Of a stretch of DNA of 64,000 bases, positions 1-64,000 are shown piece after piece; the first letter of the stretch is position 1; every line of letters begins with the position of its first letter. The position numbers and the translations under genes were made by a program. A model generated the notes under the pieces. It was not told where the DNA came from. It did no database searches and was given only the letters and a program-made list of their open reading frames with translations. This DNA is from Sphingobacterium lactis (GTDB lineage: Bacteria; Bacteroidota; Bacteroidia; Sphingobacteriales; Sphingobacteriaceae): positions 3,100,001 through 3,164,000 of the forward strand of contig NZ_CP049246.1 in assembly GCF_011046555.1 (NCBI RefSeq), written 5' to 3'.

Positions 1-1034
1 CAAACTATGACCCTAACACCGCAGCTACTACACCAGGAATACCCTATGTTACGGAGCCGGAAGATGAGGTCCTTAAAAAATACGATCGCAAGACCCTGCA
101 ATATGCATACGATCAGATTGAAAAAGATCTGCTGGAAGGGTTGCCCTTATTAGACAACAGCAGGTACAAAGCTCCAAAGTTCCATTTCACGAATACCTCT
201 GCTCATGCTTTTGCCACCCGTTTCTTTTTATTCAAGAAAGATTACAAACGGGCAGCGGAGCATGCTGAAGCTGCGTTGGGCAGAGATATTGCCAACTATA
301 TACGCCCTATAAATAGCCCGGCCTACCGTACTATGGAATACAACACCAGGCAGCAATGGTATTCTTCCTCTGAACATCCGTTTAATTTATTGCTGGCGGA
401 ATCGCCCAGCACGTGGGGGCGAAATTATCCATTCAATCGTTTCGGGCTTACCTATCCCATCTATTATGAATTGGTTTTGCGGGGGAATATCTCCACTGGA
501 CAGATGACCTATGGCTTCTTCGGTGGCAATGCGCTGGTGATTCATATCCCGAAATTCAGGGAACAGTTTGTAACCGCGAATGTCAATGCTTCATTTGGAA
601 TTCCTTACAACCAGATCCCACTATTTACAGGAGATGAGCTCCTCCTCAATTGGGTGGAAGCACTGGCCAGGCTGCAACAATTTGATTCTGCCATAGAACT
701 ACTCAATACCTTCATCAGCAAAAAGGTGATCTACAACACGGAGGTTCGGGAATATGTACCCGCTGTCCATAACCTGAATGTCACCAAGATCAACAATTAT
801 TACGGCAACCAAAACCTGGAGGAAAACATCATTCGTACCGCGCTGCATTTCAAACGCGTTGAATTCTTATTTGAAGGCTTGCGTTGGATGGATATCCTGC
901 GCCACAGAATTACAGTACGACATATGCTATATGATGGATCGGAAGAATATATCCTTGGCCCGAACAGTAATCTACGCATGTTCCAGATCCCTGATGAAGC
1001 AGTTATGTCAGGTGTAGAACGGAATCCACGGTAA
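1..1034 (+). CDS. SusD/RagB-family outer-membrane uptake lipoprotein, 3' part (5' end outside window)
   Basis: The frame is open from base 3 with no stop upstream, so the first codons and the signal peptide lie outside the window; 343 residues are visible. SusD proteins are surface lipoproteins that cap a TonB-dependent SusC channel and bind the oligomeric nutrient. The visible part has the family's helical TPR-like character, a C-terminal run (LHFKRVEFLFEGLRWMDILR) typical of SusD ends, and the usual IPDEAVMSG-type ending. A TTG at 141 could be read as a start but sits inside the open frame and is not the true start. It is followed 15 bp later by an HExxH lipoprotein and two DUF4302 lipoproteins, the common arrangement for this SusD subgroup. 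The substrate cannot be told from the sequence. Confidence 0.9.
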   Translation, partial: NYDPNTAATTPGIPYVTEPEDEVLKKYDRKTLQYAYDQIEKDLLEGLPLLDNSRYKAPKFHFTNTSAHAFATRFFLFKKDYKRAAEHAEAALGRDIANYIRPINSPAYRTMEYNTRQQWYSSSEHPFNLLLAESPSTWGRNYPFNRFGLTYPIYYELVLRGNISTGQMTYGFFGGNALVIHIPKFREQFVTANVNASFGIPYNQIPLFTGDELLLNWVEALARLQQFDSAIELLNTFISKKVIYNTEVREYVPAVHNLNVTKINNYYGNQNLEENIIRTALHFKRVEFLFEGLRWMDILRHRITVRHMLYDGSEEYILGPNSNLRMFQIPDEAVMSGVERNPR

Positions 1035-1049
1035 TTAAATTAGCAAACA

Positions 1050-1898
1050 ATGAAAACAAAAACATTATTTCTGTTGCTCCTGTGCATTCTTTTAGGCTCC
1101 TGCGCCAAAGAACCTGCACTATCAGAGAAGCCTTTATTTGAACTCGGCGGTGAGCGCTGGGAACGAACGGAACTTGACAAGCTCATTTTCAATGAGTTTA
1201 CAAAACCGTATAACATCGAAATTAAGTACAAATGGAACCCTTATGAGGTAAACCATAACAGAACTTTGGTACCACCTGTGGAAAATCAAATTTACCCTGT
1301 TTTAACCGCACTTAAAGAAGTATGGATGAAACCTTATGAGAAAGCTGGCGGGTCTGAATTTTTGCGCCGGTTTCCACTGACGAAATTCGTATTGGTGGGT
1401 AGCCCTGAATTTGAAAGCGATGGTTCAGAAATTATTGGTCGGGCAGAAGGTGGAACAAAAATAGTATTGTACAACGTCAATGACTTTTTGATTGACAATA
1501 TCGGTTCACTGGAAGACATGTTCCGCACCATCCACCACGAGTATGCACATATTCTTCATCAAAACATCCACTATCCAGAGGAATGGCGCGGAATCAGCAC
1601 CGAACATTATACCCCAACTTGGTATAACACCAATTCGGAAACAGCCAATTCTCAAGGGTTGGTCACGCCCTATGCCAAAGCTTCAGAAGCCGAGGATTTC
1701 GTGGAAACGATCGCCTATCTATTGATTGAAGGTCAAGGTAGCTACAACTGGGTAGCGGAATATTATGAAGAAGTCACCCATATATTTCGCTTAAAAGAAA
1801 GTTTGATCGTTAAATATTTCAAGGATTCCTTCAATATTGATTTTCGGGAATTGCAACGTGAAGTTCAGGATGCCATTTGGCGCTTAGCCTATAATTAA
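1050..1898 (+). CDS. Uptake-associated zinc metallohydrolase lipoprotein (HExxH)
   Basis: 282 residues. A short hydrophobic leader ends in LLGSC, with Cys18 the predicted lipidation site. The motif HHEYAHILH gives an HExxH zinc site at about residues 163-167, and an acidic EAEDFVE stretch some 50 residues later could supply a further ligand. The overall pattern matches the family of lipoproteins with HExxH encoded beside SusC/SusD pairs (TIGR04549 type). The protein probably sits in the outer membrane and may act on the imported substrate, perhaps a peptide, but no substrate is known to me. It lies 15 bp after the SusD fragment and 7 bp before a DUF4302 gene, so it is almost certainly co-transcribed. 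Confidence 0.82.
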   Translation: MKTKTLFLLLLCILLGSCAKEPALSEKPLFELGGERWERTELDKLIFNEFTKPYNIEIKYKWNPYEVNHNRTLVPPVENQIYPVLTALKEVWMKPYEKAGGSEFLRRFPLTKFVLVGSPEFESDGSEIIGRAEGGTKIVLYNVNDFLIDNIGSLEDMFRTIHHEYAHILHQNIHYPEEWRGISTEHYTPTWYNTNSETANSQGLVTPYAKASEAEDFVETIAYLLIEGQGSYNWVAEYYEEVTHIFRLKESLIVKYFKDSFNIDFRELQREVQDAIWRLAYN

Positions 1899-1905
1899 TC
1901 AGCTC

Positions 1906-3180
1906 ATGAAAAAGAATATATTATATTATCTATTTATAGTGGTCTTATTTTCCTCTTGTACAAAAGAGGAGATTAAAACTGAAAGACCCGATGAAAAGTT
2001 GTTCCGCGTACATGAAGAATATATGGATATGTTGACGGAGGCCGAAAGTGGTTGGGTTGGCTATCTATTTCCACGAGGTGGGCGTGGATTCACCTTTCGC
2101 TTTGTATTTACCGAAAACAACAGGGTAAGGACCTCGGCCAACTTAGACGAACGGTATACGGTTGAAGAAATGGAAAGCTCCTTTCGCGTGGTTGCGGATC
2201 AGACCCCATCCCTGAGCTTTGACACCTATTCCTACCTTCATTTACTTTCCGATCCGGATGAATTTGTATTTGGTGGTGCCCGGGGACAAGGGCATTATTC
2301 GGATTTTGAATTTTCTTTTATGAAGGTTTCAAAAGACACCATCCAGCTCAAAGGCAATCACAATGGCAGTACGCTGTTGCTGATCCGCGCCTCTTTGGGG
2401 CAGGATGTCAATTTCATCAGAAATAGTTATGCACTCAACAGGAAGATGGCAGAAATCAATGATTTCCCCAAATACCATAAAAAAGTAACGATCAATAATA
2501 CGGATTTTACATTTACCATTTCACCCCATATCAATTCCATAGCTTTCTATCACCAAGAAGGTGGAACCTTCAAGCAGACCATGGGAATTTATACGGCAAA
2601 TGATTATGGTATCCGCTTCAAGGAACCTGTTGAATTGGCTGGAGAGGTCTTCAATGAAATCACGGATTTCAAAGTCGATGCCCGAAATAATCAGGGAAGC
2701 TTTGTCATCAATAACAAGGAAATAAAAATTACTGCTCTCGATGCGCCGTTATACATCGATCGCTTGGCGCCCACCCGATTCCGTGAAATACCTAAGCAAT
2801 TCCATTCCAGGCATATGTTTACCATCGATGGCGTCCATGATGCCATAGGTCTTCGTGGCTTGGAAGATTTTATCGGTGGATTCTACCTGTCCAATGTTAA
2901 CCAGACTCGACATGATGCCATGTACCTGGTCTATAGGACCGGGAGTAGATATGTTGGTCCTTTGTTTTTCACCCATATTGAAGAACAAACAGGCATCATG
3001 AAACACATCAAGGATATCGAAGCATATGGCTATAATCCTGGTCCTGAAGGCATCATCATTGTGCGCAGATTCAATGACCAGTGGTTTGATGAGGCGGGAT
3101 TTTATGTATTTCAGACTGGACCGACAGATTATGACCTGGTCAATGCCAAAAACGGAAATATCTGGGTTAGATTCAATTAA
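1906..3180 (+). CDS. DUF4302 lipoprotein, first of two
   Basis: 424 residues. The signal peptide ends at LFSSC (Cys18), so this is a predicted lipoprotein. After the Cys comes the DUF4302 opening: a conserved Glu-Arg-Pro pair, then EYMDMLTEAESGWVGYLFP, in which the AxxGW-P pattern is typical. The remainder is predicted mostly beta with no catalytic motif I can recognise. The next gene encodes a second protein of exactly the same length with the same N-terminal pattern (LETYQTLLTAHQSGWEF), so the two are probably ancient tandem duplicates. The role is unknown; the position in the SusD operon suggests an accessory surface-binding part of the uptake machine. Confidence 0.8.
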   Translation: MKKNILYYLFIVVLFSSCTKEEIKTERPDEKLFRVHEEYMDMLTEAESGWVGYLFPRGGRGFTFRFVFTENNRVRTSANLDERYTVEEMESSFRVVADQTPSLSFDTYSYLHLLSDPDEFVFGGARGQGHYSDFEFSFMKVSKDTIQLKGNHNGSTLLLIRASLGQDVNFIRNSYALNRKMAEINDFPKYHKKVTINNTDFTFTISPHINSIAFYHQEGGTFKQTMGIYTANDYGIRFKEPVELAGEVFNEITDFKVDARNNQGSFVINNKEIKITALDAPLYIDRLAPTRFREIPKQFHSRHMFTIDGVHDAIGLRGLEDFIGGFYLSNVNQTRHDAMYLVYRTGSRYVGPLFFTHIEEQTGIMKHIKDIEAYGYNPGPEGIIIVRRFNDQWFDEAGFYVFQTGPTDYDLVNAKNGNIWVRFN

Positions 3181-3192
3181 ATCAATTGCATT

Positions 3193-4467
3193 ATGAAAAA
3201 TTTACTTATTAGTCTTCTGCTGATTTTTTGTCTGAGCAACTGTAATAAGAATGCTTTTACCGAACATGAGGTTGAAAAGGTATGGGTTCCAGCAGAGGAA
3301 CAATTAGAAACCTACCAAACCCTTCTCACCGCTCACCAATCCGGTTGGGAATTTATCATGGAACGCCCGAATGACCATGGTGTCTATTATGGGTTGATTA
3401 ATTTTAAAAATGAAAATGAAATCGACTTCCTGGTAGATTATGCCATCAGGTATACCAAGTACCAACCTGGAAAAATAAACTTCGCCGTTCACAACGGCAG
3501 CCCTTCTTTCAGTTTCCCAAAGTATTCCCCGTTTGCCAACTTCATAGATCATGCTGGGGGACTGGACAGCTTGTACACGTTTAATAAGATCGTGAATGAC
3601 ACCCTATTCCTGGATGGAAATGGTGTCGGTGTTAAACTAAAACTGTACAAATGTCCTCCGGAAAAGAATCAAGCACTTCGAAACAACAGCATGGCGAAAA
3701 ACAAAGATGACCTCTTCAAGATATTTTCGATGAAAAGATTCTTCTTCTATCTCAATAAGGGCGGACAGAGTTTTGATATTGCTTTAGACACCCTGCGAAA
3801 GGAATTTGTGATCAACTATGGAACAAATGAAGATTTTAAAGCATTTACTTCAAAATATTATTTTGATCAGGACGGTATTGTCCTGCAGAAACCATTCTCC
3901 GATAGTGGTGTTGAATTTCGAAAGCTGAAACCACAATCGCAATCGGAATTTACAGCAATCTTCGATGAGGGGATTACCATCACCAATGAACCTAAGCCTA
4001 AGCGTTATAATCTGAAAATCGTCAGTGACTTCAAAGGGCATGATGCACATTTTGGCTGGGGCTCCTATGCTGGGCTCAGCACCCGAGACCAATTGGATAT
4101 TGCCAATATGCGGGCGATTAATGAGGTTGAATTCTTCTCCATCTTTCCGACGTTCATCATTGAGGATGAGCCACCGGTCATCCATGGTTTAGCCGCATTT
4201 ATTATGAAAAGTGGAGATATTGCTCTCGGAATGGACCGACAATTGACCAAATTTACGGATGATGGTCGCGTCTATTTTGAACGCTATATTGTAGAAGAGC
4301 ATCCATCCAGTGAGGAGATAAATGCCGCCAAAGCCAAAATTACTCCATATTTCTATAATGAAAGGGGGTTTTACATCATAGGAGACAACAATGGGCTCTA
4401 TTTGGTGGATGCCCGGGATGGACTGACCTGGGCACACTTCCGGTCATTGACCCGGATGCCACAATAA
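3193..4467 (+). CDS. DUF4302 lipoprotein, second of two
   Basis: 424 residues, beginning 12 bp after the previous gene. The leader ends at CLSNC (Cys17), a plausible lipobox. The QSGWEF segment near residue 53 matches the AxxGW region of the upstream paralogue, and the C-termini are also similar (GFYIIGDNNGLYLVDARDG here, FYVFQTGPTDYDLVNAKNG upstream). Elsewhere identity is low by eye, so the duplication is old. It is the last gene of the uptake operon and is followed by a strong terminator. No enzymatic motif is visible. Confidence 0.78.
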   Translation: MKNLLISLLLIFCLSNCNKNAFTEHEVEKVWVPAEEQLETYQTLLTAHQSGWEFIMERPNDHGVYYGLINFKNENEIDFLVDYAIRYTKYQPGKINFAVHNGSPSFSFPKYSPFANFIDHAGGLDSLYTFNKIVNDTLFLDGNGVGVKLKLYKCPPEKNQALRNNSMAKNKDDLFKIFSMKRFFFYLNKGGQSFDIALDTLRKEFVINYGTNEDFKAFTSKYYFDQDGIVLQKPFSDSGVEFRKLKPQSQSEFTAIFDEGITITNEPKPKRYNLKIVSDFKGHDAHFGWGSYAGLSTRDQLDIANMRAINEVEFFSIFPTFIIEDEPPVIHGLAAFIMKSGDIALGMDRQLTKFTDDGRVYFERYIVEEHPSSEEINAAKAKITPYFYNERGFYIIGDNNGLYLVDARDGLTWAHFRSLTRMPQ

Positions 4468-4513
4468 TAGTAAAGCAGCGAAGAACACGATACCAAACTA
4501 TACACTATAGCAG

Positions 4514-4555
4514 AAAGGGGCATCTGGTTAACAACCAGCGCCCCTTTTATTTTTT
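4514..4555 (+). terminator. Rho-independent terminator of the SusD/DUF4302 operon
   Basis: The outer stem AAAGGGGC (4514-4521) pairs with GCCCCTTT (4540-4547); an inner stem CTGGTT pairs with AACCAG. A T-rich run follows. It lies 47 bp after the stop of the second DUF4302 gene and before the convergent flavoprotein gene. Confidence 0.85.
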
Positions 4556-4583
4556 GACACGTAGATTTAAGAAACGGAACCCC

Positions 4584-5660
4584 TTACCGTAATAAGCTAT
4601 GTTGACTAGCCGTGAACAAATTGCGAAAGACAATATTTAATTCGGATGTCCTTTGGGCTGCCCTAATCCCCAGAAAAGGAAAGAGTGCTGTTGTATCGTT
4701 TCTGATTTCTGAGACAATAGCTCTTGATTTCTGAGCGATCTCGTTGAGCAACGAGGAATCTATTGCTGGTTCCGATGCTTTCGCTTGGGTCCATAGCAAC
4801 TCGGCTAACTGCAAAATATCCTTACGCGAAGCGGCATGCTTCACCTGGATTTCATCCAATTCTTTGAACCTGGATTTACTGTGTAAATCTGCCCATTTCC
4901 GATCTGTAGATTTCTCAAAATAATATTTCTCCACCAAGTCCGTAAACCTTCTGAACATGCCTATATAATTCACCAAAAGGGTCAATTCCGCAAATGGCAT
5001 AAATGGTATCTGGAACAATGCGGATGTAGATTGCTTGTGCGAAGGATCCAATTGGAAGGCATATGATGCTGGAACCCACACCTGATCCAGGGAAAAAGAA
5101 TGACTTGCCGTACACTCCAGCCCGAATGTATCCCAATCATAATGAACTAGAACCTGATCTCGGGGTACAAAAAACGATCGTATCAAGGGTTCACCATCTG
5201 GCTGGAAAACCTGCTGCCCGGCATCGTAAATTTCCGCATTCAATGTAAAATGGGTTAGATGGGGTGCTCCAGTGGCATAACTCCACATCCCCGATATTTC
5301 ATACCCATCCCCTTTACGGACTGCCTTGCCCCCTACTTGCCCACTCCCGCCTAAACATACCTTAGGATCAGTCCAAACCTGCTTGGCCAATTCAGGATCA
5401 ATAAATCCGGCAAACATATTTGCACCAGAACACAGGGTCACGGTCCAGCCAAGACCACCATCCCAATAGGCCAACTCTTCCAGTACTGCCAATCCCTGGG
5501 GAAATGACGTTTCCAGCCCATGCAAATCTTGCGGTACCCACAGGTTGAACCAATTGTTCGTATAAATCATATCCAGTTGCGCTTGGGTCAATGCTTTGTG
5601 TTGTATACCCGCCGCTTGCAACTCGCGAATTTGGATAATCTGTTCGTTCGTTAAGGTCAT
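4584..5660 (-). CDS. Acyl-CoA-dehydrogenase-fold flavoprotein (group D monooxygenase-like), coupled to pnuT
   Basis: 358 residues. The N-terminal region (LGLETSFPQG-like segment, then VLEELAYWDGGLGWTV) and the ending LFTASQHSLL resemble the acyl-CoA dehydrogenase fold, especially the DszC/HpaB-like flavin monooxygenase branch. I do not see a clear acyl-CoA dehydrogenase catalytic glutamate, so true acyl-CoA dehydrogenation is not supported. FMN or FAD is the likely cofactor. The ATG overlaps the pnuT stop codon (ATGA at 5657-5660), implying translational coupling, and both genes sit behind a TPP riboswitch. By context, a thiamine- or thiamine-precursor-related oxidation is a reasonable inference; the substrate is unknown. 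Confidence 0.72.
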   Translation of the reverse strand: MTLTNEQIIQIRELQAAGIQHKALTQAQLDMIYTNNWFNLWVPQDLHGLETSFPQGLAVLEELAYWDGGLGWTVTLCSGANMFAGFIDPELAKQVWTDPKVCLGGSGQVGGKAVRKGDGYEISGMWSYATGAPHLTHFTLNAEIYDAGQQVFQPDGEPLIRSFFVPRDQVLVHYDWDTFGLECTASHSFSLDQVWVPASYAFQLDPSHKQSTSALFQIPFMPFAELTLLVNYIGMFRRFTDLVEKYYFEKSTDRKWADLHSKSRFKELDEIQVKHAASRKDILQLAELLWTQAKASEPAIDSSLLNEIAQKSRAIVSEIRNDTTALFPFLGIRAAQRTSELNIVFRNLFTASQHSLLR

Positions 5661-6271
5661 ATTCCTTTCAATTCTTGTGATTTCATAATACGTTTCCAGT
5701 TAAAGAACCCAAAGATGGCCACGATGAACAGAAAGGTTGTCAACGCAGCAAATAAATAAAGATCTTTATGGATTAATAAAGGTATTGCAAATAGATTACT
5801 GATATTCAGGAGTATCCAATTTTCAATTTTCCGCTTGGCAAGCAGCCACATACCTGCCCAGGCTGTTGAGGTGACCCACGCATCCCAGATCGGAACATCC
5901 GAATCCGTCAATTTATTCAACAGTAAATAGAACAGCAGGAAACCTCCGAAAACAATGGAAAGGACAATCGTCCATTCCCGCCGGTTGGATGTACTGATGG
6001 GCTGTTGTGCAGCCTCTTTATTGCTGAGCCAGAAGTACCAACCATATATGCTCATGATCAAGTAATAGATGTTCAGCACGATTTCCGCATACAGGCCGGC
6101 CGAAAAGAGAACAAGCATACCACTGAGAATACTTAAGATGCCAAAGAAATAGGTGGATACTTTATTATTCTTGGAGAGCAGCACCTGAATAATTCCGCAT
6201 ACGACCGAAAATCGCTCCAACCAGGAGGTCTGCAGAAAACCATGCACAATATTATCGATAATTTCTTCCAT
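5657..6271 (-). CDS. pnuT: PnuC-family transporter, probable thiamine transporter PnuT
   Basis: 204 residues with about seven hydrophobic segments and the aromatic YGWYFW stretch (about residues 76-81) seen in PnuC-type facilitators. PnuC family members carry nicotinamide riboside, riboflavin (PnuX) or thiamine (PnuT); sequence alone does not separate them here. A TPP riboswitch lies directly upstream, so thiamine is the best-supported substrate. No Shine-Dalgarno sequence is evident, which is normal for Bacteroidota. The start codon lies inside a potential hairpin (6266-6295). The gene is coupled by a 4-bp overlap to the downstream flavoprotein. A generic annotation as a nicotinamide riboside transporter would probably be wrong here. 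Confidence 0.82.
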   Translation of the reverse strand: MEEIIDNIVHGFLQTSWLERFSVVCGIIQVLLSKNNKVSTYFFGILSILSGMLVLFSAGLYAEIVLNIYYLIMSIYGWYFWLSNKEAAQQPISTSNRREWTIVLSIVFGGFLLFYLLLNKLTDSDVPIWDAWVTSTAWAGMWLLAKRKIENWILLNISNLFAIPLLIHKDLYLFAALTTFLFIVAIFGFFNWKRIMKSQELKGI

Positions 6272-6295
6272 AAATAGGATAGTAAACTTATGGAA
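6266..6295 (-). promoter_or_regulatory. Hairpin covering the pnuT start codon (candidate riboswitch expression platform)
   Basis: TTCCATAA and TTATGGAA form a perfect 8-bp inverted repeat (arms 6288-6295 and 6266-6273, 14-nt loop). The pnuT ATG (6269-6271) is inside the downstream arm. It lies just 3' of the TPP aptamer in the transcript, where a translational switch would act. That it works as the switch is inference. Confidence 0.5.
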
Positions 6296-6312
6296 GTACA
6301 GGAGGGTAATAA

Positions 6313-6427
6313 ATCATTCCTACGCCAGCATTACCTGGATCAGGTTCCTTCCGCTCGATGCAGAATTGGGTATAATCTCAGCCTAAAAATATGTCCTGCC
6401 GTTGGGCAGGACATATCAGCACCCCAT
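6313..6427 (-). ncRNA. TPP riboswitch (THI element)
   Basis: Read on the minus strand the conserved blocks appear in order: GGGGTGCT, an optional P3a hairpin with a 12-bp perfect stem (6389-6416, tetraloop 6401-6404), GGCTGAGATTATACCC, GAACCTGATCCAGGTAAT and GCTGGCGTAGGAA. The CTGAGA (6376-6381) and ACCTGAT (6339-6345) motifs are the pyrimidine- and pyrophosphate-sensing cores of the TPP aptamer. It lies 42 bp upstream of pnuT and should reduce pnuT and flavoprotein expression when thiamine pyrophosphate is plentiful. No strong intrinsic terminator is visible between aptamer and gene, which points to translational control. Confidence 0.96.
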
Positions 6428-6429
6428 AA

Positions 6430-6459
6430 GTAAGGTATATATTATTTATTCAACTGCAA
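6430..6459 (-). promoter_or_regulatory. Candidate promoter of the riboswitch-pnuT operon
   Basis: TTG (6457-6459), a 19-bp spacer, then TACCTTAC (6430-6437) on the minus strand resembles the Bacteroidota TTG-N19-TAnnTTTG promoter with mismatches at the end of the -7 box. It overlaps the 3' end of mqo and would start transcription just before the aptamer. Confidence 0.45.
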
Positions 6460-7938
6460 TATTTCAGTTGTACGCGTCCGTGTGCTTTCGCACAATTCCG
6501 CATCATCGTTCAATTTTTTGCCCCAGGTCGGGATCATCTCACGTAATTTCTTACGGTAAGCTTCTGATTTGGCGCGCTCAGGGAAACATCTTTTCAAGAG
6601 GTTGATCATGATGGCCACCGAGGTTGATGCACCAGGCGAAGCGCCCAACAGTGCTGCAATGGAACCGTCGGCACTGGATACTACCTCTGTTCCGAATTCC
6701 AAAATACCACCGTGTTTCGGATCTTTTTTGATCACCTGAACACGTTGGCCTGCTTTCTCGATTTCCCAATCTTCCATTTTTGCAGTCGGCATGAATTGTT
6801 TCAGGGCATCCAATTTATCCTGAGGTTTTTTCATGACTTCCGTGATCAAGTATTTTGTCAACGGAAGGTTATCCAATCCTGCAGAAAGCATCGGGCGGAT
6901 ATTCGACAATTTAATGGATGCAGGCAAATCAAAATAAGAGCCTTTTTTCAGGAACTTCGTCGAGAATCCGGCGTAAGGTCCGAACAATAAAGCTTGTTTT
7001 CCATCAATATAACGGGTATCCAGGTGCGGAACGGACATTGGTGGAGCACCAACAGAAGCCTTTCCATACACTTTGGCATGATGCTGTTTGATGATTTCCT
7101 CGTTGGTACAACGTAGCCATTGCCCGCCTACCGGGAAACCACCATAACCCTTTGCCTCCGGGATTCCGGATTTTTCCAATAACAATAAGGAGTGACCACC
7201 AGCACCGATGAAAACAAACTTCGCTAGGATCTCCCGCTTCTCTCCTGTTTTCAGGTCCTTCACTTCCACTTCCCAACGGCCGTCATCTTCACGGTCGATA
7301 TCTTTGACCTCTTGGTTCAGCGACAGTTTGATATTGTCCTTGCCATCCAAGTAGTTGATCAAGTCTCTGGTTAAAGCGCCAAAATTAACATCTGTACCGA
7401 TATCCATTTTGGTTGCAGCAACCGCTTCATTGCCGTCACGGCCTTCCATCATCAATGGAACCCATTCCGCCAATATCGACTTGTCCTCAGTATATTCCAT
7501 GCCCTTGAAAAGATTTTCCTTGGTCATGGTCTCGTATCTTGTTTTTAAGAATTTTACATCCTTCTCACCAAAAACTCCGGACATGTGGGGAACACGACGG
7601 ATAAAGTGACTTGGATTTTTAATGATATTTTTCTCTACCAGGTAAGACCAGAACTGCTTTGAGATTTCATATTGCTCTGCAATATTGATTGCCTTGTCGA
7701 TCTTTACACTCCCATCAGGTTGTTCAGGTGTGTAATTCAACTCACAAAGGGCTGAGTGACCCGTTCCGGCATTGTTCCAAGCATCTGAACTCTCTGCGGC
7801 AACTACATCCAAACGTTCGATTATCTCTATGTTTATGTCTGGACTTAACTCATTGATCAACGTCCCTAGCGTTGCACTCATGATACCGCCACCGATCAGA
7901 ACAACGTCTACTTCCGTTTTTTTTGTTTTCTTACCCAT
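6442..7938 (-). CDS. mqo: Malate:quinone oxidoreductase
   Basis: 498 residues, the normal length. An N-terminal FAD-binding Rossmann motif (VVLIGGGIMSATLG, about residues 12-25) is followed by the family-typical ESSDAWNNAGTGHSALCELNY region and, near the C-terminus, LLGASPGASTSVAIM. Mqo is a peripheral membrane flavoenzyme that oxidises malate to oxaloacetate and passes electrons to the quinone pool, here probably menaquinone because mqnA and mqnE are in the same window. It stands alone behind its own promoter; the riboswitch operon starts at its 3' end. No defects seen. Confidence 0.95.
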   Translation of the reverse strand: MGKKTKKTEVDVVLIGGGIMSATLGTLINELSPDINIEIIERLDVVAAESSDAWNNAGTGHSALCELNYTPEQPDGSVKIDKAINIAEQYEISKQFWSYLVEKNIIKNPSHFIRRVPHMSGVFGEKDVKFLKTRYETMTKENLFKGMEYTEDKSILAEWVPLMMEGRDGNEAVAATKMDIGTDVNFGALTRDLINYLDGKDNIKLSLNQEVKDIDREDDGRWEVEVKDLKTGEKREILAKFVFIGAGGHSLLLLEKSGIPEAKGYGGFPVGGQWLRCTNEEIIKQHHAKVYGKASVGAPPMSVPHLDTRYIDGKQALLFGPYAGFSTKFLKKGSYFDLPASIKLSNIRPMLSAGLDNLPLTKYLITEVMKKPQDKLDALKQFMPTAKMEDWEIEKAGQRVQVIKKDPKHGGILEFGTEVVSSADGSIAALLGASPGASTSVAIMINLLKRCFPERAKSEAYRKKLREMIPTWGKKLNDDAELCESTRTRTTEILQLNK

Positions 7939-7955
7939 GGTTTTTAAATGAAATA

Positions 7956-7963
7956 CAAAATTA
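7956..7963 (-). promoter_or_regulatory. Candidate -7 box of mqo
   Basis: TAATTTTG on the minus strand is a full match to TAnnTTTG and lies 17 bp upstream of the mqo ATG. I did not find a clear -33 TTG at the ideal spacing. Confidence 0.5.
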
Positions 7964-8107
7964 ATATTCAGTTTATATTATAGCGAATAAATTTGTCAGA
8001 AACGTTTCAAATATTTGTGATTTTATCAATAACAGCATATTCCCTTATTCGATTCTACCAATTTTAGACTTTTTAGCCCGTTGAAAGTCCCGAATCCGCC
8101 AGTTTTT

Positions 8108-8137
8108 TTGTATTATGCAGTTTATTTTCCACTTTTG
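8108..8137 (+). promoter_or_regulatory. Candidate promoter of fabG
   Basis: TTG (8108-8110), a 19-bp spacer and CACTTTTG (8130-8137) match the Bacteroidota promoter at all fixed positions except the first T of the -7 box. The fabG ATG lies 36 bp downstream. Confidence 0.5.
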
Positions 8138-8173
8138 TGGACGCAGAATTCGTGAACATAATTAAAATACTAT

Positions 8174-8917
8174 ATGAAATTACTAGCCGGAAAAACAGCT
8201 TTAATCACTGGGGCATCAAAAGGTATAGGTCGCAAAATTGCAGAAGTCTTTGCTGAGCAAGGTGCTAATGTAGCTTTCACCTACCTTTCATCCGTTGAGA
8301 AAGGACAGGCTCTAGAAAAAGACCTTGAACAATTCGGAACAAAGGTAAAAGGTTACCGTTCAGACGCTTCCAAATTCAATGAAGCTGAACAACTTATTAA
8401 TGATATTGTTGCTGATTTTGGCACTTTAGATATTGTCGTGAACAACGCCGGAATCACCAAGGACGGTCTGTTGATGCGCATGACCGAAGAGAACTGGGAC
8501 GATGTGATCAATGTGAATCTGAAATCCATTTTCAATGTATCCAAAGCGGCAGCTAAGGTGATGATGAAAAACCGTAAGGGTAGCATCATCAATATGAGTT
8601 CAGTTGTGGGTGTTCAAGGAAATGCAGGCCAGGCAAATTATGCCGCATCAAAAGCAGGAATTATCGGTTTCTCAAAATCCTTAGCGAAGGAGTTGGGTTC
8701 TCGTAATATCCGTACTAACGTCGTGGCACCAGGATTTATCCGAACCGAAATGACCGATGTACTGGATCCTAAAGTCGTGGAAGGCTGGGAAGCAAATATC
8801 CCATTGAAACGCGCAGGAGAACCGGAAGACGTCGCCAATGCATGTCTATTCCTGGCATCCGACTTATCGGCCTATGTCACCGGACAGGTACTACCGGTTT
8901 GTGGCGGAATGCTCTAG
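8174..8917 (+). CDS. fabG: 3-oxoacyl-[acyl-carrier-protein] reductase
   Basis: 247 residues, the usual FabG length. It shows the classical short-chain dehydrogenase pattern: cofactor motif TGASKGIG (about 12-19), NNAG (about 90-93), catalytic Ser143 and the YAASK pair Tyr156/Lys160. The C-terminal DLSAYVTGQVLPVCGGML is typical of FabG. The enzyme reduces 3-oxoacyl-ACP with NADPH in fatty acid elongation in the cytoplasm. The gene is monocistronic, with its own promoter and a strong terminator, and is not in a fab cluster, so another SDR role cannot be excluded, but the match to FabG is close. Confidence 0.9.
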   Translation: MKLLAGKTALITGASKGIGRKIAEVFAEQGANVAFTYLSSVEKGQALEKDLEQFGTKVKGYRSDASKFNEAEQLINDIVADFGTLDIVVNNAGITKDGLLMRMTEENWDDVINVNLKSIFNVSKAAAKVMMKNRKGSIINMSSVVGVQGNAGQANYAASKAGIIGFSKSLAKELGSRNIRTNVVAPGFIRTEMTDVLDPKVVEGWEANIPLKRAGEPEDVANACLFLASDLSAYVTGQVLPVCGGML

Positions 8918-8925
8918 CAAAAAAA

Positions 8926-8959
8926 ATCTCCATGATATGAAATCATGGAGATTTTTTTT
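8926..8959. terminator. Terminator after fabG (first copy of a duplicated segment)
   Basis: ATCTCCATGAT (8926-8936) and ATCATGGAGAT (8942-8952) form an 11-bp perfect stem with a 5-nt loop, preceded by an A run and followed by a run of eight T, so it could work in both directions. Confidence 0.9.
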
Positions 8960-9057
8960 GCGTAGTTAGTAGGTAGTATTAAGTATTTAGACCTATGGGG
9001 GATATTGGGTGGGAAGTGGTTGTTTTTTACTTAAGAACCTTGATTATTATTTGATGA

Positions 9058-9092
9058 ATCTCCATGATATGAAATCATGGAGATTTTTTTTT
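9058..9092. terminator. Second copy of the fabG terminator hairpin
   Basis: The same 11-bp stem (9058-9068 with 9074-9084) and 5-nt loop as the first copy, with a T run one base longer. It lies upstream of the next gene's promoter, so it may act as a backup terminator insulating that gene. Confidence 0.8.
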
Positions 9093-9194
9093 GCGTAGTA
9101 AGACCTATGGGGGATATTAGCTGGGAGGAAATAGGTGGTCGATTACTATTCGTAATCTGGTTAAAAGCGGTATCGAATTCTGAATTACAACCCC

Positions 9195-9202
9195 TATATT
9201 TG
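9195..9202 (+). promoter_or_regulatory. -7 box very close to the LuxE-like start codon
   Basis: TATATTTG is a full match to TAnnTTTG and ends only five bases before the ATG at 9208, so the transcript would have almost no leader. No clear -33 TTG was found at the right spacing. Confidence 0.5.
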
Positions 9203-9207
9203 CAGCA

Positions 9208-10188
9208 ATGGAAATCGCTGATCGCATCTTTACTATTCAGAACGAAGAGGAATTTAATGAAATTGCATTGCAGATCTTTCAGCAGCAGGTTCAACGGGTG
9301 CCTGTGTACAAAATGTATGTGGAGTTACTGAATATATTGCCTGAATCAGTTAAGCACTATCGTGATATTCCATTTTTACCCATCCAGTTTTTCAAGACGC
9401 AGGAAATCATTACGGAAAGTTCCTCACCAGAGGTAATCTTCACTTCTTCGGGAACTACGGGCATGGTGACCAGTCAGCACTTGGTTGCTGATAAGGCGCT
9501 CTATGAACAAAGTTTCCGGAAAGCTTTTGAACAGTTTTATGGATCGGTTGCTGACATTGCTGTGTTAGCTCTGCTACCTTCCTATTTGGAGCGTTCTGGC
9601 TCTTCCCTGATCTACATGGTCGATGATCTGATCAAGCATTCCAAACAAGCTGAAAGTGGGTATTTTCTGTACAACCATGATGAGCTCTATCATGCCCTAC
9701 TCCACTTAAAAGCGAAAGGTACAAAAACGATATTGTTTGGAGTTACCTATGCCCTGTTGGATATGATCGAGAACTATCAGATTGATTTTCCGGAGTTGAT
9801 CGTAATGGAGACTGGAGGCATGAAGGGCAAACGAAAGGAAATGGTCCGTGAAGAACTCCACGATCTATTGTGCAAAGGCTTTAATGTACCTGCCATCCAT
9901 TCTGAATACGGAATGACGGAATTGCTATCTCAGGGTTATTCCTATGGAGAAGGGCTATTCCATACCCCAAAATGGATGAAGATATTGATCCGCGACACCA
10001 ATGATCCATTGACGCTGCTGGACAACAAAAAAACAGGAGCAATAAATGTCATTGATTTAGCCAATTATCACTCCTGTTCATTTATAGCGACCCAAGATTT
10101 GGGAAAATATCATCCCGATGGGTCTTTTGAAATTCTTGGTCGATTCGACAATTCCGATATACGGGGTTGCAATCTACTCGTCCAATAG
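9208..10188 (+). CDS. LuxE-like acyl-protein synthetase / adenylate-forming enzyme
   Basis: 326 residues. The segment FTSSGTTGMVTSQH (about residues 75-88) is the phosphate-binding loop of adenylate-forming enzymes, and HSEYGMTELLSQGYS is the corresponding downstream ATP-binding motif. Overall it resembles the LuxE domain family, which activates an acyl group as acyl-AMP and transfers it to a carrier or enzyme cysteine. In luminous bacteria LuxE works with the reductase LuxC; no LuxC-like gene is in this window, so the acceptor and product are unknown. The gene is alone and its stop lies eight bases from the stop of the convergent peptidase gene. The length matches stand-alone LuxE-domain proteins of Bacteroidota. 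Confidence 0.78.
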   Translation: MEIADRIFTIQNEEEFNEIALQIFQQQVQRVPVYKMYVELLNILPESVKHYRDIPFLPIQFFKTQEIITESSSPEVIFTSSGTTGMVTSQHLVADKALYEQSFRKAFEQFYGSVADIAVLALLPSYLERSGSSLIYMVDDLIKHSKQAESGYFLYNHDELYHALLHLKAKGTKTILFGVTYALLDMIENYQIDFPELIVMETGGMKGKRKEMVREELHDLLCKGFNVPAIHSEYGMTELLSQGYSYGEGLFHTPKWMKILIRDTNDPLTLLDNKKTGAINVIDLANYHSCSFIATQDLGKYHPDGSFEILGRFDNSDIRGCNLLVQ

Positions 10189-10196
10189 CCTGTTTC

Positions 10197-11060
10197 TTAT
10201 TGCAAGCTCGGATCCTCGAAGGTATTTCCTTGGTTGATGTCTCCCGTTTCGTATCCTTTCTTGAACCAGTACATACGTTGTTCGGATGTACCATGGGTGA
10301 AAGATTCCGGATTGGACTGTCCGTAAGCCTGCTCTTGGATATGGTCATCCCCTACCGCTGCGGCTGCACGCATCCCTTCAACAATATCATCGTAGGTAAT
10401 TTCCACATCAGTCATCGCATTCAAGTGATGTGCCCATACGCCAGCGTAGAAATCGGCCTGTAGTTCAGTCATGACCGAGATTTTGTTGTAATCACGCTCG
10501 CTCATTTTTGAACGCATGGCATTGGTCTGCGATAGCACGCCAAAGATATTTTGGATGTGATGGCCAACCTCATGGGCAATAACATACGCCAAGGCAAATT
10601 CGCCTTTAGCACCGTATTTCTGCGACAATTCCCTATTGAAACTTAGATCCAGATATACCTTTTGGTCGCCTGGACAATAGAATGGTCCGAATGCGGATTG
10701 CCCCATACCACAACCGCCAGTTTCTGTTCCCTGGGTATACACCACTAGAGCTGGCTTTGGATAGGATTTTCCATTCTGTTGGAAAATGTTGCTCCATACA
10801 TCATCCGTACTAGCCAACACCACATCGGCAAAATGCATCAATTTGTCCTCTTCAGGCGTGGATTGATATTCCCCTTGTTCATTGACAGTGGCTTGCTGAC
10901 CGCCCATCTGATTCAGCAATTCTCCAGGGTCTCCACCCATAAAATAACTGATCAGCAGTACGATTACACCACCAATTCCACCTAACGTTAGTTTCTGACC
11001 TCCGGACATGCCCCTGCGGTCCTCGATATTGCCGCCACGGCGGCCTCCTTGCCATTTCAT
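10197..11060 (-). CDS. YpfJ-like neutral zinc metallopeptidase
   Basis: 287 residues. The N-terminus MKWQGGRRGGNIEDRRG is the signature opening of the YpfJ/KPN_02809 family. One membrane segment follows (about residues 25-43, GGIGGVIVLLISYFMGG). The zinc motif HEVGHH appears mid-protein, with a later SVMTELQADFYAGVWAH segment that supplies the third ligand region. The topology puts the peptidase domain outside the cytoplasmic membrane. Substrates of this family are not known to me. The gene ends convergently eight bases from the LuxE-like gene, with no hairpin between them, so the two transcripts probably overlap. Confidence 0.88.
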   Translation of the reverse strand: MKWQGGRRGGNIEDRRGMSGGQKLTLGGIGGVIVLLISYFMGGDPGELLNQMGGQQATVNEQGEYQSTPEEDKLMHFADVVLASTDDVWSNIFQQNGKSYPKPALVVYTQGTETGGCGMGQSAFGPFYCPGDQKVYLDLSFNRELSQKYGAKGEFALAYVIAHEVGHHIQNIFGVLSQTNAMRSKMSERDYNKISVMTELQADFYAGVWAHHLNAMTDVEITYDDIVEGMRAAAAVGDDHIQEQAYGQSNPESFTHGTSEQRMYWFKKGYETGDINQGNTFEDPSLQ

Positions 11061-11165
11061 AAATATATTTCTATTTTAATTTAGTTTGCTTCGGTTCTAC
11101 TACAAATTCTTTGCCACAAGAATTTGTTTACGAATCTACAATACATTCCCCTCATTTAAAATCAT

Positions 11166-11173
11166 TATCTTTG
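11166..11173 (+). promoter_or_regulatory. -7 box of phnA, deciding its start
   Basis: TATCTTTG is a perfect TAnnTTTG match, 24 bp upstream of the ATG at 11198. A TTG at 11111 opens the same frame but lies upstream of this box, so it would not be in the mRNA; the ATG is preferred. Confidence 0.6.
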
Positions 11174-11197
11174 GGAACAGTAAATATTTCCAAACGT

Positions 11198-11773
11198 ATG
11201 TTATTAGACGATTTAAAAAGTAGAAGTGAAAATCAATGTGAACTATGCCGTTCCACAGAAAATCTCGACATCTACGAAGTACCCCCAACATCAACCCCTA
11301 CCTTAGACAACAGTATTTTGATCTGTTCTGTTTGCAAAGGACAGCTAGAAAAAACGGAACAGATTGATCCTGAGCACTGGAAAGTGTTAAGTGACACCAT
11401 GTGGTCCGAATTTCCTGCCGTTCAGGTTGTCGCTTGGCGTATGTTAAGCCGTTTGCGCAATGAAGCTTGGGCTGCCAATAACCTGGACATCCTCTACCTT
11501 GATGATGAAACCCTGGCATGGGCCAAGAAAACCGGTGACCATGAATCTGAAGCAACGGTTGAATTCCATCAAGATAGTAATGGAACCCGCCTTTTTGAAG
11601 GTGATACAGTAGTTCTGATTAAAACCTTGGATGTAAAAGGCTCCAGTATATCCGCTAAATTAGGAACTGTTGTTAAGAATATTCGACTCGTTCCTGACAA
11701 TACAGAGCAGATTGAGGGCAAGATTGAAGGGCAAACCATCGTTATATTAACGAAATACCTACGCAAGGGATAA
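11198..11773 (+). CDS. phnA: PhnA-family zinc-ribbon protein
   Basis: 191 residues from the chosen ATG. An N-terminal zinc ribbon is visible: RSENQCELC near the start and ICSVCKGQ further on give two Cys-x2-Cys pairs. The C-terminal third (DSNGTRLFEGDTVVLIKTL, then a short acidic-hydrophobic end) is the PhnA SH3-like domain. Despite the old name alkylphosphonate uptake protein, E. coli PhnA is not part of the C-P lyase pathway and the true role is unclear; no phosphonate genes are near here. The start was chosen from the promoter position and because PhnA proteins start a few residues before the RSxxxCELC motif. Confidence 0.82.
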   Translation: MLLDDLKSRSENQCELCRSTENLDIYEVPPTSTPTLDNSILICSVCKGQLEKTEQIDPEHWKVLSDTMWSEFPAVQVVAWRMLSRLRNEAWAANNLDILYLDDETLAWAKKTGDHESEATVEFHQDSNGTRLFEGDTVVLIKTLDVKGSSISAKLGTVVKNIRLVPDNTEQIEGKIEGQTIVILTKYLRKG

Positions 11774-11804
11774 CCCTTGTACTGAAAAACTAAAGAAAGA
11801 AAAC

Positions 11805-12506
11805 ATGAAAAAATTATTCTTTACAGCCTTGATCACTGCCGCATGCTTCAATGTGCAGGCGCAGGAAAAGATCGATGCCAAGAAAATGGAGGAAATGATT
11901 GCCAAACCGCAAACGCAGATCCTTGATGTTCGAACTGCTGAAGAATACCAGGGCGGACATATCCCAAATTCCACAAATATCGATTGGAAGGAAAAAGAGG
12001 CATTTGCAAAAGCAATCGAATCCTTGGATAAGGAACAACCTGTTTATGTTTATTGCCTAGGTGGCGGACGCAGCAAACAAGCGGCCCAATACCTTACACA
12101 GCAAGGTTTTCAAGTCTTCGATTATTCCGGAGGAATGATGGATTGGCGCAATGCGGAAAAGCCGGAAATCAAACCCAATGGCGGTAAGGAAGCGGCAGGC
12201 ATGAGCACAGAGGATTTTGACAAGGCGATCAACGCTGCAGATGTGGTATTGGTCAACTTTTCGGCAGCTTGGTGTGTCCCATGTCAGGAACTCAAACCCA
12301 CCATTGAAAAAATAGAAAAAGAACAGGCTGCAAAGGTTAAGGTCCTCAAATTAGACGCCGACCAAAATAAGGAATTGATGAAGGTTCTGAATGTCCGCGG
12401 CATTCCGCAATTAACCCTGTACAGAAAGGGAGAAATTGCCTGGTCAAAAGCTGGCGTACCGACAGAAGCTGAAATCATGGCCGAAGTGGATAAAGCAACA
12501 AAATAA
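11805..12506 (+). CDS. Exported rhodanese-thioredoxin fusion protein
   Basis: 233 residues. A signal peptide (about 1-20, ending NVQAQ) directs it to the periplasm. Residues about 25-115 form a rhodanese domain with DVRTAEEYQGGHIPNS and an active-site loop CLGGGRS (Cys84). Residues about 130-233 form a thioredoxin domain with WCVPC (Cys157, Cys160) and the cis-proline motif GIPQL (Pro201). Rhodaneses carry persulfide sulfur and thioredoxins exchange disulfides, so a periplasmic sulfur- or disulfide-handling role is likely, perhaps with the thioredoxin domain resolving a persulfide on Cys84. It lies 31 bp after phnA and 20 bp before a DUF423 gene and may be co-transcribed with them. Confidence 0.85.
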   Translation: MKKLFFTALITAACFNVQAQEKIDAKKMEEMIAKPQTQILDVRTAEEYQGGHIPNSTNIDWKEKEAFAKAIESLDKEQPVYVYCLGGGRSKQAAQYLTQQGFQVFDYSGGMMDWRNAEKPEIKPNGGKEAAGMSTEDFDKAINAADVVLVNFSAAWCVPCQELKPTIEKIEKEQAAKVKVLKLDADQNKELMKVLNVRGIPQLTLYRKGEIAWSKAGVPTEAEIMAEVDKATK

Positions 12507-12526
12507 TTCATCAATACATATCGCTA

Positions 12527-12904
12527 GTGAATCAAGCAGCATTAATTTCAGGCGCCATTTTTGGCATTTTATCCATTGTTTTAGGTGCATTCGGTGCACA
12601 TGCTTTAAAGAAGGTCCTATCTGAGGAACGATTGGCATCCTTTGAAGTAGGCGTCCGTTATCAGATGTATGCAGCCATTACCTTACTAATAATTGGCTAT
12701 CACGCGGATTTCAGCACAAGCTATGGAAAATGGGCTTATTATGGTCTCTTCTGGGGGACTATCCTTTTTTCGGGAAGTATTTACTTTTTGAGCCTGAAAG
12801 ATGTGCTCAAAGTTAATCTTCGCTTCCTGGGTCCAATTACACCACTGGGCGGATTGCTGATGATCGTAGGATGGTTGATGTTACTGCTTTCTTATATGCA
12901 GTAA
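12527..12904 (+). CDS. DUF423 (YgdD-like) small membrane protein, GTG start
   Basis: 125 residues. The sequence opens NQAALISGAIFGILSIVLGA followed by FGAHALKK, the characteristic DUF423 start, and four hydrophobic segments span the protein. A GTG at 12527 gives the family-typical N-terminus; no better ATG exists. The function of DUF423 is unknown. It is the last gene of the plus-strand group and is followed by a hairpin. Confidence 0.85.
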   Translation: MNQAALISGAIFGILSIVLGAFGAHALKKVLSEERLASFEVGVRYQMYAAITLLIIGYHADFSTSYGKWAYYGLFWGTILFSGSIYFLSLKDVLKVNLRFLGPITPLGGLLMIVGWLMLLLSYMQ

Positions 12905-12931
12905 GGAAGAGCAAAAAACTTCATAAAAATA

Positions 12932-12964
12932 AAAGGCATCCTTTGGGATGCCTTTATGTTTTTA
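12932..12964. terminator. Bidirectional terminator between DUF423 gene and mqnA
   Basis: AAAGGCATCC (12932-12941) pairs with GGATGCCTTT (12946-12955) around a TTTG loop. The T-rich tail is better on the minus strand, so it may end both the DUF423 transcript and the mqnE-mqnA operon. Confidence 0.8.
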
Positions 12965-13038
12965 TCAGACCAATATTCAGAAAAACACCTCTAGTTTAAT
13001 TGGAAATAGTATTTGCTATGATTTTGAATACAAGCTAA

Positions 13039-13764
13039 TTATTGCTCCAATTCGGCATACCAAGCTAGGTACTTTTCTATTGCTTGCCTTTTCTCATTCG
13101 TAAGGTGAAAATTCAAATTTTCATTTAAATATTTATGATAATCGAAATTGGGAAATACGGGAAGTCCGGGGATCACATCATCCGGTCGGGATACCCCTTC
13201 CGCTAGGGCAGCATTGAATTTTTCCTCAAAGGCATCAGGTAGTTTTTTATTGGATACCCAAACGGCAAAGGCAAAAGGCAAACCTGTCAATTCCCGCCAA
13301 TAATGCCCAAGGTCATAAACGTACGGCACTTCTTCTTTCTTACCGAAGGTGCGATCTCCGATCAATACGTAGGCATCTGCCTCGCCTTCCGTAAGCACCT
13401 GCACATCTCTTTTCCAATAGTGCTTCAGTAAAATTCGAGCAAGACCATTGGATGTGCGGGATTGCTTATCCAATAAGAGAGTATCTATTTCCGAAATCGG
13501 TTTGTTGGAAAAGATAAAAACCGAATCCACATAGTCTTCTGTTCCTATGCAATAATCTCCGATAATATGGTATTCTTCGAGTTTCGTCAAAGCAGCTACG
13601 GGAATAACGCCCATATCCACTTCATCCTCGATTACTTTCCGCGCGCATTCGCTGGGATAGTCAACCGATAGCTCAATATCATTAATCACATCTGAAGCCC
13701 GTATTCCCTGTAGAAAAGGCAGGGTGTTGGTATAGGAGACAGCAGATACCTTAATTTTATTCAT
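13039..13764 (-). CDS. mqnA: Chorismate dehydratase, futalosine pathway
   Basis: 241 residues. The N-terminal KVSAVSYTNTLPFLQGI and the DMGVIPVAAL segment (about residues 51-60) are typical of MqnA, a periplasmic-binding-protein-like fold that removes water from chorismate to give 3-enolpyruvylbenzoate, the first step of the futalosine route to menaquinone. Its start overlaps the stop of the upstream phosphatase gene by eight bases (13757-13764), so translation is coupled. mqnE, the next enzyme of the pathway, is the first gene of the same operon. Other pathway genes (mqnB, mqnC, mqnD) are not in the window. Confidence 0.93.
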   Translation of the reverse strand: MNKIKVSAVSYTNTLPFLQGIRASDVINDIELSVDYPSECARKVIEDEVDMGVIPVAALTKLEEYHIIGDYCIGTEDYVDSVFIFSNKPISEIDTLLLDKQSRTSNGLARILLKHYWKRDVQVLTEGEADAYVLIGDRTFGKKEEVPYVYDLGHYWRELTGLPFAFAVWVSNKKLPDAFEEKFNAALAEGVSRPDDVIPGLPVFPNFDYHKYLNENLNFHLTNEKRQAIEKYLAWYAELEQ

Positions 13765-14383
13765 TCACTAAACTTTCTAGATGTTTGATGTTGTAATGAT
13801 CGACAATGGAGAAGCGGCCATCTTCATATTCCAATTTGTATAGCGCCGTATTGGTATGCGGAAAATCATCCATTTTGCAAACCGGCACTTCGGTAATATG
13901 ACAGAGTAAGATGCGCAGTGCACGGCCGTGCATACACACCAGAACTGTTTCCTCTCCCGGTTGATTGATCATGTAGTCAATGGCTTCCCGTTGCCGGCTG
14001 ACCAACTGATTGGGTGATTCCCCCTCTTCTATGGCCAGATCCAGATCATTATTGCGCCAGGAATTGACTACCTTTTCAAAGCCTGTCAGGATATTTTCGT
14101 TCTGTTCCTGCCCTTCATAGATTCCCCAGGAAATCTCATCCAGACCAACCAATTGCTCCATCGGCACGCCATCCTTCAGAAAGGGTGCTACGGTTTGGTG
14201 GGTCCGCAACAGTGTCGAGGTGTAGATCTTATCAAATGGAACCGATTTATACGCTTCATAAAATGCTTGAGCCTGTTTGATTCCATTTTCATTCAATGGG
14301 CTGTTCACACCCCTGCCCTGCACAATACCTTTCAGATTGAGATCTGTTTGCCCATGGCGTATAAAATAAAATGTCTTCTTCAC
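13757..14383 (-). CDS. Histidine phosphatase family protein in the mqn operon
   Basis: 208 residues. The catalytic motif IRHGQTDLN sits at the N-terminus (His10 the expected phospho-acceptor), followed by YTSTLLRTHQTV, EISWGIYEGQE and CMHGRALRILLC, the usual order for the phosphoglycerate-mutase-like branch. It is cytoplasmic. It is wedged between mqnE (12-bp gap) and mqnA (8-bp overlap), so it is co-expressed with menaquinone synthesis genes. The known futalosine pathway does not need a phosphatase of this type, so it may be a generic phosphatase or may act on a phosphorylated side product; this is open. Confidence 0.88.
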   Translation of the reverse strand: MKKTFYFIRHGQTDLNLKGIVQGRGVNSPLNENGIKQAQAFYEAYKSVPFDKIYTSTLLRTHQTVAPFLKDGVPMEQLVGLDEISWGIYEGQEQNENILTGFEKVVNSWRNNDLDLAIEEGESPNQLVSRQREAIDYMINQPGEETVLVCMHGRALRILLCHITEVPVCKMDDFPHTNTALYKLEYEDGRFSIVDHYNIKHLESLVNE

Positions 14384-14395
14384 GTGTTCTCCTGC

Positions 14396-15595
14396 TTATG
14401 AATTCACTACCGGTAGTTTATAGTATTGTTTCTTGGGATTGGCATCCTCAAAAACTACATCTTTATAATCCGTCACCACATGGTACAACGTATCGCGTTC
14501 AATCGGGTGGCGGCCTACGTTTCTGATCAGCTCGACCAACTCCTGCGTTGTCATGGCCGGATTCTGCTCTTCGGCACCTGCCATACTGTATATTTTCGTT
14601 GTATCGTCCAATGTACCGTCGATGTCATCCACGCCAAAGCTTAGGGACATCTGTGCAGTATTCCTGGAAATCATCGCCCAGTAGGCTTTGATATGCGGGA
14701 AGTTGTCCATGTAAATCCGCGCAATGGCGTAGTTCCTTAAATCTTCAATAACCGATACTTCAGGCACATCGTGCATCTGGTTGTCTTTATTTCTGAATTT
14801 TAAGGGGATAAACGTCTGGAATCCACCCGTTTTATCCTGCAATTGGCGCAAACGCTCCATATGGTCCACGCGATGCCAAAACTCCTCAATATGCCCATAT
14901 AACATGGTCGCATTGGTATGCATGCCCAATTTATGCGCTTGTTCATGGATATCCAGCCACTGATCGGCCGTACATTTATCATGCGCGATCTTCTCCCGAA
15001 CTTCCGGATGGAAAATCTCTGCACCGCCTCCAGGCATGGAGTCCAAGCCACAGGATTGCAGGTATTTCATACCCTCATAATGGCTAAGCTTTGCTTTCTT
15101 GAAAATGTAATAATATTCTACTGGGGTTAGCCCCTTGATATGCAGATCTGGTTGGTGTGCCTTGCAACGCTTAAAGAATTCCGCATAGAACTCCAAATTT
15201 TGCTTTGGAACAACACCGCCTGTGATATGGACTTCCGTTACGGGTTCACCGTCATATTTCTTCACGATATCCATCATGCCATCCACATCCATCTCCCAAC
15301 CTTCGTCACGCTGTTTGATCATCCGTGAATACGAACAGAATTTACAGTCGTACACACATACGTTGGTGGGTTCTATATGAAAGTTCCTGTTGAAATAAGT
15401 GATGTCACCATGTTTTCTCTCGCGGATATAGTTTGCTAGCACACCCAAATATCCCAATTCTCCATGTTCATAAAGGTAAACGCCTTCATCAAACGTAATC
15501 CTTTCAGCATCAAGCACCTTCTGTGCAATACGCTTTAACTCTGGAGATAATTTCTCATCGTTTAATAAAAACGTTAATTTTTCTGTTGATTCCAT
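14396..15595 (-). CDS. mqnE: Aminodeoxyfutalosine synthase (radical SAM)
   Basis: 399 residues. The iron-sulfur motif CVYDCKFC (Cys80, Cys84, Cys87) is the CX3CX2C of radical SAM enzymes, after the family segment HIEPTNVC. ITGGVVPKQN and GLDSMPGGGAEIF are strong MqnE/MqnC-type motifs, and the sequence fits MqnE better because of its operon with mqnA and its length. It joins 3-enolpyruvylbenzoate to a SAM-derived adenosyl group to form aminodeoxyfutalosine. It is the first gene of the mqnE-phosphatase-mqnA operon, with a good -7 box and an AAGGAG sequence eight bases before the ATG. Confidence 0.93.
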   Translation of the reverse strand: MESTEKLTFLLNDEKLSPELKRIAQKVLDAERITFDEGVYLYEHGELGYLGVLANYIRERKHGDITYFNRNFHIEPTNVCVYDCKFCSYSRMIKQRDEGWEMDVDGMMDIVKKYDGEPVTEVHITGGVVPKQNLEFYAEFFKRCKAHQPDLHIKGLTPVEYYYIFKKAKLSHYEGMKYLQSCGLDSMPGGGAEIFHPEVREKIAHDKCTADQWLDIHEQAHKLGMHTNATMLYGHIEEFWHRVDHMERLRQLQDKTGGFQTFIPLKFRNKDNQMHDVPEVSVIEDLRNYAIARIYMDNFPHIKAYWAMISRNTAQMSLSFGVDDIDGTLDDTTKIYSMAGAEEQNPAMTTQELVELIRNVGRHPIERDTLYHVVTDYKDVVFEDANPKKQYYKLPVVNS

Positions 15596-15612
15596 TTCTC
15601 ACTCCTTACCTA

Positions 15613-15620
15613 CAAATGTA
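15613..15620 (-). promoter_or_regulatory. Candidate -7 box of the mqnE operon
   Basis: TACATTTG on the minus strand, a full TAnnTTTG match, 17 bp before the mqnE ATG. The same octamer lies 17 bp before the MsbA-like gene. Confidence 0.55.
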
Positions 15621-15655
15621 TAAAAATCAACCCACAATTGCTATAGGAAACGGTT

Positions 15656-17476
15656 TTACGCTTCCACAAATTGTTGCATGTCGATCAGGCGTTTATATAA
15701 CCCATTCTTACCGATCAATTCGAAATGCGAGCCTGTTTCCACGATGCGTCCACCCTCCAAAACGACAATCTTATCCGCATTCTGAATGGTACTTAAACGG
15801 TGGGCAATAACAACAGTGGTCCGATTTTCCATTAGCTTATACAGCGAATCCTGAACAAGTCTTTCGGATTCCGTATCCAAGGCTGATGTTGCTTCATCCA
15901 ACAGCATGATCGGTGGATTTTTCAATACGGCGCGCGCAATACAGATCCGCTGGCGCTGACCTCCGGAGAGTTTCGAACCACGGTCACCGATGTTGGTTTG
16001 GTAACCATGCTCGGTCCCCAAGATGAATTCATGGGCATTAGCAATTTTCGCGGCACGTATCACCTCTTCCTCAGTAGCAGAGGTATTCGCAAATGCGATG
16101 TTGTTGAAGATCGTATCGTTGAATAATATAGATTCTTGATTGACGACGCCAATTAGCTGCCGCAGGGATTCCTGTTGCAAATCGCGGACGTCCGTTCCGT
16201 CCATCGAAACCGACCCTGAAGTCACGTCCATAAAACGAGGGATCAGGTCTACCAACGTTGATTTACCGCCTCCAGAAGGTCCAACGAGTGCGACAGTCTG
16301 GCCCTTCTCGATCGAAAGGTCAATATCCTTTAGGACATCGGTGTCCTCATAAGCAAAATTGACATCCTTGAATGTGATAGCATCCGTAAAATCGGTCACT
16401 GGTTTCGCATCCGGTTTATCAGCCACTTCATTCTGCTCATCGATCAGTTGCAGTACACGCTCACCTGCGGCAATACCGTTATGGATGTTGCTGAATGCAT
16501 CGGTCAGTGCCTTTGCAGGTCGCATGACCTGAGAAAAGATGGCGATATACGCGATAAAAGCAGAAGCTTCCAAATCACCCTGTCCACTCAACACCAAACT
16601 ACCACCGTACAGCAGGATTACAGCGACCATCACTACACCGAGAAGCTCGGAAACAGGAGACCCCATTTGCTGACGGCGCACCATTCGGCGGTTAATGGTT
16701 GCATAATTGTCATTCTCTTGATCGAAACGACCTTTGATGAAATTCGCCGCATTGAAGGATTTTATAATTTTAATCCCCGATAAAGCTTCCTCGATCAGGG
16801 TGATCATATTCGCATAGATCTTTTGCCCTTCCTGCGCCTGCTGCTTGAGGGTCTTAACGATCTTGGAAATGAAGAACGCCGAAACAGGAATGACCAAAAG
16901 GGAAAATAATGTCAATTTGGTAGAGATGACAAACAACATAACCATATAGGCGATCAATTGCAATGGCTCTTTAAAGGCTACCTGCAAGGTTCCAGTAACG
17001 GAAAACTGCACCACCTGAACATCCGATGCGATCTTGGAGATAATATCCCCTTTCCGTTGATTGGAAAAATAGCCCAGATGCAGGTTCATAACATTGTTAA
17101 AAACCGATTTTCGTAGGTTCAATAGCGTATGGATCCGTAAGTTTTCCATAATCCGCTGAGACAGGTAGCGGAAAAGGTTACTGATGAATACGGAGGCGAC
17201 AATGACGATACAGATATACTGCAGGGCTTTATATGGCCCCAAGCGGTCATTTAAATCATAGGCGAAATAGTTGAAATAATCCATTAGGTCAAAACCTTCC
17301 GGTTTCGCAACGGGCTCAACGGCACCTTCAGCATTAAATAGGGTGTGTAATAAGGGTGCCAACAAGGCTAGGTTCAGTGTACTGAACACGACCATAATCA
17401 ATGTACAGATGATGTATGGTATAGCATATTTCTCAATAGGCTTTGCAAATGAAAGCAGTCTAAAGTATGTCCTCAT
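15656..17476 (-). CDS. MsbA-like ABC exporter (fused permease and ATPase)
   Basis: 606 residues, the standard half-transporter length. About six membrane helices occupy residues 15-320. The ATPase domain follows with Walker A GPSGGGKST, signature LSGGQRQR, Walker B MLLDEATSALD and a switch histidine in IAHRLST. It forms a homodimer in the inner membrane. The closest well-known family is MsbA, the lipid A-core flippase, but lipid and multidrug exporters of this type are not separable by eye. The gene is monocistronic, with its own -7 box; it ends 60 bp before the mqnE start. Confidence 0.88.
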   Translation of the reverse strand: MRTYFRLLSFAKPIEKYAIPYIICTLIMVVFSTLNLALLAPLLHTLFNAEGAVEPVAKPEGFDLMDYFNYFAYDLNDRLGPYKALQYICIVIVASVFISNLFRYLSQRIMENLRIHTLLNLRKSVFNNVMNLHLGYFSNQRKGDIISKIASDVQVVQFSVTGTLQVAFKEPLQLIAYMVMLFVISTKLTLFSLLVIPVSAFFISKIVKTLKQQAQEGQKIYANMITLIEEALSGIKIIKSFNAANFIKGRFDQENDNYATINRRMVRRQQMGSPVSELLGVVMVAVILLYGGSLVLSGQGDLEASAFIAYIAIFSQVMRPAKALTDAFSNIHNGIAAGERVLQLIDEQNEVADKPDAKPVTDFTDAITFKDVNFAYEDTDVLKDIDLSIEKGQTVALVGPSGGGKSTLVDLIPRFMDVTSGSVSMDGTDVRDLQQESLRQLIGVVNQESILFNDTIFNNIAFANTSATEEEVIRAAKIANAHEFILGTEHGYQTNIGDRGSKLSGGQRQRICIARAVLKNPPIMLLDEATSALDTESERLVQDSLYKLMENRTTVVIAHRLSTIQNADKIVVLEGGRIVETGSHFELIGKNGLYKRLIDMQQFVEA

Positions 17477-17493
17477 GAAGATTACTAAGACTA

Positions 17494-17501
17494 CAAATGT
17501 A
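17494..17501 (-). promoter_or_regulatory. Candidate -7 box of the MsbA-like gene
   Basis: TACATTTG on the minus strand, a full match, 17 bp before the ATG. Confidence 0.55.
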
Positions 17502-17575
17502 GCAAAAAATGTATGTAAAGGTTTTTTTCACCTTTGCATGTATAAAATTGTTGCAAATCAATGTCAATAAAAGAA

Positions 17576-17614
17576 GGCGGATGAAGCATGTTTATATGCC
17601 TATTTCATCCCGCC
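17576..17614 (-). terminator. Terminator after the LacI-family gene
   Basis: GGCGGATGAA (17576-17585) can pair with TTCATCCCGCC (17604-17614) with one bulged C and an 18-nt loop; the minus-strand product is followed by CTTCTTTT. It lies 23 bp beyond the regulator stop. Confidence 0.6.
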
Positions 17615-17636
17615 TCTTTCTCTTTATTACCTGCAT

Positions 17637-18692
17637 TTAATTCTCGTAATATTTATAATTTTCTTTAGTGACAATATCAATCGGCGTATATTGGGTTCGC
17701 TCCACCTTTCTTTTGGCAATAAAATGCTCATATAGGGCCAAGAAAGCTTTGTACCCTTGCTCCAACGGCTTCTGACAGATCAGGAAATCAATGTAGCCAT
17801 TCTTCAGGTAGTTCAGGTTTTTGTCATGGTATCCATTACCGACCAATCGGATATGTTTAAATCCCCTATCTTCAAGGTATTTAGCAACCATATACGCCCT
17901 GGAGTTGGTCACATAGATCAATTTCACGGAATTTTCTGACAGGTAATGGTCCAGGAAGCTTGAAATTTCATCCATGCCCTTGGCATCGACATCCAATGAA
18001 TCGACTTTACAATGGACATCCGATTCACTCAGGAAAGCTTCAAAACCCATTAATTTTTCCTGCAGACTTTCCTGTATATCCGGCGCTTTGGAAATATTGA
18101 GCACCAACACATCATCTCCGGGACGGAGCAGGTATTGGCACAGGTTTCCTACCACCCTACCCGCTTGGTAATAATCCTGCCCGATATAACTTAAAGGCGA
18201 AATCTGCGGAATTTCAGATTCAATAAACACAAATTGGACGCGGCGTTCCGAGCAGCGCATGGCAAAGTCTCGGGTCTCATCGATAAAAACAGGCACCACG
18301 ATCACCCCATCCAACTGCATCTTCAACATGGTTTCGGTTTGGCTTTTAAAGCTATCCCGATCTTTTTTATCAAAGAAGTGGTAACTGATCTCAACGCCAA
18401 AATCCCCAAATTCTGATAGGGCTTCCTTAATTCCCGAAACAGGACCATTCCAATACTCCGCCTCCGAACATTCTTGAGGAATCAGGATACCAAACTTATA
18501 GATACGTTTGGATGCCAGACGCTTGGCCAGAATGTTGGGCTTGTAATCCATGTCCTTAATGATGGAAAGAATCTTCTCCTTGGTCTTTTGAGCAACTCCA
18601 GTACGATTATGTAGCACACGATCCACTGTAGCTATTGAAACATTAGCTCTTCGAGCAATCTCCTTTACACCTGATAATTCTACAATCTTCAT
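17637..18692 (-). CDS. LacI-family transcriptional regulator
   Basis: 351 residues. The N-terminal helix-turn-helix reads VKEIARRANVSIATVDRVLH (about residues 9-28), followed by NRTGVAQKTKEKI and the hinge region KPNILAKRLAS. The rest is a periplasmic-binding-protein-like effector domain of the sugar-responsive type. TVDRVLH in place of TVSRVLN is seen in a Bacteroidota subgroup. No sugar-utilisation gene is next to it; its target is unknown. The divergent aminotransferase gene is more than 500 bp away. A 9-bp direct repeat just upstream (18719-18751) could be an autoregulatory site. Confidence 0.88.
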   Translation of the reverse strand: MKIVELSGVKEIARRANVSIATVDRVLHNRTGVAQKTKEKILSIIKDMDYKPNILAKRLASKRIYKFGILIPQECSEAEYWNGPVSGIKEALSEFGDFGVEISYHFFDKKDRDSFKSQTETMLKMQLDGVIVVPVFIDETRDFAMRCSERRVQFVFIESEIPQISPLSYIGQDYYQAGRVVGNLCQYLLRPGDDVLVLNISKAPDIQESLQEKLMGFEAFLSESDVHCKVDSLDVDAKGMDEISSFLDHYLSENSVKLIYVTNSRAYMVAKYLEDRGFKHIRLVGNGYHDKNLNYLKNGYIDFLICQKPLEQGYKAFLALYEHFIAKRKVERTQYTPIDIVTKENYKYYEN

Positions 18693-19245
18693 AAATCTAA
18701 AACTGAATGATAAATATTAAATACGATGTTAATTTATTAGTCAAATACGATATTGTTGTTTTGAATCTAAAATTAATATTTTCCTTTGAATTAATATTAA
18801 TAATTTTCAGATAGATTAATAAATTTAAATGTCAATACGGTAAAAATTAAATGTCTTAATAGAACAATTTAGAGAAAAAAGGAAATTTAAGGATAGCTAA
18901 TTTCATCATAACTAGTTGAATACAATGCCATACAAGCGGAAATAGAATAGGTTGATGAATAATAAAATTCAAGGATATTTTTCTTAAAATAAATTTATTT
19001 TAGTTTTTCTTAATAGTTATTTAAACGAATAATTACACTGCGGTTCGTAACAAAGTCCGCAGCATATCCTCCCCTTGACGATCGAACAAAAACACGAAAA
19101 CCAAGCTACACCCCCTAGGCTTTCATCAAACTTGGGCTATTAAAAAAGTATAAATCGATTAAATATTCAATTAGATAGTTTATTGTTTGAGAGAATTGGA
19201 ATAAAACGAGGAACTTTTTATAATTTTATCGACAAATTAAAAACA
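18693..19245. other. AT-rich intergenic stretch between the LacI-family gene and the aminotransferase gene
   Basis: About 550 bp, strongly AT-rich. I see AAATACGAT twice (18719-18727 and 18743-18751, 24 bp apart), a candidate regulator site near the LacI-family promoter. A TTG at 19183 opens the aminotransferase frame early but the ATG at 19246 fits the family. No RNA gene or further ORF was recognised. Confidence 0.6.
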
Positions 19246-20409
19246 ATGGATATAGAAGTAGCGAAAAGGCTTCAACAGACTGAAGAATATTACTTTTCGA
19301 AGAAATTGCGTGAGATCGATGAGATGAACAGGAACGGGTCTGCAGTGATCAACCTGGGCATCGGCAGTCCGGATCTGCCACCGCATCCTGAAGTTATCCA
19401 AGTACTCCAGGAGCAGGCAGCATTAGGCACTACCCATGGTTATCAAAGCTATAAGGGCGCTCCTGCCCTTCGCCAAGCTATGGCGGATTGGTACGATCGA
19501 TATTATCACGTTGCTTTAAATCCAAACACGGAAATCCTTCCATTGATCGGCTCCAAGGAGGGTATTGTGCATATCTGCATGACCTACCTTCAGGAAGGCG
19601 ATGAGGCGTTGATTCCTAATCCGGGCTATCCGGCTTATTCCAGTGCGGTAACCATTACGGGTGCCACACCGGTGAGCTATGCATTGACTGCAGAAAACAA
19701 TTGGCTGCCGGATTTTGAGGAGCTGGAGAAAATGGATCTTTCCCGAGTGAAGCTGATGTGGATCAATTATCCGCATATGCCGACTGGAGCTTTAGCAACG
19801 CGAGCACTATTTGAAGAAATTATCGCATTCGGATTGAGACACAACATCTTAATCTGTCACGACAATCCATATAGTTTCATTTTAAACGATAACCCGCAGA
19901 GCATCATGGAGGTTCCTGGTGCCATGGAGGTTGCCATTGAGCTGAACTCACTGAGCAAGTCGTCCAATATGGCAGGCTGGCGGATCGGTATGCTCGTTGC
20001 AAAGGAAAGCCGAATTGCGCAGATTATGCGCTTCAAAAGCAACATGGATTCAGGCATGTTCCTGCCACTGCAACTGGCAGCAGCGAAAGCATTGAGCTTA
20101 GATTCCTCTTGGTATAGCGAGCTGAATGCCGAATACAAAGAGCGTAGGGAAAAGGTGTTTGCCATTATGGATCTACTGGAATGTACCTATGACCGGAATC
20201 AAGTCGGGCTCTTCGTCTGGGCAAAAATTCCATCTTCCTACCAGGATGCTTATCAGATCTGTGATGATGTACTCTATAAGGCACATGTTTTCATCACACC
20301 GGGTGCTATCTTCGGAACGGCGGGCAGCCAATACATCCGGATCAGCCTCTGTGCAAAGCCAGCAGTTTATGAAACAGCCATCGAACGTATCAAGCAAGCC
20401 TTGAAATAA
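19246..20409 (+). CDS. PLP-dependent class I/II aminotransferase, probably aromatic
   Basis: 387 residues from the chosen ATG. NLGIGSPDLPPHPEV (about residues 36-50) is the class I opening, YPHMPTGALA the substrate-loop region (NP-x-G replaced by YPHMPTG), and SLSKSSNMAGWRIG carries the PLP lysine. Fold type I, cytoplasmic. It is 39 bp upstream of tyrA, and in Bacteroidota an aminotransferase of this sort commonly sits in the phenylalanine/tyrosine genes, so transamination of phenylpyruvate or hydroxyphenylpyruvate is the likely job. LL-diaminopimelate-type or other aminotransferase activity is not excluded. A TTG 63 bp upstream is an alternative start but would add residues that do not fit the family. 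Confidence 0.82.
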   Translation: MDIEVAKRLQQTEEYYFSKKLREIDEMNRNGSAVINLGIGSPDLPPHPEVIQVLQEQAALGTTHGYQSYKGAPALRQAMADWYDRYYHVALNPNTEILPLIGSKEGIVHICMTYLQEGDEALIPNPGYPAYSSAVTITGATPVSYALTAENNWLPDFEELEKMDLSRVKLMWINYPHMPTGALATRALFEEIIAFGLRHNILICHDNPYSFILNDNPQSIMEVPGAMEVAIELNSLSKSSNMAGWRIGMLVAKESRIAQIMRFKSNMDSGMFLPLQLAAAKALSLDSSWYSELNAEYKERREKVFAIMDLLECTYDRNQVGLFVWAKIPSSYQDAYQICDDVLYKAHVFITPGAIFGTAGSQYIRISLCAKPAVYETAIERIKQALK

Positions 20410-20448
20410 AATGTAGATGGTAATTTTTACAGTTTAGCGAATAATAAA

Positions 20449-21288
20449 ATGAATATAGCAATTGTCGGAATTGGTTTAATCGGTGGTTCCATCGGTATCC
20501 GACTAAAAGAAACAAAATTTTGTGAGCAGGTCATCGGTGTTGAGAAAAGTGAGATCAACCAGAAGAAAGCTTTACAATTAGGCCTGGTGGATCAAATCCA
20601 GACATTGGATGAGGCGATCCAATCCTGCAAGGCCATCATCCTGACGATTCCCGTAGATAGCATCATGGTGTTGTTGCCGGAGATATTGGACAAGGTGACC
20701 GACCAGGTCATTATCGATATGGGTTCGACCAAATCAAATATCCTGAACCTTATTCAAGACCATCCCAACCGTGGCCGTTATGTAGCTGCTCACCCGATGG
20801 CCGGAACGGAATATTCTGGTCCTGAAGCTGCTATCCCTAATCTCTTTAAGGAAAAGATGATGGTGTATGTAGAAGCATTCCGTTCGGATGAAGATGCTTT
20901 TGAAGTGGCAGATGCCATTACGGAACAATTGGAAATGCAGACTTCCTTCATGACTGCCGAAGAGCACGATATGCACACCGCGTATGTCTCTCATATTTCA
21001 CACCTCACATCCTTCGCCCTAGCACTTACCGTATTGGAGAAGGAAAAATCACAGGGTCGGATTTTTGAACTTGCAGGATCTGGTTTTCAATCGACCGTGC
21101 GTTTAGCGAAATCATCACCGGACATGTGGACACCTATTTTCAAACAGAACCGGACCAATGTACTTGAGGTGTTGGAGGAACATATCAAGCAGCTGCAGCA
21201 TATCTATGAGAAGATCGAGCAAGAAGATTACGATGCCGTGCATAAATGGATTAAAAAATCCAATAAGATCAAACGTATAATTAAGTAA
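20449..21288 (+). CDS. tyrA: Prephenate dehydrogenase
   Basis: 279 residues. The N-terminal NAD(P)-binding motif VGIGLIGGSIGIRL (about residues 6-19), the VIIDMGSTKSNI segment and AAHPMAGTEYSGP (about residues 113-125) are diagnostic. The enzyme oxidatively decarboxylates prephenate to 4-hydroxyphenylpyruvate, the tyrosine precursor. It follows the aminotransferase gene by 39 bp. In many relatives a DAHP synthase/chorismate mutase gene comes next; here a broken GNAT gene follows instead, with only three bases between. Confidence 0.93.
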   Translation: MNIAIVGIGLIGGSIGIRLKETKFCEQVIGVEKSEINQKKALQLGLVDQIQTLDEAIQSCKAIILTIPVDSIMVLLPEILDKVTDQVIIDMGSTKSNILNLIQDHPNRGRYVAAHPMAGTEYSGPEAAIPNLFKEKMMVYVEAFRSDEDAFEVADAITEQLEMQTSFMTAEEHDMHTAYVSHISHLTSFALALTVLEKEKSQGRIFELAGSGFQSTVRLAKSSPDMWTPIFKQNRTNVLEVLEEHIKQLQHIYEKIEQEDYDAVHKWIKKSNKIKRIIK

Positions 21289-21291
21289 GCT

Positions 21292-21790
21292 ATGTTGGAA
21301 CGAAAAGAACTGAGCAATGACCTGGTGAAGCTTATTCCGATGGTCAAGGAAGACTACGAATGGGTCTATGCAGCAGCCGCAGATCCGGGCACAGCACCCT
21401 GATAAGATGCGCTATACACCACTGGGATTCACCAAGTATTTCCAGAAGTTAATGTCCGGAAATATTGCTTACCTGATTCTGGATGCCAAAACAGAAATGG
21501 TCATTGGTGCCACAAGCTTCTATAACTTCAATGCAACAGAAAACTCCGTAGCCATCGGTTACAGTTTTTTAAAGAAGGAATATTGGGGTGGTGAATATAA
21601 CAAATCCATCAAAAAACTGATGATGGACTTTGCATTTGAGCAAGTCGATCAGGTGATTTACCATGTCGCTTCCGACAACCTTCGTTCTCAGGGGGCACTG
21701 AAAAAAATTGGGGCTGTCAAATTCCACGAGGAAGAACAAAACGGACAGTTGAAGTACTTTTATGTCATCAAGAAAGAAGACTACAAATAG
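21292..21790 (+). pseudogene. GNAT N-acetyltransferase broken by a frameshift
   Basis: An ATG at 21292 opens a reading frame with a normal GNAT N-terminus (LERKELSNDLVKLIP, then DYEWVYAAAADPG) that hits TGA at 21400-21402. The rest of the acetyltransferase continues in the next frame from QHPDKMRYTPLGF (from 21392) to 21790, including GYSFLKKEYWGGEYN and SDNLRSQGALKKIGA, the acetyl-CoA binding region. Only four bases (GGCA) separate the two halves where relatives have about four residues ending in an I-W pair. A loss of eight bases between two GGCA repeats would explain it. The gene is probably inactive unless the assembly is wrong. It lies three bases after tyrA. Confidence 0.82.
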
Positions 21791-21807
21791 CTTGAGATAA
21801 GCCTAAG

Positions 21808-21841
21808 AAATCCGTCCTTTTTTGAAAGGACGGATTTTTTT
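21808..21841. terminator. Bidirectional terminator between GNAT remnant and LURP-one-like gene
   Basis: AAATCCGTCCTTT (21808-21820) pairs perfectly with AAAGGACGGATTT (21825-21837) around TTTG, with a T run on the plus strand. It separates two convergent genes. Confidence 0.9.
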
Positions 21842-22434
21842 TATCCATTGCTGCGTTCCATAATGACCATGAGCATCAAACTCAATACAAAACGCTCATC
21901 ATCTATCTCGCGCGTCGTGATTTTATGCACCGTAAATTTCCGACCGAAAAAGGAAGGTTCTTTCTTGATTTCGAACATCTCCTCGCCTACGTCATTTCGA
22001 AGTATGTAGGAAGGGTTAAAAACATATCCCGAAAGCATCCCAATTAATGGTAATTCACCGAAAAGGCCGTCAAAAAATTTCGTCCACGGATTTTTCTCCT
22101 TGATGGAGTGATCCAAGCGATCTTCCGGATCCATTAGATTAAAAGTAGAGCGCCACAGTGAGCGAATGGTTTTCCGTCTTACCTTCCCCACGACCCGCTG
22201 TTCCGCATCGTAAATCGTAAAGGTCTGTTGAAAGTCGATTAGTTTATTCGACACCAACTCATACAGCAATTCCGTTTTCTGCTGATCACGATAGACCATA
22301 ATCCGGTCCCGAAAAGTGAAAATTTTCTCGCGCACGTAATAAATAGTATTTCCAGCTGCATCGACAGCGGTGAAGTCATTCGCAAAACTCGTAACCTTAA
22401 ACCTGAAATGTAAAGGGTATTGAAGATCTTTCAT
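21841..22434 (-). CDS. LURP-one-related / tubby-like family protein
   Basis: 197 residues with no signal peptide. The opening YPLHFRFKVTSFANDFTAVD and the alternating beta-strand pattern with AAGNTIYYVREKIFTF and YDAEQRVVGKVRR match LURP-one-related proteins, which adopt the tubby C-terminal barrel and may bind phosphoinositide-like or other lipids. A hydrophobic stretch near residue 122 (LPLIGMLSGYVF) and at the C-terminus may touch the membrane. Function unknown; it is transcribed alone. Confidence 0.68.
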   Translation of the reverse strand: MKDLQYPLHFRFKVTSFANDFTAVDAAGNTIYYVREKIFTFRDRIMVYRDQQKTELLYELVSNKLIDFQQTFTIYDAEQRVVGKVRRKTIRSLWRSTFNLMDPEDRLDHSIKEKNPWTKFFDGLFGELPLIGMLSGYVFNPSYILRNDVGEEMFEIKKEPSFFGRKFTVHKITTREIDDERFVLSLMLMVIMERSNG

Positions 22435-22643
22435 AGTTAATAATTGATGGCACTAAAATATAAATTGAATCATCTATTTAGGTGGTGCGGAACAAAAATA
22501 TGTTTATTTTTTTAACCAGCAACTAACAGCAAAGAAATATTAGGTTAACAGTTCAGATGTACATTTGCATACGGGAAAAGAGGTATACAAAGAATATTCG
22601 TTAATTTAGAGTATCCTCAACCCACAATCTAAACATTTCAGAC

Positions 22644-24527
22644 ATGATCCAAAAGTACCTAATTTACGCGGCCTTCGGTATGATGAGTGCAATCGGCGTG
22701 GTTGCAGAAGCACAGGTAAAACCTATCGCGTTTCTTCCCAATGCACATTCACACAATGATTATACCCGAAACAGCCCTTTTGACCAAGCCTATGGGCTGG
22801 GATTCGGATCTATTGAAGTCGATCTGTTCCTGAAAGATGGGGAGCTTTACGTAGCACACGACCCTCATGAGATAACGCCTGAGCGCACGTTCAAGAAATT
22901 ATACCTGGAACCCATCCTGAAGGCCTTTCAGCATACCAAGGATGGTTATCTCTATCCGGAACACGGCCAACTGCAATTGCTGATCGACCCTAAAACTGCA
23001 GGCGGTCCCATATTGGAAGTCCTTACACAACAATTAAAACCCTATCGTGAACTTTTTGATAGCAAGAACAACCCGAAAGGCGTCAAATTAGTCATCAGCG
23101 GCAATCGGCCCGACGCAAAGGATTTCGCCAAATACGATGAAATATTCTTCTTCGACGGAAACCTCAAGGAAAAGTACTCTGAAAAGGAATTGGAACGAAT
23201 CGGGTTGATCAGTGAATCCTTTCGATCCTTTACTAAATGGAACGGATTGGGGCGATTGACGGACGTTGATTTAAAGCGCATCCAGACGAAAGTTGATTCC
23301 GTACATACCATCGGTAAGAAAATTCGATTCTGGGCAGCACCAGACACGAAAACAACCTGGTATGAATGGCAGAAAATTGGTATAGACTACATCAATACCG
23401 ACAAACCTTTTGAATTGAGTGAATTCCTCCGGAATAACCACGGTAATTATCATCAGGAAGTTGCGCCTTATCAACCTGTAACTATCCAAACCACGTTCAA
23501 GACAGGCCTAAAACCAAAAAACATCATCCTGCTGATCAGTGATGGTGCGGGACTTTCCCAGTTGTGGGCATCGGCAATGGCCAACCGCGGCAAGCTAAAT
23601 GTACTACAAATGCCTTACACCGGCTATTTGATTACCCAACCGACCGACAACTACCATACCGACTCAGCTGCGGGTGGAAGCGCTATAGCAACAGGATATA
23701 AGACGAAAAACAGACACATCGGCGTAGATAGTTTAGGCAATCCTGTACAGAACATTCCTGATCGATTATCGGCTATCGGCATGCGGACTGGCATTGTTTC
23801 AAACGACGAGATCACCGGGGCAACCCCATCTGCATTTTACACGCATGTTGCCGAACGTGATCTTTCCGACCAAATTGCCAATGACATCCTGAAATCAAAA
23901 CTCAATCTGCTTATAGGTGCTCCCTCACCTGTATTTGAAGATCCAGATTCGACGCTGATCAAACACTTGCAATCCCAACAATTCGCAATCCGTACATCCG
24001 TGGATGGTTTGGAAAACGTTGAAGCCAAACAGGTACTGATACTCACGGAAGATAGCGTGGACCATAAATGGAATAAATTGGACAGTGACCAGTCGGAGAT
24101 CAAAACTTCCTACCGACTTATTGAACACGCATTGCAACCGGCAATTTCTTTCCTGGGAAAAGGGAAGAAAGGATTTTTCCTTATGGTGGAAGGTGCCAAA
24201 ATCGATGGCGGTGGTCACAGCAACTCCCTATCCTTTTCTATTTCGGAGTATTTGAGCTTTGATCGTATGGTAGGTCAGGCGTTGACCTTCGCTGCGCAGG
24301 ATAAGGAAACATTGGTCCTGGTCACCTCGGATCATGAAACCGGAGGTTTGGTCGTCCTGGATGCCGGAATGAAGGAAGGTACTGTTTTGGGGAACTTTGC
24401 AACCACCGATCATACAGGCATCCCGGTGCCGCTATTGGCCTATGGCCCAGGAGCTGAGCATTTTCAGGGATTCTTGGACAATACCGACATTGCAAAAATC
24501 ATCTATAAGCTGCTGCAAGTCAAATAA
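22644..24527 (+). CDS. Phosphodiesterase-alkaline phosphatase fusion, exported
   Basis: 627 residues. The signal peptide ends near VVAEAQ (residue 24). Residues about 30-265 form a PI-PLC/glycerophosphodiesterase-like TIM-barrel domain: HSHNDY (35-40), IEVDLF with Glu58 and Asp60, and VAHDPHE with His72. Residues about 290-627 form a PhoA-type alkaline phosphatase: LLISDGAGLSQ (Asp300), HTDSAAGGSAIATG with nucleophile Ser341, MVEGAKIDGGGHSN, TSDHETGG and TTDHTGIPVP, which together hold all the metal ligands. The pairing suggests one periplasmic protein that cleaves a phosphodiester and then removes the phosphate. I see no obvious Pho-type operator upstream. It stands alone and is followed by a terminator. 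Confidence 0.85.
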   Translation: MIQKYLIYAAFGMMSAIGVVAEAQVKPIAFLPNAHSHNDYTRNSPFDQAYGLGFGSIEVDLFLKDGELYVAHDPHEITPERTFKKLYLEPILKAFQHTKDGYLYPEHGQLQLLIDPKTAGGPILEVLTQQLKPYRELFDSKNNPKGVKLVISGNRPDAKDFAKYDEIFFFDGNLKEKYSEKELERIGLISESFRSFTKWNGLGRLTDVDLKRIQTKVDSVHTIGKKIRFWAAPDTKTTWYEWQKIGIDYINTDKPFELSEFLRNNHGNYHQEVAPYQPVTIQTTFKTGLKPKNIILLISDGAGLSQLWASAMANRGKLNVLQMPYTGYLITQPTDNYHTDSAAGGSAIATGYKTKNRHIGVDSLGNPVQNIPDRLSAIGMRTGIVSNDEITGATPSAFYTHVAERDLSDQIANDILKSKLNLLIGAPSPVFEDPDSTLIKHLQSQQFAIRTSVDGLENVEAKQVLILTEDSVDHKWNKLDSDQSEIKTSYRLIEHALQPAISFLGKGKKGFFLMVEGAKIDGGGHSNSLSFSISEYLSFDRMVGQALTFAAQDKETLVLVTSDHETGGLVVLDAGMKEGTVLGNFATTDHTGIPVPLLAYGPGAEHFQGFLDNTDIAKIIYKLLQVK

Positions 24528-24542
24528 AACGCTATATAACAA

Positions 24543-24577
24543 GAAAGAGATGCTTTCGCAGCATCTCTTTCCTTTTA
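24543..24577 (+). terminator. Terminator after the phosphodiesterase-phosphatase fusion
   Basis: GAAAGAGATGCT (24543-24554) pairs with AGCATCTCTTTC (24560-24571), loop TTCGC, followed by CTTTT. Between convergent genes. Confidence 0.85.
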
Positions 24578-24591
24578 TCGTATATAGAAAC

Positions 24592-25116
24592 TTAATATTT
24601 CCACTTCAACCGATCAAATACTTTCGACCACAACCACACCGGTCCAATAGTCAACAGTTTTCCGAACATACCGTTGGAAGGATTGACTTTCTTTGTGCTC
24701 AGGTACAGTCCAACCAATCCAATCAGCGCCAGAATACTACAAACCAAGATCACCGTAGGTCCGCCATCGCGCTCCACATATTCCAGTTGAACGATGAAGT
24801 AACTCATGATACCGATACAGAAAAGTACAGCATAGGATAAGGTTGGTGCTAATTTAAGGTAGCAGTAAACAACTATAGCAATAAAAAAGGAACCCCAATT
24901 CAGGAAAGTATGGGCGTTCATTTTCACGAGGAAGTCCAATTGTGGAAAAGGGATCATCCAAATGAGTCCCATAATCCCAAAAAAGGCTAAGGCAAGGAAA
25001 ATCGCATACGCGGTCAGGTTTCCTGCGCCATAGGCTTGGTCAAGCTCATAAAAATGTCGTTCTACAGGCCTAGCAAACTCAGGCTTTTTGGCACTTTTAA
25101 CTTCCTTTTTCTTCAT
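24592..25116 (-). CDS. Small membrane protein, possibly a divergent DUF962 (Mpo1-like) member
   Basis: 174 residues from the ATG at 25116; an ATG-less extension to 25146 is possible but the preferred start gives a basic N-terminus (MKKKEVKSAKKPEF). Four or five hydrophobic segments follow. The order of FFGIMGLIWMIPFP and LNWGSFFIAIVVYCYLKL resembles DUF962 proteins, whose yeast member Mpo1 is an iron-dependent fatty acid dioxygenase. The histidines conserved in that family's N-terminal region are not seen here, so if related it would be catalytically different. Function unknown. It is 74 bp downstream of the cusA-like stop on the same strand. Confidence 0.45.
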   Translation of the reverse strand: MKKKEVKSAKKPEFARPVERHFYELDQAYGAGNLTAYAIFLALAFFGIMGLIWMIPFPQLDFLVKMNAHTFLNWGSFFIAIVVYCYLKLAPTLSYAVLFCIGIMSYFIVQLEYVERDGGPTVILVCSILALIGLVGLYLSTKKVNPSNGMFGKLLTIGPVWLWSKVFDRLKWKY

Positions 25117-25189
25117 GAGTGCAAAGGTAATGATTATTGCCAGCATTTAGCTCCATCAGCGTCAAATCCCGGCAATAATAATACGTCCG

Positions 25190-28100
25190 CTAAGCCTGCT
25201 GTTCCTTGCGATACGCGTAATAGAACAGGACTGGCAGTACCGCAAACGAGAGCACAAGGCAGATCAATAGTCCACCTACAATCATGATGGCCAACGGTTT
25301 CTGGATTTCGGAACCCATTCCGCTAGACAATGCTGCCGGCAACAGCCCCATCGAACCCATGAGGGCAATCATCACAATGGAACGAATCCTGCTTTTCACG
25401 CCCAAATCAATGGCATCTTTCAACTTCCGTTTTTTGAGTTGCTCTTTCATCACCGCGATCAGGATAATACCATTGATGGTATTGACCCCAAAGAGGATGA
25501 TCAAACCGATGCCGGCGGAGATACCGAAAATGGTCCCTGTCGCCCATAGCGAAATGAAGCCACCTATAAACGCAAAAGGAATGGTAAGCGCAGCGAGCAT
25601 GGTATCCTTCATATTGCCAAAATTGCTATACAGTAGAATCAAGATCAGGCATAGGGATATTGGAATAACGGTCATCAATTGTTTGCTTGCACGTTCCTTG
25701 CTCTCAAACTCCCCGGCCCATTCCATATAATTTTCCTTGGGCAGTTTCACATCTTTGGCCACCACTTCCTTTGCTTCTGCAATGGTGCTGCCCAGGTCCC
25801 GGCCGTCTATACTAAACCCAACACCAATGTATCGGCTATTTCCTTCCCTATAGATAAATGCCGGACCTGTCACATAGCCAATGGTAGCAATCTCTTTCAA
25901 AGGGATATGCTGTCCGGAAGAAGTTTGCACAAGGATATTCCCGATCTTCTCGGCGGAGTTCCGGTAATCTTCCTTAAACCGGAGGACGACGTCAAACTGC
26001 CGGTCCTTTTCATAAAATTTACTTGCTGCCTGTCCACCAATGGTCATGGCAATGACTGCCTGTACATCGGCTGTGAACAGCCCGTACTTCGCCATTTTGG
26101 AATCGTGCAGCTGAATCCGCAACTCCGGTAACCCAATATTTTTATAGACATTGATATCTGTGATCCCTTCCACCTTGCCAATGGATCGGGATACTTGGTC
26201 GGCATAATCCTCCAATTGGTAGAGGTCATCACCAAAGATCTTGATCACCAAGGAGCTCTTTACCCCAGCCACATATTCCTCCACGTTATCCTGGATCGGC
26301 TGGCTGAAGCCGAAATTTATGCCTGGATAAGCCCCGAGCCTATCCCTGAGATCCTGAATGATATCCTCCTTACTGATGGACCGCTCCCATTCCTTTTCGT
26401 CCTTCAGCTGGACATTGAATTCGATATTGAAGAACCCCGTAGGATCGGTTCCATCGTTTGGACGACCGGTCTGGGTCAAAATGAAATCGATCTCCGGACA
26501 GCTTGCCTGCATCATCGCTTTCATTTCCTTGGTCAATTTGGTGGATTCATCCAAATTGATGCTGTTGGGAAGCGTTGCACGGATGTATATCGCCCCTTCA
26601 TTTAATTGCGGGAGAAATTCCGATCCGTAGTGCATAAATTTCACGGCACATAGGGTGAGTAATCCGATAAATACGGCTAGAGTTGCCCGCTTATAGCGCA
26701 TAGAAATGCTGTACAGGCCATAAATACTTGTATTGAAAAACCTGGTAACGACATTTTCCTTCTCCTCGATGGCTTTCGTGAATAGGAGTTTGCACATCGC
26801 AGGAACATACGTCAGGCTGAGAATAAGGGACCCCAAAAGGGCATACCCCAAGGTAAATGCCAATGGTGTGAACATCTTCCCCTCTACTTTCTGAAAAGAG
26901 AAAATAGGCAATAAGGCCACGATCAGAATCATGAGCGCATAGAAGATATAGGATGCCACGCTACCTGCACTTTTCTTGATCACCCCCAGCTTACTCATCT
27001 TGGCAAACTTTTCGGGTCCTACCCGGTGGGAAAGGGTTGCCAGCGACACAAAAACGGTCTCCACAATGACTAAGGTACCTTCAAGCAATAAGCCAAAGTC
27101 CAGGGACCCCATCGAAATTAAATTCGCGGGCAATCCCTGAAACTTCAACATGATAATTGCAAAAAGAAATGACAAGGGTATAACGGACGCAACGATAAAG
27201 GTGGACTTCCAATTGTACAGAAAAACAAAGACAATTAAGGACACCAATAATACGCCTTCCACAATATTTTTAGATACCGTTTGCACGGTATTATTGACTA
27301 ATAGCGTTCGATCAACTACAGTTTCGATCTGGATATTTTCAGGCAGGGTCCGACTGTTCAACTCTTCGATCTTGTCCTTCAGGCGTTCGATGACTTCCGA
27401 AGGGTTCTCCCCACGAAGCATAACCACGATCCCTTCCACAACATCGTCGGCATCATTTAGCCCGACCTGCCCCAACCGAGGTTTAGCGGAAACCTCAACC
27501 TCCGCCAGGTTCTTGATCAAGATCGGCGTAGAACCGTTCAACTTGACGGTAATATTGCCGATATCATCGATTTTATCTAATAAACCAACCCCACGAACCA
27601 CATAAGCTTGGTCGCCTTGCTGGATGACATCGCCGCCTACGTTGATGTTCGATTTGGAAACTGCCTCATACACATCCAATGGTGTAAGGTTAAAGTTCTT
27701 CAGCTCCGTCGGGTTGATTTTTATTTCGTAGATCTTCTCCTCGCCACCAAAACTGATCACATTGGCCACCCCAGGCACGCCCAAGAGCTCACGTTCGATG
27801 ACCCAATCCTGAACCGCTGACACCTCCTTTAGGGGAAGATCACTGCGCAACACATACCTGAAGATCTCGCCGGTAGCTCCTGAGGGCGGCTCAATGGAAC
27901 TGTCCGTCCCTTCCGGCAGGTCAACACCGCCCAGCTTGTTGGATACATACTGTTGCGCATAGAAGTCGTCCACATCGTCCTCAAACTGAACCGTGACGAC
28001 CGATAAGCCAAACAACGAAATGGATCGGATATTCGATTTCCTGGGAATACTGTTCATCTCCTTGGAAATCGGCAGGGTCACCAGTTTTTCTACCTCTTCT

Positions 28101-28282
28101 GCGGAACGCCCGGGCCATTGGGTAATGATCCGTGCCCGGGTATTGGTTACATCCGGAAAGGCCTCGATAGCGGTATGGCGCAACGCATAAACTCCTCCAA
28201 ATAATAAAGCTATCGTCGCAAAAAGGATAAACGTACTGTTCCGCAGGGAAAAGGTAACTATATGCTGCACTAATTTCTTCAT
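25190..28282 (-). CDS. Heavy-metal RND efflux pump, inner-membrane subunit (CusA/CzcA type)
   Basis: 1030 residues, the normal length for this class, with one N-terminal helix and two sets of large periplasmic loops between helix bundles. FPDVTNTRARIITQWPG (about residues 42-58) and the ending GSEIQKPLAIMIVGGL are family signatures. In helix 4 the motif SLDFGLLLEGTLVIVE gives Asp395, Glu401 and Glu408, matching the proton-relay residues D402, D408 and E415 of CzcA with the middle Asp replaced by Glu. It forms a trimer that takes cations from periplasm or membrane and passes them to the adaptor and outer-membrane channel encoded just upstream. Which metal is exported is not clear. Confidence 0.92.
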   Translation of the reverse strand: MKKLVQHIVTFSLRNSTFILFATIALLFGGVYALRHTAIEAFPDVTNTRARIITQWPGRSAEEVEKLVTLPISKEMNSIPRKSNIRSISLFGLSVVTVQFEDDVDDFYAQQYVSNKLGGVDLPEGTDSSIEPPSGATGEIFRYVLRSDLPLKEVSAVQDWVIERELLGVPGVANVISFGGEEKIYEIKINPTELKNFNLTPLDVYEAVSKSNINVGGDVIQQGDQAYVVRGVGLLDKIDDIGNITVKLNGSTPILIKNLAEVEVSAKPRLGQVGLNDADDVVEGIVVMLRGENPSEVIERLKDKIEELNSRTLPENIQIETVVDRTLLVNNTVQTVSKNIVEGVLLVSLIVFVFLYNWKSTFIVASVIPLSFLFAIIMLKFQGLPANLISMGSLDFGLLLEGTLVIVETVFVSLATLSHRVGPEKFAKMSKLGVIKKSAGSVASYIFYALMILIVALLPIFSFQKVEGKMFTPLAFTLGYALLGSLILSLTYVPAMCKLLFTKAIEEKENVVTRFFNTSIYGLYSISMRYKRATLAVFIGLLTLCAVKFMHYGSEFLPQLNEGAIYIRATLPNSINLDESTKLTKEMKAMMQASCPEIDFILTQTGRPNDGTDPTGFFNIEFNVQLKDEKEWERSISKEDIIQDLRDRLGAYPGINFGFSQPIQDNVEEYVAGVKSSLVIKIFGDDLYQLEDYADQVSRSIGKVEGITDINVYKNIGLPELRIQLHDSKMAKYGLFTADVQAVIAMTIGGQAASKFYEKDRQFDVVLRFKEDYRNSAEKIGNILVQTSSGQHIPLKEIATIGYVTGPAFIYREGNSRYIGVGFSIDGRDLGSTIAEAKEVVAKDVKLPKENYMEWAGEFESKERASKQLMTVIPISLCLILILLYSNFGNMKDTMLAALTIPFAFIGGFISLWATGTIFGISAGIGLIILFGVNTINGIILIAVMKEQLKKRKLKDAIDLGVKSRIRSIVMIALMGSMGLLPAALSSGMGSEIQKPLAIMIVGGLLICLVLSFAVLPVLFYYAYRKEQQA

Positions 28283-28287
28283 GCCTA

Positions 28288-29388
28288 TTAATCTCTCAAC
28301 TGTTCAAATACCAAAAGCGCGTTGCTGCCCATAACTTTCTCCTGAGCATCCAAACGCTCAGCGATGTAGGTATGCTCCTCATTACTGGCCAGAATGGTCA
28401 CCTTGCGTACCTGCATATGGCAATCATCCCGATATACGACGATATAGTGTTCGTTATTACTGAAAATTAGCGACTGATTGGGCACACGGGTACCTTCGGT
28501 GGAAGACTGTGCTTTGTCGATAATAATGTCTGCCATCAATCCGGGCATAAGACGGAGATTTGGATTTTCCAAGATGACTCGGGCTTTCATAACGTGTTCG
28601 TTCGGATCGAAAACATTGTACATCTTATCGATCTTCCCCGAATAGACCTGATCCGGATAGGCAATGGTCCTGACCTTTACCTGATCTCCGACGTGCACAT
28701 ATTTCAGGTTACTTGCATAGACATTCACCATCACCCACACCTCCTGCAAATTGGAGATGGAGAACAACGGCTCACTATCCTGTGTAATAATCTGTCCGGG
28801 ACTTAAATCTTTTTGAATGATATAGCCATTTTTGGGAGCCAGGATCTGGAAATACCCATCTCCCGTTGCGTGGTACAATTGCAAGGATTGATTGATCCGT
28901 TCCAATTCAATGCGTGCTGTTTCCAGGTCATGCTGTACCTCCAACATCTCCGGTTCGGATATCATCCCATCCTTGAGCAAGTCCCGCTTGGTATGCAATA
29001 GCTTCTCAAGGAGACTGATCTGGTTCTGTTGGGACTTCCGTTGCTGAAAGAGCCCTTGAATTTCTGTAGATTTTATTTTCGCCAATACCTGTCCCTTTTT
29101 CACTTGATCGCCAAGCTCAAAGGCCACCTGTTCCACCACGCCAAACAACAGACTACGGAAACTGACCAAGTCATTCTCATTGTACTCGACCTTGCCGGAG
29201 AGTGTAAGTTGTTCAACAACCGGAGCTACGGGAGCATCCAAAAGGCTACTGGATGTTTTCAGCGCCTCTGACAGGCAATAGGTCTTCGCTTGTGCATCAT
29301 CAGTTTTCTGCTGTTGATGGCTGCCATTGCAGCCATAACAACAGATTAATAGTGGTAAAACTATGGGTATGATTGGGATATTCTTCAT
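28288..29388 (-). CDS. RND efflux periplasmic adaptor (CusB/CzcB type) lipoprotein
   Basis: 366 residues. The hydrophobic leader with cysteines at residues 17, 18 and 21 (LLICCYGCNG) suggests lipidation. A lipoyl-type hairpin domain follows (VEQVAFELGDQVKKGQVLAKI, about residues 84-104), then a coiled-coil (QQRKSQQNQISLLEKLL through IELERINQSLQLYH), the second lipoyl half (GYIIQKDLSPGQII) and a beta-barrel. It bridges the pump and the outer-membrane channel. The gene begins inside the TolC-like gene's last codon (4-bp overlap) and ends five bases before the pump gene. Confidence 0.9.
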   Translation of the reverse strand: MKNIPIIPIVLPLLICCYGCNGSHQQQKTDDAQAKTYCLSEALKTSSSLLDAPVAPVVEQLTLSGKVEYNENDLVSFRSLLFGVVEQVAFELGDQVKKGQVLAKIKSTEIQGLFQQRKSQQNQISLLEKLLHTKRDLLKDGMISEPEMLEVQHDLETARIELERINQSLQLYHATGDGYFQILAPKNGYIIQKDLSPGQIITQDSEPLFSISNLQEVWVMVNVYASNLKYVHVGDQVKVRTIAYPDQVYSGKIDKMYNVFDPNEHVMKARVILENPNLRLMPGLMADIIIDKAQSSTEGTRVPNQSLIFSNNEHYIVVYRDDCHMQVRKVTILASNEEHTYIAERLDAQEKVMGSNALLVFEQLRD

Positions 29389-30641
29389 TTCAGATCTTTT
29401 CCAATGAGGTATTGAACGGTTTCAAATGCGTTGAGGTATTTTTCCTGCAGGTCCAGATAGGCTTTTTGTGCTTCCAGGTAAGCCTGTGAAAAGTCGATAA
29501 ACTCCAACAAGGTCACCTGTTGCTCCTGGAGGTATTTGCTATAGTTTTCCAGCACCTGGACCTGCCGTCCGTCCTCCTGTCCTTTCCATTCCTGCAGTTG
29601 CGTTCCATAGCGTTCCAGCTCACGCATATGAAGAGAAAGGGCTTCTGTGACTTCATGCTCTTCGGCACGAAGGCGTTGATCCTGTTCGGTAAGATGCAAT
29701 CGAGCAGCAGTGATATTGCCCTGGTTCCTGTTGAAAACCGGAATATCCAGCTTGACTCCAATACCGACGAAATTCCGCATCACATTCCCTCCTCTTTCGT
29801 AATTCATCACCATGCTGAGATCAGGAATTCGATTGGCAACTTCCAAGCGGACCTGTTGCTGGGCCAAATCGATCTCGTTCCGAAGCTGCATAAGTTTCGG
29901 GTGTGCCTCCAAACTCCAAGATTCCAATTCCTCGGACGATGCCGATAAAGCCGGAAGTTCCATGTTATCCAGTTGCAGATCGGCAATGGTCAGTGCTGGC
30001 AAAGCCGTCAATACACGCAGGTGTTTCATTTTATCAAGCCTTTCCGCGGTCAGATCCAGTACTTCCCGTTGTATGCCGATTAACTCGGTATGCACCCGGT
30101 AATAGTTGACCTGTGATATATGCTGTTTTTCAGCCTGTACTTTATATTGTGCATGCAGTCTTTCGAAGAGTTGCAGGACACGCAACAATTGGTGCTCTTC
30201 CTGCTTAATGCGCAGCAGACTATAATAAGTGGACCGAAGGTCTAATTTCATTTCTCGAAGGATGGCATCAAATTCAAGCTGATTGGCCTTACTTTCCAAT
30301 TCCCGAAGGACAACTCTTTTCTTGCGCTTGCCTGACGTTTCTATCAATTGCTCCAACTCGGCTCCAAACTGTTGTTTTGCACCAAAAGATCCAAAAAGGG
30401 GTTCCATGGTTTCAAAGGTGGAGTTCGCCCACAGATTCACATTATCTACAGTAAGGGATGGATTGGGCCACAAGCGTTCCTGCCGGATCAACGCCTCCGC
30501 CTGCCCGATTTGATATTTCTGGGCAATCAGCTGCAGATTGTTCCTGAGAAAAGCGGTCTCCAGATCCAATAGGCTTAGCTGCTGCCCAAAGATGGCTTCC
30601 GTACTGATAAGGAATACGAGGGTTAAGAGTTGTTTCTTCAC
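29385..30641 (-). CDS. TolC-family outer-membrane efflux channel (CusC/CzcC type)
   Basis: 418 residues. The signal peptide ends near AIFGQQ (about residue 20). Two repeats of the TolC fold are visible: long amphipathic helices separated by GVKLDIPVFNRNQGNITAAR (about residues 295-314), the typical GxxLxxPlfnrnqG motif of the second repeat. It is the first gene of the three-gene efflux operon, with its own -7 box and a candidate response-regulator site upstream; the two-component genes end 68 bp before it. Confidence 0.9.
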   Translation of the reverse strand: MKKQLLTLVFLISTEAIFGQQLSLLDLETAFLRNNLQLIAQKYQIGQAEALIRQERLWPNPSLTVDNVNLWANSTFETMEPLFGSFGAKQQFGAELEQLIETSGKRKKRVVLRELESKANQLEFDAILREMKLDLRSTYYSLLRIKQEEHQLLRVLQLFERLHAQYKVQAEKQHISQVNYYRVHTELIGIQREVLDLTAERLDKMKHLRVLTALPALTIADLQLDNMELPALSASSEELESWSLEAHPKLMQLRNEIDLAQQQVRLEVANRIPDLSMVMNYERGGNVMRNFVGIGVKLDIPVFNRNQGNITAARLHLTEQDQRLRAEEHEVTEALSLHMRELERYGTQLQEWKGQEDGRQVQVLENYSKYLQEQQVTLLEFIDFSQAYLEAQKAYLDLQEKYLNAFETVQYLIGKDLK

Positions 30642-30657
30642 GTATAAATGTTTGATG

Positions 30658-30665
30658 CAAAACTA
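30658..30665 (-). promoter_or_regulatory. Candidate -7 box of the RND efflux operon
   Basis: TAGTTTTG on the minus strand, a full TAnnTTTG match, 16 bp before the TolC-like ATG. The -33 region (TTC at the right distance) is poor, as expected for an activated promoter. Confidence 0.5.
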
Positions 30666-30697
30666 GCACCCCTACATTAAAGTGAATTTCGAAGTAA

Positions 30698-30715
30698 ATT
30701 AGAAAATAATTAGAA
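30698..30715. promoter_or_regulatory. Candidate response-regulator site before the efflux operon
   Basis: ATTAGAA-N4-ATTAGAA, two 7-bp direct repeats 11 bp apart, 33 bp upstream of the -7 box. The identical heptamers with the same spacing occur in front of the response-regulator gene (32788-32805), in the opposite orientation. The site overlaps the histidine kinase stop codon. Confidence 0.6.
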
Positions 30716-32044
30716 TGTGAGAATCACCTGGGTACCATGCTGATCGCTCTGCAGATCCAGTTCTATTTTGTGCAGGTTAAAGATGATGTTGGCCATGGAT
30801 AGACCTATTCCTTTCCCATTGTAATTTTGCGTATTCTGCCCCCTGAAGAAGTTCTGCTTTACATTTTTCATATCCTGGGATGAAATACCGATTCCCTCAT
30901 CACTAATGATGGCAAGAAGCTTTCCTTGGTCTTCTTTCAATTGAACCTTTACGGGTTTGTTATTGGAATATTTGATGGCATTTTCGATGATGTTATTGAA
31001 AGCGAGGGCAAGGAGCTTATCATTGCCATGCCACTTGAGCAGATTCATATTTTCAACCTCGATCATGACATTGACGTTGGCCTGGTAGTAGAGAATGGCA
31101 TTCTCGATGACCTGCCAAACGATCTCATCAATGCGGAGGGACTTAAATTCAAAGTTTGTTTTGGCACCCGATAAGAGCATCATGTGTTCCAAAGTTTCCT
31201 GCAGGTCATTGGTATACTGCTTCAGCTGCCCCATAACGGCCTCATATTCTTCCACGGTCCGATCCCTTTGATTGGTCACCTCCAATGTACCCAACAGCGC
31301 TGTAATAGGCGTCCTCAGCTCATGGGAGACATAATCGATAAAGTTTTTCTGCACATTGAATGTCTGCGCAATACGGTCCACAAAGATATTATAGGTGTTG
31401 ACCAGGTCCTGGATCTCAGCATACGATCGGGTCAGATGGATCGGTTTTTCAAAATTGGTGCTATTCCGCTCATTGATCTGGTCGATGATTTTCATGATCG
31501 GTTGATAGGCAATATAGCCGAGATACCTGGAAAATAAATAAATAACCACCAACCCCAGGAGGAAAGAGCCCACCAAAATCTGCAACAGGGAGGACATCTG
31601 GCCGTTGAACTCATCCTTAGCCGCGCGCGTCACGACGACGAAATCACCTTCATTATCTTCATAAAAGATTCCGTTATAGAAAAAGTGATCGGTTTTAAAA
31701 TAATTATGCTTGGCTGCCCTGACGGAATTCAGGAACTCAACACTGATATCCTCCGTGTCGGCCATGTCACCCGCCTTGCGGACATCATGCGCGTCATAGA
31801 CAACAATATTCCTGCGCGATAAGGTCTTGAACAATTGACGCTGTACGGCCTCATGTTCCATACTGCTCAATTCATCCTTATCCAAGTAGTAAATAGCGGC
31901 TAACACCGATTTACTTTCCAGACCCAAGCGCTCCGCTTTCTCCATCTGATAGTAGTAGGAAAAATAGATCAACACCGATATGATCAACGTGATGACGCTG
32001 AATATCAAAATAGAATATAAGGAAAGCCTGTGTCTTAGTTTCAT
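30710..32044 (-). CDS. Sensor histidine kinase
   Basis: 444 residues. Membrane helices at about 9-32 and 152-172 flank a periplasmic sensor region of roughly 120 residues. The phospho-acceptor motif SHELRTP has His241; NNIIENAIKYS (N box, about 350-360), SDEGIGIS (G1) and GKGIGLSMANI (G2) complete the kinase domain. I see no conspicuous His- or Met-rich metal site in the sensor region. The gene shares its first base with the last base of the response-regulator stop (32044), so the pair is co-translated. It probably controls the efflux operon downstream. Confidence 0.92.
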   Translation of the reverse strand: MKLRHRLSLYSILIFSVITLIISVLIYFSYYYQMEKAERLGLESKSVLAAIYYLDKDELSSMEHEAVQRQLFKTLSRRNIVVYDAHDVRKAGDMADTEDISVEFLNSVRAAKHNYFKTDHFFYNGIFYEDNEGDFVVVTRAAKDEFNGQMSSLLQILVGSFLLGLVVIYLFSRYLGYIAYQPIMKIIDQINERNSTNFEKPIHLTRSYAEIQDLVNTYNIFVDRIAQTFNVQKNFIDYVSHELRTPITALLGTLEVTNQRDRTVEEYEAVMGQLKQYTNDLQETLEHMMLLSGAKTNFEFKSLRIDEIVWQVIENAILYYQANVNVMIEVENMNLLKWHGNDKLLALAFNNIIENAIKYSNNKPVKVQLKEDQGKLLAIISDEGIGISSQDMKNVKQNFFRGQNTQNYNGKGIGLSMANIIFNLHKIELDLQSDQHGTQVILTF

Positions 32045-32730
32045 TATTGTTCTTTGAACATATAGCCCACACCTTTTACTGTATAAATATACTTCGCACC
32101 TTCCAACTCGATCTTATTGCGGAGGTAGGAAATATACACATCCACAACATTGCTGTGGTTATCAAAAGTAATTCCCCAAACAGCATTGAGGATCTGCATC
32201 CGGCTAACGGTTTTATTTTTGTTAACGATCAGGTAGGCCAAGAGCTTATATTCCCGGGGCGATAGCTCCAGTTCTTTATCCTTGAAAAATACCTGGTACT
32301 GATCGGTGTCCACGCGGAGATTCCCAAAGGTCAGTTGCGGAACGCGAACGGGCTCCTGAAGGTGATATTGGCGGCGACGCGTCAGCGCATTGATCCTGGA
32401 CAGCAATTCATCGAAATGGAAAGGCTTGGTCAGGAAATCATCTGCACCATGGTCCAGACTGGTTACCTTATCCTGCACGGAGTTCAATGCACTTAGCATT
32501 AGAATGGGCGAAAAAACTTGCTTATAGCGTAAGGTCTGCAGCAATTGAATGCCATCGATACCGGGAAGCATGATGTCTATAATGATCACATCCCACGGAA
32601 CTTTCAGGAAGTCTTCCTGGAGCGCTTCTTCAGCACGCTTGCATAAAGTCACCAAAATTCCGTTCTCTTCTAGACCTTTGATCAGAAAGGAACTTATACG
32701 GTGATCATCTTCTACAACAAGAATCTGCAT
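32044..32730 (-). CDS. OmpR-family response regulator
   Basis: 228 residues from the ATG at 32730. The receiver domain has VVEDD at the N-terminus, phospho-acceptor Asp52 in IIIDIMLPG, and Lys102 in LTKPF; the winged-helix domain includes ELSPREYKLLAYLI and VDVYISYLRNKIE. Nine extra codons upstream (to 32757) would include the -7 box, so the shorter start is chosen. It is the first gene of the kinase operon; OmpR-type regulators bind tandem direct repeats, and such repeats occur before this gene and before the efflux operon. Confidence 0.92.
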   Translation of the reverse strand: MQILVVEDDHRISSFLIKGLEENGILVTLCKRAEEALQEDFLKVPWDVIIIDIMLPGIDGIQLLQTLRYKQVFSPILMLSALNSVQDKVTSLDHGADDFLTKPFHFDELLSRINALTRRRQYHLQEPVRVPQLTFGNLRVDTDQYQVFFKDKELELSPREYKLLAYLIVNKNKTVSRMQILNAVWGITFDNHSNVVDVYISYLRNKIELEGAKYIYTVKGVGYMFKEQ

Positions 32731-32744
32731 AATTAAATAAATAT

Positions 32745-32752
32745 CAAAGTTA
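32745..32752 (-). promoter_or_regulatory. -7 box of the two-component operon, deciding the start
   Basis: TAACTTTG on the minus strand is a full TAnnTTTG match, 14 bp before the chosen ATG. The longer reading frame would start upstream of it. Confidence 0.6.
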
Positions 32753-32787
32753 GACAATAACTACTGATAATAAGGAATATTATAAAT

Positions 32788-32805
32788 TTCTAATCAAATT
32801 CTAAT
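32788..32805. promoter_or_regulatory. Candidate response-regulator site before its own gene
   Basis: TTCTAAT-N4-TTCTAAT, direct repeats 11 bp apart, 35 bp upstream of the -7 box. It is the reverse-orientation twin of the site before the efflux operon, suggesting autoregulation. Confidence 0.6.
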
Positions 32806-32815
32806 GTTCTTTTCC

Positions 32816-32845
32816 AAAAGAAAAGGCCCGCGAATGCGAGCCTTT
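32816..32845 (-). terminator. Terminator of rny
   Basis: On the minus strand AAAGGCTCGC pairs with GCGGGCCTTT (one G-T pair) around ATTC, followed by TCTTTT; 21 bp beyond the rny stop. Confidence 0.8.
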
Positions 32846-32865
32846 TACTATATTAATCAAATTTT

Positions 32866-34425
32866 TTATTTTGCGTAGGAAACAGATCGTGTTTCGCGAA
32901 TAACGGTCACCTTGATCTGTCCAGGATAGGTCATCTCCGTTTGGATACGGTTGGAAATATCTGCTGCAAGGATCTCTGCTTGCGCATCCGATACTTTCTC
33001 GCTTTCTACCACAACGCGAAGTTCACGTCCGGCCTGAATAGCAAATGTTTTCTCCACACCTGGATACGATAGGGCTAGGTTTTCTAGCTCTTTCAAGCGT
33101 TTGATATACGATTCAACCACTTCACGACGAGCACCCGGACGGGCACCTGAAATGGCATCACAAGCCTGTACAACAGGAGAAATCATGGACGTCATTTCGA
33201 TCTCATCGTGGTGAGCACCAATGGCGTTGCACACATCTGGGTGCTCTTTGTATTTTTCAGCCAATTGCATACCCAAGATTGCGTGTGGCAATTCAGGGTT
33301 ATCATCAGGCACTTTACCGATATCGTGCAATAGTCCGGCACGTTTCGCATGCTTCACGTTCAGCCCCAATTCAGCAGCCATCGTTGCGGCAAAGTTTGCC
33401 ACCTCACGGGAGTGCTGCAAGAGGTTCTGACCGTATGAAGAACGATAACGCATTCTGCCGACCATACGGATCAATTCAGGATGCAGACCGTGGATACCCA
33501 AGTCGATCACGGTACGCTCACCGATCTCAACGATCTCATCTTCGATTTGATTACGCGTTTTGGAAACCACCTCCTCGATACGAGCAGGGTGGATACGGCC
33601 ATCCGTTACCAAACGGTGTAGGGAAAGGCGAGCAATCTCCCGACGAACCGGATCGAATCCCGATAGGATAATTGCTTCTGGCGTATCATCAACGATGATC
33701 TCTACACCGGTTGCTGCTTCCAGGGCACGGATATTACGACCTTCACGACCAATGATACGACCTTTGATCTCGTCATTCTCGATATTGAAGATCGATACGG
33801 TATTCTCGATTGCCGCTTCTGTAGCCGTACGCTGAATGGTCTGGATAACCACTTTCTTTGCTTCTTTTGAAGCGGTCAATTTCGCTTCGTCCACGATATC
33901 CTTGATCTGGATGATCGCTTGTGAGCGTGCTTCCTCACGTAGGGAATTCACCAATTGCTCTTTCGCTTCATCTGCGGATAAACCAGCGATGCTTTCCAAT
34001 TGCTTAATATGTTGCCCTTTCAACTGCTCCACTTCTTCCTTCTTCTTCTCGTTCACTTCGATCATCTGATCCAATTTCTTGGATTTGTTGTCGATATCCT
34101 GTTTGTCGCGGTTCAGGTTCTCCATTTTCTGATTCAGGGACTGCTCCTTCTGACGGATGCTGTTCTCCTTTTGGGAAATGGTGTTGTTCTTCTGGTTCAC
34201 TTCTTTCTCATGCTCGGCCTTCAGCTGAAGGAATTTTTCCTTCGCTTCCAATTGGCGTTGCTTCTTCACATGCTCTGCCTGTTGTTCTGCATCTTTGATG
34301 ATCTGTGCAGCTTTATCATTCGCTGACTGTTCTTGTTTCTTGAACAACATCTGCAATAGATATCGACCAATAAAAACACCAACAACCAGGGAAATTATTA
34401 TTGATATAGTAGTTGATAACTCCAT
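32866..34425 (-). CDS. rny: Ribonuclease Y
   Basis: 519 residues, the usual length. An N-terminal membrane helix (about 5-28) is followed by a long charged coiled coil (about 30-190), a KH domain with [17 protein letters not shown], and an HD domain with [13 protein letters not shown] and LLHDIGK. RNase Y is a membrane-anchored endoribonuclease that starts mRNA decay. It is downstream of zapA and the 6S-like RNA, and ends in a clear terminator, so it may be expressed both alone and with the upstream genes. Confidence 0.95.
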
Positions 34426-34474
34426 TTGTTATGTATTTATTTTTATATGTTAATGTAATGCTCTAAAATTTCTC

Positions 34475-34651
34475 AAAAAAAAACCGCAATTAAATTAATC
34501 AGGGTACCAAGTATTATTAAACTTCGATTACACATGATTTGAGCGTATGATCATGACCTAGATGGCTTTCGCAAAATGGCCTTCATCTTTGTATTGCTCG
34601 TGATATTGAAGCGTTAAGTTTAAAATAGTGACAACCCGAATTTAATTGCGG
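34475..34651 (-). ncRNA. ssrS: 6S-like RNA (ssrS candidate)
   Basis: On the minus strand CCGCAATTAAATT (from 34651) and AATTTAATTGCGG (ending 34484) close a 13-bp perfect stem around about 140 nt, followed by nine T. Inside, GGGT/ACCC and AAACTT/AAGTTT continue the rod, and the apex contains GATG-GGC/GCC-CATC around a loop. A long rod with an internal open region and its own T run is the 6S plan: this RNA mimics an open promoter and binds RNA polymerase. It lies between zapA and rny; in E. coli ssrS also lies next to zapA. The exact 5' end is uncertain. Confidence 0.65.
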
Positions 34652-34693
34652 CAAATTCGTCGTTACAAGCTCTAAATTCTAAGAACGTAAACG

Positions 34694-34984
34694 TTATTTC
34701 TTGAAGAACTCCGTCAATAGATTATCCAACTCGTGAATCGTATCATCCAAGCCGGAATCCCGGTTTTGGCTGTTGCGTTCGGCTTTGATCATCCCCGTAG
34801 CATACTGCAGTACACACATGGACAACAAATCCTGTTTATCACGAACCGCATAATTGTCTTGCAGTTCCTTTATCTTTTCGTTTATTAGCTTCGCGGCGTA
34901 TCGTATAACCTCTTCCTCCTCCGTTTCTACACGTAATGGATACACACGATCAGCGATATTTATTTTTATGGAAATTTCTCCCAT
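34694..34984 (-). CDS. zapA: Cell division protein ZapA
   Basis: 96 residues. The globular N-terminal domain EISIKINIADRVYPLRVE is followed by a long helix predicted to form the dimer/tetramer coiled coil (YAAKLINEKIKELQDNY, then MCVLQYATGMIKAE). ZapA bundles FtsZ filaments at the division site. It is preceded by a small coiled-coil gene (49-bp gap) and pheT and followed by the 6S-like RNA. Confidence 0.88.
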   Translation of the reverse strand: MGEISIKINIADRVYPLRVETEEEEVIRYAAKLINEKIKELQDNYAVRDKQDLLSMCVLQYATGMIKAERNSQNRDSGLDDTIHELDNLLTEFFKK

Positions 34985-35033
34985 TTTCTTGAGCTTAATA
35001 ACGTAATAAGTCTAAACCTTTTCTCTAATCCAA

Positions 35034-35342
35034 CTATTTCAATAGACTTATACATTTGTCTATTTCTCGCACAAAATCGTTAATTTTTCGTTTTGTGTCA
35101 AGTACTTTCTCATTTATGGCCTCCCTATCGGATTCCGTACCTTCAAAAGTCTTGGCAACGGCAAGTGCATTCAGCTTCTCATCCAATACCTTAACTTTCT
35201 CCGAACTCGTCTCAAACGCCACTTGAAGGGATTGAACTTCCAACTTCAATAAGTCATTCTCCTCCTGCAAGGCTTCACACAATTGAATTAGATTTTTCGT
35301 TTTCTCAACGATAACATTCATTTGGGAAGTTAAAGACGCCAT
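35034..35342 (-). CDS. Small coiled-coil protein upstream of zapA
   Basis: 102 residues from the ATG at 35342 (an in-frame TTG 12 bp upstream is less likely). Nearly the whole chain is predicted helical with heptad repeats, for example LIQLCEALQEENDLLKLEV. No catalytic motif or membrane segment. It sits between pheT and zapA, and a helical protein here may be a ZapB-like partner of ZapA; this is inferred from position and shape only. Confidence 0.72.
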   Translation of the reverse strand: MASLTSQMNVIVEKTKNLIQLCEALQEENDLLKLEVQSLQVAFETSSEKVKVLDEKLNALAVAKTFEGTESDREAINEKVLDTKRKINDFVREIDKCISLLK

Positions 35343-35369
35343 AGTTTCTCGCAATTAATTTATGTTCTA

Positions 35370-37763
35370 TTAGCGCACGTTAGCGCCTACTTCTTTCTCA
35401 AAGTTAATAATTAATTTTTGAATTATGCTATCAATTTGTTTGTCCGTAAGCGTTTTTTCTTCGTCCTGAAGGATAAAGCTCAGGGCATAAGACTTTTTGC
35501 CCTCCGGCAACTTATCGCCTTTGTATACATCAAAGATCTGCACATCCTTCAATAACTTCTTCTCGGTACGGGTTGCTATCAAGCGCAACTGGTCAAATGT
35601 AATCGCATCATCCAGCAATAAAGCCAAATCACGACGAACTGCAGGGAATTTAGAAACTTCCTTATACGTGATCTTGTTCTTCTTGATCACCTTGATCAAC
35701 AAGTCCCAGTCAAGCTGTGCGAAGAATACAGGTCCATCAACATCGGCTTTGGCCAGATTCTTTTTCGAAACCGCACCAAAAGATACCAAGACCTTCTCCC
35801 CTTTTTTGTACGACAATCCGTAATCAAAATAGGTTCCTGCATATTCTTCCACGCGGATTCCCTCAACTTTCAGACGTGCAATCAGGGCATCAACAACCGC
35901 CTTAATGTCGTAGAAATTGACCGAACGATCCTGATTGTTCCATTGCTCACGGTCCTTTTTGCCGGCCAGTGTGATACCGAAAAGCTGACGCTCCACATAT
36001 TGCTCGTTTTCCAGGTTATAGGATCTGCCATATTCGAACAGACGCAGGTCACCATTTTTACGTTTCTGGTTATAACCCACTGCAACCAATGCCGAGAACA
36101 ATAAATTCTGACGCATCACATCCAAATCGCTGCTCAACGGATTCAAGATCTTTACCGCAGTATCCGGATTCTCCAGATAGTCGTCCTTCGTCAGGGAATT
36201 GGAAAGGATTTCGCGGTATCCATTACCGATAAGCATATCGGCAACCTGGTTCAGGATAACTTCACGATCCGGTTTCTCGGATGTATTGAGGGACGCTTTG
36301 ATCTGCGTCTTTAATTCAATATTGTTGTAACCATAAATACGAAGCACCTCTTCGACCACGTCGATTTCGCGGGTTACATCTACTTTATACGGTGGCACCA
36401 GGACATCGAATCCTGCTGCTGTTTCATTTTTAACTTCAATGCCGAGTGCCAAGATGATATCCTTGATCGTTTCGGCTGGGATGTCCTTACCGATGACACG
36501 TTGCACATATGCATAGCTTACCGGAAACTCGAAAGGCTGAATGGCTTCTGGATAGTTGTCCACGATCGATGAGGAAACTTCACCTCCGGAAACCTCAGCA
36601 ATAAGGAGAGCCGCTTTTTTAAGTGCTTCAACAGTGATATCCGGATTCGTACCGCGTTCGAAACGGAAAGAAGAATCCGTTTTTAAGGAATGACGTTTTG
36701 CTGTCTTGCGTACGGATACCGGATTGAAATAGGCAGATTCCAAGAAAATGGAGGTAGTTTCTGCAGTCACTCCTGAATTTGCTCCGCCAAATACGCCGGC
36801 GATGCACATCGGTTTTTCAGCATCCGCAATAACCAGATCTTCATCAGAAAGTGTTCGCTCAACGCCATCCAAGGTAATGAATGGTTCACCTGCTTTTGCT
36901 TTACGGACAACCACCTTATTACCAGCAATTTTATCCGCATCGAATGCATGTAATGGTTGACCTAAATCATGCAAGATATAATTCGTCACATCCACGATGT
37001 TATTGATGGACCGCACGCCGATTGCTGCCAATCTATTGCGCAACCAATCCGGCGATTCACCAACCTTGATGTTCTTGATATTGATTCCTGAATAACGTGG
37101 TGCATCTGCAGGAGATTCCACAACTACTGCAGTTCCCGCAGTCGATGTTTCCTTAAATGCAGATACATCAATAGGATGCGTCTGTTTTCTGAAATAGGCC
37201 GCTAAGTCACGTGCTACGCCTAAGTGTGATGCTGCATCCGCACGGTTCGGCGTCAACCCGATCTCATAGCAGTAGTCATCCTCCATATTGTAGTAGGATT
37301 TGACCAAGGAACCGATTTCTGCCTGTGGATCCAGCTCAACAATACCTGCATGTGAAGTCCCCAAACCAATCTCATCCTCACCACATAACATGCCTTCGGA
37401 TACTTCCCCACGGATTTTAGATTTTGTGATTTTAAATGGCTCACCAGTGGTCGGGTGACAGGTTGTACCAACCTGAGCGACGATTACCTTTAACCCTTGG
37501 CGTACATTTGGTGCTCCGCATACGATATGCAGCAATTCCGGTTGCCCAACATTTACAGTCGTGACTTTTAATTTATCGGCATTGGGATGCTGCTCACAGG
37601 TGATCACCTCACCTACTACAAGCCCCGCTAACCCGCCGGGTATACTTTGTTCAACCTCCAAAGATTCCACTTCCAAACCGATATCGGTCAGGATAAGGGA
37701 AAGCTCCTCGGGAGTTTTATCTATATCAATAAAATTCTTTAACCAATTGTAAGAAATTCTCAT
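35370..37763 (-). CDS. pheT: Phenylalanine-tRNA ligase beta subunit
   Basis: 797 residues from MRISYNWLKNFIDI, the standard PheT start; eight extra residues upstream belong to the frame but not the family. An N-terminal tRNA-binding OB domain contains VGEVITCEQHPNADKLKV (about residues 45-62), then the B3/B4 editing domain, the B5 domain, and the C-terminal anticodon-binding FDX-ACB domain (SKFPAVRRDLALLLDD, about residues 705-720). It pairs with PheS, encoded elsewhere. First gene of the pheT-coiled coil-zapA group. Confidence 0.95.
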   Translation of the reverse strand: MRISYNWLKNFIDIDKTPEELSLILTDIGLEVESLEVEQSIPGGLAGLVVGEVITCEQHPNADKLKVTTVNVGQPELLHIVCGAPNVRQGLKVIVAQVGTTCHPTTGEPFKITKSKIRGEVSEGMLCGEDEIGLGTSHAGIVELDPQAEIGSLVKSYYNMEDDYCYEIGLTPNRADAASHLGVARDLAAYFRKQTHPIDVSAFKETSTAGTAVVVESPADAPRYSGINIKNIKVGESPDWLRNRLAAIGVRSINNIVDVTNYILHDLGQPLHAFDADKIAGNKVVVRKAKAGEPFITLDGVERTLSDEDLVIADAEKPMCIAGVFGGANSGVTAETTSIFLESAYFNPVSVRKTAKRHSLKTDSSFRFERGTNPDITVEALKKAALLIAEVSGGEVSSSIVDNYPEAIQPFEFPVSYAYVQRVIGKDIPAETIKDIILALGIEVKNETAAGFDVLVPPYKVDVTREIDVVEEVLRIYGYNNIELKTQIKASLNTSEKPDREVILNQVADMLIGNGYREILSNSLTKDDYLENPDTAVKILNPLSSDLDVMRQNLLFSALVAVGYNQKRKNGDLRLFEYGRSYNLENEQYVERQLFGITLAGKKDREQWNNQDRSVNFYDIKAVVDALIARLKVEGIRVEEYAGTYFDYGLSYKKGEKVLVSFGAVSKKNLAKADVDGPVFFAQLDWDLLIKVIKKNKITYKEVSKFPAVRRDLALLLDDAITFDQLRLIATRTEKKLLKDVQIFDVYKGDKLPEGKKSYALSFILQDEEKTLTDKQIDSIIQKLIINFEKEVGANVR

Positions 37764-37906
37764 TATATCGTTTTTTTCAAAACACAAAGATAGGACTTTG
37801 TCATGAAATGCACAGCCTTTTTTGGAGGTTTATAAGCATTTCCGAAACCGTACGAAACAACCTCGTCCACACATGGAATAAATCCCTGAATAACAAACCT
37901 ATAAAT

Positions 37907-37946
37907 GCAGAACAACCCGCAATAAATTGCGGGTTGCTCTGCGTTT
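37907..37946 (-). terminator. Hairpin after the methyltransferase gene, possible terminator
   Basis: CAACCCGCAAT (37913-37923) pairs with ATTGCGGGTTG (37926-37936), extended by GCAGA/TCTGC with one mismatch. The minus-strand tail (ATTTATAGG) is not a strong T run, so termination is uncertain. Confidence 0.45.
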
Positions 37947-37987
37947 ATTTAAATTGAAGTAAATCACAAGATAAATTCCGTAAAAAA

Positions 37988-39175
37988 CTATTTATCAAGA
38001 CCACATAGCCTTTCCAAGTGTTGATAACCGACACCGAAATACGATTTCAACGACTGGAGTTTCGCCAATATTTCCGCCTGCTTATTTGGCTGTACATTTC
38101 GTTTGCTCGCAACTATCATGACGTTCTTTGGTGTATGCTGGTCGGCAATGAACTGCATGACTTTGGTTTCATAGCCATAATATTCCATGATTAATGCACG
38201 GATGCTATCAGTCAGCATCTCTGCATGTCTTTCGAGAAAGATGCCATGCTTTGTCATGAAGTCCAGATCATTCTTGGCTTTCACGGCTTCAAGCTCGCGT
38301 CGCACTTGTTTATGGCAGCACGGTGCCACCACGATAAGCGAGGCTTCCTGCTGGATACCCTGATAAATGGCATCATCCGTAGCGGTATCACAGGCATGCA
38401 GTGCAATCAGGACATCCATCCCTTGATCGGCCTTGAAGTCAGCTATGGTGCCTTCCACAAAATGCAATCCCGAAAAGGATGCTTTTTCTGCTACTTGATT
38501 GCAGAAGTCGACTAAATCCTTCCTGAATTCAACGCCGATTACCGAGGCATTTCTCTGGAGTACGTGCTGCAGGTAATCATAAAGCGCAAAGGTCAAATAC
38601 CCCTTTCCTGCCCCCATGTCCACCACGTTCAGCTGCTCTTGCTGAGGAAGTCCTTCCAAAGCACCGCTCAACAACTCAATGTAATGGTTGATCTGTTTCC
38701 ACTTATCCTGTGCATTCTTAAAGACCTGACCTTCCGCGTCGGTAAGCTTCAGATCCTGCAGATAAGATTGCTTGGAGCTCGTCAATCGACGTTCCTTTTT
38801 ATGGTCATGCGTCAAGTCAGCCTGATCACGGCCGGACACCTGGGATTTGTCCAATCGCCACTCGCCTTTCTTGTTCATCTGCATAATCCAATCCGCTTCC
38901 AAAAGTTGTGCGTGCATCCTGCGGAAACCTTTGAATTGGGTTAAATCATCCAGTTCCGAAATGGCATCCTCCAGGCTATAATTCTTTGTTATATCTTTTG
39001 TAGCATAGCGATATACGAACGATAACTTAAGTTCCTGTTTAAGTAAAACAGGCTTGATATATACATTTTTCAATGTTTTATCTAACCCTTTATAATTCCC
39101 AAGAGATAGTTTGACGAGGCGCTGACTAAGAATAGCTTCCTGTAGGTCCTTAAGAAAATCCGTATATACCGACAT
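37988..39175 (-). CDS. SAM-dependent methyltransferase (Methyltransf_32 / METTL25-like)
   Basis: 395 residues from the ATG at 39175; a TTG three codons upstream is less likely. The SAM motif VVDMGAGKGYLTFALYDYL lies at about residues 183-201, and LHACDTATDDAI and VAPCCHKQ are typical of the METTL25/RRNAD1-like methyltransferase group. The N-terminal 170 residues are helical and unassigned. RNA or protein methylation is possible; the substrate is not evident. It is transcribed alone, away from the HAD gene. Confidence 0.78.
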   Translation of the reverse strand: MSVYTDFLKDLQEAILSQRLVKLSLGNYKGLDKTLKNVYIKPVLLKQELKLSFVYRYATKDITKNYSLEDAISELDDLTQFKGFRRMHAQLLEADWIMQMNKKGEWRLDKSQVSGRDQADLTHDHKKERRLTSSKQSYLQDLKLTDAEGQVFKNAQDKWKQINHYIELLSGALEGLPQQEQLNVVDMGAGKGYLTFALYDYLQHVLQRNASVIGVEFRKDLVDFCNQVAEKASFSGLHFVEGTIADFKADQGMDVLIALHACDTATDDAIYQGIQQEASLIVVAPCCHKQVRRELEAVKAKNDLDFMTKHGIFLERHAEMLTDSIRALIMEYYGYETKVMQFIADQHTPKNVMIVASKRNVQPNKQAEILAKLQSLKSYFGVGYQHLERLCGLDK

Positions 39176-39296
39176 GTCTTTCAAAATTTACGACAAAGAT
39201 ACGCATACCTGCTCAAGATCGATGCACACCGTGGCAAAAACCCCACCCTTAACGCACGAAATGCCTGTTTTCTTAGGGAAAGTCAGGTGATAACCT

Positions 39297-39304
39297 TACC
39301 TTTA
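39297..39304 (+). promoter_or_regulatory. -7 box very close to the HAD start codon
   Basis: TACCTTTA matches TAnnTTTG except the last base and ends four bases before the ATG at 39309, so the mRNA is probably leaderless or nearly so. Confidence 0.4.
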
Positions 39305-39308
39305 TCCC

Positions 39309-40097
39309 ATGCAAAATCCTCAAATTAAGGCCGTTTTTTTTGATATCGACGGCACACTACTTAGTTTCAAGACACATGAAGTTCCGGCTTCCACGATCGA
39401 AGCCATCAATCAACTCCAACAGAAAGGCATAAAAACCATCCTTTCGACGGGAAGATCCATAAATAGCATTGATCACATTAAATTCCTTGATTTCGATGGG
39501 TTCATCACCTTCAACGGTGGATATTGCTTGACCAAGGACCTGGAAATTCTCCACAAGCAGACCATTGACAAACGCGACATCGAATCTGTATTAGACTATG
39601 CGAAGAAACAACCGCTAAGCTTTTCGTTCATGTCAGAGCAGGAGATTACCATTCACGATGTGACACCGGAAATTGCAGGGATGTATGCTCACCTTAACCT
39701 ACCCGTTCCCAAATTGGTGGATATGGAAACCGTGGACACCTCCAGCATTCTACAAACCAACATCTTCTTGGGCCCTGACCAGGAAGCACAATTCATGGCG
39801 GAAGTCATGCCAAACTCCCTCGCTTCCCGTTGGACACCCCTATTTGCCGATGTAAACCCAATGGGATTGAGCAAGAAGGTAGGTATCGATATCTTCTGCA
39901 AACATTTTGGCATCGACCTGGAAAATACCATGGCCTTCGGCGATGGCGGAAACGATATCACCATGTTGAAGCACGTGCATCTTGGGGTAGCTATGGGCAA
40001 TGCGAATCCGGAAGTCAAAGCGATTGCGGACTATGTTACAGATGATGTGGACAATGACGGAATCTGGAATGCCCTGAAGCAATTTCAAGTCCTTTAG
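39309..40097 (+). CDS. Cof-type HAD-IIB phosphatase
   Basis: 262 residues. FFDIDGTLL (nucleophile Asp12, acid/base Asp14), LSTGRS, and GDGGNDITMLK (C-terminal metal loop) are the HAD motifs in order; the cap between them is of the IIB type. Such enzymes dephosphorylate sugar phosphates, flavin mononucleotide and similar small substrates. It is a single gene. No substrate can be assigned. Confidence 0.9.
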   Translation: MQNPQIKAVFFDIDGTLLSFKTHEVPASTIEAINQLQQKGIKTILSTGRSINSIDHIKFLDFDGFITFNGGYCLTKDLEILHKQTIDKRDIESVLDYAKKQPLSFSFMSEQEITIHDVTPEIAGMYAHLNLPVPKLVDMETVDTSSILQTNIFLGPDQEAQFMAEVMPNSLASRWTPLFADVNPMGLSKKVGIDIFCKHFGIDLENTMAFGDGGNDITMLKHVHLGVAMGNANPEVKAIADYVTDDVDNDGIWNALKQFQVL

Positions 40098-40166
40098 CAC
40101 GCTATTTTTATTGAATTTCGGATAAAATACCAAACCTTAGGTATTTAGAAACATGATGGCACAGTC

Positions 40167-40174
40167 TAATTTTG
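40167..40174 (+). promoter_or_regulatory. Candidate -7 box of the DUF3575 gene
   Basis: TAATTTTG, a full TAnnTTTG match, 27 bp before the ATG at 40202. Confidence 0.45.
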
Positions 40175-40201
40175 GTCTAACAAACCAATCAATTACACAT
40201 C

Positions 40202-40936
40202 ATGAAAACGATAGAAATTCAACAACATGGCAAGTTCATCCTTGTATTGCTCTTGGCAATTCTAGTAATGCCGGTATGGGCACAGAAAAATACGGTAAAA
40301 TTCAATCTTTTACCGCTTGTCTCAAAAACATTTGCCTTCGAATATGAGCGTGAGGTGGCACCGAAGATGTCTGTCAATGTTGCGATGGGCTTCCGTGGCA
40401 AATCCAACCTCCCCTTCAAGAAATATTGGGAGGACGCCATTGAGGATGCCGACTTCCTCAATAAGGCCACTTTAGGACATTTCACGTTCACCCCTGAGTT
40501 CAGGTTTTACCTGAACAAGAATAAAGGCACACGTGGCTTCTATATCGGTCCATTTATTAAGTATGGCAAGTACAATCTCGAAACAGAGTATCCATTGGAA
40601 ATGGAAGAAGGCGATGTAAAGGATATCCTGATCAAAGGAGGTATTTCCACCTGGAGTGCAGGATTTGCCATTGGCAGCCAATTCAAGCTTTCTAAATCCG
40701 TTTTCATGGATTTCAGAATCCTAGGTCCACATTATGGAACCACGAACGGTAACCTGAAAGGCATGACCCAATTGACAGCCGACGAGCAGGCGGAGCTACG
40801 GGATCAACTATCAGAGTTGGAAGATGTTGATTTCATCAAGGTCACAACTGAAGTGACGGGTGAAGGTGCAACGGTAAAGGCAAAAGGTCCTTGGGCAGGG
40901 ATTCGCGCCGGCTTGTCCATTGGGTACCGTTTCTAG
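40202..40936 (+). CDS. DUF3575 outer-membrane beta-barrel protein
   Basis: 244 residues. The signal peptide ends near MPVWAQ (about residue 27). The mature part starts with KNTVKFNLLPLVSKTFAFEY, the DUF3575 opening, and consists of alternating amphipathic strands ending in SIGYRF, a C-terminal aromatic as expected for an outer-membrane barrel. An acidic insert (TADEQAELRDQLSELEDVD) may form a surface loop. Function unknown. Followed by a strong terminator. Confidence 0.8.
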   Translation: MKTIEIQQHGKFILVLLLAILVMPVWAQKNTVKFNLLPLVSKTFAFEYEREVAPKMSVNVAMGFRGKSNLPFKKYWEDAIEDADFLNKATLGHFTFTPEFRFYLNKNKGTRGFYIGPFIKYGKYNLETEYPLEMEEGDVKDILIKGGISTWSAGFAIGSQFKLSKSVFMDFRILGPHYGTTNGNLKGMTQLTADEQAELRDQLSELEDVDFIKVTTEVTGEGATVKAKGPWAGIRAGLSIGYRF

Positions 40937-41020
40937 CGGCAGTATTGGCGTTATGCCGAACGCCTAGCCAACTCGCGCTACTCAAGATGGTATACCCAAT
41001 GCGAAATCACCAACACGTAA

Positions 41021-41052
41021 AAAGGCCTCTGGTTTTGAAACCAGAGGCCTTT
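41021..41052. terminator. Bidirectional terminator between DUF3575 gene and trxB
   Basis: AAAGGCCTCTGGTTT (41021-41035) and AAACCAGAGGCCTTT (41038-41052) form a 15-bp perfect inverted repeat with a minimal TG centre. Confidence 0.88.
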
Positions 41053-41091
41053 ACGTATCAATATATTTTTTGAATGGTTTTCAGCAAGCGC

Positions 41092-42060
41092 TTACACCAT
41101 AACATCTTCTTTCGCCATCAAGTAGCGTTCAGCTTCCAAAGCGGACATACAACCTGTTCCTGCAGCCGTAATTGCCTGACGGAATACGTGATCCTGAACG
41201 TCTCCACACGCGAAAACACCAGGAATGTTGGTGGCCGTGCTATCTGCTTTGGTAATCAAATAACCGGTTTCATCCATATCCAAAATGCCTTGGAACAATT
41301 CTGTATTTGGCTTGTGCCCAATTGCCACGAAGAATCCCGTTACCGCAAGGTCCTGAAGTTCTTGTGATTGGTTGTTGATTACACGCACTGCATTCACAAC
41401 CTGTCCGTCCCCTAGAATTTCTACGGCTTCCGTATTGTAAAGCACCTCGATGTTCTCGGTATTCTCTACGCGGTGAACCATCGCTTTGGAAGCGCGAAAC
41501 TCATCACGGCGAACAAGCATATACACTTTTCTACACAATTTGGCAAGGTAGGTCGCTTCTTCGGCAGCTGTATCTCCGGCTCCAACGATCGCAACATCCT
41601 GACCTTTATAGAAAAATCCGTCGCACACTGCACATGCAGAAACGCCGAATCCATTGTATTTCTCTTCCGAATCCAATCCCAACCATTTCGCCGTAGCGCC
41701 GGTAGCAATAATGACCGTCTCCGCTTCTACAGTTTTGATCCCATCGATCTCCACTTTATGGATCCCGCCATCAACGGAAAAATCCACTTTTGTGGCATAG
41801 CCAAAGCGAACATCTGTTCCGAAGCGCTCCGCTTGTGCACGCAGGTCTTCCATCATCACCGGACCAGTGATCCCTTTCGGATAGCCCGGAAAGTTATCCA
41901 CCTCGGTTGTCTGCGTCAATTGTCCACCCGGTACCATACCAGTATACATTACAGGCTTCATATCCGCGCGTGCAGCATAGATCGCTGCCGTATATCCCGC
42001 CGGACCTGACCCAATGATCAAACAGGTCACACGTTCGATTTCTTGTTCTTTATTTATCAT
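41092..42060 (-). CDS. trxB: Thioredoxin-disulfide reductase
   Basis: 322 residues. FAD motif LIIGSGPAGYTAAIYAAR (about 14-31), the redox-active CAVC (Cys143, Cys146), the NADPH motif VAIVGAGDTAAEEA and a C-terminal FACGDVQDHVFRQ are all in place. The enzyme passes electrons from NADPH to thioredoxin. It follows the exonuclease gene by 17 bp and is probably in its operon. Confidence 0.95.
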   Translation of the reverse strand: MINKEQEIERVTCLIIGSGPAGYTAAIYAARADMKPVMYTGMVPGGQLTQTTEVDNFPGYPKGITGPVMMEDLRAQAERFGTDVRFGYATKVDFSVDGGIHKVEIDGIKTVEAETVIIATGATAKWLGLDSEEKYNGFGVSACAVCDGFFYKGQDVAIVGAGDTAAEEATYLAKLCRKVYMLVRRDEFRASKAMVHRVENTENIEVLYNTEAVEILGDGQVVNAVRVINNQSQELQDLAVTGFFVAIGHKPNTELFQGILDMDETGYLITKADSTATNIPGVFACGDVQDHVFRQAITAAGTGCMSALEAERYLMAKEDVMV

Positions 42061-42077
42061 GTTATTCTTGGTTCTTT

Positions 42078-43022
42078 TTACTTTTTAAATTTATCCTGAA
42101 GGCCTTGCAGCATGGCATCCGTAATTGGCTTTCCAGGCTCCGACTTCTTCTGCGGTCTATTGGCCTGCTGTACAGGTTTAGACGGTTGAGCAGGCTGATT
42201 TGTCCTTGATTCTTTCTTTTTATTCTTGAAATCATTCCAAAGACCCTCCAAAACCTTCTTGGTGTACAATGGAAAATCTCCATTCTGCATCCACGCATAG
42301 TAGCTTGGTTCGATTTCAAAGACATCCACTACCTTCCGGCCTTTGTGCTTCCCGAAATTGATGGTCGCATCGCCATCCTCGTCATACACCATCCGCCCAG
42401 CAAAATCAACAGGCTTGCTCAGGTTGGTGAACTGGTGCAGCGCTTCCACATCGTTGACAACAGGTTTGGTGATCACCCCCTGTTTATCCTCAAATTCCAC
42501 ATCGGCATACTTGGCAAGCTGTGCCTTCAATACGTCATACGTTGCGCGAACATCGGCCTCGGCATTGTGGGCATTATCCAAATTGCCATCGCAGTAGAAC
42601 CGGTATGCTGCCTTTAGCGTCCGTTGTTCCATTTGGTGGAAGATATTCTGTACATCCACAAATGAACGTCCATCCAAGGAGAAATCAACACCAGCACGCA
42701 GGAATTCTTCCATCAGCATCGGCACGTCGAATTTATTGGAATTGTAACCCGCCAAATCAGCATCGCCGATAAAATCGGCAACTTCTTTGGCACGCTCCTT
42801 AAAAGTCGCCAGGTCCTTTACATCCTCATCATAGATCCCATGGAAAAACGAGGATTCCGCCGGAATAGGCCGCTCCGGGTTGACACGGAAGGTCAAAGAC
42901 TCCTCCTTCCCTCCCGGGCTAACTTTTAAAATTGATAATTCAACGATCTTATCCGTCGAAATATTGACACCTGTTGTCTCTAAATCAAAAAATGCCAACG
43001 GGCGCTTAAGGTTTAACTCCAT
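42078..43022 (-). CDS. DnaQ-like 3'-5' exonuclease with a C-terminal DUF3820-like domain
   Basis: 314 residues from the ATG at 43022; an upstream TTG lies almost at the predicted transcription start. The exonuclease motifs are FFDLETTGVN (Exo I), GYNSNKFDVPML (Exo II) and HNAEADVRATYDV (Exo III, with the conserved His), placing it in the DEDDh group. A later segment, INFGKHKGRKVVDVF, matches the small domain (DUF3820) that in other exonucleases follows the catalytic part. The C-terminus is basic and Gln/Pro-rich. DNA proofreading, repair or RNA trimming are all possible. Confidence 0.88.
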   Translation of the reverse strand: MELNLKRPLAFFDLETTGVNISTDKIVELSILKVSPGGKEESLTFRVNPERPIPAESSFFHGIYDEDVKDLATFKERAKEVADFIGDADLAGYNSNKFDVPMLMEEFLRAGVDFSLDGRSFVDVQNIFHQMEQRTLKAAYRFYCDGNLDNAHNAEADVRATYDVLKAQLAKYADVEFEDKQGVITKPVVNDVEALHQFTNLSKPVDFAGRMVYDEDGDATINFGKHKGRKVVDVFEIEPSYYAWMQNGDFPLYTKKVLEGLWNDFKNKKKESRTNQPAQPSKPVQQANRPQKKSEPGKPITDAMLQGLQDKFKK

Positions 43023-43055
43023 TATTGCTAAATTAATAGGTTTCTGCAAATGCTA

Positions 43056-43063
43056 CAAAAATA
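43056..43063 (-). promoter_or_regulatory. Candidate -7 box of the exonuclease-trxB operon
   Basis: TATTTTTG on the minus strand, a full match, 33 bp before the ATG. Confidence 0.45.
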
Positions 43064-43325
43064 AGAAAACTATCCGTCACATCGTTGTATTAATCCGCTG
43101 AATAACTGTTTTGGATGTAAAATTTTTCAAATCCAAAACAATCTCCAGAATGGTGACCTGAAAGCACGATGAACGCAAATATCTAGCGGACAGATGAGCT
43201 CGAGCGCCAAAATTTACCCTACGCTACCTGAACCACCCGAAATGTATCCTATATCTTCCTGAATTAATCGTTGAAACCTTGGTCTATTTCCCAAAAGTAG
43301 ATTCATATTCTTTTCCTTCCATGGG

Positions 43326-43459
43326 CATGGACCTTGTCTGAGGTGCGTCCGTGGTGCGTGCGGGGTTCTACCGAGGTGGAAGCGTGTCTATAGACACGCT
43401 CTCACCACGCTCTCAGTACGCTCTCACCACGCTCTCACCTCGGACAAGGTCCCGGCATG
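43326..43459. repeat. Large imperfect inverted repeat with a perfect 20-bp palindrome at its centre
   Basis: The 60-bp arms (43331-43390 and 43391-43450) match at 44 of 60 positions when aligned without gaps. The innermost 20 bp (43381-43400) are a perfect palindrome, and the outer ends (ACCTTGTC/GACAAGGT) match over eight bases, with CATG just outside on both sides. The segment is richer in G and C than its surroundings. No coding frame crosses it. Its nature is unknown. Confidence 0.85.
43397..43440. repeat. Four tandem 11-bp units CGCTCTCANNN
   Basis: Four adjacent copies: CGCTCTCACCA, CGCTCTCAGTA, CGCTCTCACCA, CGCTCTCACCT. The first eight bases are identical in all. They form the right arm of the large inverted repeat. 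The left arm keeps only traces (GGTGCGT units). Confidence 0.9.
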
Positions 43460-43660
43460 ATTTTATGAAGAAACAGGTGAATATTCCTATAAAAAATTGA
43501 CAATCAATTGGTTAGGTCATTTTAGGATTTATGCGTAAAAAACCTGATTACGTATGCTACATTGCAAAGTCTGAGAAAAGCGCCCAAAATGCGTATAAAG
43601 CTTTCTTTTACCAGGAAAAGTTGGTAATGAAAGTGAACGAAAAATGAAAAAATAAGCACA

Positions 43661-43685
43661 AAAAAAGCAGCCTAAAAAGGCTGCT
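43661..43685 (-). terminator. Terminator of the pyrE-SRPBCC operon
   Basis: AGCAGCC (43666-43672) pairs with GGCTGCT (43679-43685); the minus strand continues with a T run. 21 bp beyond the SRPBCC stop. Confidence 0.85.
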
Positions 43686-43706
43686 CATATCTTCGGTCAG
43701 GATGGC

Positions 43707-44105
43707 TTATCCTAATGTTTCTTTTAGTTTATTAACTTGGAAATCAACCAATTTCTGAAGTGGGCCAGATGCCATCATCTTCATCATCATGTTCAATCCA
43801 GCTTCGATAACGAAAGTTGCTTTTGTCGACTGCTCGGAAACAGCTTCCAATTTCCAACGAAGGGTCAATGGGAAAGGTGCTTCTTCGATCGGCACGCTCA
43901 CCAACTCTTGGTTTTCAAGACGCTCGCTGATCCGTAGGGATAACTTCGCCATGTTCTGGATGGTAAAACGCGCTTCATCAGCCGTTGATGTCCAGTTATA
44001 GATATTCTCTGGCATCAATTGCTCGTGGTTGTTCATATCGGCCAAGAAGGCATATACCTCCCCAACGGGTTTGTTGATTTCTATTGAATTCTGAATGACT
44101 GTCAT
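43707..44105 (-). CDS. SRPBCC-fold protein, downstream of pyrE
   Basis: 132 residues from MTVIQNSIEINKPVGEVYAF, the standard SRPBCC/START-like opening; a longer frame runs back into pyrE but is not supported. The central part (FPLTLRWKLEAVSEQSTKAT) and a C-terminal amphipathic helix fit the fold, which forms a deep hydrophobic pocket for small ligands. The Met-rich stretch MMMKMMASGP near residue 110 is unusual but within the helix. It starts four bases after pyrE, so it is co-transcribed. Ligand unknown. Confidence 0.8.
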   Translation of the reverse strand: MTVIQNSIEINKPVGEVYAFLADMNNHEQLMPENIYNWTSTADEARFTIQNMAKLSLRISERLENQELVSVPIEEAPFPLTLRWKLEAVSEQSTKATFVIEAGLNMMMKMMASGPLQKLVDFQVNKLKETLG

Positions 44106-44109
44106 AATG

Positions 44110-44757
44110 TTAAGATTCTGGTGACCAATTTGCAGGATCCTGTTTCCATTTCTCCAATAGTTCAATATCGGATTCCAAGATATAGCTGTTTGAAGCAGCA
44201 ACATGGATCAATGCGTCGTAATTACATAAACTGTGGAAGGTGCATTTTGCTTCTTCAAAGTTCTGACGTGCGATTTCCAATCCATACGTAAAGATAGAAA
44301 CCAAGCCAACAACATTACATCCCGCTTCACGAAGTGCCTTAACAGCCTGCAAGCTACTTTTGCCCGTGGACACAAGATCCTCGATAACAACTACACGCTG
44401 GCCACTGATTACTTCGCCCTCGATCATGTTCTGACGGCCATGATCTTTAGCACTGCTGCGAACATACGAAAATGGGAGACCCAAATCCTGGGCAACCAAT
44501 ACACCTTGAGGTATTCCTGCTGTTGCAACGCCGGAGATCATATCCACCGAACCAAACTCCTCTTGGATCAATTGCGCTAATTTCTGACGGATATACGTAC
44601 GAATCGCAGGATGCGAAAGCGCTACCCTATTATCACAATAAATTGGCGACTTCCAACCAGAAGCCCATGTAAAAGGGTTTTTAGGTTGTAATTTTATTGC
44701 TTTAATTTGCAATAAGGATTCAGCAACTTTTTGTTCAACCTCATTTAAATAATTCAT
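44110..44757 (-). CDS. pyrE: Orotate phosphoribosyltransferase
   Basis: 215 residues. The PRPP-binding motif VVVIEDLVSTGKSSL (about residues 120-134), MISGVATAGIPQG and RSSAKDHGRQN are characteristic. The enzyme forms orotidine monophosphate from orotate and PRPP in pyrimidine synthesis. Its ATG overlaps the ATG of the divergent NUDIX gene (CATG at 44755-44758), so both promoters must lie within the other gene or the mRNAs are leaderless. Confidence 0.94.
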   Translation of the reverse strand: MNYLNEVEQKVAESLLQIKAIKLQPKNPFTWASGWKSPIYCDNRVALSHPAIRTYIRQKLAQLIQEEFGSVDMISGVATAGIPQGVLVAQDLGLPFSYVRSSAKDHGRQNMIEGEVISGQRVVVIEDLVSTGKSSLQAVKALREAGCNVVGLVSIFTYGLEIARQNFEEAKCTFHSLCNYDALIHVAASNSYILESDIELLEKWKQDPANWSPES

Positions 44758-45367
44758 GGCACAAATTTATAAAATTTATATGAACCAATCTCTGTTAATT
44801 TTAGCAGATTTTGCCCCTCGTATGAAAGAAAACATTCAAACAATTGGTTTACAAGACATTGATTTGGAAAAACTTTTTACCGATTCTAATCAATCCACTG
44901 ATCGGATCGTTTACCTTTACATACACCCAGATATCAGAAAAGTTTTCAAAAAAATCCTCTCCACCACAAAAATCATTAAAGCCGCTGGTGGACTCGTAAA
45001 AAATGGCAATGGCGAATACCTCTTTATCCACCGCTTGGGCAAATGGGACCTCCCGAAAGGAAAGGTCGAAGAGGGTGAAAAAATGAAGGAAGCAGCACTC
45101 CGAGAAGTCGAAGAAGAATGTGGAATCAAAATCGACTACCTCGGCAAAAAATTGGCAGCCACCTACCACACCTATTACATGCGCAACAGGTTTGTGCTCA
45201 AGCAAACAAAATGGTATGAAATGGGCGTAAACAAAATCCCTAAATTGACCCCGCAATTGGAGGAAGACATTGATAAAGCCGAGTGGCTCAAAGCTTCGGA
45301 ACTGAAAAAAGTAAAGGATAATACCTATCCGCTGATCCTGGAAATTGTCAACGAAATCAAAAAATAA
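44756..45367 (+). CDS. NUDIX hydrolase
   Basis: 203 residues. The NUDIX box is visible as GKVEEGEKMKEAALREVEEECG (about residues 102-123, with the REVEEE glutamates that bind the metal). The 80-residue N-terminal part before it is not part of the NUDIX domain and may be a substrate-specific extension. Such enzymes cleave nucleoside diphosphate derivatives. The start (44756) overlaps the pyrE start; an ATG at 44780 would remove the overlap but gives a less natural N-terminus. Confidence 0.85.
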   Translation: MAQIYKIYMNQSLLILADFAPRMKENIQTIGLQDIDLEKLFTDSNQSTDRIVYLYIHPDIRKVFKKILSTTKIIKAAGGLVKNGNGEYLFIHRLGKWDLPKGKVEEGEKMKEAALREVEEECGIKIDYLGKKLAATYHTYYMRNRFVLKQTKWYEMGVNKIPKLTPQLEEDIDKAEWLKASELKKVKDNTYPLILEIVNEIKK

Positions 45368-45410
45368 ACGACATAAAAAAGCCCACTGGATGTGGGCTTT
45401 TTTATGTCGT
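45368..45410. terminator. Bidirectional terminator between NUDIX and nhaC-type genes
   Basis: A 19-bp perfect stem (45368-45386 with 45392-45410) around TGGAT, with A and T runs inside the stem so that both directions end in T. It begins on the base after the NUDIX stop. Confidence 0.92.
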
Positions 45411-45428
45411 TTTAAATAAATTCAAGAC

Positions 45429-46757
45429 TTACAATTGCACCTCTGCGGAGTTCTTATGCTTTCTGAAAAGGATGAACAAGAAGGTCACGATTCCCATCAA
45501 GAAGGGATAATATAGGTATTGCATGATATCAATCGGGGACATCAGTTCCCTCCCCTGTTCGGAAAGAAGCATATTTGCCGCCGCCAGCGCCGCAAGAATC
45601 TGCGCCCCATAAGGCACCATGCCCTGGATAAAACAGGAAACCGTATCCAGAATACTTGCAACACGGCTGCCTTCCAGACCATTTTCATCGGAAATATCCT
45701 TCGCCAATGGACCTACGATAACGATGGTAATCGTATTGTTTGCGATGGCCATATTGACCAAGCTCACCAAGAAAGCGATACTCAGCTCCGCCTTTCTTTT
45801 GGAATTGATCCGTTTGGTCACCATTTCCAACAGGTAGTCGATTCCACCGTTATAACGGATGATCCCAACCACACCACCAATGATCAAACATAGAATGCTC
45901 AATTCGAACATCCCAGCAAACCCATCATTTATGGATTTAAGAATAGATAAGAAATCAATAGACCCCGTAAACAGACCGATACCGGCTGCACACAGGATCC
46001 CAATTCCCAATGTCCAGACCACACTTAAGCCGGATAATGCCAACCCGAAGACAATAACATAGGGCAATATTTTGATAAGATCGTAATCGCCAACCTGCAG
46101 ATCGTGACTTCCGGAAAGCATGCTGTTCCCCAAGATCGCATAGATGAGCATCACCACGATGGCCACAGGAAGGACCATTTTAAAGTTCACCTTGAATTTG
46201 GCTTTCATTTCCACATGTTGCGTTCGGGTAGCAGCAATGGTCGTATCCGAAATAAACGACAGGTTATCCCCGAACATGGATCCACCGATCACCGCAGCAA
46301 GGGCAACAGCCATAATTCCGGGAATATTATCTTCCAGACCGACTGCAATTGGAGCCAGGGCTACGATCGTACCGACCGAGGTACCCAAAGACGTGGAGAT
46401 AAAACAGGCGACCAGGAACAGGCCTGCGACCACAAATTGCGCCGGAACGTACGTCAGCGCGAAGTTAATGGTTGAGGATATGGCGCCAATATTTTTGGAG
46501 AGTTCCCCGAATGCACCTGCTAGGAGGAATATCAGGATCATCACCAGGATGTTCTCGTCACCGGAACCCTTCGCGAAGGCTGCCAACTTCTCCTGGAAAG
46601 GTTTCTTGGGGTATTGCAACAGCGCCACAAATAAGGCCAACACAAACACAACAAGAACAGGAAGTGCATAGAAATCGCCCAGTGCATAGGATCCCGCGAA
46701 ATACACAATCACAAAAAACAGAAGTGGAAACAATGCCCAAAAGGTACCTTTACGCAT
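45429..46757 (-). CDS. NhaC-family Na+/H+ antiporter
   Basis: 442 residues with about ten to twelve membrane helices. SLGTSVGTIVALAPIA (about residues 122-137) and GGSMFGDNLSFISDTTIAA (about residues 157-175) are typical of NhaC-type carriers. It exchanges Na+ for protons, or a similar organic substrate, across the inner membrane. It is transcribed alone from a good promoter (46785-46792 with a TTG 18 bp upstream). Confidence 0.88.
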   Translation of the reverse strand: MRKGTFWALFPLLFFVIVYFAGSYALGDFYALPVLVVFVLALFVALLQYPKKPFQEKLAAFAKGSGDENILVMILIFLLAGAFGELSKNIGAISSTINFALTYVPAQFVVAGLFLVACFISTSLGTSVGTIVALAPIAVGLEDNIPGIMAVALAAVIGGSMFGDNLSFISDTTIAATRTQHVEMKAKFKVNFKMVLPVAIVVMLIYAILGNSMLSGSHDLQVGDYDLIKILPYVIVFGLALSGLSVVWTLGIGILCAAGIGLFTGSIDFLSILKSINDGFAGMFELSILCLIIGGVVGIIRYNGGIDYLLEMVTKRINSKRKAELSIAFLVSLVNMAIANNTITIVIVGPLAKDISDENGLEGSRVASILDTVSCFIQGMVPYGAQILAALAAANMLLSEQGRELMSPIDIMQYLYYPFLMGIVTFLFILFRKHKNSAEVQL

Positions 46758-46784
46758 ATGATGAGTTAAATTTTAAAAATTAGG

Positions 46785-46813
46785 CAAAAGTAAGATATTC
46801 TTCACAAAATCAA
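46785..46813 (-). promoter_or_regulatory. Promoter of the NhaC-family gene
   Basis: On the minus strand TTG, an 18-bp spacer and TACTTTTG (46785-46792), a full -7 match; 27 bp before the ATG. Confidence 0.6.
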
Positions 46814-46965
46814 CTTGTTCCAACGGCTATTATAACACAATTAGCCTAAAAACTTTAACAAGAAAACCATTAAAAACTGATATACAAAGTTTTATTGTGA
46901 TAATAGTTAATATATTTATGTAACTTTAATCACATTACCAAAAACAAACAATAAACGGACTGCCA

Positions 46966-47055
46966 ATGAAAAGAACGCCTTTGACGACCTTAATTCTATT
47001 ATTGTGTGTGGCTGCAATATTGCTATTTGCGACCACTTGTTTTGGGATTAGGTAA
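46966..47055 (+). CDS. 29-residue hydrophobic peptide ORF with its own terminator
   Basis: ATG at 46966 to TAA at 47053-47055. The peptide is MKRTPLTTL, then a hydrophobic core with two cysteines (about residues 10-25), ending CFGIR: a basic N-terminus and one membrane segment. A possible -7 box (TAACTTTA, about 40 bp upstream) and a perfect 19-bp terminator starting right after the stop suggest a dedicated short transcript. Coding status is not proven; it could be a small membrane protein, a leader peptide or a chance frame. Confidence 0.45.
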   Translation: MKRTPLTTLILLLCVAAILLFATTCFGIR

Positions 47056-47099
47056 ACATTAAAAAGGGGACAAATCTAGTTTTGTCCCCTTTTTAATGT
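47056..47099. terminator. Bidirectional terminator after the 29-residue ORF and after agcS
   Basis: A 19-bp perfect stem (47056-47074 with 47081-47099) around a 6-nt loop, with five A/T pairs giving T runs on both strands. It begins on the base after the small ORF stop and ends seven bases from the agcS stop. Confidence 0.92.
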
Positions 47100-47105
47100 G
47101 CTGCG

Positions 47106-48554
47106 TTAATTTTTATCGGTCCAATAATCGGCGTTTTTGATGCCAATTTCTTCGGGATTGAAATCGGGGTCTTCAATACCCTGTTTCCGTTTCTGCTTAT
47201 AGTCTTTCCATACCTTCATGGCGGTCTTGCTCAGCAACAAGATCGCGATAATATTCACCCAGGCCATCAAACCCACGCCAATATCGCCGATTGCCCACGC
47301 CATATCCGCAGTGCGCACCGTCCCAAAATAAACCGTGCTCAAGAATACAATCTTAAATATGAACCCGATTATTTTCTTTGCCTTGCCATCCTTGATTAGA
47401 TAGGAAATATTGGTATCTGCATAATAGAAATAAGCCATGATGGTCGTGAAGGCGAAAAAGAAGAGCGCAATGGCAATAAATTCATTTCCGAAACCTGGGA
47501 AATGGTGCGATACGGCTGCCTGTGTAAATCCGTTATAGTCCACCCCTGGTAGGTTCTCGACAATAGCCGTTGCTGGTTTGCCCGCTGCATCAACATCCGT
47601 TACATTGTACATGCCCGTAAATAGGATCATCAATGCTGTTGCCGTACAGACAAACAGCGTGTCCACATAAACCGAGAATGCCTGAACGAGTCCTTGCTGT
47701 GCCGGATGGTTTACCTCAGCCGCTGCAGCAGCGTGAGGCGCAGTACCCTGCCCTGCTTCATTGGAATAGATCCCTCGCTTCACCCCCCAGGCAATCGCCA
47801 TACCGATAATACCACCAAAAGTAGCATTCAGACTGAATGCACTACTGAAGATCAATCCGAAAACCTCAGGAATTTGCTGAAAGTTCATCCCTATGATGAT
47901 CAACGTCATCAGGATATAGCCGCCTGCCATAAATGGAACGACAAATTCAGCGACCGATCCCAGGCGCTTGACACCACCAAAAATGATCAGGATCAGCAAG
48001 AGTACGACAGCAATACCCGTATAATGCGTTGGAAGGTCGAATGCATTAGCGGCAGAAGAGGCAATGGCATTGCTCTGCACGCCTGGCAAAAGAAAACCTG
48101 CACTTATAATGGTCAATACGGCAAATAACACCGCATACCATTTAACGCCCAATCCCTTTTCAATATAGTATGCCGGACCTCCGCGGAATTCCGTTCCCTC
48201 TTTCTTTTTGTACAACTGTCCCAAGGTCGCTTCCACGAAAGCCGATGAGGAGCCGAGGAAGGCAATGATCCACATCCAGAATACAGCGCCGGGGCCACCG
48301 TAGAATATGGCCGTAGCCACACCAATGATATTCCCCGTCCCTACTCGACCGGAAATCGCTAAGGCAAAAGCCTGAAAGGAAGATATCCCCTCATCTGTTT
48401 TCTTCTTAGCGAACAACAGACGCAGCATATCCTTCAAATAGGTAACCTGTAAAAATCCAGTGCGAATGGAGAAATATAACCCCGTGCACAAGCAGAGGTA
48501 AATGAAAACATCTGACCACACCAGGGTGGACACCGTTGAGATAATTTTATCCAT
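47106..48554 (-). CDS. Alanine/glycine:cation symporter (AgcS family)
   Basis: 482 residues with about ten helices. ISGRVGTGNIIGVATAIFYG (about residues 68-87), GGPAYYIEKGLG and AWGVKRGIYSNEAGQGTAPH (about residues 254-273) are signature AGCS segments. It imports alanine or glycine with Na+ or H+. Single gene with a terminator immediately after it. Confidence 0.93.
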   Translation of the reverse strand: MDKIISTVSTLVWSDVFIYLCLCTGLYFSIRTGFLQVTYLKDMLRLLFAKKKTDEGISSFQAFALAISGRVGTGNIIGVATAIFYGGPGAVFWMWIIAFLGSSSAFVEATLGQLYKKKEGTEFRGGPAYYIEKGLGVKWYAVLFAVLTIISAGFLLPGVQSNAIASSAANAFDLPTHYTGIAVVLLLILIIFGGVKRLGSVAEFVVPFMAGGYILMTLIIIGMNFQQIPEVFGLIFSSAFSLNATFGGIIGMAIAWGVKRGIYSNEAGQGTAPHAAAAAEVNHPAQQGLVQAFSVYVDTLFVCTATALMILFTGMYNVTDVDAAGKPATAIVENLPGVDYNGFTQAAVSHHFPGFGNEFIAIALFFFAFTTIMAYFYYADTNISYLIKDGKAKKIIGFIFKIVFLSTVYFGTVRTADMAWAIGDIGVGLMAWVNIIAILLLSKTAMKVWKDYKQKRKQGIEDPDFNPEEIGIKNADYWTDKN

Positions 48555-48723
48555 TAATTTGGTTTAAATAGTTATATTTCATTTTTATGATGACGTAAAA
48601 TAAATATATTTTTTTCAATATTTCATATTAATGTCATCTGCACAGGACCAAATGTTTTGCTACACAGGAATAAATATTTTCAAAACCGACACATTTCCTT
48701 TAAATTATGACAAACACAAACCC

Positions 48724-48731
48724 TAGATTTG
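48724..48731 (+). promoter_or_regulatory. -7 box deciding the start of the next lipoprotein
   Basis: TAGATTTG, a full TAnnTTTG match with TTTA 21 bp upstream. An ATG at 48707 in the same frame lies before this box, so the ATG at 48770 is chosen. Confidence 0.55.
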
Positions 48732-48769
48732 CTATTTACCCTATACACGAATTATTAACGAAACATGTC

Positions 48770-49726
48770 ATGAGAAAATTGCTGCTGCTCTGTTCGATTG
48801 TCCTTTTGGCGTTGGGGATGACGTCCTGCCGATCGGTAAAGAACCTTGAAATCCGGGATCTGTTGCATCACAGCAACTGCAACCAGCAGAATGTGTACAG
48901 TTATACCATCGATAGCTTACCAATTCCCCTGCATGACCGGCAAATCTCACCCCTGGTACAGAACAAGCTCAGTTACAACAACCTGAACATGGCCAATGCC
49001 ATTGGCATCTTGGATCTGGTGACCCGCTTTGTGGAACTCCGTCAGCATCCGAAGCCAGCAGATGATCTGGCTTATCGGCTGGAAATCCTGGAGCTAAAAC
49101 AGGCGATAGACCACAAGATCAACATGTCTTCCTTAGAGATCTCAGCAATATCTTCCGAAATGGACTGTGAGGAAGAACGCACGTCCCAAGTTGCGAATTA
49201 CCTGGTTGGGAAAATCCGAGCGAAGGAATCCAAATTGACGGTTGCCGCGATTGTGGTGGGTGCGTTGGGGGCTATCCTAACGGAAGGTGTAATTAAGGAT
49301 GAAGGTGCAAGCCATGTTGTGGGTATCTCTACGGGTGTCGCGGAGGCCACCTTCGGTGTCATGATGCTGATGAATGACCAATCCACCGATTTCTACCATA
49401 AACGCAATGCCTTACGCGATGTATGGTACGGCTCGCCAACATCTTTGAACTTCCCTGCTGCTGTCTGGTATTACCTTAATTATGCCGATCCACAAAACGG
49501 TATCGATCAGTCTCTTCGGGAGCAGATCGTTAAAAAATGGACGAGCTTCGGACAGATAACCAAAGAATCTGAAGAGGAAATGGTGGCCTTGTACTTTGGC
49601 GAAGGCGGAAGGTACAGCAGTGAACAGCTGGAGAACCGTGCCGATATGTACGACCAGCTCGAGTCGAACATCAATCTGATGAAACAAGACCTCAAGGCGC
49701 TATCCCTAGAACTGGAGAAATTATAA
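48770..49726 (+). CDS. Lipoprotein of unknown function
   Basis: 318 residues from the chosen start. A basic, hydrophobic leader ends at MTSC, a lipobox with Cys19. A central Gly-rich hydrophobic stretch (LTVAAIVVGALGAILTEG, about residues 165-182) could be a second membrane segment. The C-terminal 40 residues are helical and coiled-coil-like (ENRADMYDQLESNINLMKQD). I do not recognise the family. It is alone on the plus strand. Confidence 0.75.
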   Translation: MRKLLLLCSIVLLALGMTSCRSVKNLEIRDLLHHSNCNQQNVYSYTIDSLPIPLHDRQISPLVQNKLSYNNLNMANAIGILDLVTRFVELRQHPKPADDLAYRLEILELKQAIDHKINMSSLEISAISSEMDCEEERTSQVANYLVGKIRAKESKLTVAAIVVGALGAILTEGVIKDEGASHVVGISTGVAEATFGVMMLMNDQSTDFYHKRNALRDVWYGSPTSLNFPAAVWYYLNYADPQNGIDQSLREQIVKKWTSFGQITKESEEEMVALYFGEGGRYSSEQLENRADMYDQLESNINLMKQDLKALSLELEKL

Positions 49727-51688
<1,962 letters not shown>

Positions 51689-51707
51689 GATCCATCGAAC
51701 TATACGA

Positions 51708-51745
51708 AAAGAGGTTGTTAGCATGAGCTAACAACCTCTTTTTCT
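51708..51745. terminator. Terminator after the ABC-F gene
   Basis: AAAGAGGTTGTTAGC (51708-51722) pairs with GCTAACAACCTCTTT (51727-51741) around ATGA, followed by T. Between convergent genes. Confidence 0.9.
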
Positions 51746-51762
51746 TTATGGGTCATATGACC

Positions 51763-52479
51763 TTATAGCATACGGCCCTTCATGTCCAATTTCTTGATCA
51801 GGTTGGATTTGACAACGGCAAAGAGGTTATCCTTGGCTTCGGCAAATGACAATCCGTAAACCCGTTGCTGCGGGTGAAGTTCTTCCGGGAATCTGGCCAG
51901 TAAAGTATCGTAGTAAGCATCGAGCGCTTGTTGATCCGGCATGGCGTAGTGAATCCGAACCTGGAATCTGCGCATCAAGGCATGGTCAATGATCTCGACA
52001 TGGTTGGTGGCACAGATCAGCAGGACATCATCAGGAAGGTAATCGATCTGTTGGATAATGGAGTTTACTAGCCTGCGCATCTCTCCAACGTCATTATCAT
52101 CCTCTCCCCTTGCTTTTCCCAATTGATCGAATTCGTCCAGAAAAAGTACGGCTTTATCGCGTGCCGCCCGATCGAATACCTGCTTCACGTTCTGTGAGGT
52201 CTCCCCGATCTTGGAATTGATAACATTGCTCAGGTTGAGAATGATCAGGTTTTTATCCAGGGTATTGGCAATGGCTTTGGCCGTTGTTGTCTTTCCGCAT
52301 CCGGAACTTCCGAATAGGATCACTTTATTGGTTACCGGCAAACCGTATTCCTTCAACTCGCTGACATACCGATGCTCTTTGATCAATTGTTCTATTTTCG
52401 CCCTATTCTCTTCCGACAGGAAAACATCCTGAATTGCGATCTGCTCTTTATCCTTAATGATCAGGTCCTGAATATTCAT
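51763..52479 (-). CDS. Small AAA-family ATPase
   Basis: 238 residues, one AAA module with little else. Walker A GSSGCGKT (57-64), Walker B VLFLDEFDQLG (Asp115, Glu116), sensor 1 LICATNH and an arginine-finger region LMRRFQVRI are present. The N-terminal 45 residues are a helical cap. Such stand-alone AAA proteins remodel other proteins or complexes; no partner is evident here. A GNAT gene lies 32 bp upstream on the same strand, so the two may be co-transcribed. Confidence 0.85.
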   Translation of the reverse strand: MNIQDLIIKDKEQIAIQDVFLSEENRAKIEQLIKEHRYVSELKEYGLPVTNKVILFGSSGCGKTTTAKAIANTLDKNLIILNLSNVINSKIGETSQNVKQVFDRAARDKAVLFLDEFDQLGKARGEDDNDVGEMRRLVNSIIQQIDYLPDDVLLICATNHVEIIDHALMRRFQVRIHYAMPDQQALDAYYDTLLARFPEELHPQQRVYGLSFAEAKDNLFAVVKSNLIKKLDMKGRML

Positions 52480-52511
52480 ATTTCTTGTGACAACCTTTCT
52501 GTTCTAATACG

Positions 52512-52937
52512 CTACAAAGATAACTGTAAAATGGGATAATCCTTACCTGCGCCGTCCTTTTCCAACCGTCCGACCTGCCGAAATCCATACTTTCTGTAAA
52601 ACCCCACGGCCTGCTCATTCTGTTCATTGACATCCACCTCCTGAATGCCAAGTTCGGCGATCGCAAATTGCAGGAGCTTTCCTCCATATCCCTTACCTCG
52701 GACATCTGCATGGACGAACAACATTTCCAGCGCCGTGCCTGAGACAGCAGCAAAAGCCTTGATCCCTGCATCCTCCAGGATATATATAGCCAAATTCGGC
52801 AGGTATTCATTCGGGATTGCAGCTTGGAAGAAGTTGAAGTCCTCCGGTTTTAAGAAATCATGCGTAGCGCGGACCGCGGATTCCCACACCTCCATTAACG
52901 GGGTATAATCGGTACTTACATATTGTTTTATCTCCAT
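52512..52937 (-). CDS. GNAT-family N-acetyltransferase
   Basis: 141 residues from MEIKQYVSTDYTPLMEVWE; a start ten codons further upstream is less likely. LEMLFVHADVRGKGYGGKLL (about residues 70-89) is the acetyl-CoA-binding motif with the RGKGYGG loop, followed by QAVGFYRKYGFRQVGR, the usual C-terminal motif. It transfers an acetyl group from acetyl-CoA to an unknown amine substrate in the cytoplasm. Confidence 0.88.
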   Translation of the reverse strand: MEIKQYVSTDYTPLMEVWESAVRATHDFLKPEDFNFFQAAIPNEYLPNLAIYILEDAGIKAFAAVSGTALEMLFVHADVRGKGYGGKLLQFAIAELGIQEVDVNEQNEQAVGFYRKYGFRQVGRLEKDGAGKDYPILQLSL

Positions 52938-52975
52938 AGGCCTACGAAGTACGGACAATAAGTCCACAAATCAAA

Positions 52976-53001
52976 GAAGCCGCTCCAGTTGGAGCGGCTT
53001 C
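52976..53001 (-). terminator. Terminator of the ABC-M1 operon
   Basis: GAAGCCGCTCC (52976-52986) pairs with GGAGCGGCTTC (52991-53001) around AGTT; the minus-strand tail is TTTGATTTG, a weak T run. It lies just beyond the permease-peptidase stop. Confidence 0.65.
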
Positions 53002-53004
53002 CGT

Positions 53005-56000
53005 TTAAATTTTAAAACGATTATCATTGGAATCGGTATCGACAAGCTTGTTGTTTGGGTCAATGCCGACCTCAACCGGCTTCTCATCAACCACCACCTT
53101 AACCTTGTTGTTGATCTTGTCAACCTTGATCCGTTTGGCATAAATAGGATGATCGATCTTGAAACCGTCTTTTTCCTTTTGTTCGCCATAGATTCCCAAA
53201 TCTATATAATCCTGTAAAGGCAGGGATTGCACCGTTGATTTTCCGTTTTTGAAAGCCAATGCTGTTCCTTTGGCATCTTCATAGCTTTTCTTACCCGTTG
53301 GGTCAGTTCTGTACTTGGATACCAAGAATTCCATCTCGACTTCATATTTACCATTCGCTAAAGGCTTCACCTTTGCGGTCTTCACACTGTTATCGTATAT
53401 GGTGACCGTTTCAAAAAGGTCCTTCACCAGATATTGAAGGCTATCCGGCACGCGAGGGCGCAGCATATCCACGAACTCAATCGATGTGGTATATGGTGGC
53501 TGTTGGAAAGCAACTTTCGCGGTATAATCCTTCAGGAAGGTATTGAACGCCTTCTCACCCAGGTAATCGCTCATGGCATACATCACCAACGATCCCTTGT
53601 TATAATGAATGTAAGGCTGATTCTCATTGTACATCAACGGATTTTCCCGAATAAACTCAGTAGATCTGCCCATCAGGTATTGATCCAATGCATCTTTCAA
53701 AAAGCGGCGCATTTGTCCCTTTCCATAGGTCTGCTCCAGCACTTTCAAGGAACTGTATTCCGCCAATGATTCGGACATCATGGTGGATCCCTTGGCAAAA
53801 GCACCGATCACCTGATGTGCCCACCATTGGTGCGCAAATTCATGCGAAACCACAGAGTACGGATAATCTACGGCATTCGGGTCCTTATCATCCACCTGGG
53901 CGATAAATCCGATACCTTCCGAGAATGGAACCGTATTGGCAAAGGCCTGTGCGAATGTACCATGGGTCTGCGGGAATTCGATCACGCGCATCTGGTTGAA
54001 CTGATACGGACTGAAATTGGCTTCGTAATAATCCAAGGATTTCTTCATCGACGCCATCATCCGGTCCAGATTGAACTCATGTCCCTTGTGGTAATAGATT
54101 TCCAGGTTCTTGCCTTTATATTTCTCTTTCTTCACTTCGAATTTGGCAGAAATAAAGGCAAAGAAATTCAAAATCGGTGCATCCATTTTGTAATGGAAGT
54201 AGCGCTTGCCATCCTTTTCCCATTCCTTCTGCAGGTATCCCGGTGCGATCGCAATCTGATCGGTACTTGTGCTGACAATGGCTTCGAAATTGATCCAATC
54301 CGCATCCTTGGAAATGTAATTGTTCCCCAGTTTGCTGCTATCGCGAGGATCCGGCATCCGGTCTTTTTCTGGCAAGCCGTATTTCTTACGCACGCGGTTA
54401 TCCTGAAGTTCACCCTGCTCCGAATAACTCAGCACCGGAATGATCATATTGTTCATGAATGTTCCGTTCCGCAACACGGGCGATCGGTCATTCAGAAACC
54501 CATTGGGTTTATTCTCTAAGGTGTAATTGATGTTTAAGGTTTCTCCCGGCATGAGCGGCTGCTCCAGCTTGTAAAGGTTCACGAAAATTTTCTTATCCTC
54601 ATGGACCAATTTTGCCTTTTTACCGAAATCAGCTTTCGTAATGATATCCGGCGTGAGGTTCATGAAAATGGTATCGATTGGACGATCGGTTTTATTTTGA
54701 TACGTATAATCCGCTTTCATGACAAACGTACGCTGGTCGGGATCAATATCCATCGTGACCTTGGCGTCCGTCAGGCGTGGAATAGGATTGTTCAAGAACC
54801 GGCCATATTGTTTTTCATATTCTACCGACATCTCCTCCTGCTCCAGCGAGGAGTAATGCTTGTCCTTGATGTTCGTTTCATGATAGATAGCATACCCCAA
54901 CCCCAAGAATGCAACCAGGAACAATGCCAAAGGTACCAATGTCGCTGCATTGTAGCGGTGGGCCATTAAAGCCAACTTATCTTTCACTCCAGCGATTATC
55001 CCACGTCTCCATAACAATAAGGTGAGCGTGAATAGGAATAGACCGAACAGGATCCAATAAAAACGATAAGCAAAGAAGCTTTTCATATCGCCATACCCAT
55101 TCATATCCGAATAGCTGAATCCAGGTCCGGCATTCGGTTTGAAAATCTGTTGCTCAACACCGATCTGCGACAAGAAAGGTACGCCGATCACAACGATTAG
55201 ACATACGATAAATCCGACAAAATAGTTCTTGAAAAGATTCTGTATGAACAGAGCAAAGAAAATAAGGTAAGTATATTTCAACGTATTCAGCACAAACAGT
55301 TCATAGATGTAGTGGCCGAATTCAAAGTTGTAATATCCGCGATAGACCTGATATACGACACCATTCAATAGCGTAACTAAGCTGACGGTCCATACCATGA
55401 GGAATAAGGCAATAACCTTGGAAAATGCCAGCACCCAATTCGGAACGGCTGTTGCCTCGATCAATAGGAACATATTGGTCTGTCTGGAACGCTGCACCAA
55501 CATCCCCGAAAACAACAGGATCATAATCATCAGAAAGAACCCATAGATCCCGTTCATAGAAAGCAATACCTGCCAGGTAACCGGATAGGTAATGGTGCCA
55601 AACAATTCACTGGATACCGATATAACGACCAGGACAAACAGAAACGCAATGATCAGCAGAATGATGAAGCTCCAATTCCGCAAGAGGTATTTAAAATCCA
55701 CCCAGGCCAATCGTCCTGCAAGCTTGATATTCTCCAGGAAGCCATAGTTGATATCCACTTTCGGCAGCGCAATACGAATGATACTGCCAAAGTTGTTCTT
55801 GGTTGCCCGCTCACCTGATTTTGCCTTCTTGAAGGAAATACCGAGCTGTGAGAAGCTGAATTTATAATATACCAGCCCAAGGACAACGGCAGCAAGCCCC
55901 AACCAGATCAACCGGTTATAGAGCAAGACACCCGATAAAGGCAGATTATTGACGTTCTGTTCATCCACCGACCAATAGCGTGTAAAGTATAGGATCGGTT

Positions 56001-56652
56001 GGAATCCGAACGGATCAAACAAGGCAACCAAGTATCTGTTATCCACGTTCTGGGTTGCACTATCCAATAAGGTCTGCAATAAGAACAGAACCAGGACGAA
56101 CACAAAGCCCACATAAATATTCCGGCTGAAGGTAACGAGCGCAAAGATGATACTTCCGAATAGAATGAAATTGGGAACGACCGTAATAAAAAATCCGTTC
56201 ACATACGCCATCAGATTATTCGGCCCTAGCAGATCCTTGTTGATACCTGGATAGAATTGTCCCAGATAAAAGGCCAACAAGCACATGAGTGCAATAAAGG
56301 TTACGACGGTGAGGGCGCTCAGAAATTTAGCGGCCAAATAGTCCAATTTCCGTAAGGGGTATGAAAATAACAGGGTATGCACATTATACAGGTAATCTCT
56401 ATACACTGCCGCGCCTATGATGGTCGGCAACAGGAAGTACAATAACGTAGAGAAACTGTTCATGAAACCCGCAATACTGATTGGGGAATTGATGTATACC
56501 GGATTGGAAGTCGTGGCCGTAATGCCATCAAAAGCACCTAAACTCGAAATGGTCGTAAAGAAGGCCAATATAAAATAGATCGCACAATACACATAGAACA
56601 CCGGCTGCTTCAGCCAGCGTTTTATCTCAAAGTTGAAAATCGTACTAAACAT
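53005..56652 (-). CDS. ABC-2 permease fused to an M1-type aminopeptidase domain
   Basis: 1215 residues. Residues about 1-280 and 310-600 contain two sets of roughly six membrane helices of the ABC-2 type, the second ending in a helix near residue 590. From about residue 620 the chain is soluble and outside the membrane. The zinc motif is HEFAHQWWAHQ (His937, Glu938, His941) with a Glu at about 961 in SESLAEYSSL, as in gluzincin (M1) peptidases. The protein is encoded with an ATPase that overlaps it by eight bases. The combination suggests a transporter that couples export or sensing of a peptide to its hydrolysis in the periplasm, but the substrate is unknown. Confidence 0.88.
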   Translation of the reverse strand: MFSTIFNFEIKRWLKQPVFYVYCAIYFILAFFTTISSLGAFDGITATTSNPVYINSPISIAGFMNSFSTLLYFLLPTIIGAAVYRDYLYNVHTLLFSYPLRKLDYLAAKFLSALTVVTFIALMCLLAFYLGQFYPGINKDLLGPNNLMAYVNGFFITVVPNFILFGSIIFALVTFSRNIYVGFVFVLVLFLLQTLLDSATQNVDNRYLVALFDPFGFQPILYFTRYWSVDEQNVNNLPLSGVLLYNRLIWLGLAAVVLGLVYYKFSFSQLGISFKKAKSGERATKNNFGSIIRIALPKVDINYGFLENIKLAGRLAWVDFKYLLRNWSFIILLIIAFLFVLVVISVSSELFGTITYPVTWQVLLSMNGIYGFFLMIMILLFSGMLVQRSRQTNMFLLIEATAVPNWVLAFSKVIALFLMVWTVSLVTLLNGVVYQVYRGYYNFEFGHYIYELFVLNTLKYTYLIFFALFIQNLFKNYFVGFIVCLIVVIGVPFLSQIGVEQQIFKPNAGPGFSYSDMNGYGDMKSFFAYRFYWILFGLFLFTLTLLLWRRGIIAGVKDKLALMAHRYNAATLVPLALFLVAFLGLGYAIYHETNIKDKHYSSLEQEEMSVEYEKQYGRFLNNPIPRLTDAKVTMDIDPDQRTFVMKADYTYQNKTDRPIDTIFMNLTPDIITKADFGKKAKLVHEDKKIFVNLYKLEQPLMPGETLNINYTLENKPNGFLNDRSPVLRNGTFMNNMIIPVLSYSEQGELQDNRVRKKYGLPEKDRMPDPRDSSKLGNNYISKDADWINFEAIVSTSTDQIAIAPGYLQKEWEKDGKRYFHYKMDAPILNFFAFISAKFEVKKEKYKGKNLEIYYHKGHEFNLDRMMASMKKSLDYYEANFSPYQFNQMRVIEFPQTHGTFAQAFANTVPFSEGIGFIAQVDDKDPNAVDYPYSVVSHEFAHQWWAHQVIGAFAKGSTMMSESLAEYSSLKVLEQTYGKGQMRRFLKDALDQYLMGRSTEFIRENPLMYNENQPYIHYNKGSLVMYAMSDYLGEKAFNTFLKDYTAKVAFQQPPYTTSIEFVDMLRPRVPDSLQYLVKDLFETVTIYDNSVKTAKVKPLANGKYEVEMEFLVSKYRTDPTGKKSYEDAKGTALAFKNGKSTVQSLPLQDYIDLGIYGEQKEKDGFKIDHPIYAKRIKVDKINNKVKVVVDEKPVEVGIDPNNKLVDTDSNDNRFKI

Positions 56653-57532
56653 GAACGCTATCCGACTTTAGGGTTACAAAATAGACATCTTCCAGGATAG
56701 GCGTGGCTGGTCCAAAGGATTCATGTGGCTGCTGATCCTGATAAACCCGGATATTTAGGCTATTGTCTTGATTGTAGTTCGATGAAATGATATTGTATTG
56801 TGCATTATGTGCCTCAAATTCTTCACGGCTGATTTTCTTCTTCCAAATCTTACCTTCCAGTGCGTCCGTACCGGCCTGCGATGTGCCGCGGAACAGCACC
56901 TTACCCCCGTTCAAAATCGCCAATTCATGGCAGAGCTCACGAACGTCATCCACGATGTGCGTGGAGAAGATCACGGTATGTTGTGCACCAATTTCACGGA
57001 GTACGTTCAAGAAACGATGACGCTCTGCCGGGTCCAATCCCGCTGTGGGTTCATCGACAATAATCAATTTCGGATTGTTCAATAACATCTGGGCGATCCC
57101 AAAACGTTGTTTCATCCCTCCGGAATAGCCACTCACGCTTTTATTGCGGAAATCATACAGATTGGTGATTTCCAGAACCTCCTGAACAATTTTATTGCGG
57201 TCAGACTTTTTGCTGATCCCCTTTAGATCGGCAAAATAGTGCAACAGGTCCTCGGCAGACAGATTGGGATACACGCCAAACTCCTGAGGAAGATAACCCA
57301 ATACGCGGCGCAAAGCATTGTTATCCTGAAGAACATCGATGTCTCCGAATTGAATGCTGCCCGAATCTGGGCGTTGCAAGGTGGCTATCGTGCGCATCAG
57401 CGAGGATTTTCCAGCACCGTTTGGCCCAAGAAGACCAAACATGCCCGGACCAATCTCTAAATTCACGTTATCTAGCGCTTTAACGCCATTGTTATAGGTT
57501 TTAGTCAGGTTACTAATTTTAAGCTCCGTCAT
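56645..57532 (-). CDS. ABC transporter ATPase partner of the permease-peptidase
   Basis: 295 residues. Walker A GPNGAGKSS (about 36-44), signature SGGMKQRFG, Walker B LIIVDEPTAGLD and switch FSTHIVDD are intact. It is the drug/peptide-type ATPase that serves ABC-2 permeases. The last eight bases overlap the permease start, so they are co-translated. No helper gene is nearby. Confidence 0.92.
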   Translation of the reverse strand: MTELKISNLTKTYNNGVKALDNVNLEIGPGMFGLLGPNGAGKSSLMRTIATLQRPDSGSIQFGDIDVLQDNNALRRVLGYLPQEFGVYPNLSAEDLLHYFADLKGISKKSDRNKIVQEVLEITNLYDFRNKSVSGYSGGMKQRFGIAQMLLNNPKLIIVDEPTAGLDPAERHRFLNVLREIGAQHTVIFSTHIVDDVRELCHELAILNGGKVLFRGTSQAGTDALEGKIWKKKISREEFEAHNAQYNIISSNYNQDNSLNIRVYQDQQPHESFGPATPILEDVYFVTLKSDSVHV

Positions 57533-57834
57533 AGTTTATTGTATTGTTTAGTTAATGTATAAGTCGCATGCATTGGTTTTTTGTAACAAAAAATAACAAA
57601 AATTTTCCCAACAAATCCAAAAGCGACTGGAATTTAAGCATTTAAGTGTAAATTCCAGGCATCTTCTGAAGGCAAGATTTACAGGTCGAACTAGTGATCT
57701 AATTATCAGCCACAATTTTGACCAAGGCCATTTACAATAAAAACTATTTATTATATTTCGTTAAATATTCCAGGGGTAAATAATTAAAATTATTCCTTTA
57801 AGGAAAAAAACAGACCAATAATTAGATCCCGAGC
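57533..57834. other. Divergent intergenic region before the ABC operon and the next gene
   Basis: 302 bp, AT-rich. TTTTTTGT-A-ACAAAAAA is an 8-bp inverted repeat around one base near 57585. No clear TAnnTTTG box for either gene was found, and no ORF or RNA gene. Confidence 0.5.
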
Positions 57835-58455
57835 ATGGTTAAGAAAAGTGTATTACAGAAACTATCCGATCAGGAGTTGTTTCGTTATCTCTCGCCCACG
57901 AACAGATCCGTTCCGGAAGCCGTTCGGTATGCCTATGACATTCTTCGCGAAAGAGGCCATGGATTTACGACGGAAGAGCACGACCGCATTGAGGGCATTA
58001 TTAAGGGAAAGATTGAGGCGGAACAATATGAAGCATTGCAAAGGCACAAAAATTTCGATGAAAATCTCACGTTTGATGAAGATGCCGTTGAGTTGTATCC
58101 GAATTGGGGGATCTTGGTATTCAGTATTGTATTCGGCCCCTTTTTAGCATCTTTCCTTCAGTTTTATAATTTCCTGAAAATCAAAAAGACATGGCCTGCA
58201 ATCTTTTCCTTAGGTTTTGGCGCATTTTACCTGTTACCGAAACTATTGACTCCTGAATTGCTGTCCAAAATACCTTTAGTGATTAACCTGGGTGCAAGCA
58301 TTATCTTTTTACCTTTTTTTGGCTTAGGTTTCATAGGGTTAATGCTGATCAATAGGGAGTTTATGCCCAAAGACATCAAGTACCGACCTAAGCCCTTGGT
58401 TTTCCCCCTATTACTCTATATCGTGATCACCATAGTAAAGCTTTATTATTTATAA
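57835..58455 (+). CDS. Membrane protein of unknown function
   Basis: 206 residues. The N-terminal 70 residues are a charged helical region (LSDQELFRYLSPTNR, then AYDILRERGHGFTTEEHDRIE) of a type seen in front of various Bacteroidota membrane proteins. The rest has four hydrophobic segments (about 92-112, 120-137, 150-172, 190-206). I do not recognise the family. It is transcribed alone, away from the ABC operon, and no terminator of its own was identified. Confidence 0.68.
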   Translation: MVKKSVLQKLSDQELFRYLSPTNRSVPEAVRYAYDILRERGHGFTTEEHDRIEGIIKGKIEAEQYEALQRHKNFDENLTFDEDAVELYPNWGILVFSIVFGPFLASFLQFYNFLKIKKTWPAIFSLGFGAFYLLPKLLTPELLSKIPLVINLGASIIFLPFFGLGFIGLMLINREFMPKDIKYRPKPLVFPLLLYIVITIVKLYYL

Positions 58456-58491
58456 GGACCGAAAACTGGACAAGCGAAAAATTTCAGCATT

Positions 58492-58521
58492 AAAAAAAGG
58501 TGGCCATATCATAGCCACCTT
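58492..58521 (-). terminator. Terminator of the M48 peptidase gene
   Basis: AAGGTGGC (58497-58504) pairs with GCCACCTT (58514-58521); the minus strand continues with a run of T. 31 bp beyond the stop. Confidence 0.8.
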
Positions 58522-58551
58522 CTTCAAATGTATCTTACAAAGGTCTAAACC

Positions 58552-59352
58552 TTATTTTTTGTAGTATTTCATTGCTTCTGGAATCAACGCCTGCAATTGG
58601 CTGATACGACGCGCATCACTAGGGTGGGTGCTCAACCATTCAGGGTTTTTACCCGATTTACCAGCGGCCATTCTTTCCCAGAACTTCACCGACTCACGTG
58701 GATCATATCCTGCCATAGCCATTAAGATCAATCCTGCTTTATCCGCAGCAAGCTCATCTTTTCTAGAGAAACTCAATGAACCCACTTGGTAACCGATACC
58801 ATACAACTGGTTGAACAGACCGGTATATTTACTGTTGCTGATCGCGCCTGCAGCACCGATCACTTGAGCGCCAAACTGTGCGGCCATTGCATTGGAATAT
58901 TGTGCAACAGAGTGCTCTTCAATAGCGTGGGCAATCTCATGACCCATTACCGTAGCCAGACCTGCATCATTCTGCGCAACAGGAAGAATACCTGTATATA
59001 CAGCTACCTTTCCACCTGGCATACACCATGCATTCACTTGGTCACTGTTGATCAAATTAAATTCCCAGTTGAAGTTATATTGATCCGCAACCCCCAATTG
59101 TTTTAAATATTGATTGGCAGCCATGGCAATATTGTTACCTACGCGTTTTACCTGCGTTGCTGCAGATGTACCGGTAACAACCTTGGAACCGTTCTTACTC
59201 AAGAAATCTTTATATGCTAATGAAGCCTGATCGTTGATTGTTTGTGAATCCACCAATTTCAGGTACTTGCGACCCGTAATCGCTGAGGTGGCACATCCGA
59301 ATAGGGTGGCTCCCAGCAACACCATGGATGTATATTTAAAAATTCGTTTCAT
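58552..59352 (-). CDS. M48-family metallopeptidase lipoprotein (LoiP/BepA-like)
   Basis: 266 residues. The leader ends at ATLFGC (Cys20), a lipobox. The zinc motif is MGHEIAHAIEEH (His138, Glu139, His142), and KDELAADKAGLILMA supplies the third ligand. Relatives degrade misfolded outer-membrane proteins in the periplasm. There is no C-terminal TPR region, so it is closer to LoiP than to BepA. It is transcribed alone. Confidence 0.9.
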   Translation of the reverse strand: MKRIFKYTSMVLLGATLFGCATSAITGRKYLKLVDSQTINDQASLAYKDFLSKNGSKVVTGTSAATQVKRVGNNIAMAANQYLKQLGVADQYNFNWEFNLINSDQVNAWCMPGGKVAVYTGILPVAQNDAGLATVMGHEIAHAIEEHSVAQYSNAMAAQFGAQVIGAAGAISNSKYTGLFNQLYGIGYQVGSLSFSRKDELAADKAGLILMAMAGYDPRESVKFWERMAAGKSGKNPEWLSTHPSDARRISQLQALIPEAMKYYKK

Positions 59353-59423
59353 AAGTCTTGATTTAGTTTATCTAATACGTTTATACTATTTAAAAGTATT
59401 AAACAAAACTTGTACCCAAAAGT

Positions 59424-60074
59424 TTAAACTTGCGTTTTTTTCTTGAACAAATATATCTTGGACTCCTTGCCTTTCAGCAAGCGTTCGATATTTTTCTGAT
59501 GGGTAACCAGAATTAGGGCACAAATGGCAATTCCGTAGAGTAGTATGGAAGGAACCGTTGTTTTAAAGATAAAGGCGATGCTAAAAGGAAAGGTAAAACC
59601 GGCCATGATGGAACTCAGGGATACATAATGGGTAATGAACAACACCAATAGAAATACCGATACGCACATCAGTGCAGCAGGCCAATGGATGGCGAGCACC
59701 ATACCAAATAGCGTTGCTACCCCCTTCCCCCCTCGGAATCCCGCAAAAATGGGAAATAAATGTCCCAGTACCGCGATTACGCCCAGTGCAAGCTGCACAT
59801 TGACGAACTGCGGACCATCATGCGTCCCGACGATGGAACTGTCCAGCAGATAAGGGAGATTTGTCGCTGTCCATCCTTTCAAAATATCGACGAACATCAC
59901 TATAGATCCCGCTTTTTTCCCTAAAACCCGAAACGTATTGGTTGCGCCCGCGTTCCCACTTCCATACTCCCGCACGTCCACTCCATAAAACGCCTGACCA
60001 AACCAAACCGCTGTGGGGATAGATCCAAAAAGGTATGCTAAGATGACTATTCCGACCAGATATATTGATACCAT
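59424..60074 (-). CDS. plsY: Glycerol-3-phosphate acyltransferase PlsY
   Basis: 216 residues with about five membrane helices. YLFGSIPTAVWFGQ (about residues 14-27), the loop YGSGNAGATNTFRVLGK (about residues 36-52) and GFRGGKGVAT (about residues 110-119) are the conserved motifs that bind the acyl-phosphate and glycerol-3-phosphate. It makes lysophosphatidic acid, the first step of phospholipid synthesis. It follows nadC by 13 bp and is co-transcribed with it. Confidence 0.94.
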   Translation of the reverse strand: MVSIYLVGIVILAYLFGSIPTAVWFGQAFYGVDVREYGSGNAGATNTFRVLGKKAGSIVMFVDILKGWTATNLPYLLDSSIVGTHDGPQFVNVQLALGVIAVLGHLFPIFAGFRGGKGVATLFGMVLAIHWPAALMCVSVFLLVLFITHYVSLSSIMAGFTFPFSIAFIFKTTVPSILLYGIAICALILVTHQKNIERLLKGKESKIYLFKKKTQV

Positions 60075-60087
60075 TTACAGCAATTTT

Positions 60088-60945
60088 CTATATAAGTTTA
60101 GCTTTCAAACTCAAATCCAAGCTCTTAACGGTATGCGTTAGGGCACCAACGGAAATGTAATCTACACCTGCTTTCGCATAATCCGCAATGGTTTCCAACT
60201 TAATACCGCCCGAAGCCTCCGTTACCAATCGACCATCCACCATCGCTACAGCTTCCTGTACCTGCGCTGGCGTAAAGTTGTCAAACATGACGCGGTCGAC
60301 CGTTGGCAAGGCCAACACTTCTTGAAGCTCTTCAAAATTACGTACTTCTACTTCAATCTGTATACCTAAATCATTTAGTTTTTTGTAGGCGAATGCCGCT
60401 TTTACCGCTTCAGAGATACCGCCTGCATAATCCACATGGTTATCCTTGATCAGGATCATGTCGTACAGTCCGAAGCGATGGTTTACACCACCTCCGATCT
60501 CAACGGCTTTCTTTTCCAGGAAACGCAGCAATGGTGTGGTCTTACGCGTGTCCAGCACCTTGGCTTTGGTACCAGCAACGGCAAGAACATATTTCGATGT
60601 TTGGGTGGCAATGCCGGACATACGTTGCATAATGTTGAGCACCAGGCGCTCCCCTTTTAAGATCGTATGGATATTGCCCTTTAAACGAAAAGCGATGTCG
60701 CCAGGGCGTACCGCGGAACCGTCCGAAATAAGTTGCTCGAATTCCATGTCGCTATCCAGCTGATGGAAAATCTCAGCAGCGACATCAACACCGGCTAGAA
60801 TGCCAAGTTCTTTAACCAACAATTGTGCTTGTCCTAATTGGTCTTCTTTTATGGTAGATAAGGAAGTATAATCCCCTGCCCCTACATCCTCTACAAGTGC
60901 TTCTTGTACAAAATGTACTAGTTTATCTTTGAACTCTTTCTCCAT
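60088..60945 (-). CDS. nadC: Nicotinate-nucleotide pyrophosphorylase (carboxylating)
   Basis: 285 residues. EDVGAGDYTSLSTI near the N-terminus, RMSGIATQTSKYV, LDTRKTTPLLRFLEK and HRFGLYDMILIKDNH are the family motifs that bind PRPP and quinolinate. The enzyme makes nicotinate mononucleotide from quinolinate in NAD synthesis. It is the middle gene of DUF4783-nadC-plsY; this order with gpmI divergent is common in Bacteroidota. Confidence 0.95.
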   Translation of the reverse strand: MEKEFKDKLVHFVQEALVEDVGAGDYTSLSTIKEDQLGQAQLLVKELGILAGVDVAAEIFHQLDSDMEFEQLISDGSAVRPGDIAFRLKGNIHTILKGERLVLNIMQRMSGIATQTSKYVLAVAGTKAKVLDTRKTTPLLRFLEKKAVEIGGGVNHRFGLYDMILIKDNHVDYAGGISEAVKAAFAYKKLNDLGIQIEVEVRNFEELQEVLALPTVDRVMFDNFTPAQVQEAVAMVDGRLVTEASGGIKLETIADYAKAGVDYISVGALTHTVKSLDLSLKAKLI

Positions 60946-61020
60946 TTATCGACTTAAAATTAAGCGAAGATGAATAAAAATATATTTATTTGAAAACTTA
61001 AGATAAGAAAAAATAACAGA

Positions 61021-61434
61021 TTATTCGATACGAAGCTCTGTAATTAGTGCATCCCCACCAACTTGTGTAAATTTAACGAACACACGATAGCTGCCCTGTC
61101 CTGTGGCCATTTGGTAGACAATATAAAAGTTTGAGCTGTTCTTGCCTGTTCGTTGAACTTGCTTTACGTCGGTTGCTTTGGTGGTTCTGAAAAAGTCACC
61201 GAGAATCACTTCCGCTTGGAATTTGGAATAATATCCCGATTCATTCTTGATGGAAAGTGAAACGTTCTGGCCGAAGAAATTACCTACATTTTTGGAATTG
61301 TTGGATTTTAGGGCCGTAAGGAGCTGTGACCCTACATCGCCTTGCCAATTGGCAAAAGCAACCATAGGGAAGAGCATCACCATGATGGCGATCTGCGCAA
61401 TTATTACCTTAAAACCTTTTACCTGTTGTAGCAT
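61021..61434 (-). CDS. DUF4783 periplasmic protein
   Basis: 137 residues. The signal peptide ends near VAFANW (about residue 28). The mature part (GDVGSQLLTALKSNNSKNV, then FFGQNVSLSIKNESGYYSKFQ and VLGDFF) is the DUF4783 domain, which has an NTF2-like look. Function unknown. It is the first gene before nadC and plsY, 75 bp upstream of nadC. Confidence 0.82.
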   Translation of the reverse strand: MLQQVKGFKVIIAQIAIMVMLFPMVAFANWQGDVGSQLLTALKSNNSKNVGNFFGQNVSLSIKNESGYYSKFQAEVILGDFFRTTKATDVKQVQRTGKNSSNFYIVYQMATGQGSYRVFVKFTQVGGDALITELRIE

Positions 61435-61589
61435 TATTGATTCGGCTTTAGCAGTACCTGAATGAGCGTTTGCCTCTTTTCCAGGTTACTTTTTCTCTCC
61501 GCTCTTTTGCATACCAAAACTATGCCAATTTAACTTTGTAATTAACATGTTTCATTATAGTTCAAGTGCAAAACCTTACGGGGTACTTA

Positions 61590-61621
61590 TTGTACTTTTT
61601 ACAGAATATAAAGTATATTTG
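61590..61621 (+). promoter_or_regulatory. Promoter of gpmI with the -7 box almost at the start codon
   Basis: TTG (61590-61592), a 21-bp spacer and TATATTTG (61614-61621) is a full promoter match. The ATG at 61626 follows after four bases, so the mRNA is leaderless or nearly so. An ATG at 61566 in the same frame lies upstream of the promoter and is rejected. Confidence 0.65.
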
Positions 61622-61625
61622 TGTA

Positions 61626-63161
61626 ATGAGTTCTGAACAAAATAAAGTAGCCCTATTGATCCTGGACGGACTAGGCTACGGTAAAAAAGATAATTCAAAC
61701 GCTGTTTTAGCTGCAGATACCCCATTTTTAGATGAACTGCTTGCAACCTATCCTAACTCCAAACTTGAAGCATCCGGTGAAGCTGTCGGTCTGCCTGAAG
61801 GGCAAATGGGCAACTCCGAGGTTGGCCATATGAACCTGGGCGCAGGTCGTATCGTCTATCAAGAATTGGGTCGAATCAATAAGGCTGCTCGCGATGGTGT
61901 CTTCAATGAGGATGCAACGATACAGAGCGCTTTTGACTACGCAAAAGCCAATGGTAAGAAAGTACATTTCATCGGTTTATTATCCGATGGTGGTGTCCAT
62001 GCACATATCAATCACCTGAAGTCACTTTGTGATGCAGCTAAGCACGCCAACCTGACTGACGAACAAGTTTTTATACATGCCTTCCTGGACGGCCGTGATA
62101 CCGATCCGAATGGTGGTGTAGGTTATGTCCAAGCGCTTGAAGAGCACCTCACCCATTCCGTAGGAACCATTGCATCGGCCATCGGCCGGTATTATGCCAT
62201 GGACCGTGATAATCGTTGGGAGCGCGTGAAAGAAGCGTATGATCTCTTGACGAAAGGAATCGGTACGGCATCAAATAACCTGTTAGCTTCCATCGAACAA
62301 TCCTATGCTGATGGCGTAACGGATGAATTCGTTAAACCTATTGTAATGGTAGATGCGGACGGCAAGCCAAAAGCAAAAATTGAGGATGGCGATGTGGTCA
62401 TCTGTTTCAATTTCCGGACAGACCGAGGTCGTGAAATCACCTTGGCACTTACACAACAGGCTTTCCCAGATTATGATATGTACCCCTTATCGTTGTATTA
62501 TGTGACGATGACGGCCTATGACGATACCTTCCAGAACATTAAAGTGATCTTCCATAAGGACAATCTTTCCCAAACTTTGGGCGAAACTCTTTCCGAACAA
62601 GGAAAATCACAGGTGCGTATTGCTGAGACAGAGAAATATCCACATGTTACCTTTTTCTTCTCCGGTGGCCGCGAAGAGCAATTCCCTGGTGAGAGAAGAC
62701 TGCTGGTACCATCTCCTAAAGTGGCGACGTATGACCTGCAACCCGAAATGAGTGCATATACCATCGCAGATACCATCTGTAAAGATATGGTGGAAAATGG
62801 ACCGGATTTTATCTGTTTGAACTTTGCCAATCCGGATATGGTTGGACATACGGGTGTTTTTGAGGCCGTTGTAAAAGCTGTCGAAACTGTAGATGCTTGC
62901 ACAAGACGCGTGGTGGAAACGGGTATCCAAAATGGTTACTCCTTTATTATCCTTGCCGACCATGGTAATTCCGAATTTATGTTGAATGATGACGGTTCGG
63001 TCAATACCGCTCATACGACCAACTTGGTGCCGTGTATCTTGATCGACAAGGACTTCAAACACATCAAGGATGGAAAATTAGGCGATATCGCACCGACAGT
63101 ATTGCAAATGCTCCATCTTCCGATCCCAACCGAAATGACAGGCAATGTATTGGTCTATTAG
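61626..63161 (+). CDS. gpmI: Phosphoglycerate mutase, 2,3-bisphosphoglycerate-independent
   Basis: 511 residues from MSSEQNKVALLILDG, the standard start and length. The alkaline-phosphatase-like fold is shown by LDGLGYGKK near the N-terminus, MGNSEVGHMNLGAG with nucleophile Ser64, the FIHAFLDGRDTDP loop, CLNFANPDMVGHTG and ADHGNSEFM, which together hold both manganese sites. The enzyme interconverts 3- and 2-phosphoglycerate in glycolysis. The next lipoprotein gene overlaps its end by 17 bases. Confidence 0.95.
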   Translation: MSSEQNKVALLILDGLGYGKKDNSNAVLAADTPFLDELLATYPNSKLEASGEAVGLPEGQMGNSEVGHMNLGAGRIVYQELGRINKAARDGVFNEDATIQSAFDYAKANGKKVHFIGLLSDGGVHAHINHLKSLCDAAKHANLTDEQVFIHAFLDGRDTDPNGGVGYVQALEEHLTHSVGTIASAIGRYYAMDRDNRWERVKEAYDLLTKGIGTASNNLLASIEQSYADGVTDEFVKPIVMVDADGKPKAKIEDGDVVICFNFRTDRGREITLALTQQAFPDYDMYPLSLYYVTMTAYDDTFQNIKVIFHKDNLSQTLGETLSEQGKSQVRIAETEKYPHVTFFFSGGREEQFPGERRLLVPSPKVATYDLQPEMSAYTIADTICKDMVENGPDFICLNFANPDMVGHTGVFEAVVKAVETVDACTRRVVETGIQNGYSFIILADHGNSEFMLNDDGSVNTAHTTNLVPCILIDKDFKHIKDGKLGDIAPTVLQMLHLPIPTEMTGNVLVY

Positions 63162-63708
63162 TCTTAAAAATATAATCCAAGGGGCAGCAGCAGTTCTTAT
63201 TGCTGCTGTTTTTTCGGGTTGCCAATCAGCAGATAAGGCAAATACCGAAAAAAAGGAACATGCCCGTTATTTTGACCTGCCCTCCTATTTCCAACAGGAA
63301 ATTGATTCCCTGGCTAAAGCGAATCCGAAGATCAATAAAACAGTAATGAAGGACGATAAGGAAGAAACCAAGCAGGTGCATATCAAGGATTGGACCACAG
63401 AGCTATCAAGCTTTCAATCCATCGACCTGAATAAACCCGCTTATGAAGGCCATATCAAAACCGATACTATAGATCAGGTTATTCAGTACAGTTTTACCGA
63501 TCCAGAACTGGACCTCTCCTGCGTCCGCATCAAAATGGATCCTTCAGGAAAGCCCTTATTGATCTCCATTGAGAAGCACGTGAAGAACACCTTATATGGA
63601 ACGACAGAATTCTTGGTGTATGAAAAAGATAGCTTCTATTTGGTGGAAAAGAATCAGGCTGTACGCGTGATGGGTGATAATTATTATAAAGTGCAGGGGG
63701 AGTTTTAA
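63145..63708 (+). CDS. Lipoprotein of unknown function
   Basis: 187 residues. A hydrophobic leader ends at AAVFSGC, a lipobox with Cys26. The rest is a compact beta-rich chain with no catalytic motif I can see; KADTIDQV-like and ELDLSCVRIKMDPSGKPLLI segments suggest a small globular domain. Its start overlaps gpmI by 17 bases, so it is translated from the gpmI mRNA. I do not recognise the family. Confidence 0.72.
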   Translation: MYWSISLKNIIQGAAAVLIAAVFSGCQSADKANTEKKEHARYFDLPSYFQQEIDSLAKANPKINKTVMKDDKEETKQVHIKDWTTELSSFQSIDLNKPAYEGHIKTDTIDQVIQYSFTDPELDLSCVRIKMDPSGKPLLISIEKHVKNTLYGTTEFLVYEKDSFYLVEKNQAVRVMGDNYYKVQGEF

Positions 63709-63752
63709 CATTACCCCTTGATGAACGAGAAATTAAGCAATCCAGAAGATAG

Positions 63753-63789
63753 CAATAAAAAATCCCAGCATGGCTGGGATTTTTTATTG
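63753..63789. terminator. Bidirectional terminator between the lipoprotein gene and apt
   Basis: A 17-bp perfect stem (63753-63769 with 63773-63789) around ATG, with A and T runs in the outer part. Confidence 0.9.
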
Positions 63790-63802
63790 ATGTATCTTTT
63801 TC

Positions 63803-64000
63803 CTAATCGTAATGGATCAGCGAAATGATCTTATCGGAGAATCGCGTCAATCGGCCTGCGCTCTGCAGAAAATCCAAACTGATCACAAAGGAATAGGCAG
63901 CAATTTCACCACCCAACTTCTCCACGAGCTTACTTGCCGCTACGACGGTTCCACCGGTAGCCAAGAGGTCATCGTGCATCAGTACTTTGGTACCTTCTTG
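63803..64000 (-). CDS. apt: Adenine phosphoribosyltransferase, C-terminal part
   Basis: 65 codons and a stop are visible; the N-terminus is outside the window. [20 protein letters not shown] is the PRPP-binding motif of Apt and the ending SLIHYD is typical. The enzyme salvages adenine to AMP. Only the last third or so is present. Confidence 0.88.

Follow-up and report, generated by a model that had tools for sequence, protein, structure and literature searches.

Thiamine salvage is usually pictured as the work of an importer and a kinase. In a 64,000-nucleotide stretch of Sphingobacterium lactis DNA (the window), the gene behind a TPP aptamer and a putative thiamine importer encodes instead a flavoprotein of the acyl-CoA-dehydrogenase fold, which raises the question of what such an enzyme might do for thiamine use. 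The locus, in gene order, is laid out as follows.

7938-6442, minus strand: mqo, first in gene order ahead of the aptamer
6436-6300, minus strand: TPP aptamer, an RF00059 variant whose P3 is long and whose J2/4 contains an extra hairpin (local scan and relatives)
6271-5657, minus strand: pnuT, predicted PnuC-family thiamine transporter of 204 aa (PF04973, E = 2.8e-49; TPP aptamer upstream)
5660-4584, minus strand: putative class D-type flavin monooxygenase of 358 aa with predicted catalytic His354 (fold and profile matches)
4514-4548, strand not given: hairpin AAAGGGGC...GCCCCTTTT between convergent genes, seen by eye in the sequence

Both reading frames lie where the earlier note had placed them, as does the four-nucleotide ATGA overlap (5657-5660) shared by the pnuT stop and the flavoprotein start. 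Only 5 nt separate the mqo stop from the aptamer. Scanning the region for promoters and terminators returned no candidate above chance; the hairpin at 4514-4548, absent from the terminator scan list, is possibly a terminator, a candidate on weak evidence. Genes resembling a SusD-type protein, a metallopeptidase-type lipoprotein and DUF4302 lipoproteins occupy the plus strand at 141-4467 and converge on the flavoprotein gene. The genome carries four TPP aptamers, located before thiM-thiE-thiD-tenA, a thiC operon, a TonB receptor and the pnuT-flavoprotein pair.

The last of these aptamers had been described in the earlier note as complete. In a local RF00059 scan (cmscan) it does match over the full model length (E = 4.5e-7, 6436-6300, minus strand), but as a structural variant whose 41.7 bits fall below the Rfam gathering score of 54.3, and it is not listed in the whole-window Rfam scan at that score. 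The low score comes from an additional hairpin that separates P4 from the 3′ strand of P2.

6365-6349, minus strand: extra J2/4 hairpin UUCUGC-AUCGA-GCGGAA, between ACCC (6371-6368) and P4 (from 6344)

The hairpin, estimated at −6.3 kcal/mol, has counterparts in all 46 distinct aptamers directly before pnuT, with a J2/4 of 16-42 nt, and in most receptor-type aptamers; the five biosynthetic TPP switches compared have a 5-nt J2/4. Among 44 aligned relatives the inserted stem covaries, each of its four pairs being kept in 34 to 40 sequences with both sides varying, while P2, P4 and P5 hardly vary and the P2 and P4/P5 pairs are kept in 42-44. The aptamer thus resembles the known TPP riboswitch (RF00059) in its core motifs, P2, P4 and P5, and differs in its sub-cut-off score and in carrying the extra hairpin in J2/4, since the optional stem P3a of that riboswitch sits elsewhere (PMC2258182). 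In a narrow literature search, no account of a J2/4 variant of this kind came up. On its core and context we file the aptamer as a TPP-type variant despite the Rfam score, and TPP binding is predicted. Pairs of pnuT and flavoprotein genes with no detected TPP aptamer were seen at L057 and L060 (genus g4), where mqo lies immediately upstream of pnuT, and at L058 and L059 (genus g16).

The transporter is named PnuC by NCBIfam, a label that would suit a nicotinamide riboside importer and place the enzyme in pyridine metabolism. We regard this as highly improbable, given the TPP aptamer upstream of the transporter gene, the presence of thiE and a thiamine receptor in the operon of relatives, and the existence of a second, distinct PnuC-like copy, which in relatives (L124-L126) adjoins a kinase read as NadR-like. 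A PnuC-family protein (PF04973) encoded behind a TPP aptamer is the combination by which PnuT is recognised, and family and riboswitch context together predict a thiamine transporter. A different PnuT, when expressed in E. coli, is reported to transport thiamine (PMC5613172).

What kind of enzyme follows the transporter is indicated by both structure and profile comparisons. The AlphaFold2 model of the flavoprotein (mean pLDDT 97.2) has the acyl-CoA-dehydrogenase-type fold (Foldseek probability 1.00), as the earlier note had supposed. Among solved structures it lies closest to XiaF, HsaA, Rhodococcus hydroxylases, Rv3094c and the HPAH oxygenase (C2), with DszC-type enzymes after them; the first 20 matches all fall in the class D group, as oxygenases or, for 2or0, as a putative hydroxylase, and acyl-CoA dehydrogenases rank lower (TM 0.70-0.78). 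A profile built from 68 members gave an order that agrees with the structural one, with Rv3094c first (E = 6e-44), so that the kinship with DszC/HpaB-type monooxygenases read earlier from the sequence end is upheld, within the class D monooxygenases at large. Pfam acyl-CoA-dehydrogenase matches fell below cut-off (PF08028, 15.4 bits; PF02771, 14.1 bits), and the stretch that, by sequence alignment, would correspond to the one with the catalytic Glu of those enzymes reads FTASQHS. We rejected an acyl-CoA dehydrogenase identity on fold and profile rank. Matches to NCBIfam models were likewise sub-threshold (HsaA, 63.2 against a cut-off of 450; DszC, 19.4 against 850; also SfnB and HpaH), and the flavoprotein is not assigned to the DszC or HsaA equivalogs.

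The closest characterised comparison is Rv3094c of Mycobacterium tuberculosis, which acts in ethionamide S-oxygenation and in which H351 is described as stabilising the hydroperoxyflavin by donating a proton (PMC9904262). His354 of the flavoprotein, invariant in 68 of 68 members, aligns with this residue, and an aromatic gate position is also kept (F136/Tyr128); identity is only ~18%, however, and the Rv3094c gene adjoins a flavin reductase and a repressor rather than thiamine genes. XiaF and HsaA, two-component indole and steroid oxygenases, are top fold matches (TM 0.81-0.89) but share 17-23% identity and act on other substrates, whereas DszC/TdsC and HPAH C2 belong to the same fold superfamily with an aligned C-terminal His region, yet are more distant than Rv3094c and far under equivalog cut-offs. 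The ranks and the alignment of His354 with His351 make it most likely that the flavoprotein works as a class D two-component monooxygenase, and sequence and model together strongly argue for its place among these enzymes. No flavin reductase was recognised in the loci read; the reductase partners of two-component monooxygenases are often unlinked.

Coupling to the importer is strongly supported by gene distribution. The flavoprotein occurs in 94 of 94 Sphingobacterium genomes, and pnuT lies directly upstream in 39 of 39 genus loci read (a set that includes a few genomes counted twice, from two collections) and in 19 of 20 further loci, three of those from the genus. Across the family Sphingobacteriaceae, 204 of 301 genomes carry the flavoprotein. 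Among the 233 family genomes outside the genus, 131 have pnuT, 136 the flavoprotein, 131 both and 97 neither, and pnuT alone was found in none; genomes were called for pnuT at a best E below 1e-48, those with only the paralogue gave values above 1e-35 with nothing in between, and the two genome lists were transcribed by hand. The co-occurrence over these 233 genomes (Fisher P = 3e-60) is a guide only, because the relatedness of the genomes is ignored. The pair seen at a single locus is thus conserved, in the genus loci read and in all 131 pnuT genomes outside the genus, and the lack of conservation that the earlier note named as grounds for refutation did not appear. In three relatives (G117, G126, G135) a single run comprises TPP aptamer, receptor, pnuT, flavoprotein, phosphodiesterase and thiE, followed by a TPK-like gene.

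In the wider class, the flavoprotein was found in 33 of 395 genomes. Outside the family it lies behind a TPP aptamer and pnuT in L107 and L108; in L109/L142 and L113, where pnuT is missing, it follows a thiamine receptor under TPP control, and in L119 it lies just upstream of such a receptor unit, while the other lineages have no thiamine gene nearby. Its position behind TPP aptamers, first noted here in S. lactis, thus recurs both in genus relatives and beyond. Thiamine-linked rows cluster on the tree, with 6 changes against 12.1 when labels are shuffled. Within the genus, one full copy is broken: at the G018 locus L072 (C1:2178678-2179741) the flavoprotein is a pseudogene interrupted by stop codons, while aptamer and pnuT are intact and thiC is present. 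A prototroph's pnuT can therefore manage without the flavoprotein. The near-constant pairing with pnuT, as a rule behind a TPP aptamer, marks the protein as apparently an undescribed thiamine-salvage enzyme.

The thiamine genes of the carrier genomes narrow the choice of substrate. ThiC is absent in 32 of 41 carriers, and a de novo biosynthetic role for the flavoprotein was rejected on this ground. ThiD, TenA and ThiM are undetected in ten family genomes that have both pnuT and the flavoprotein (G117, G118, G126, G210, G234, G095, G135, G106, G217, G263); the chimeric ThiD/TenA/ThiM query behind this result did detect the full set in five genomes, among them the window's, and gave a ThiD-type match in another six. 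Since at least ten carriers lack ThiC, ThiD, TenA and ThiM, a pyrimidine precursor would be useless there, and we infer that the enzyme most likely acts on intact thiamine or on a compound closely derived from it. The pyrimidine-type breakdown product or precursor that the earlier note had entertained is for the same reason unlikely as a general substrate. One of the import operons retains thiE (L134:7136-7771) in a genome without detectable ThiC, ThiD or ThiM.

Kinases present a corresponding picture. A canonical thiamine pyrophosphokinase (TPK) is found in 4 of 41 carriers, none of them within the family, and a TPK-homologous gene in 25 of 41, including the window's genome, whose copy has no match to the Pfam TPK models. 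Of 14 aligned TPK-like members, 13 have lost the GDFD, DQNKTD and RADHT motifs, and G403 alone keeps them. ThiL is present in all 51 genomes tested. In thiC-less carriers, an undetected thiamine kinase that makes TMP for ThiL could be the plain route to TPP. Sphingobacteriaceae TPK-like proteins, from genomes without canonical TPK, keep MSSHHIVR..QEPAL and LLEWSP and have lost all catalytic motifs; the protein was seen at L130:6139-6708 (own genome, C1:809138-809689) and also in L064, L066, L062, L124, L126, L129, L131, L133, L136 and L139. A separate three-gene unit of methyltransferase, AIR-synthase/ThiL-like and ThiE-like genes occurs in genomes G263, G157, G646 and G109; in G263, G157 and G646, all thiC-less, a TPP aptamer precedes it.

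L168:2296-4704, L169:2672-5080, L170:8298-10734 (minus strand) and L172:5400-7839 (minus strand): methyltransferase, ThiL-like and ThiE-like unit

How TPP might govern the pair is suggested by three strands of the leader.

6430-6422, minus strand: anti-sequestor strand A, CUUAUGGGG, overlapping the 5′ strands of P1 and P2 and pairing with 6295-6287
6295-6287, minus strand: switching strand B, UUCCAUAAG, pairing with A or C
6273-6265, minus strand: sequestor strand C, UUAUGGAAG, holding the pnuT start codon

Helices A-B and B-C are mutually exclusive. Of the genus members whose linker is long enough, most have an A-B helix that beats shuffled linkers, and the B-C helix is clear in about one third and weaker in the others. 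Free-energy estimates for the window leader are −57.0 kcal/mol for the anti-sequestor state and −56.8 kcal/mol for the aptamer-plus-sequestor state, near-equal values that fit expectation for a ligand-operated switch. When TPP is scarce, A would pair with B and leave the pnuT start codon free; with TPP bound, P1 and P2 would form and release B to pair with the start-codon region, so that pnuT translation would drop and, through the ATGA overlap, that of the flavoprotein too. We infer this scheme, which is conserved in the genus, from sequence. The terminator scan found no intrinsic terminator in the leader, which together with the mere 5 nt after the mqo stop makes a translational off-switch the likeliest mode; TPP control of pnuT is probably translational, a mode well supported by the sequence. 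Transcripts of Bacteroides thetaiotaomicron transporter operons are unchanged with thiamine (PMC5613172), and the title of a preprint cited in PMC7366714 speaks of TPP riboswitches in Bacteroides that control transcription or translation; these data, the latter as far as a title goes, agree with a translational mode in the Sphingobacterium leader but are no proof there.

Taken together, we lean, with modest confidence, towards a thiamine-salvage unit in which PnuT imports thiamine, a class D monooxygenase acts on intact thiamine or a derivative, TPP is reached via ThiL, and TPP shuts the unit off at translation. The flavoprotein would take reduced flavin from an unlinked reductase and form a C4a-hydroperoxyflavin stabilised by His354, and the oxygen would pass to intact thiamine, or to a closely related derivative, arriving via the receptor and PnuT. 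The oxygenase may thereby preserve the imported vitamin in usable form, or bring it into such a form, where a catalytic TPK is lost, with TPP then reached through the always present ThiL. Several points count against this explanation, namely the pairing of PnuT with TPK in Bacteroides (PMC5613172), the absence of a linked flavin reductase, the broken flavoprotein beside an intact pnuT in G018, the five family genomes that have the flavoprotein without pnuT, the lack of a detected aptamer for the pair in some g4 and g16 genomes, the absence of a thiamine neighbour for flavoprotein relatives in several lineages (g96 of family f15, f45, f29), and the thiamine kinase that may have escaped detection. 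More tentatively, the flavin monooxygenase may have replaced TPK as the partner of PnuT in Sphingobacteriaceae, in an undescribed oxygen-dependent step on the way from imported thiamine to TPP, a route that ends at ThiL.

The data fit salvage and protection alike. That the oxygenase inactivates toxic thiamine analogues or damaged thiamine admitted by PnuT and the receptor is somewhat unlikely in our estimate; it would account for an enzyme that tracks the importer and not any biosynthetic step, that is predicted to be made only while import is on, and that was lost in a prototroph (G018), but for a pure detoxifier more losses would be expected than the 0 seen among the 131 pnuT genomes outside the genus. 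An oxidative thiaminase or precursor converter, which would free the pyrimidine (HMP) and the thiazole for rebuilding by ThiD, ThiM, ThiE and ThiL, draws on the thiE gene in the operons of G117, G126 and G135, on the thiM, thiE, thiD and tenA genes of the window's genome and on the missing canonical TPK. We consider it unlikely and disfavour the HMP route, because the pieces would be unusable in the at least ten carriers without detectable ThiD, ThiM and TenA. A passenger in the thiamine operon, acting on an unrelated sulphur or aromatic compound, for example, would match the indoles, steroids, thioamides and thiophenes on which the nearest characterised relatives act, and also those relatives without thiamine neighbours. 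The near-perfect co-occurrence of the flavoprotein with pnuT, and the fact that in several families it is linked to one or other of two thiamine genes, make this quite unlikely.

Compared with known systems, the proposed unit of importer and salvage oxygenase resembles the pnuT-tnr3 (TPK) operons of gut Bacteroidetes, which likewise join a TPP aptamer to PnuT, often with a thiamine TonB receptor (PMC5613172). The partner there is a thiamine pyrophosphokinase, whereas in Sphingobacterium it is a flavin monooxygenase and the TPK homologue is degenerate. Among openly accessible papers, we found nothing relevant on a TPP-controlled oxygenase, on thiamine and flavin monooxygenases, or on TPK in Pedobacter, an earlier report being possible.

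In a large and common group of soil and host-associated bacteria, then, the importer is paired near-invariably with an oxygenase, and the kinase homologue lacks its active-site motifs. This may reflect either an oxidative step that has escaped notice in the use of vitamin B1 or an enzyme that guards against damaged thiamine or its analogues, and either reading would assign a function to a family so far recognised only as acyl-CoA dehydrogenase-like.
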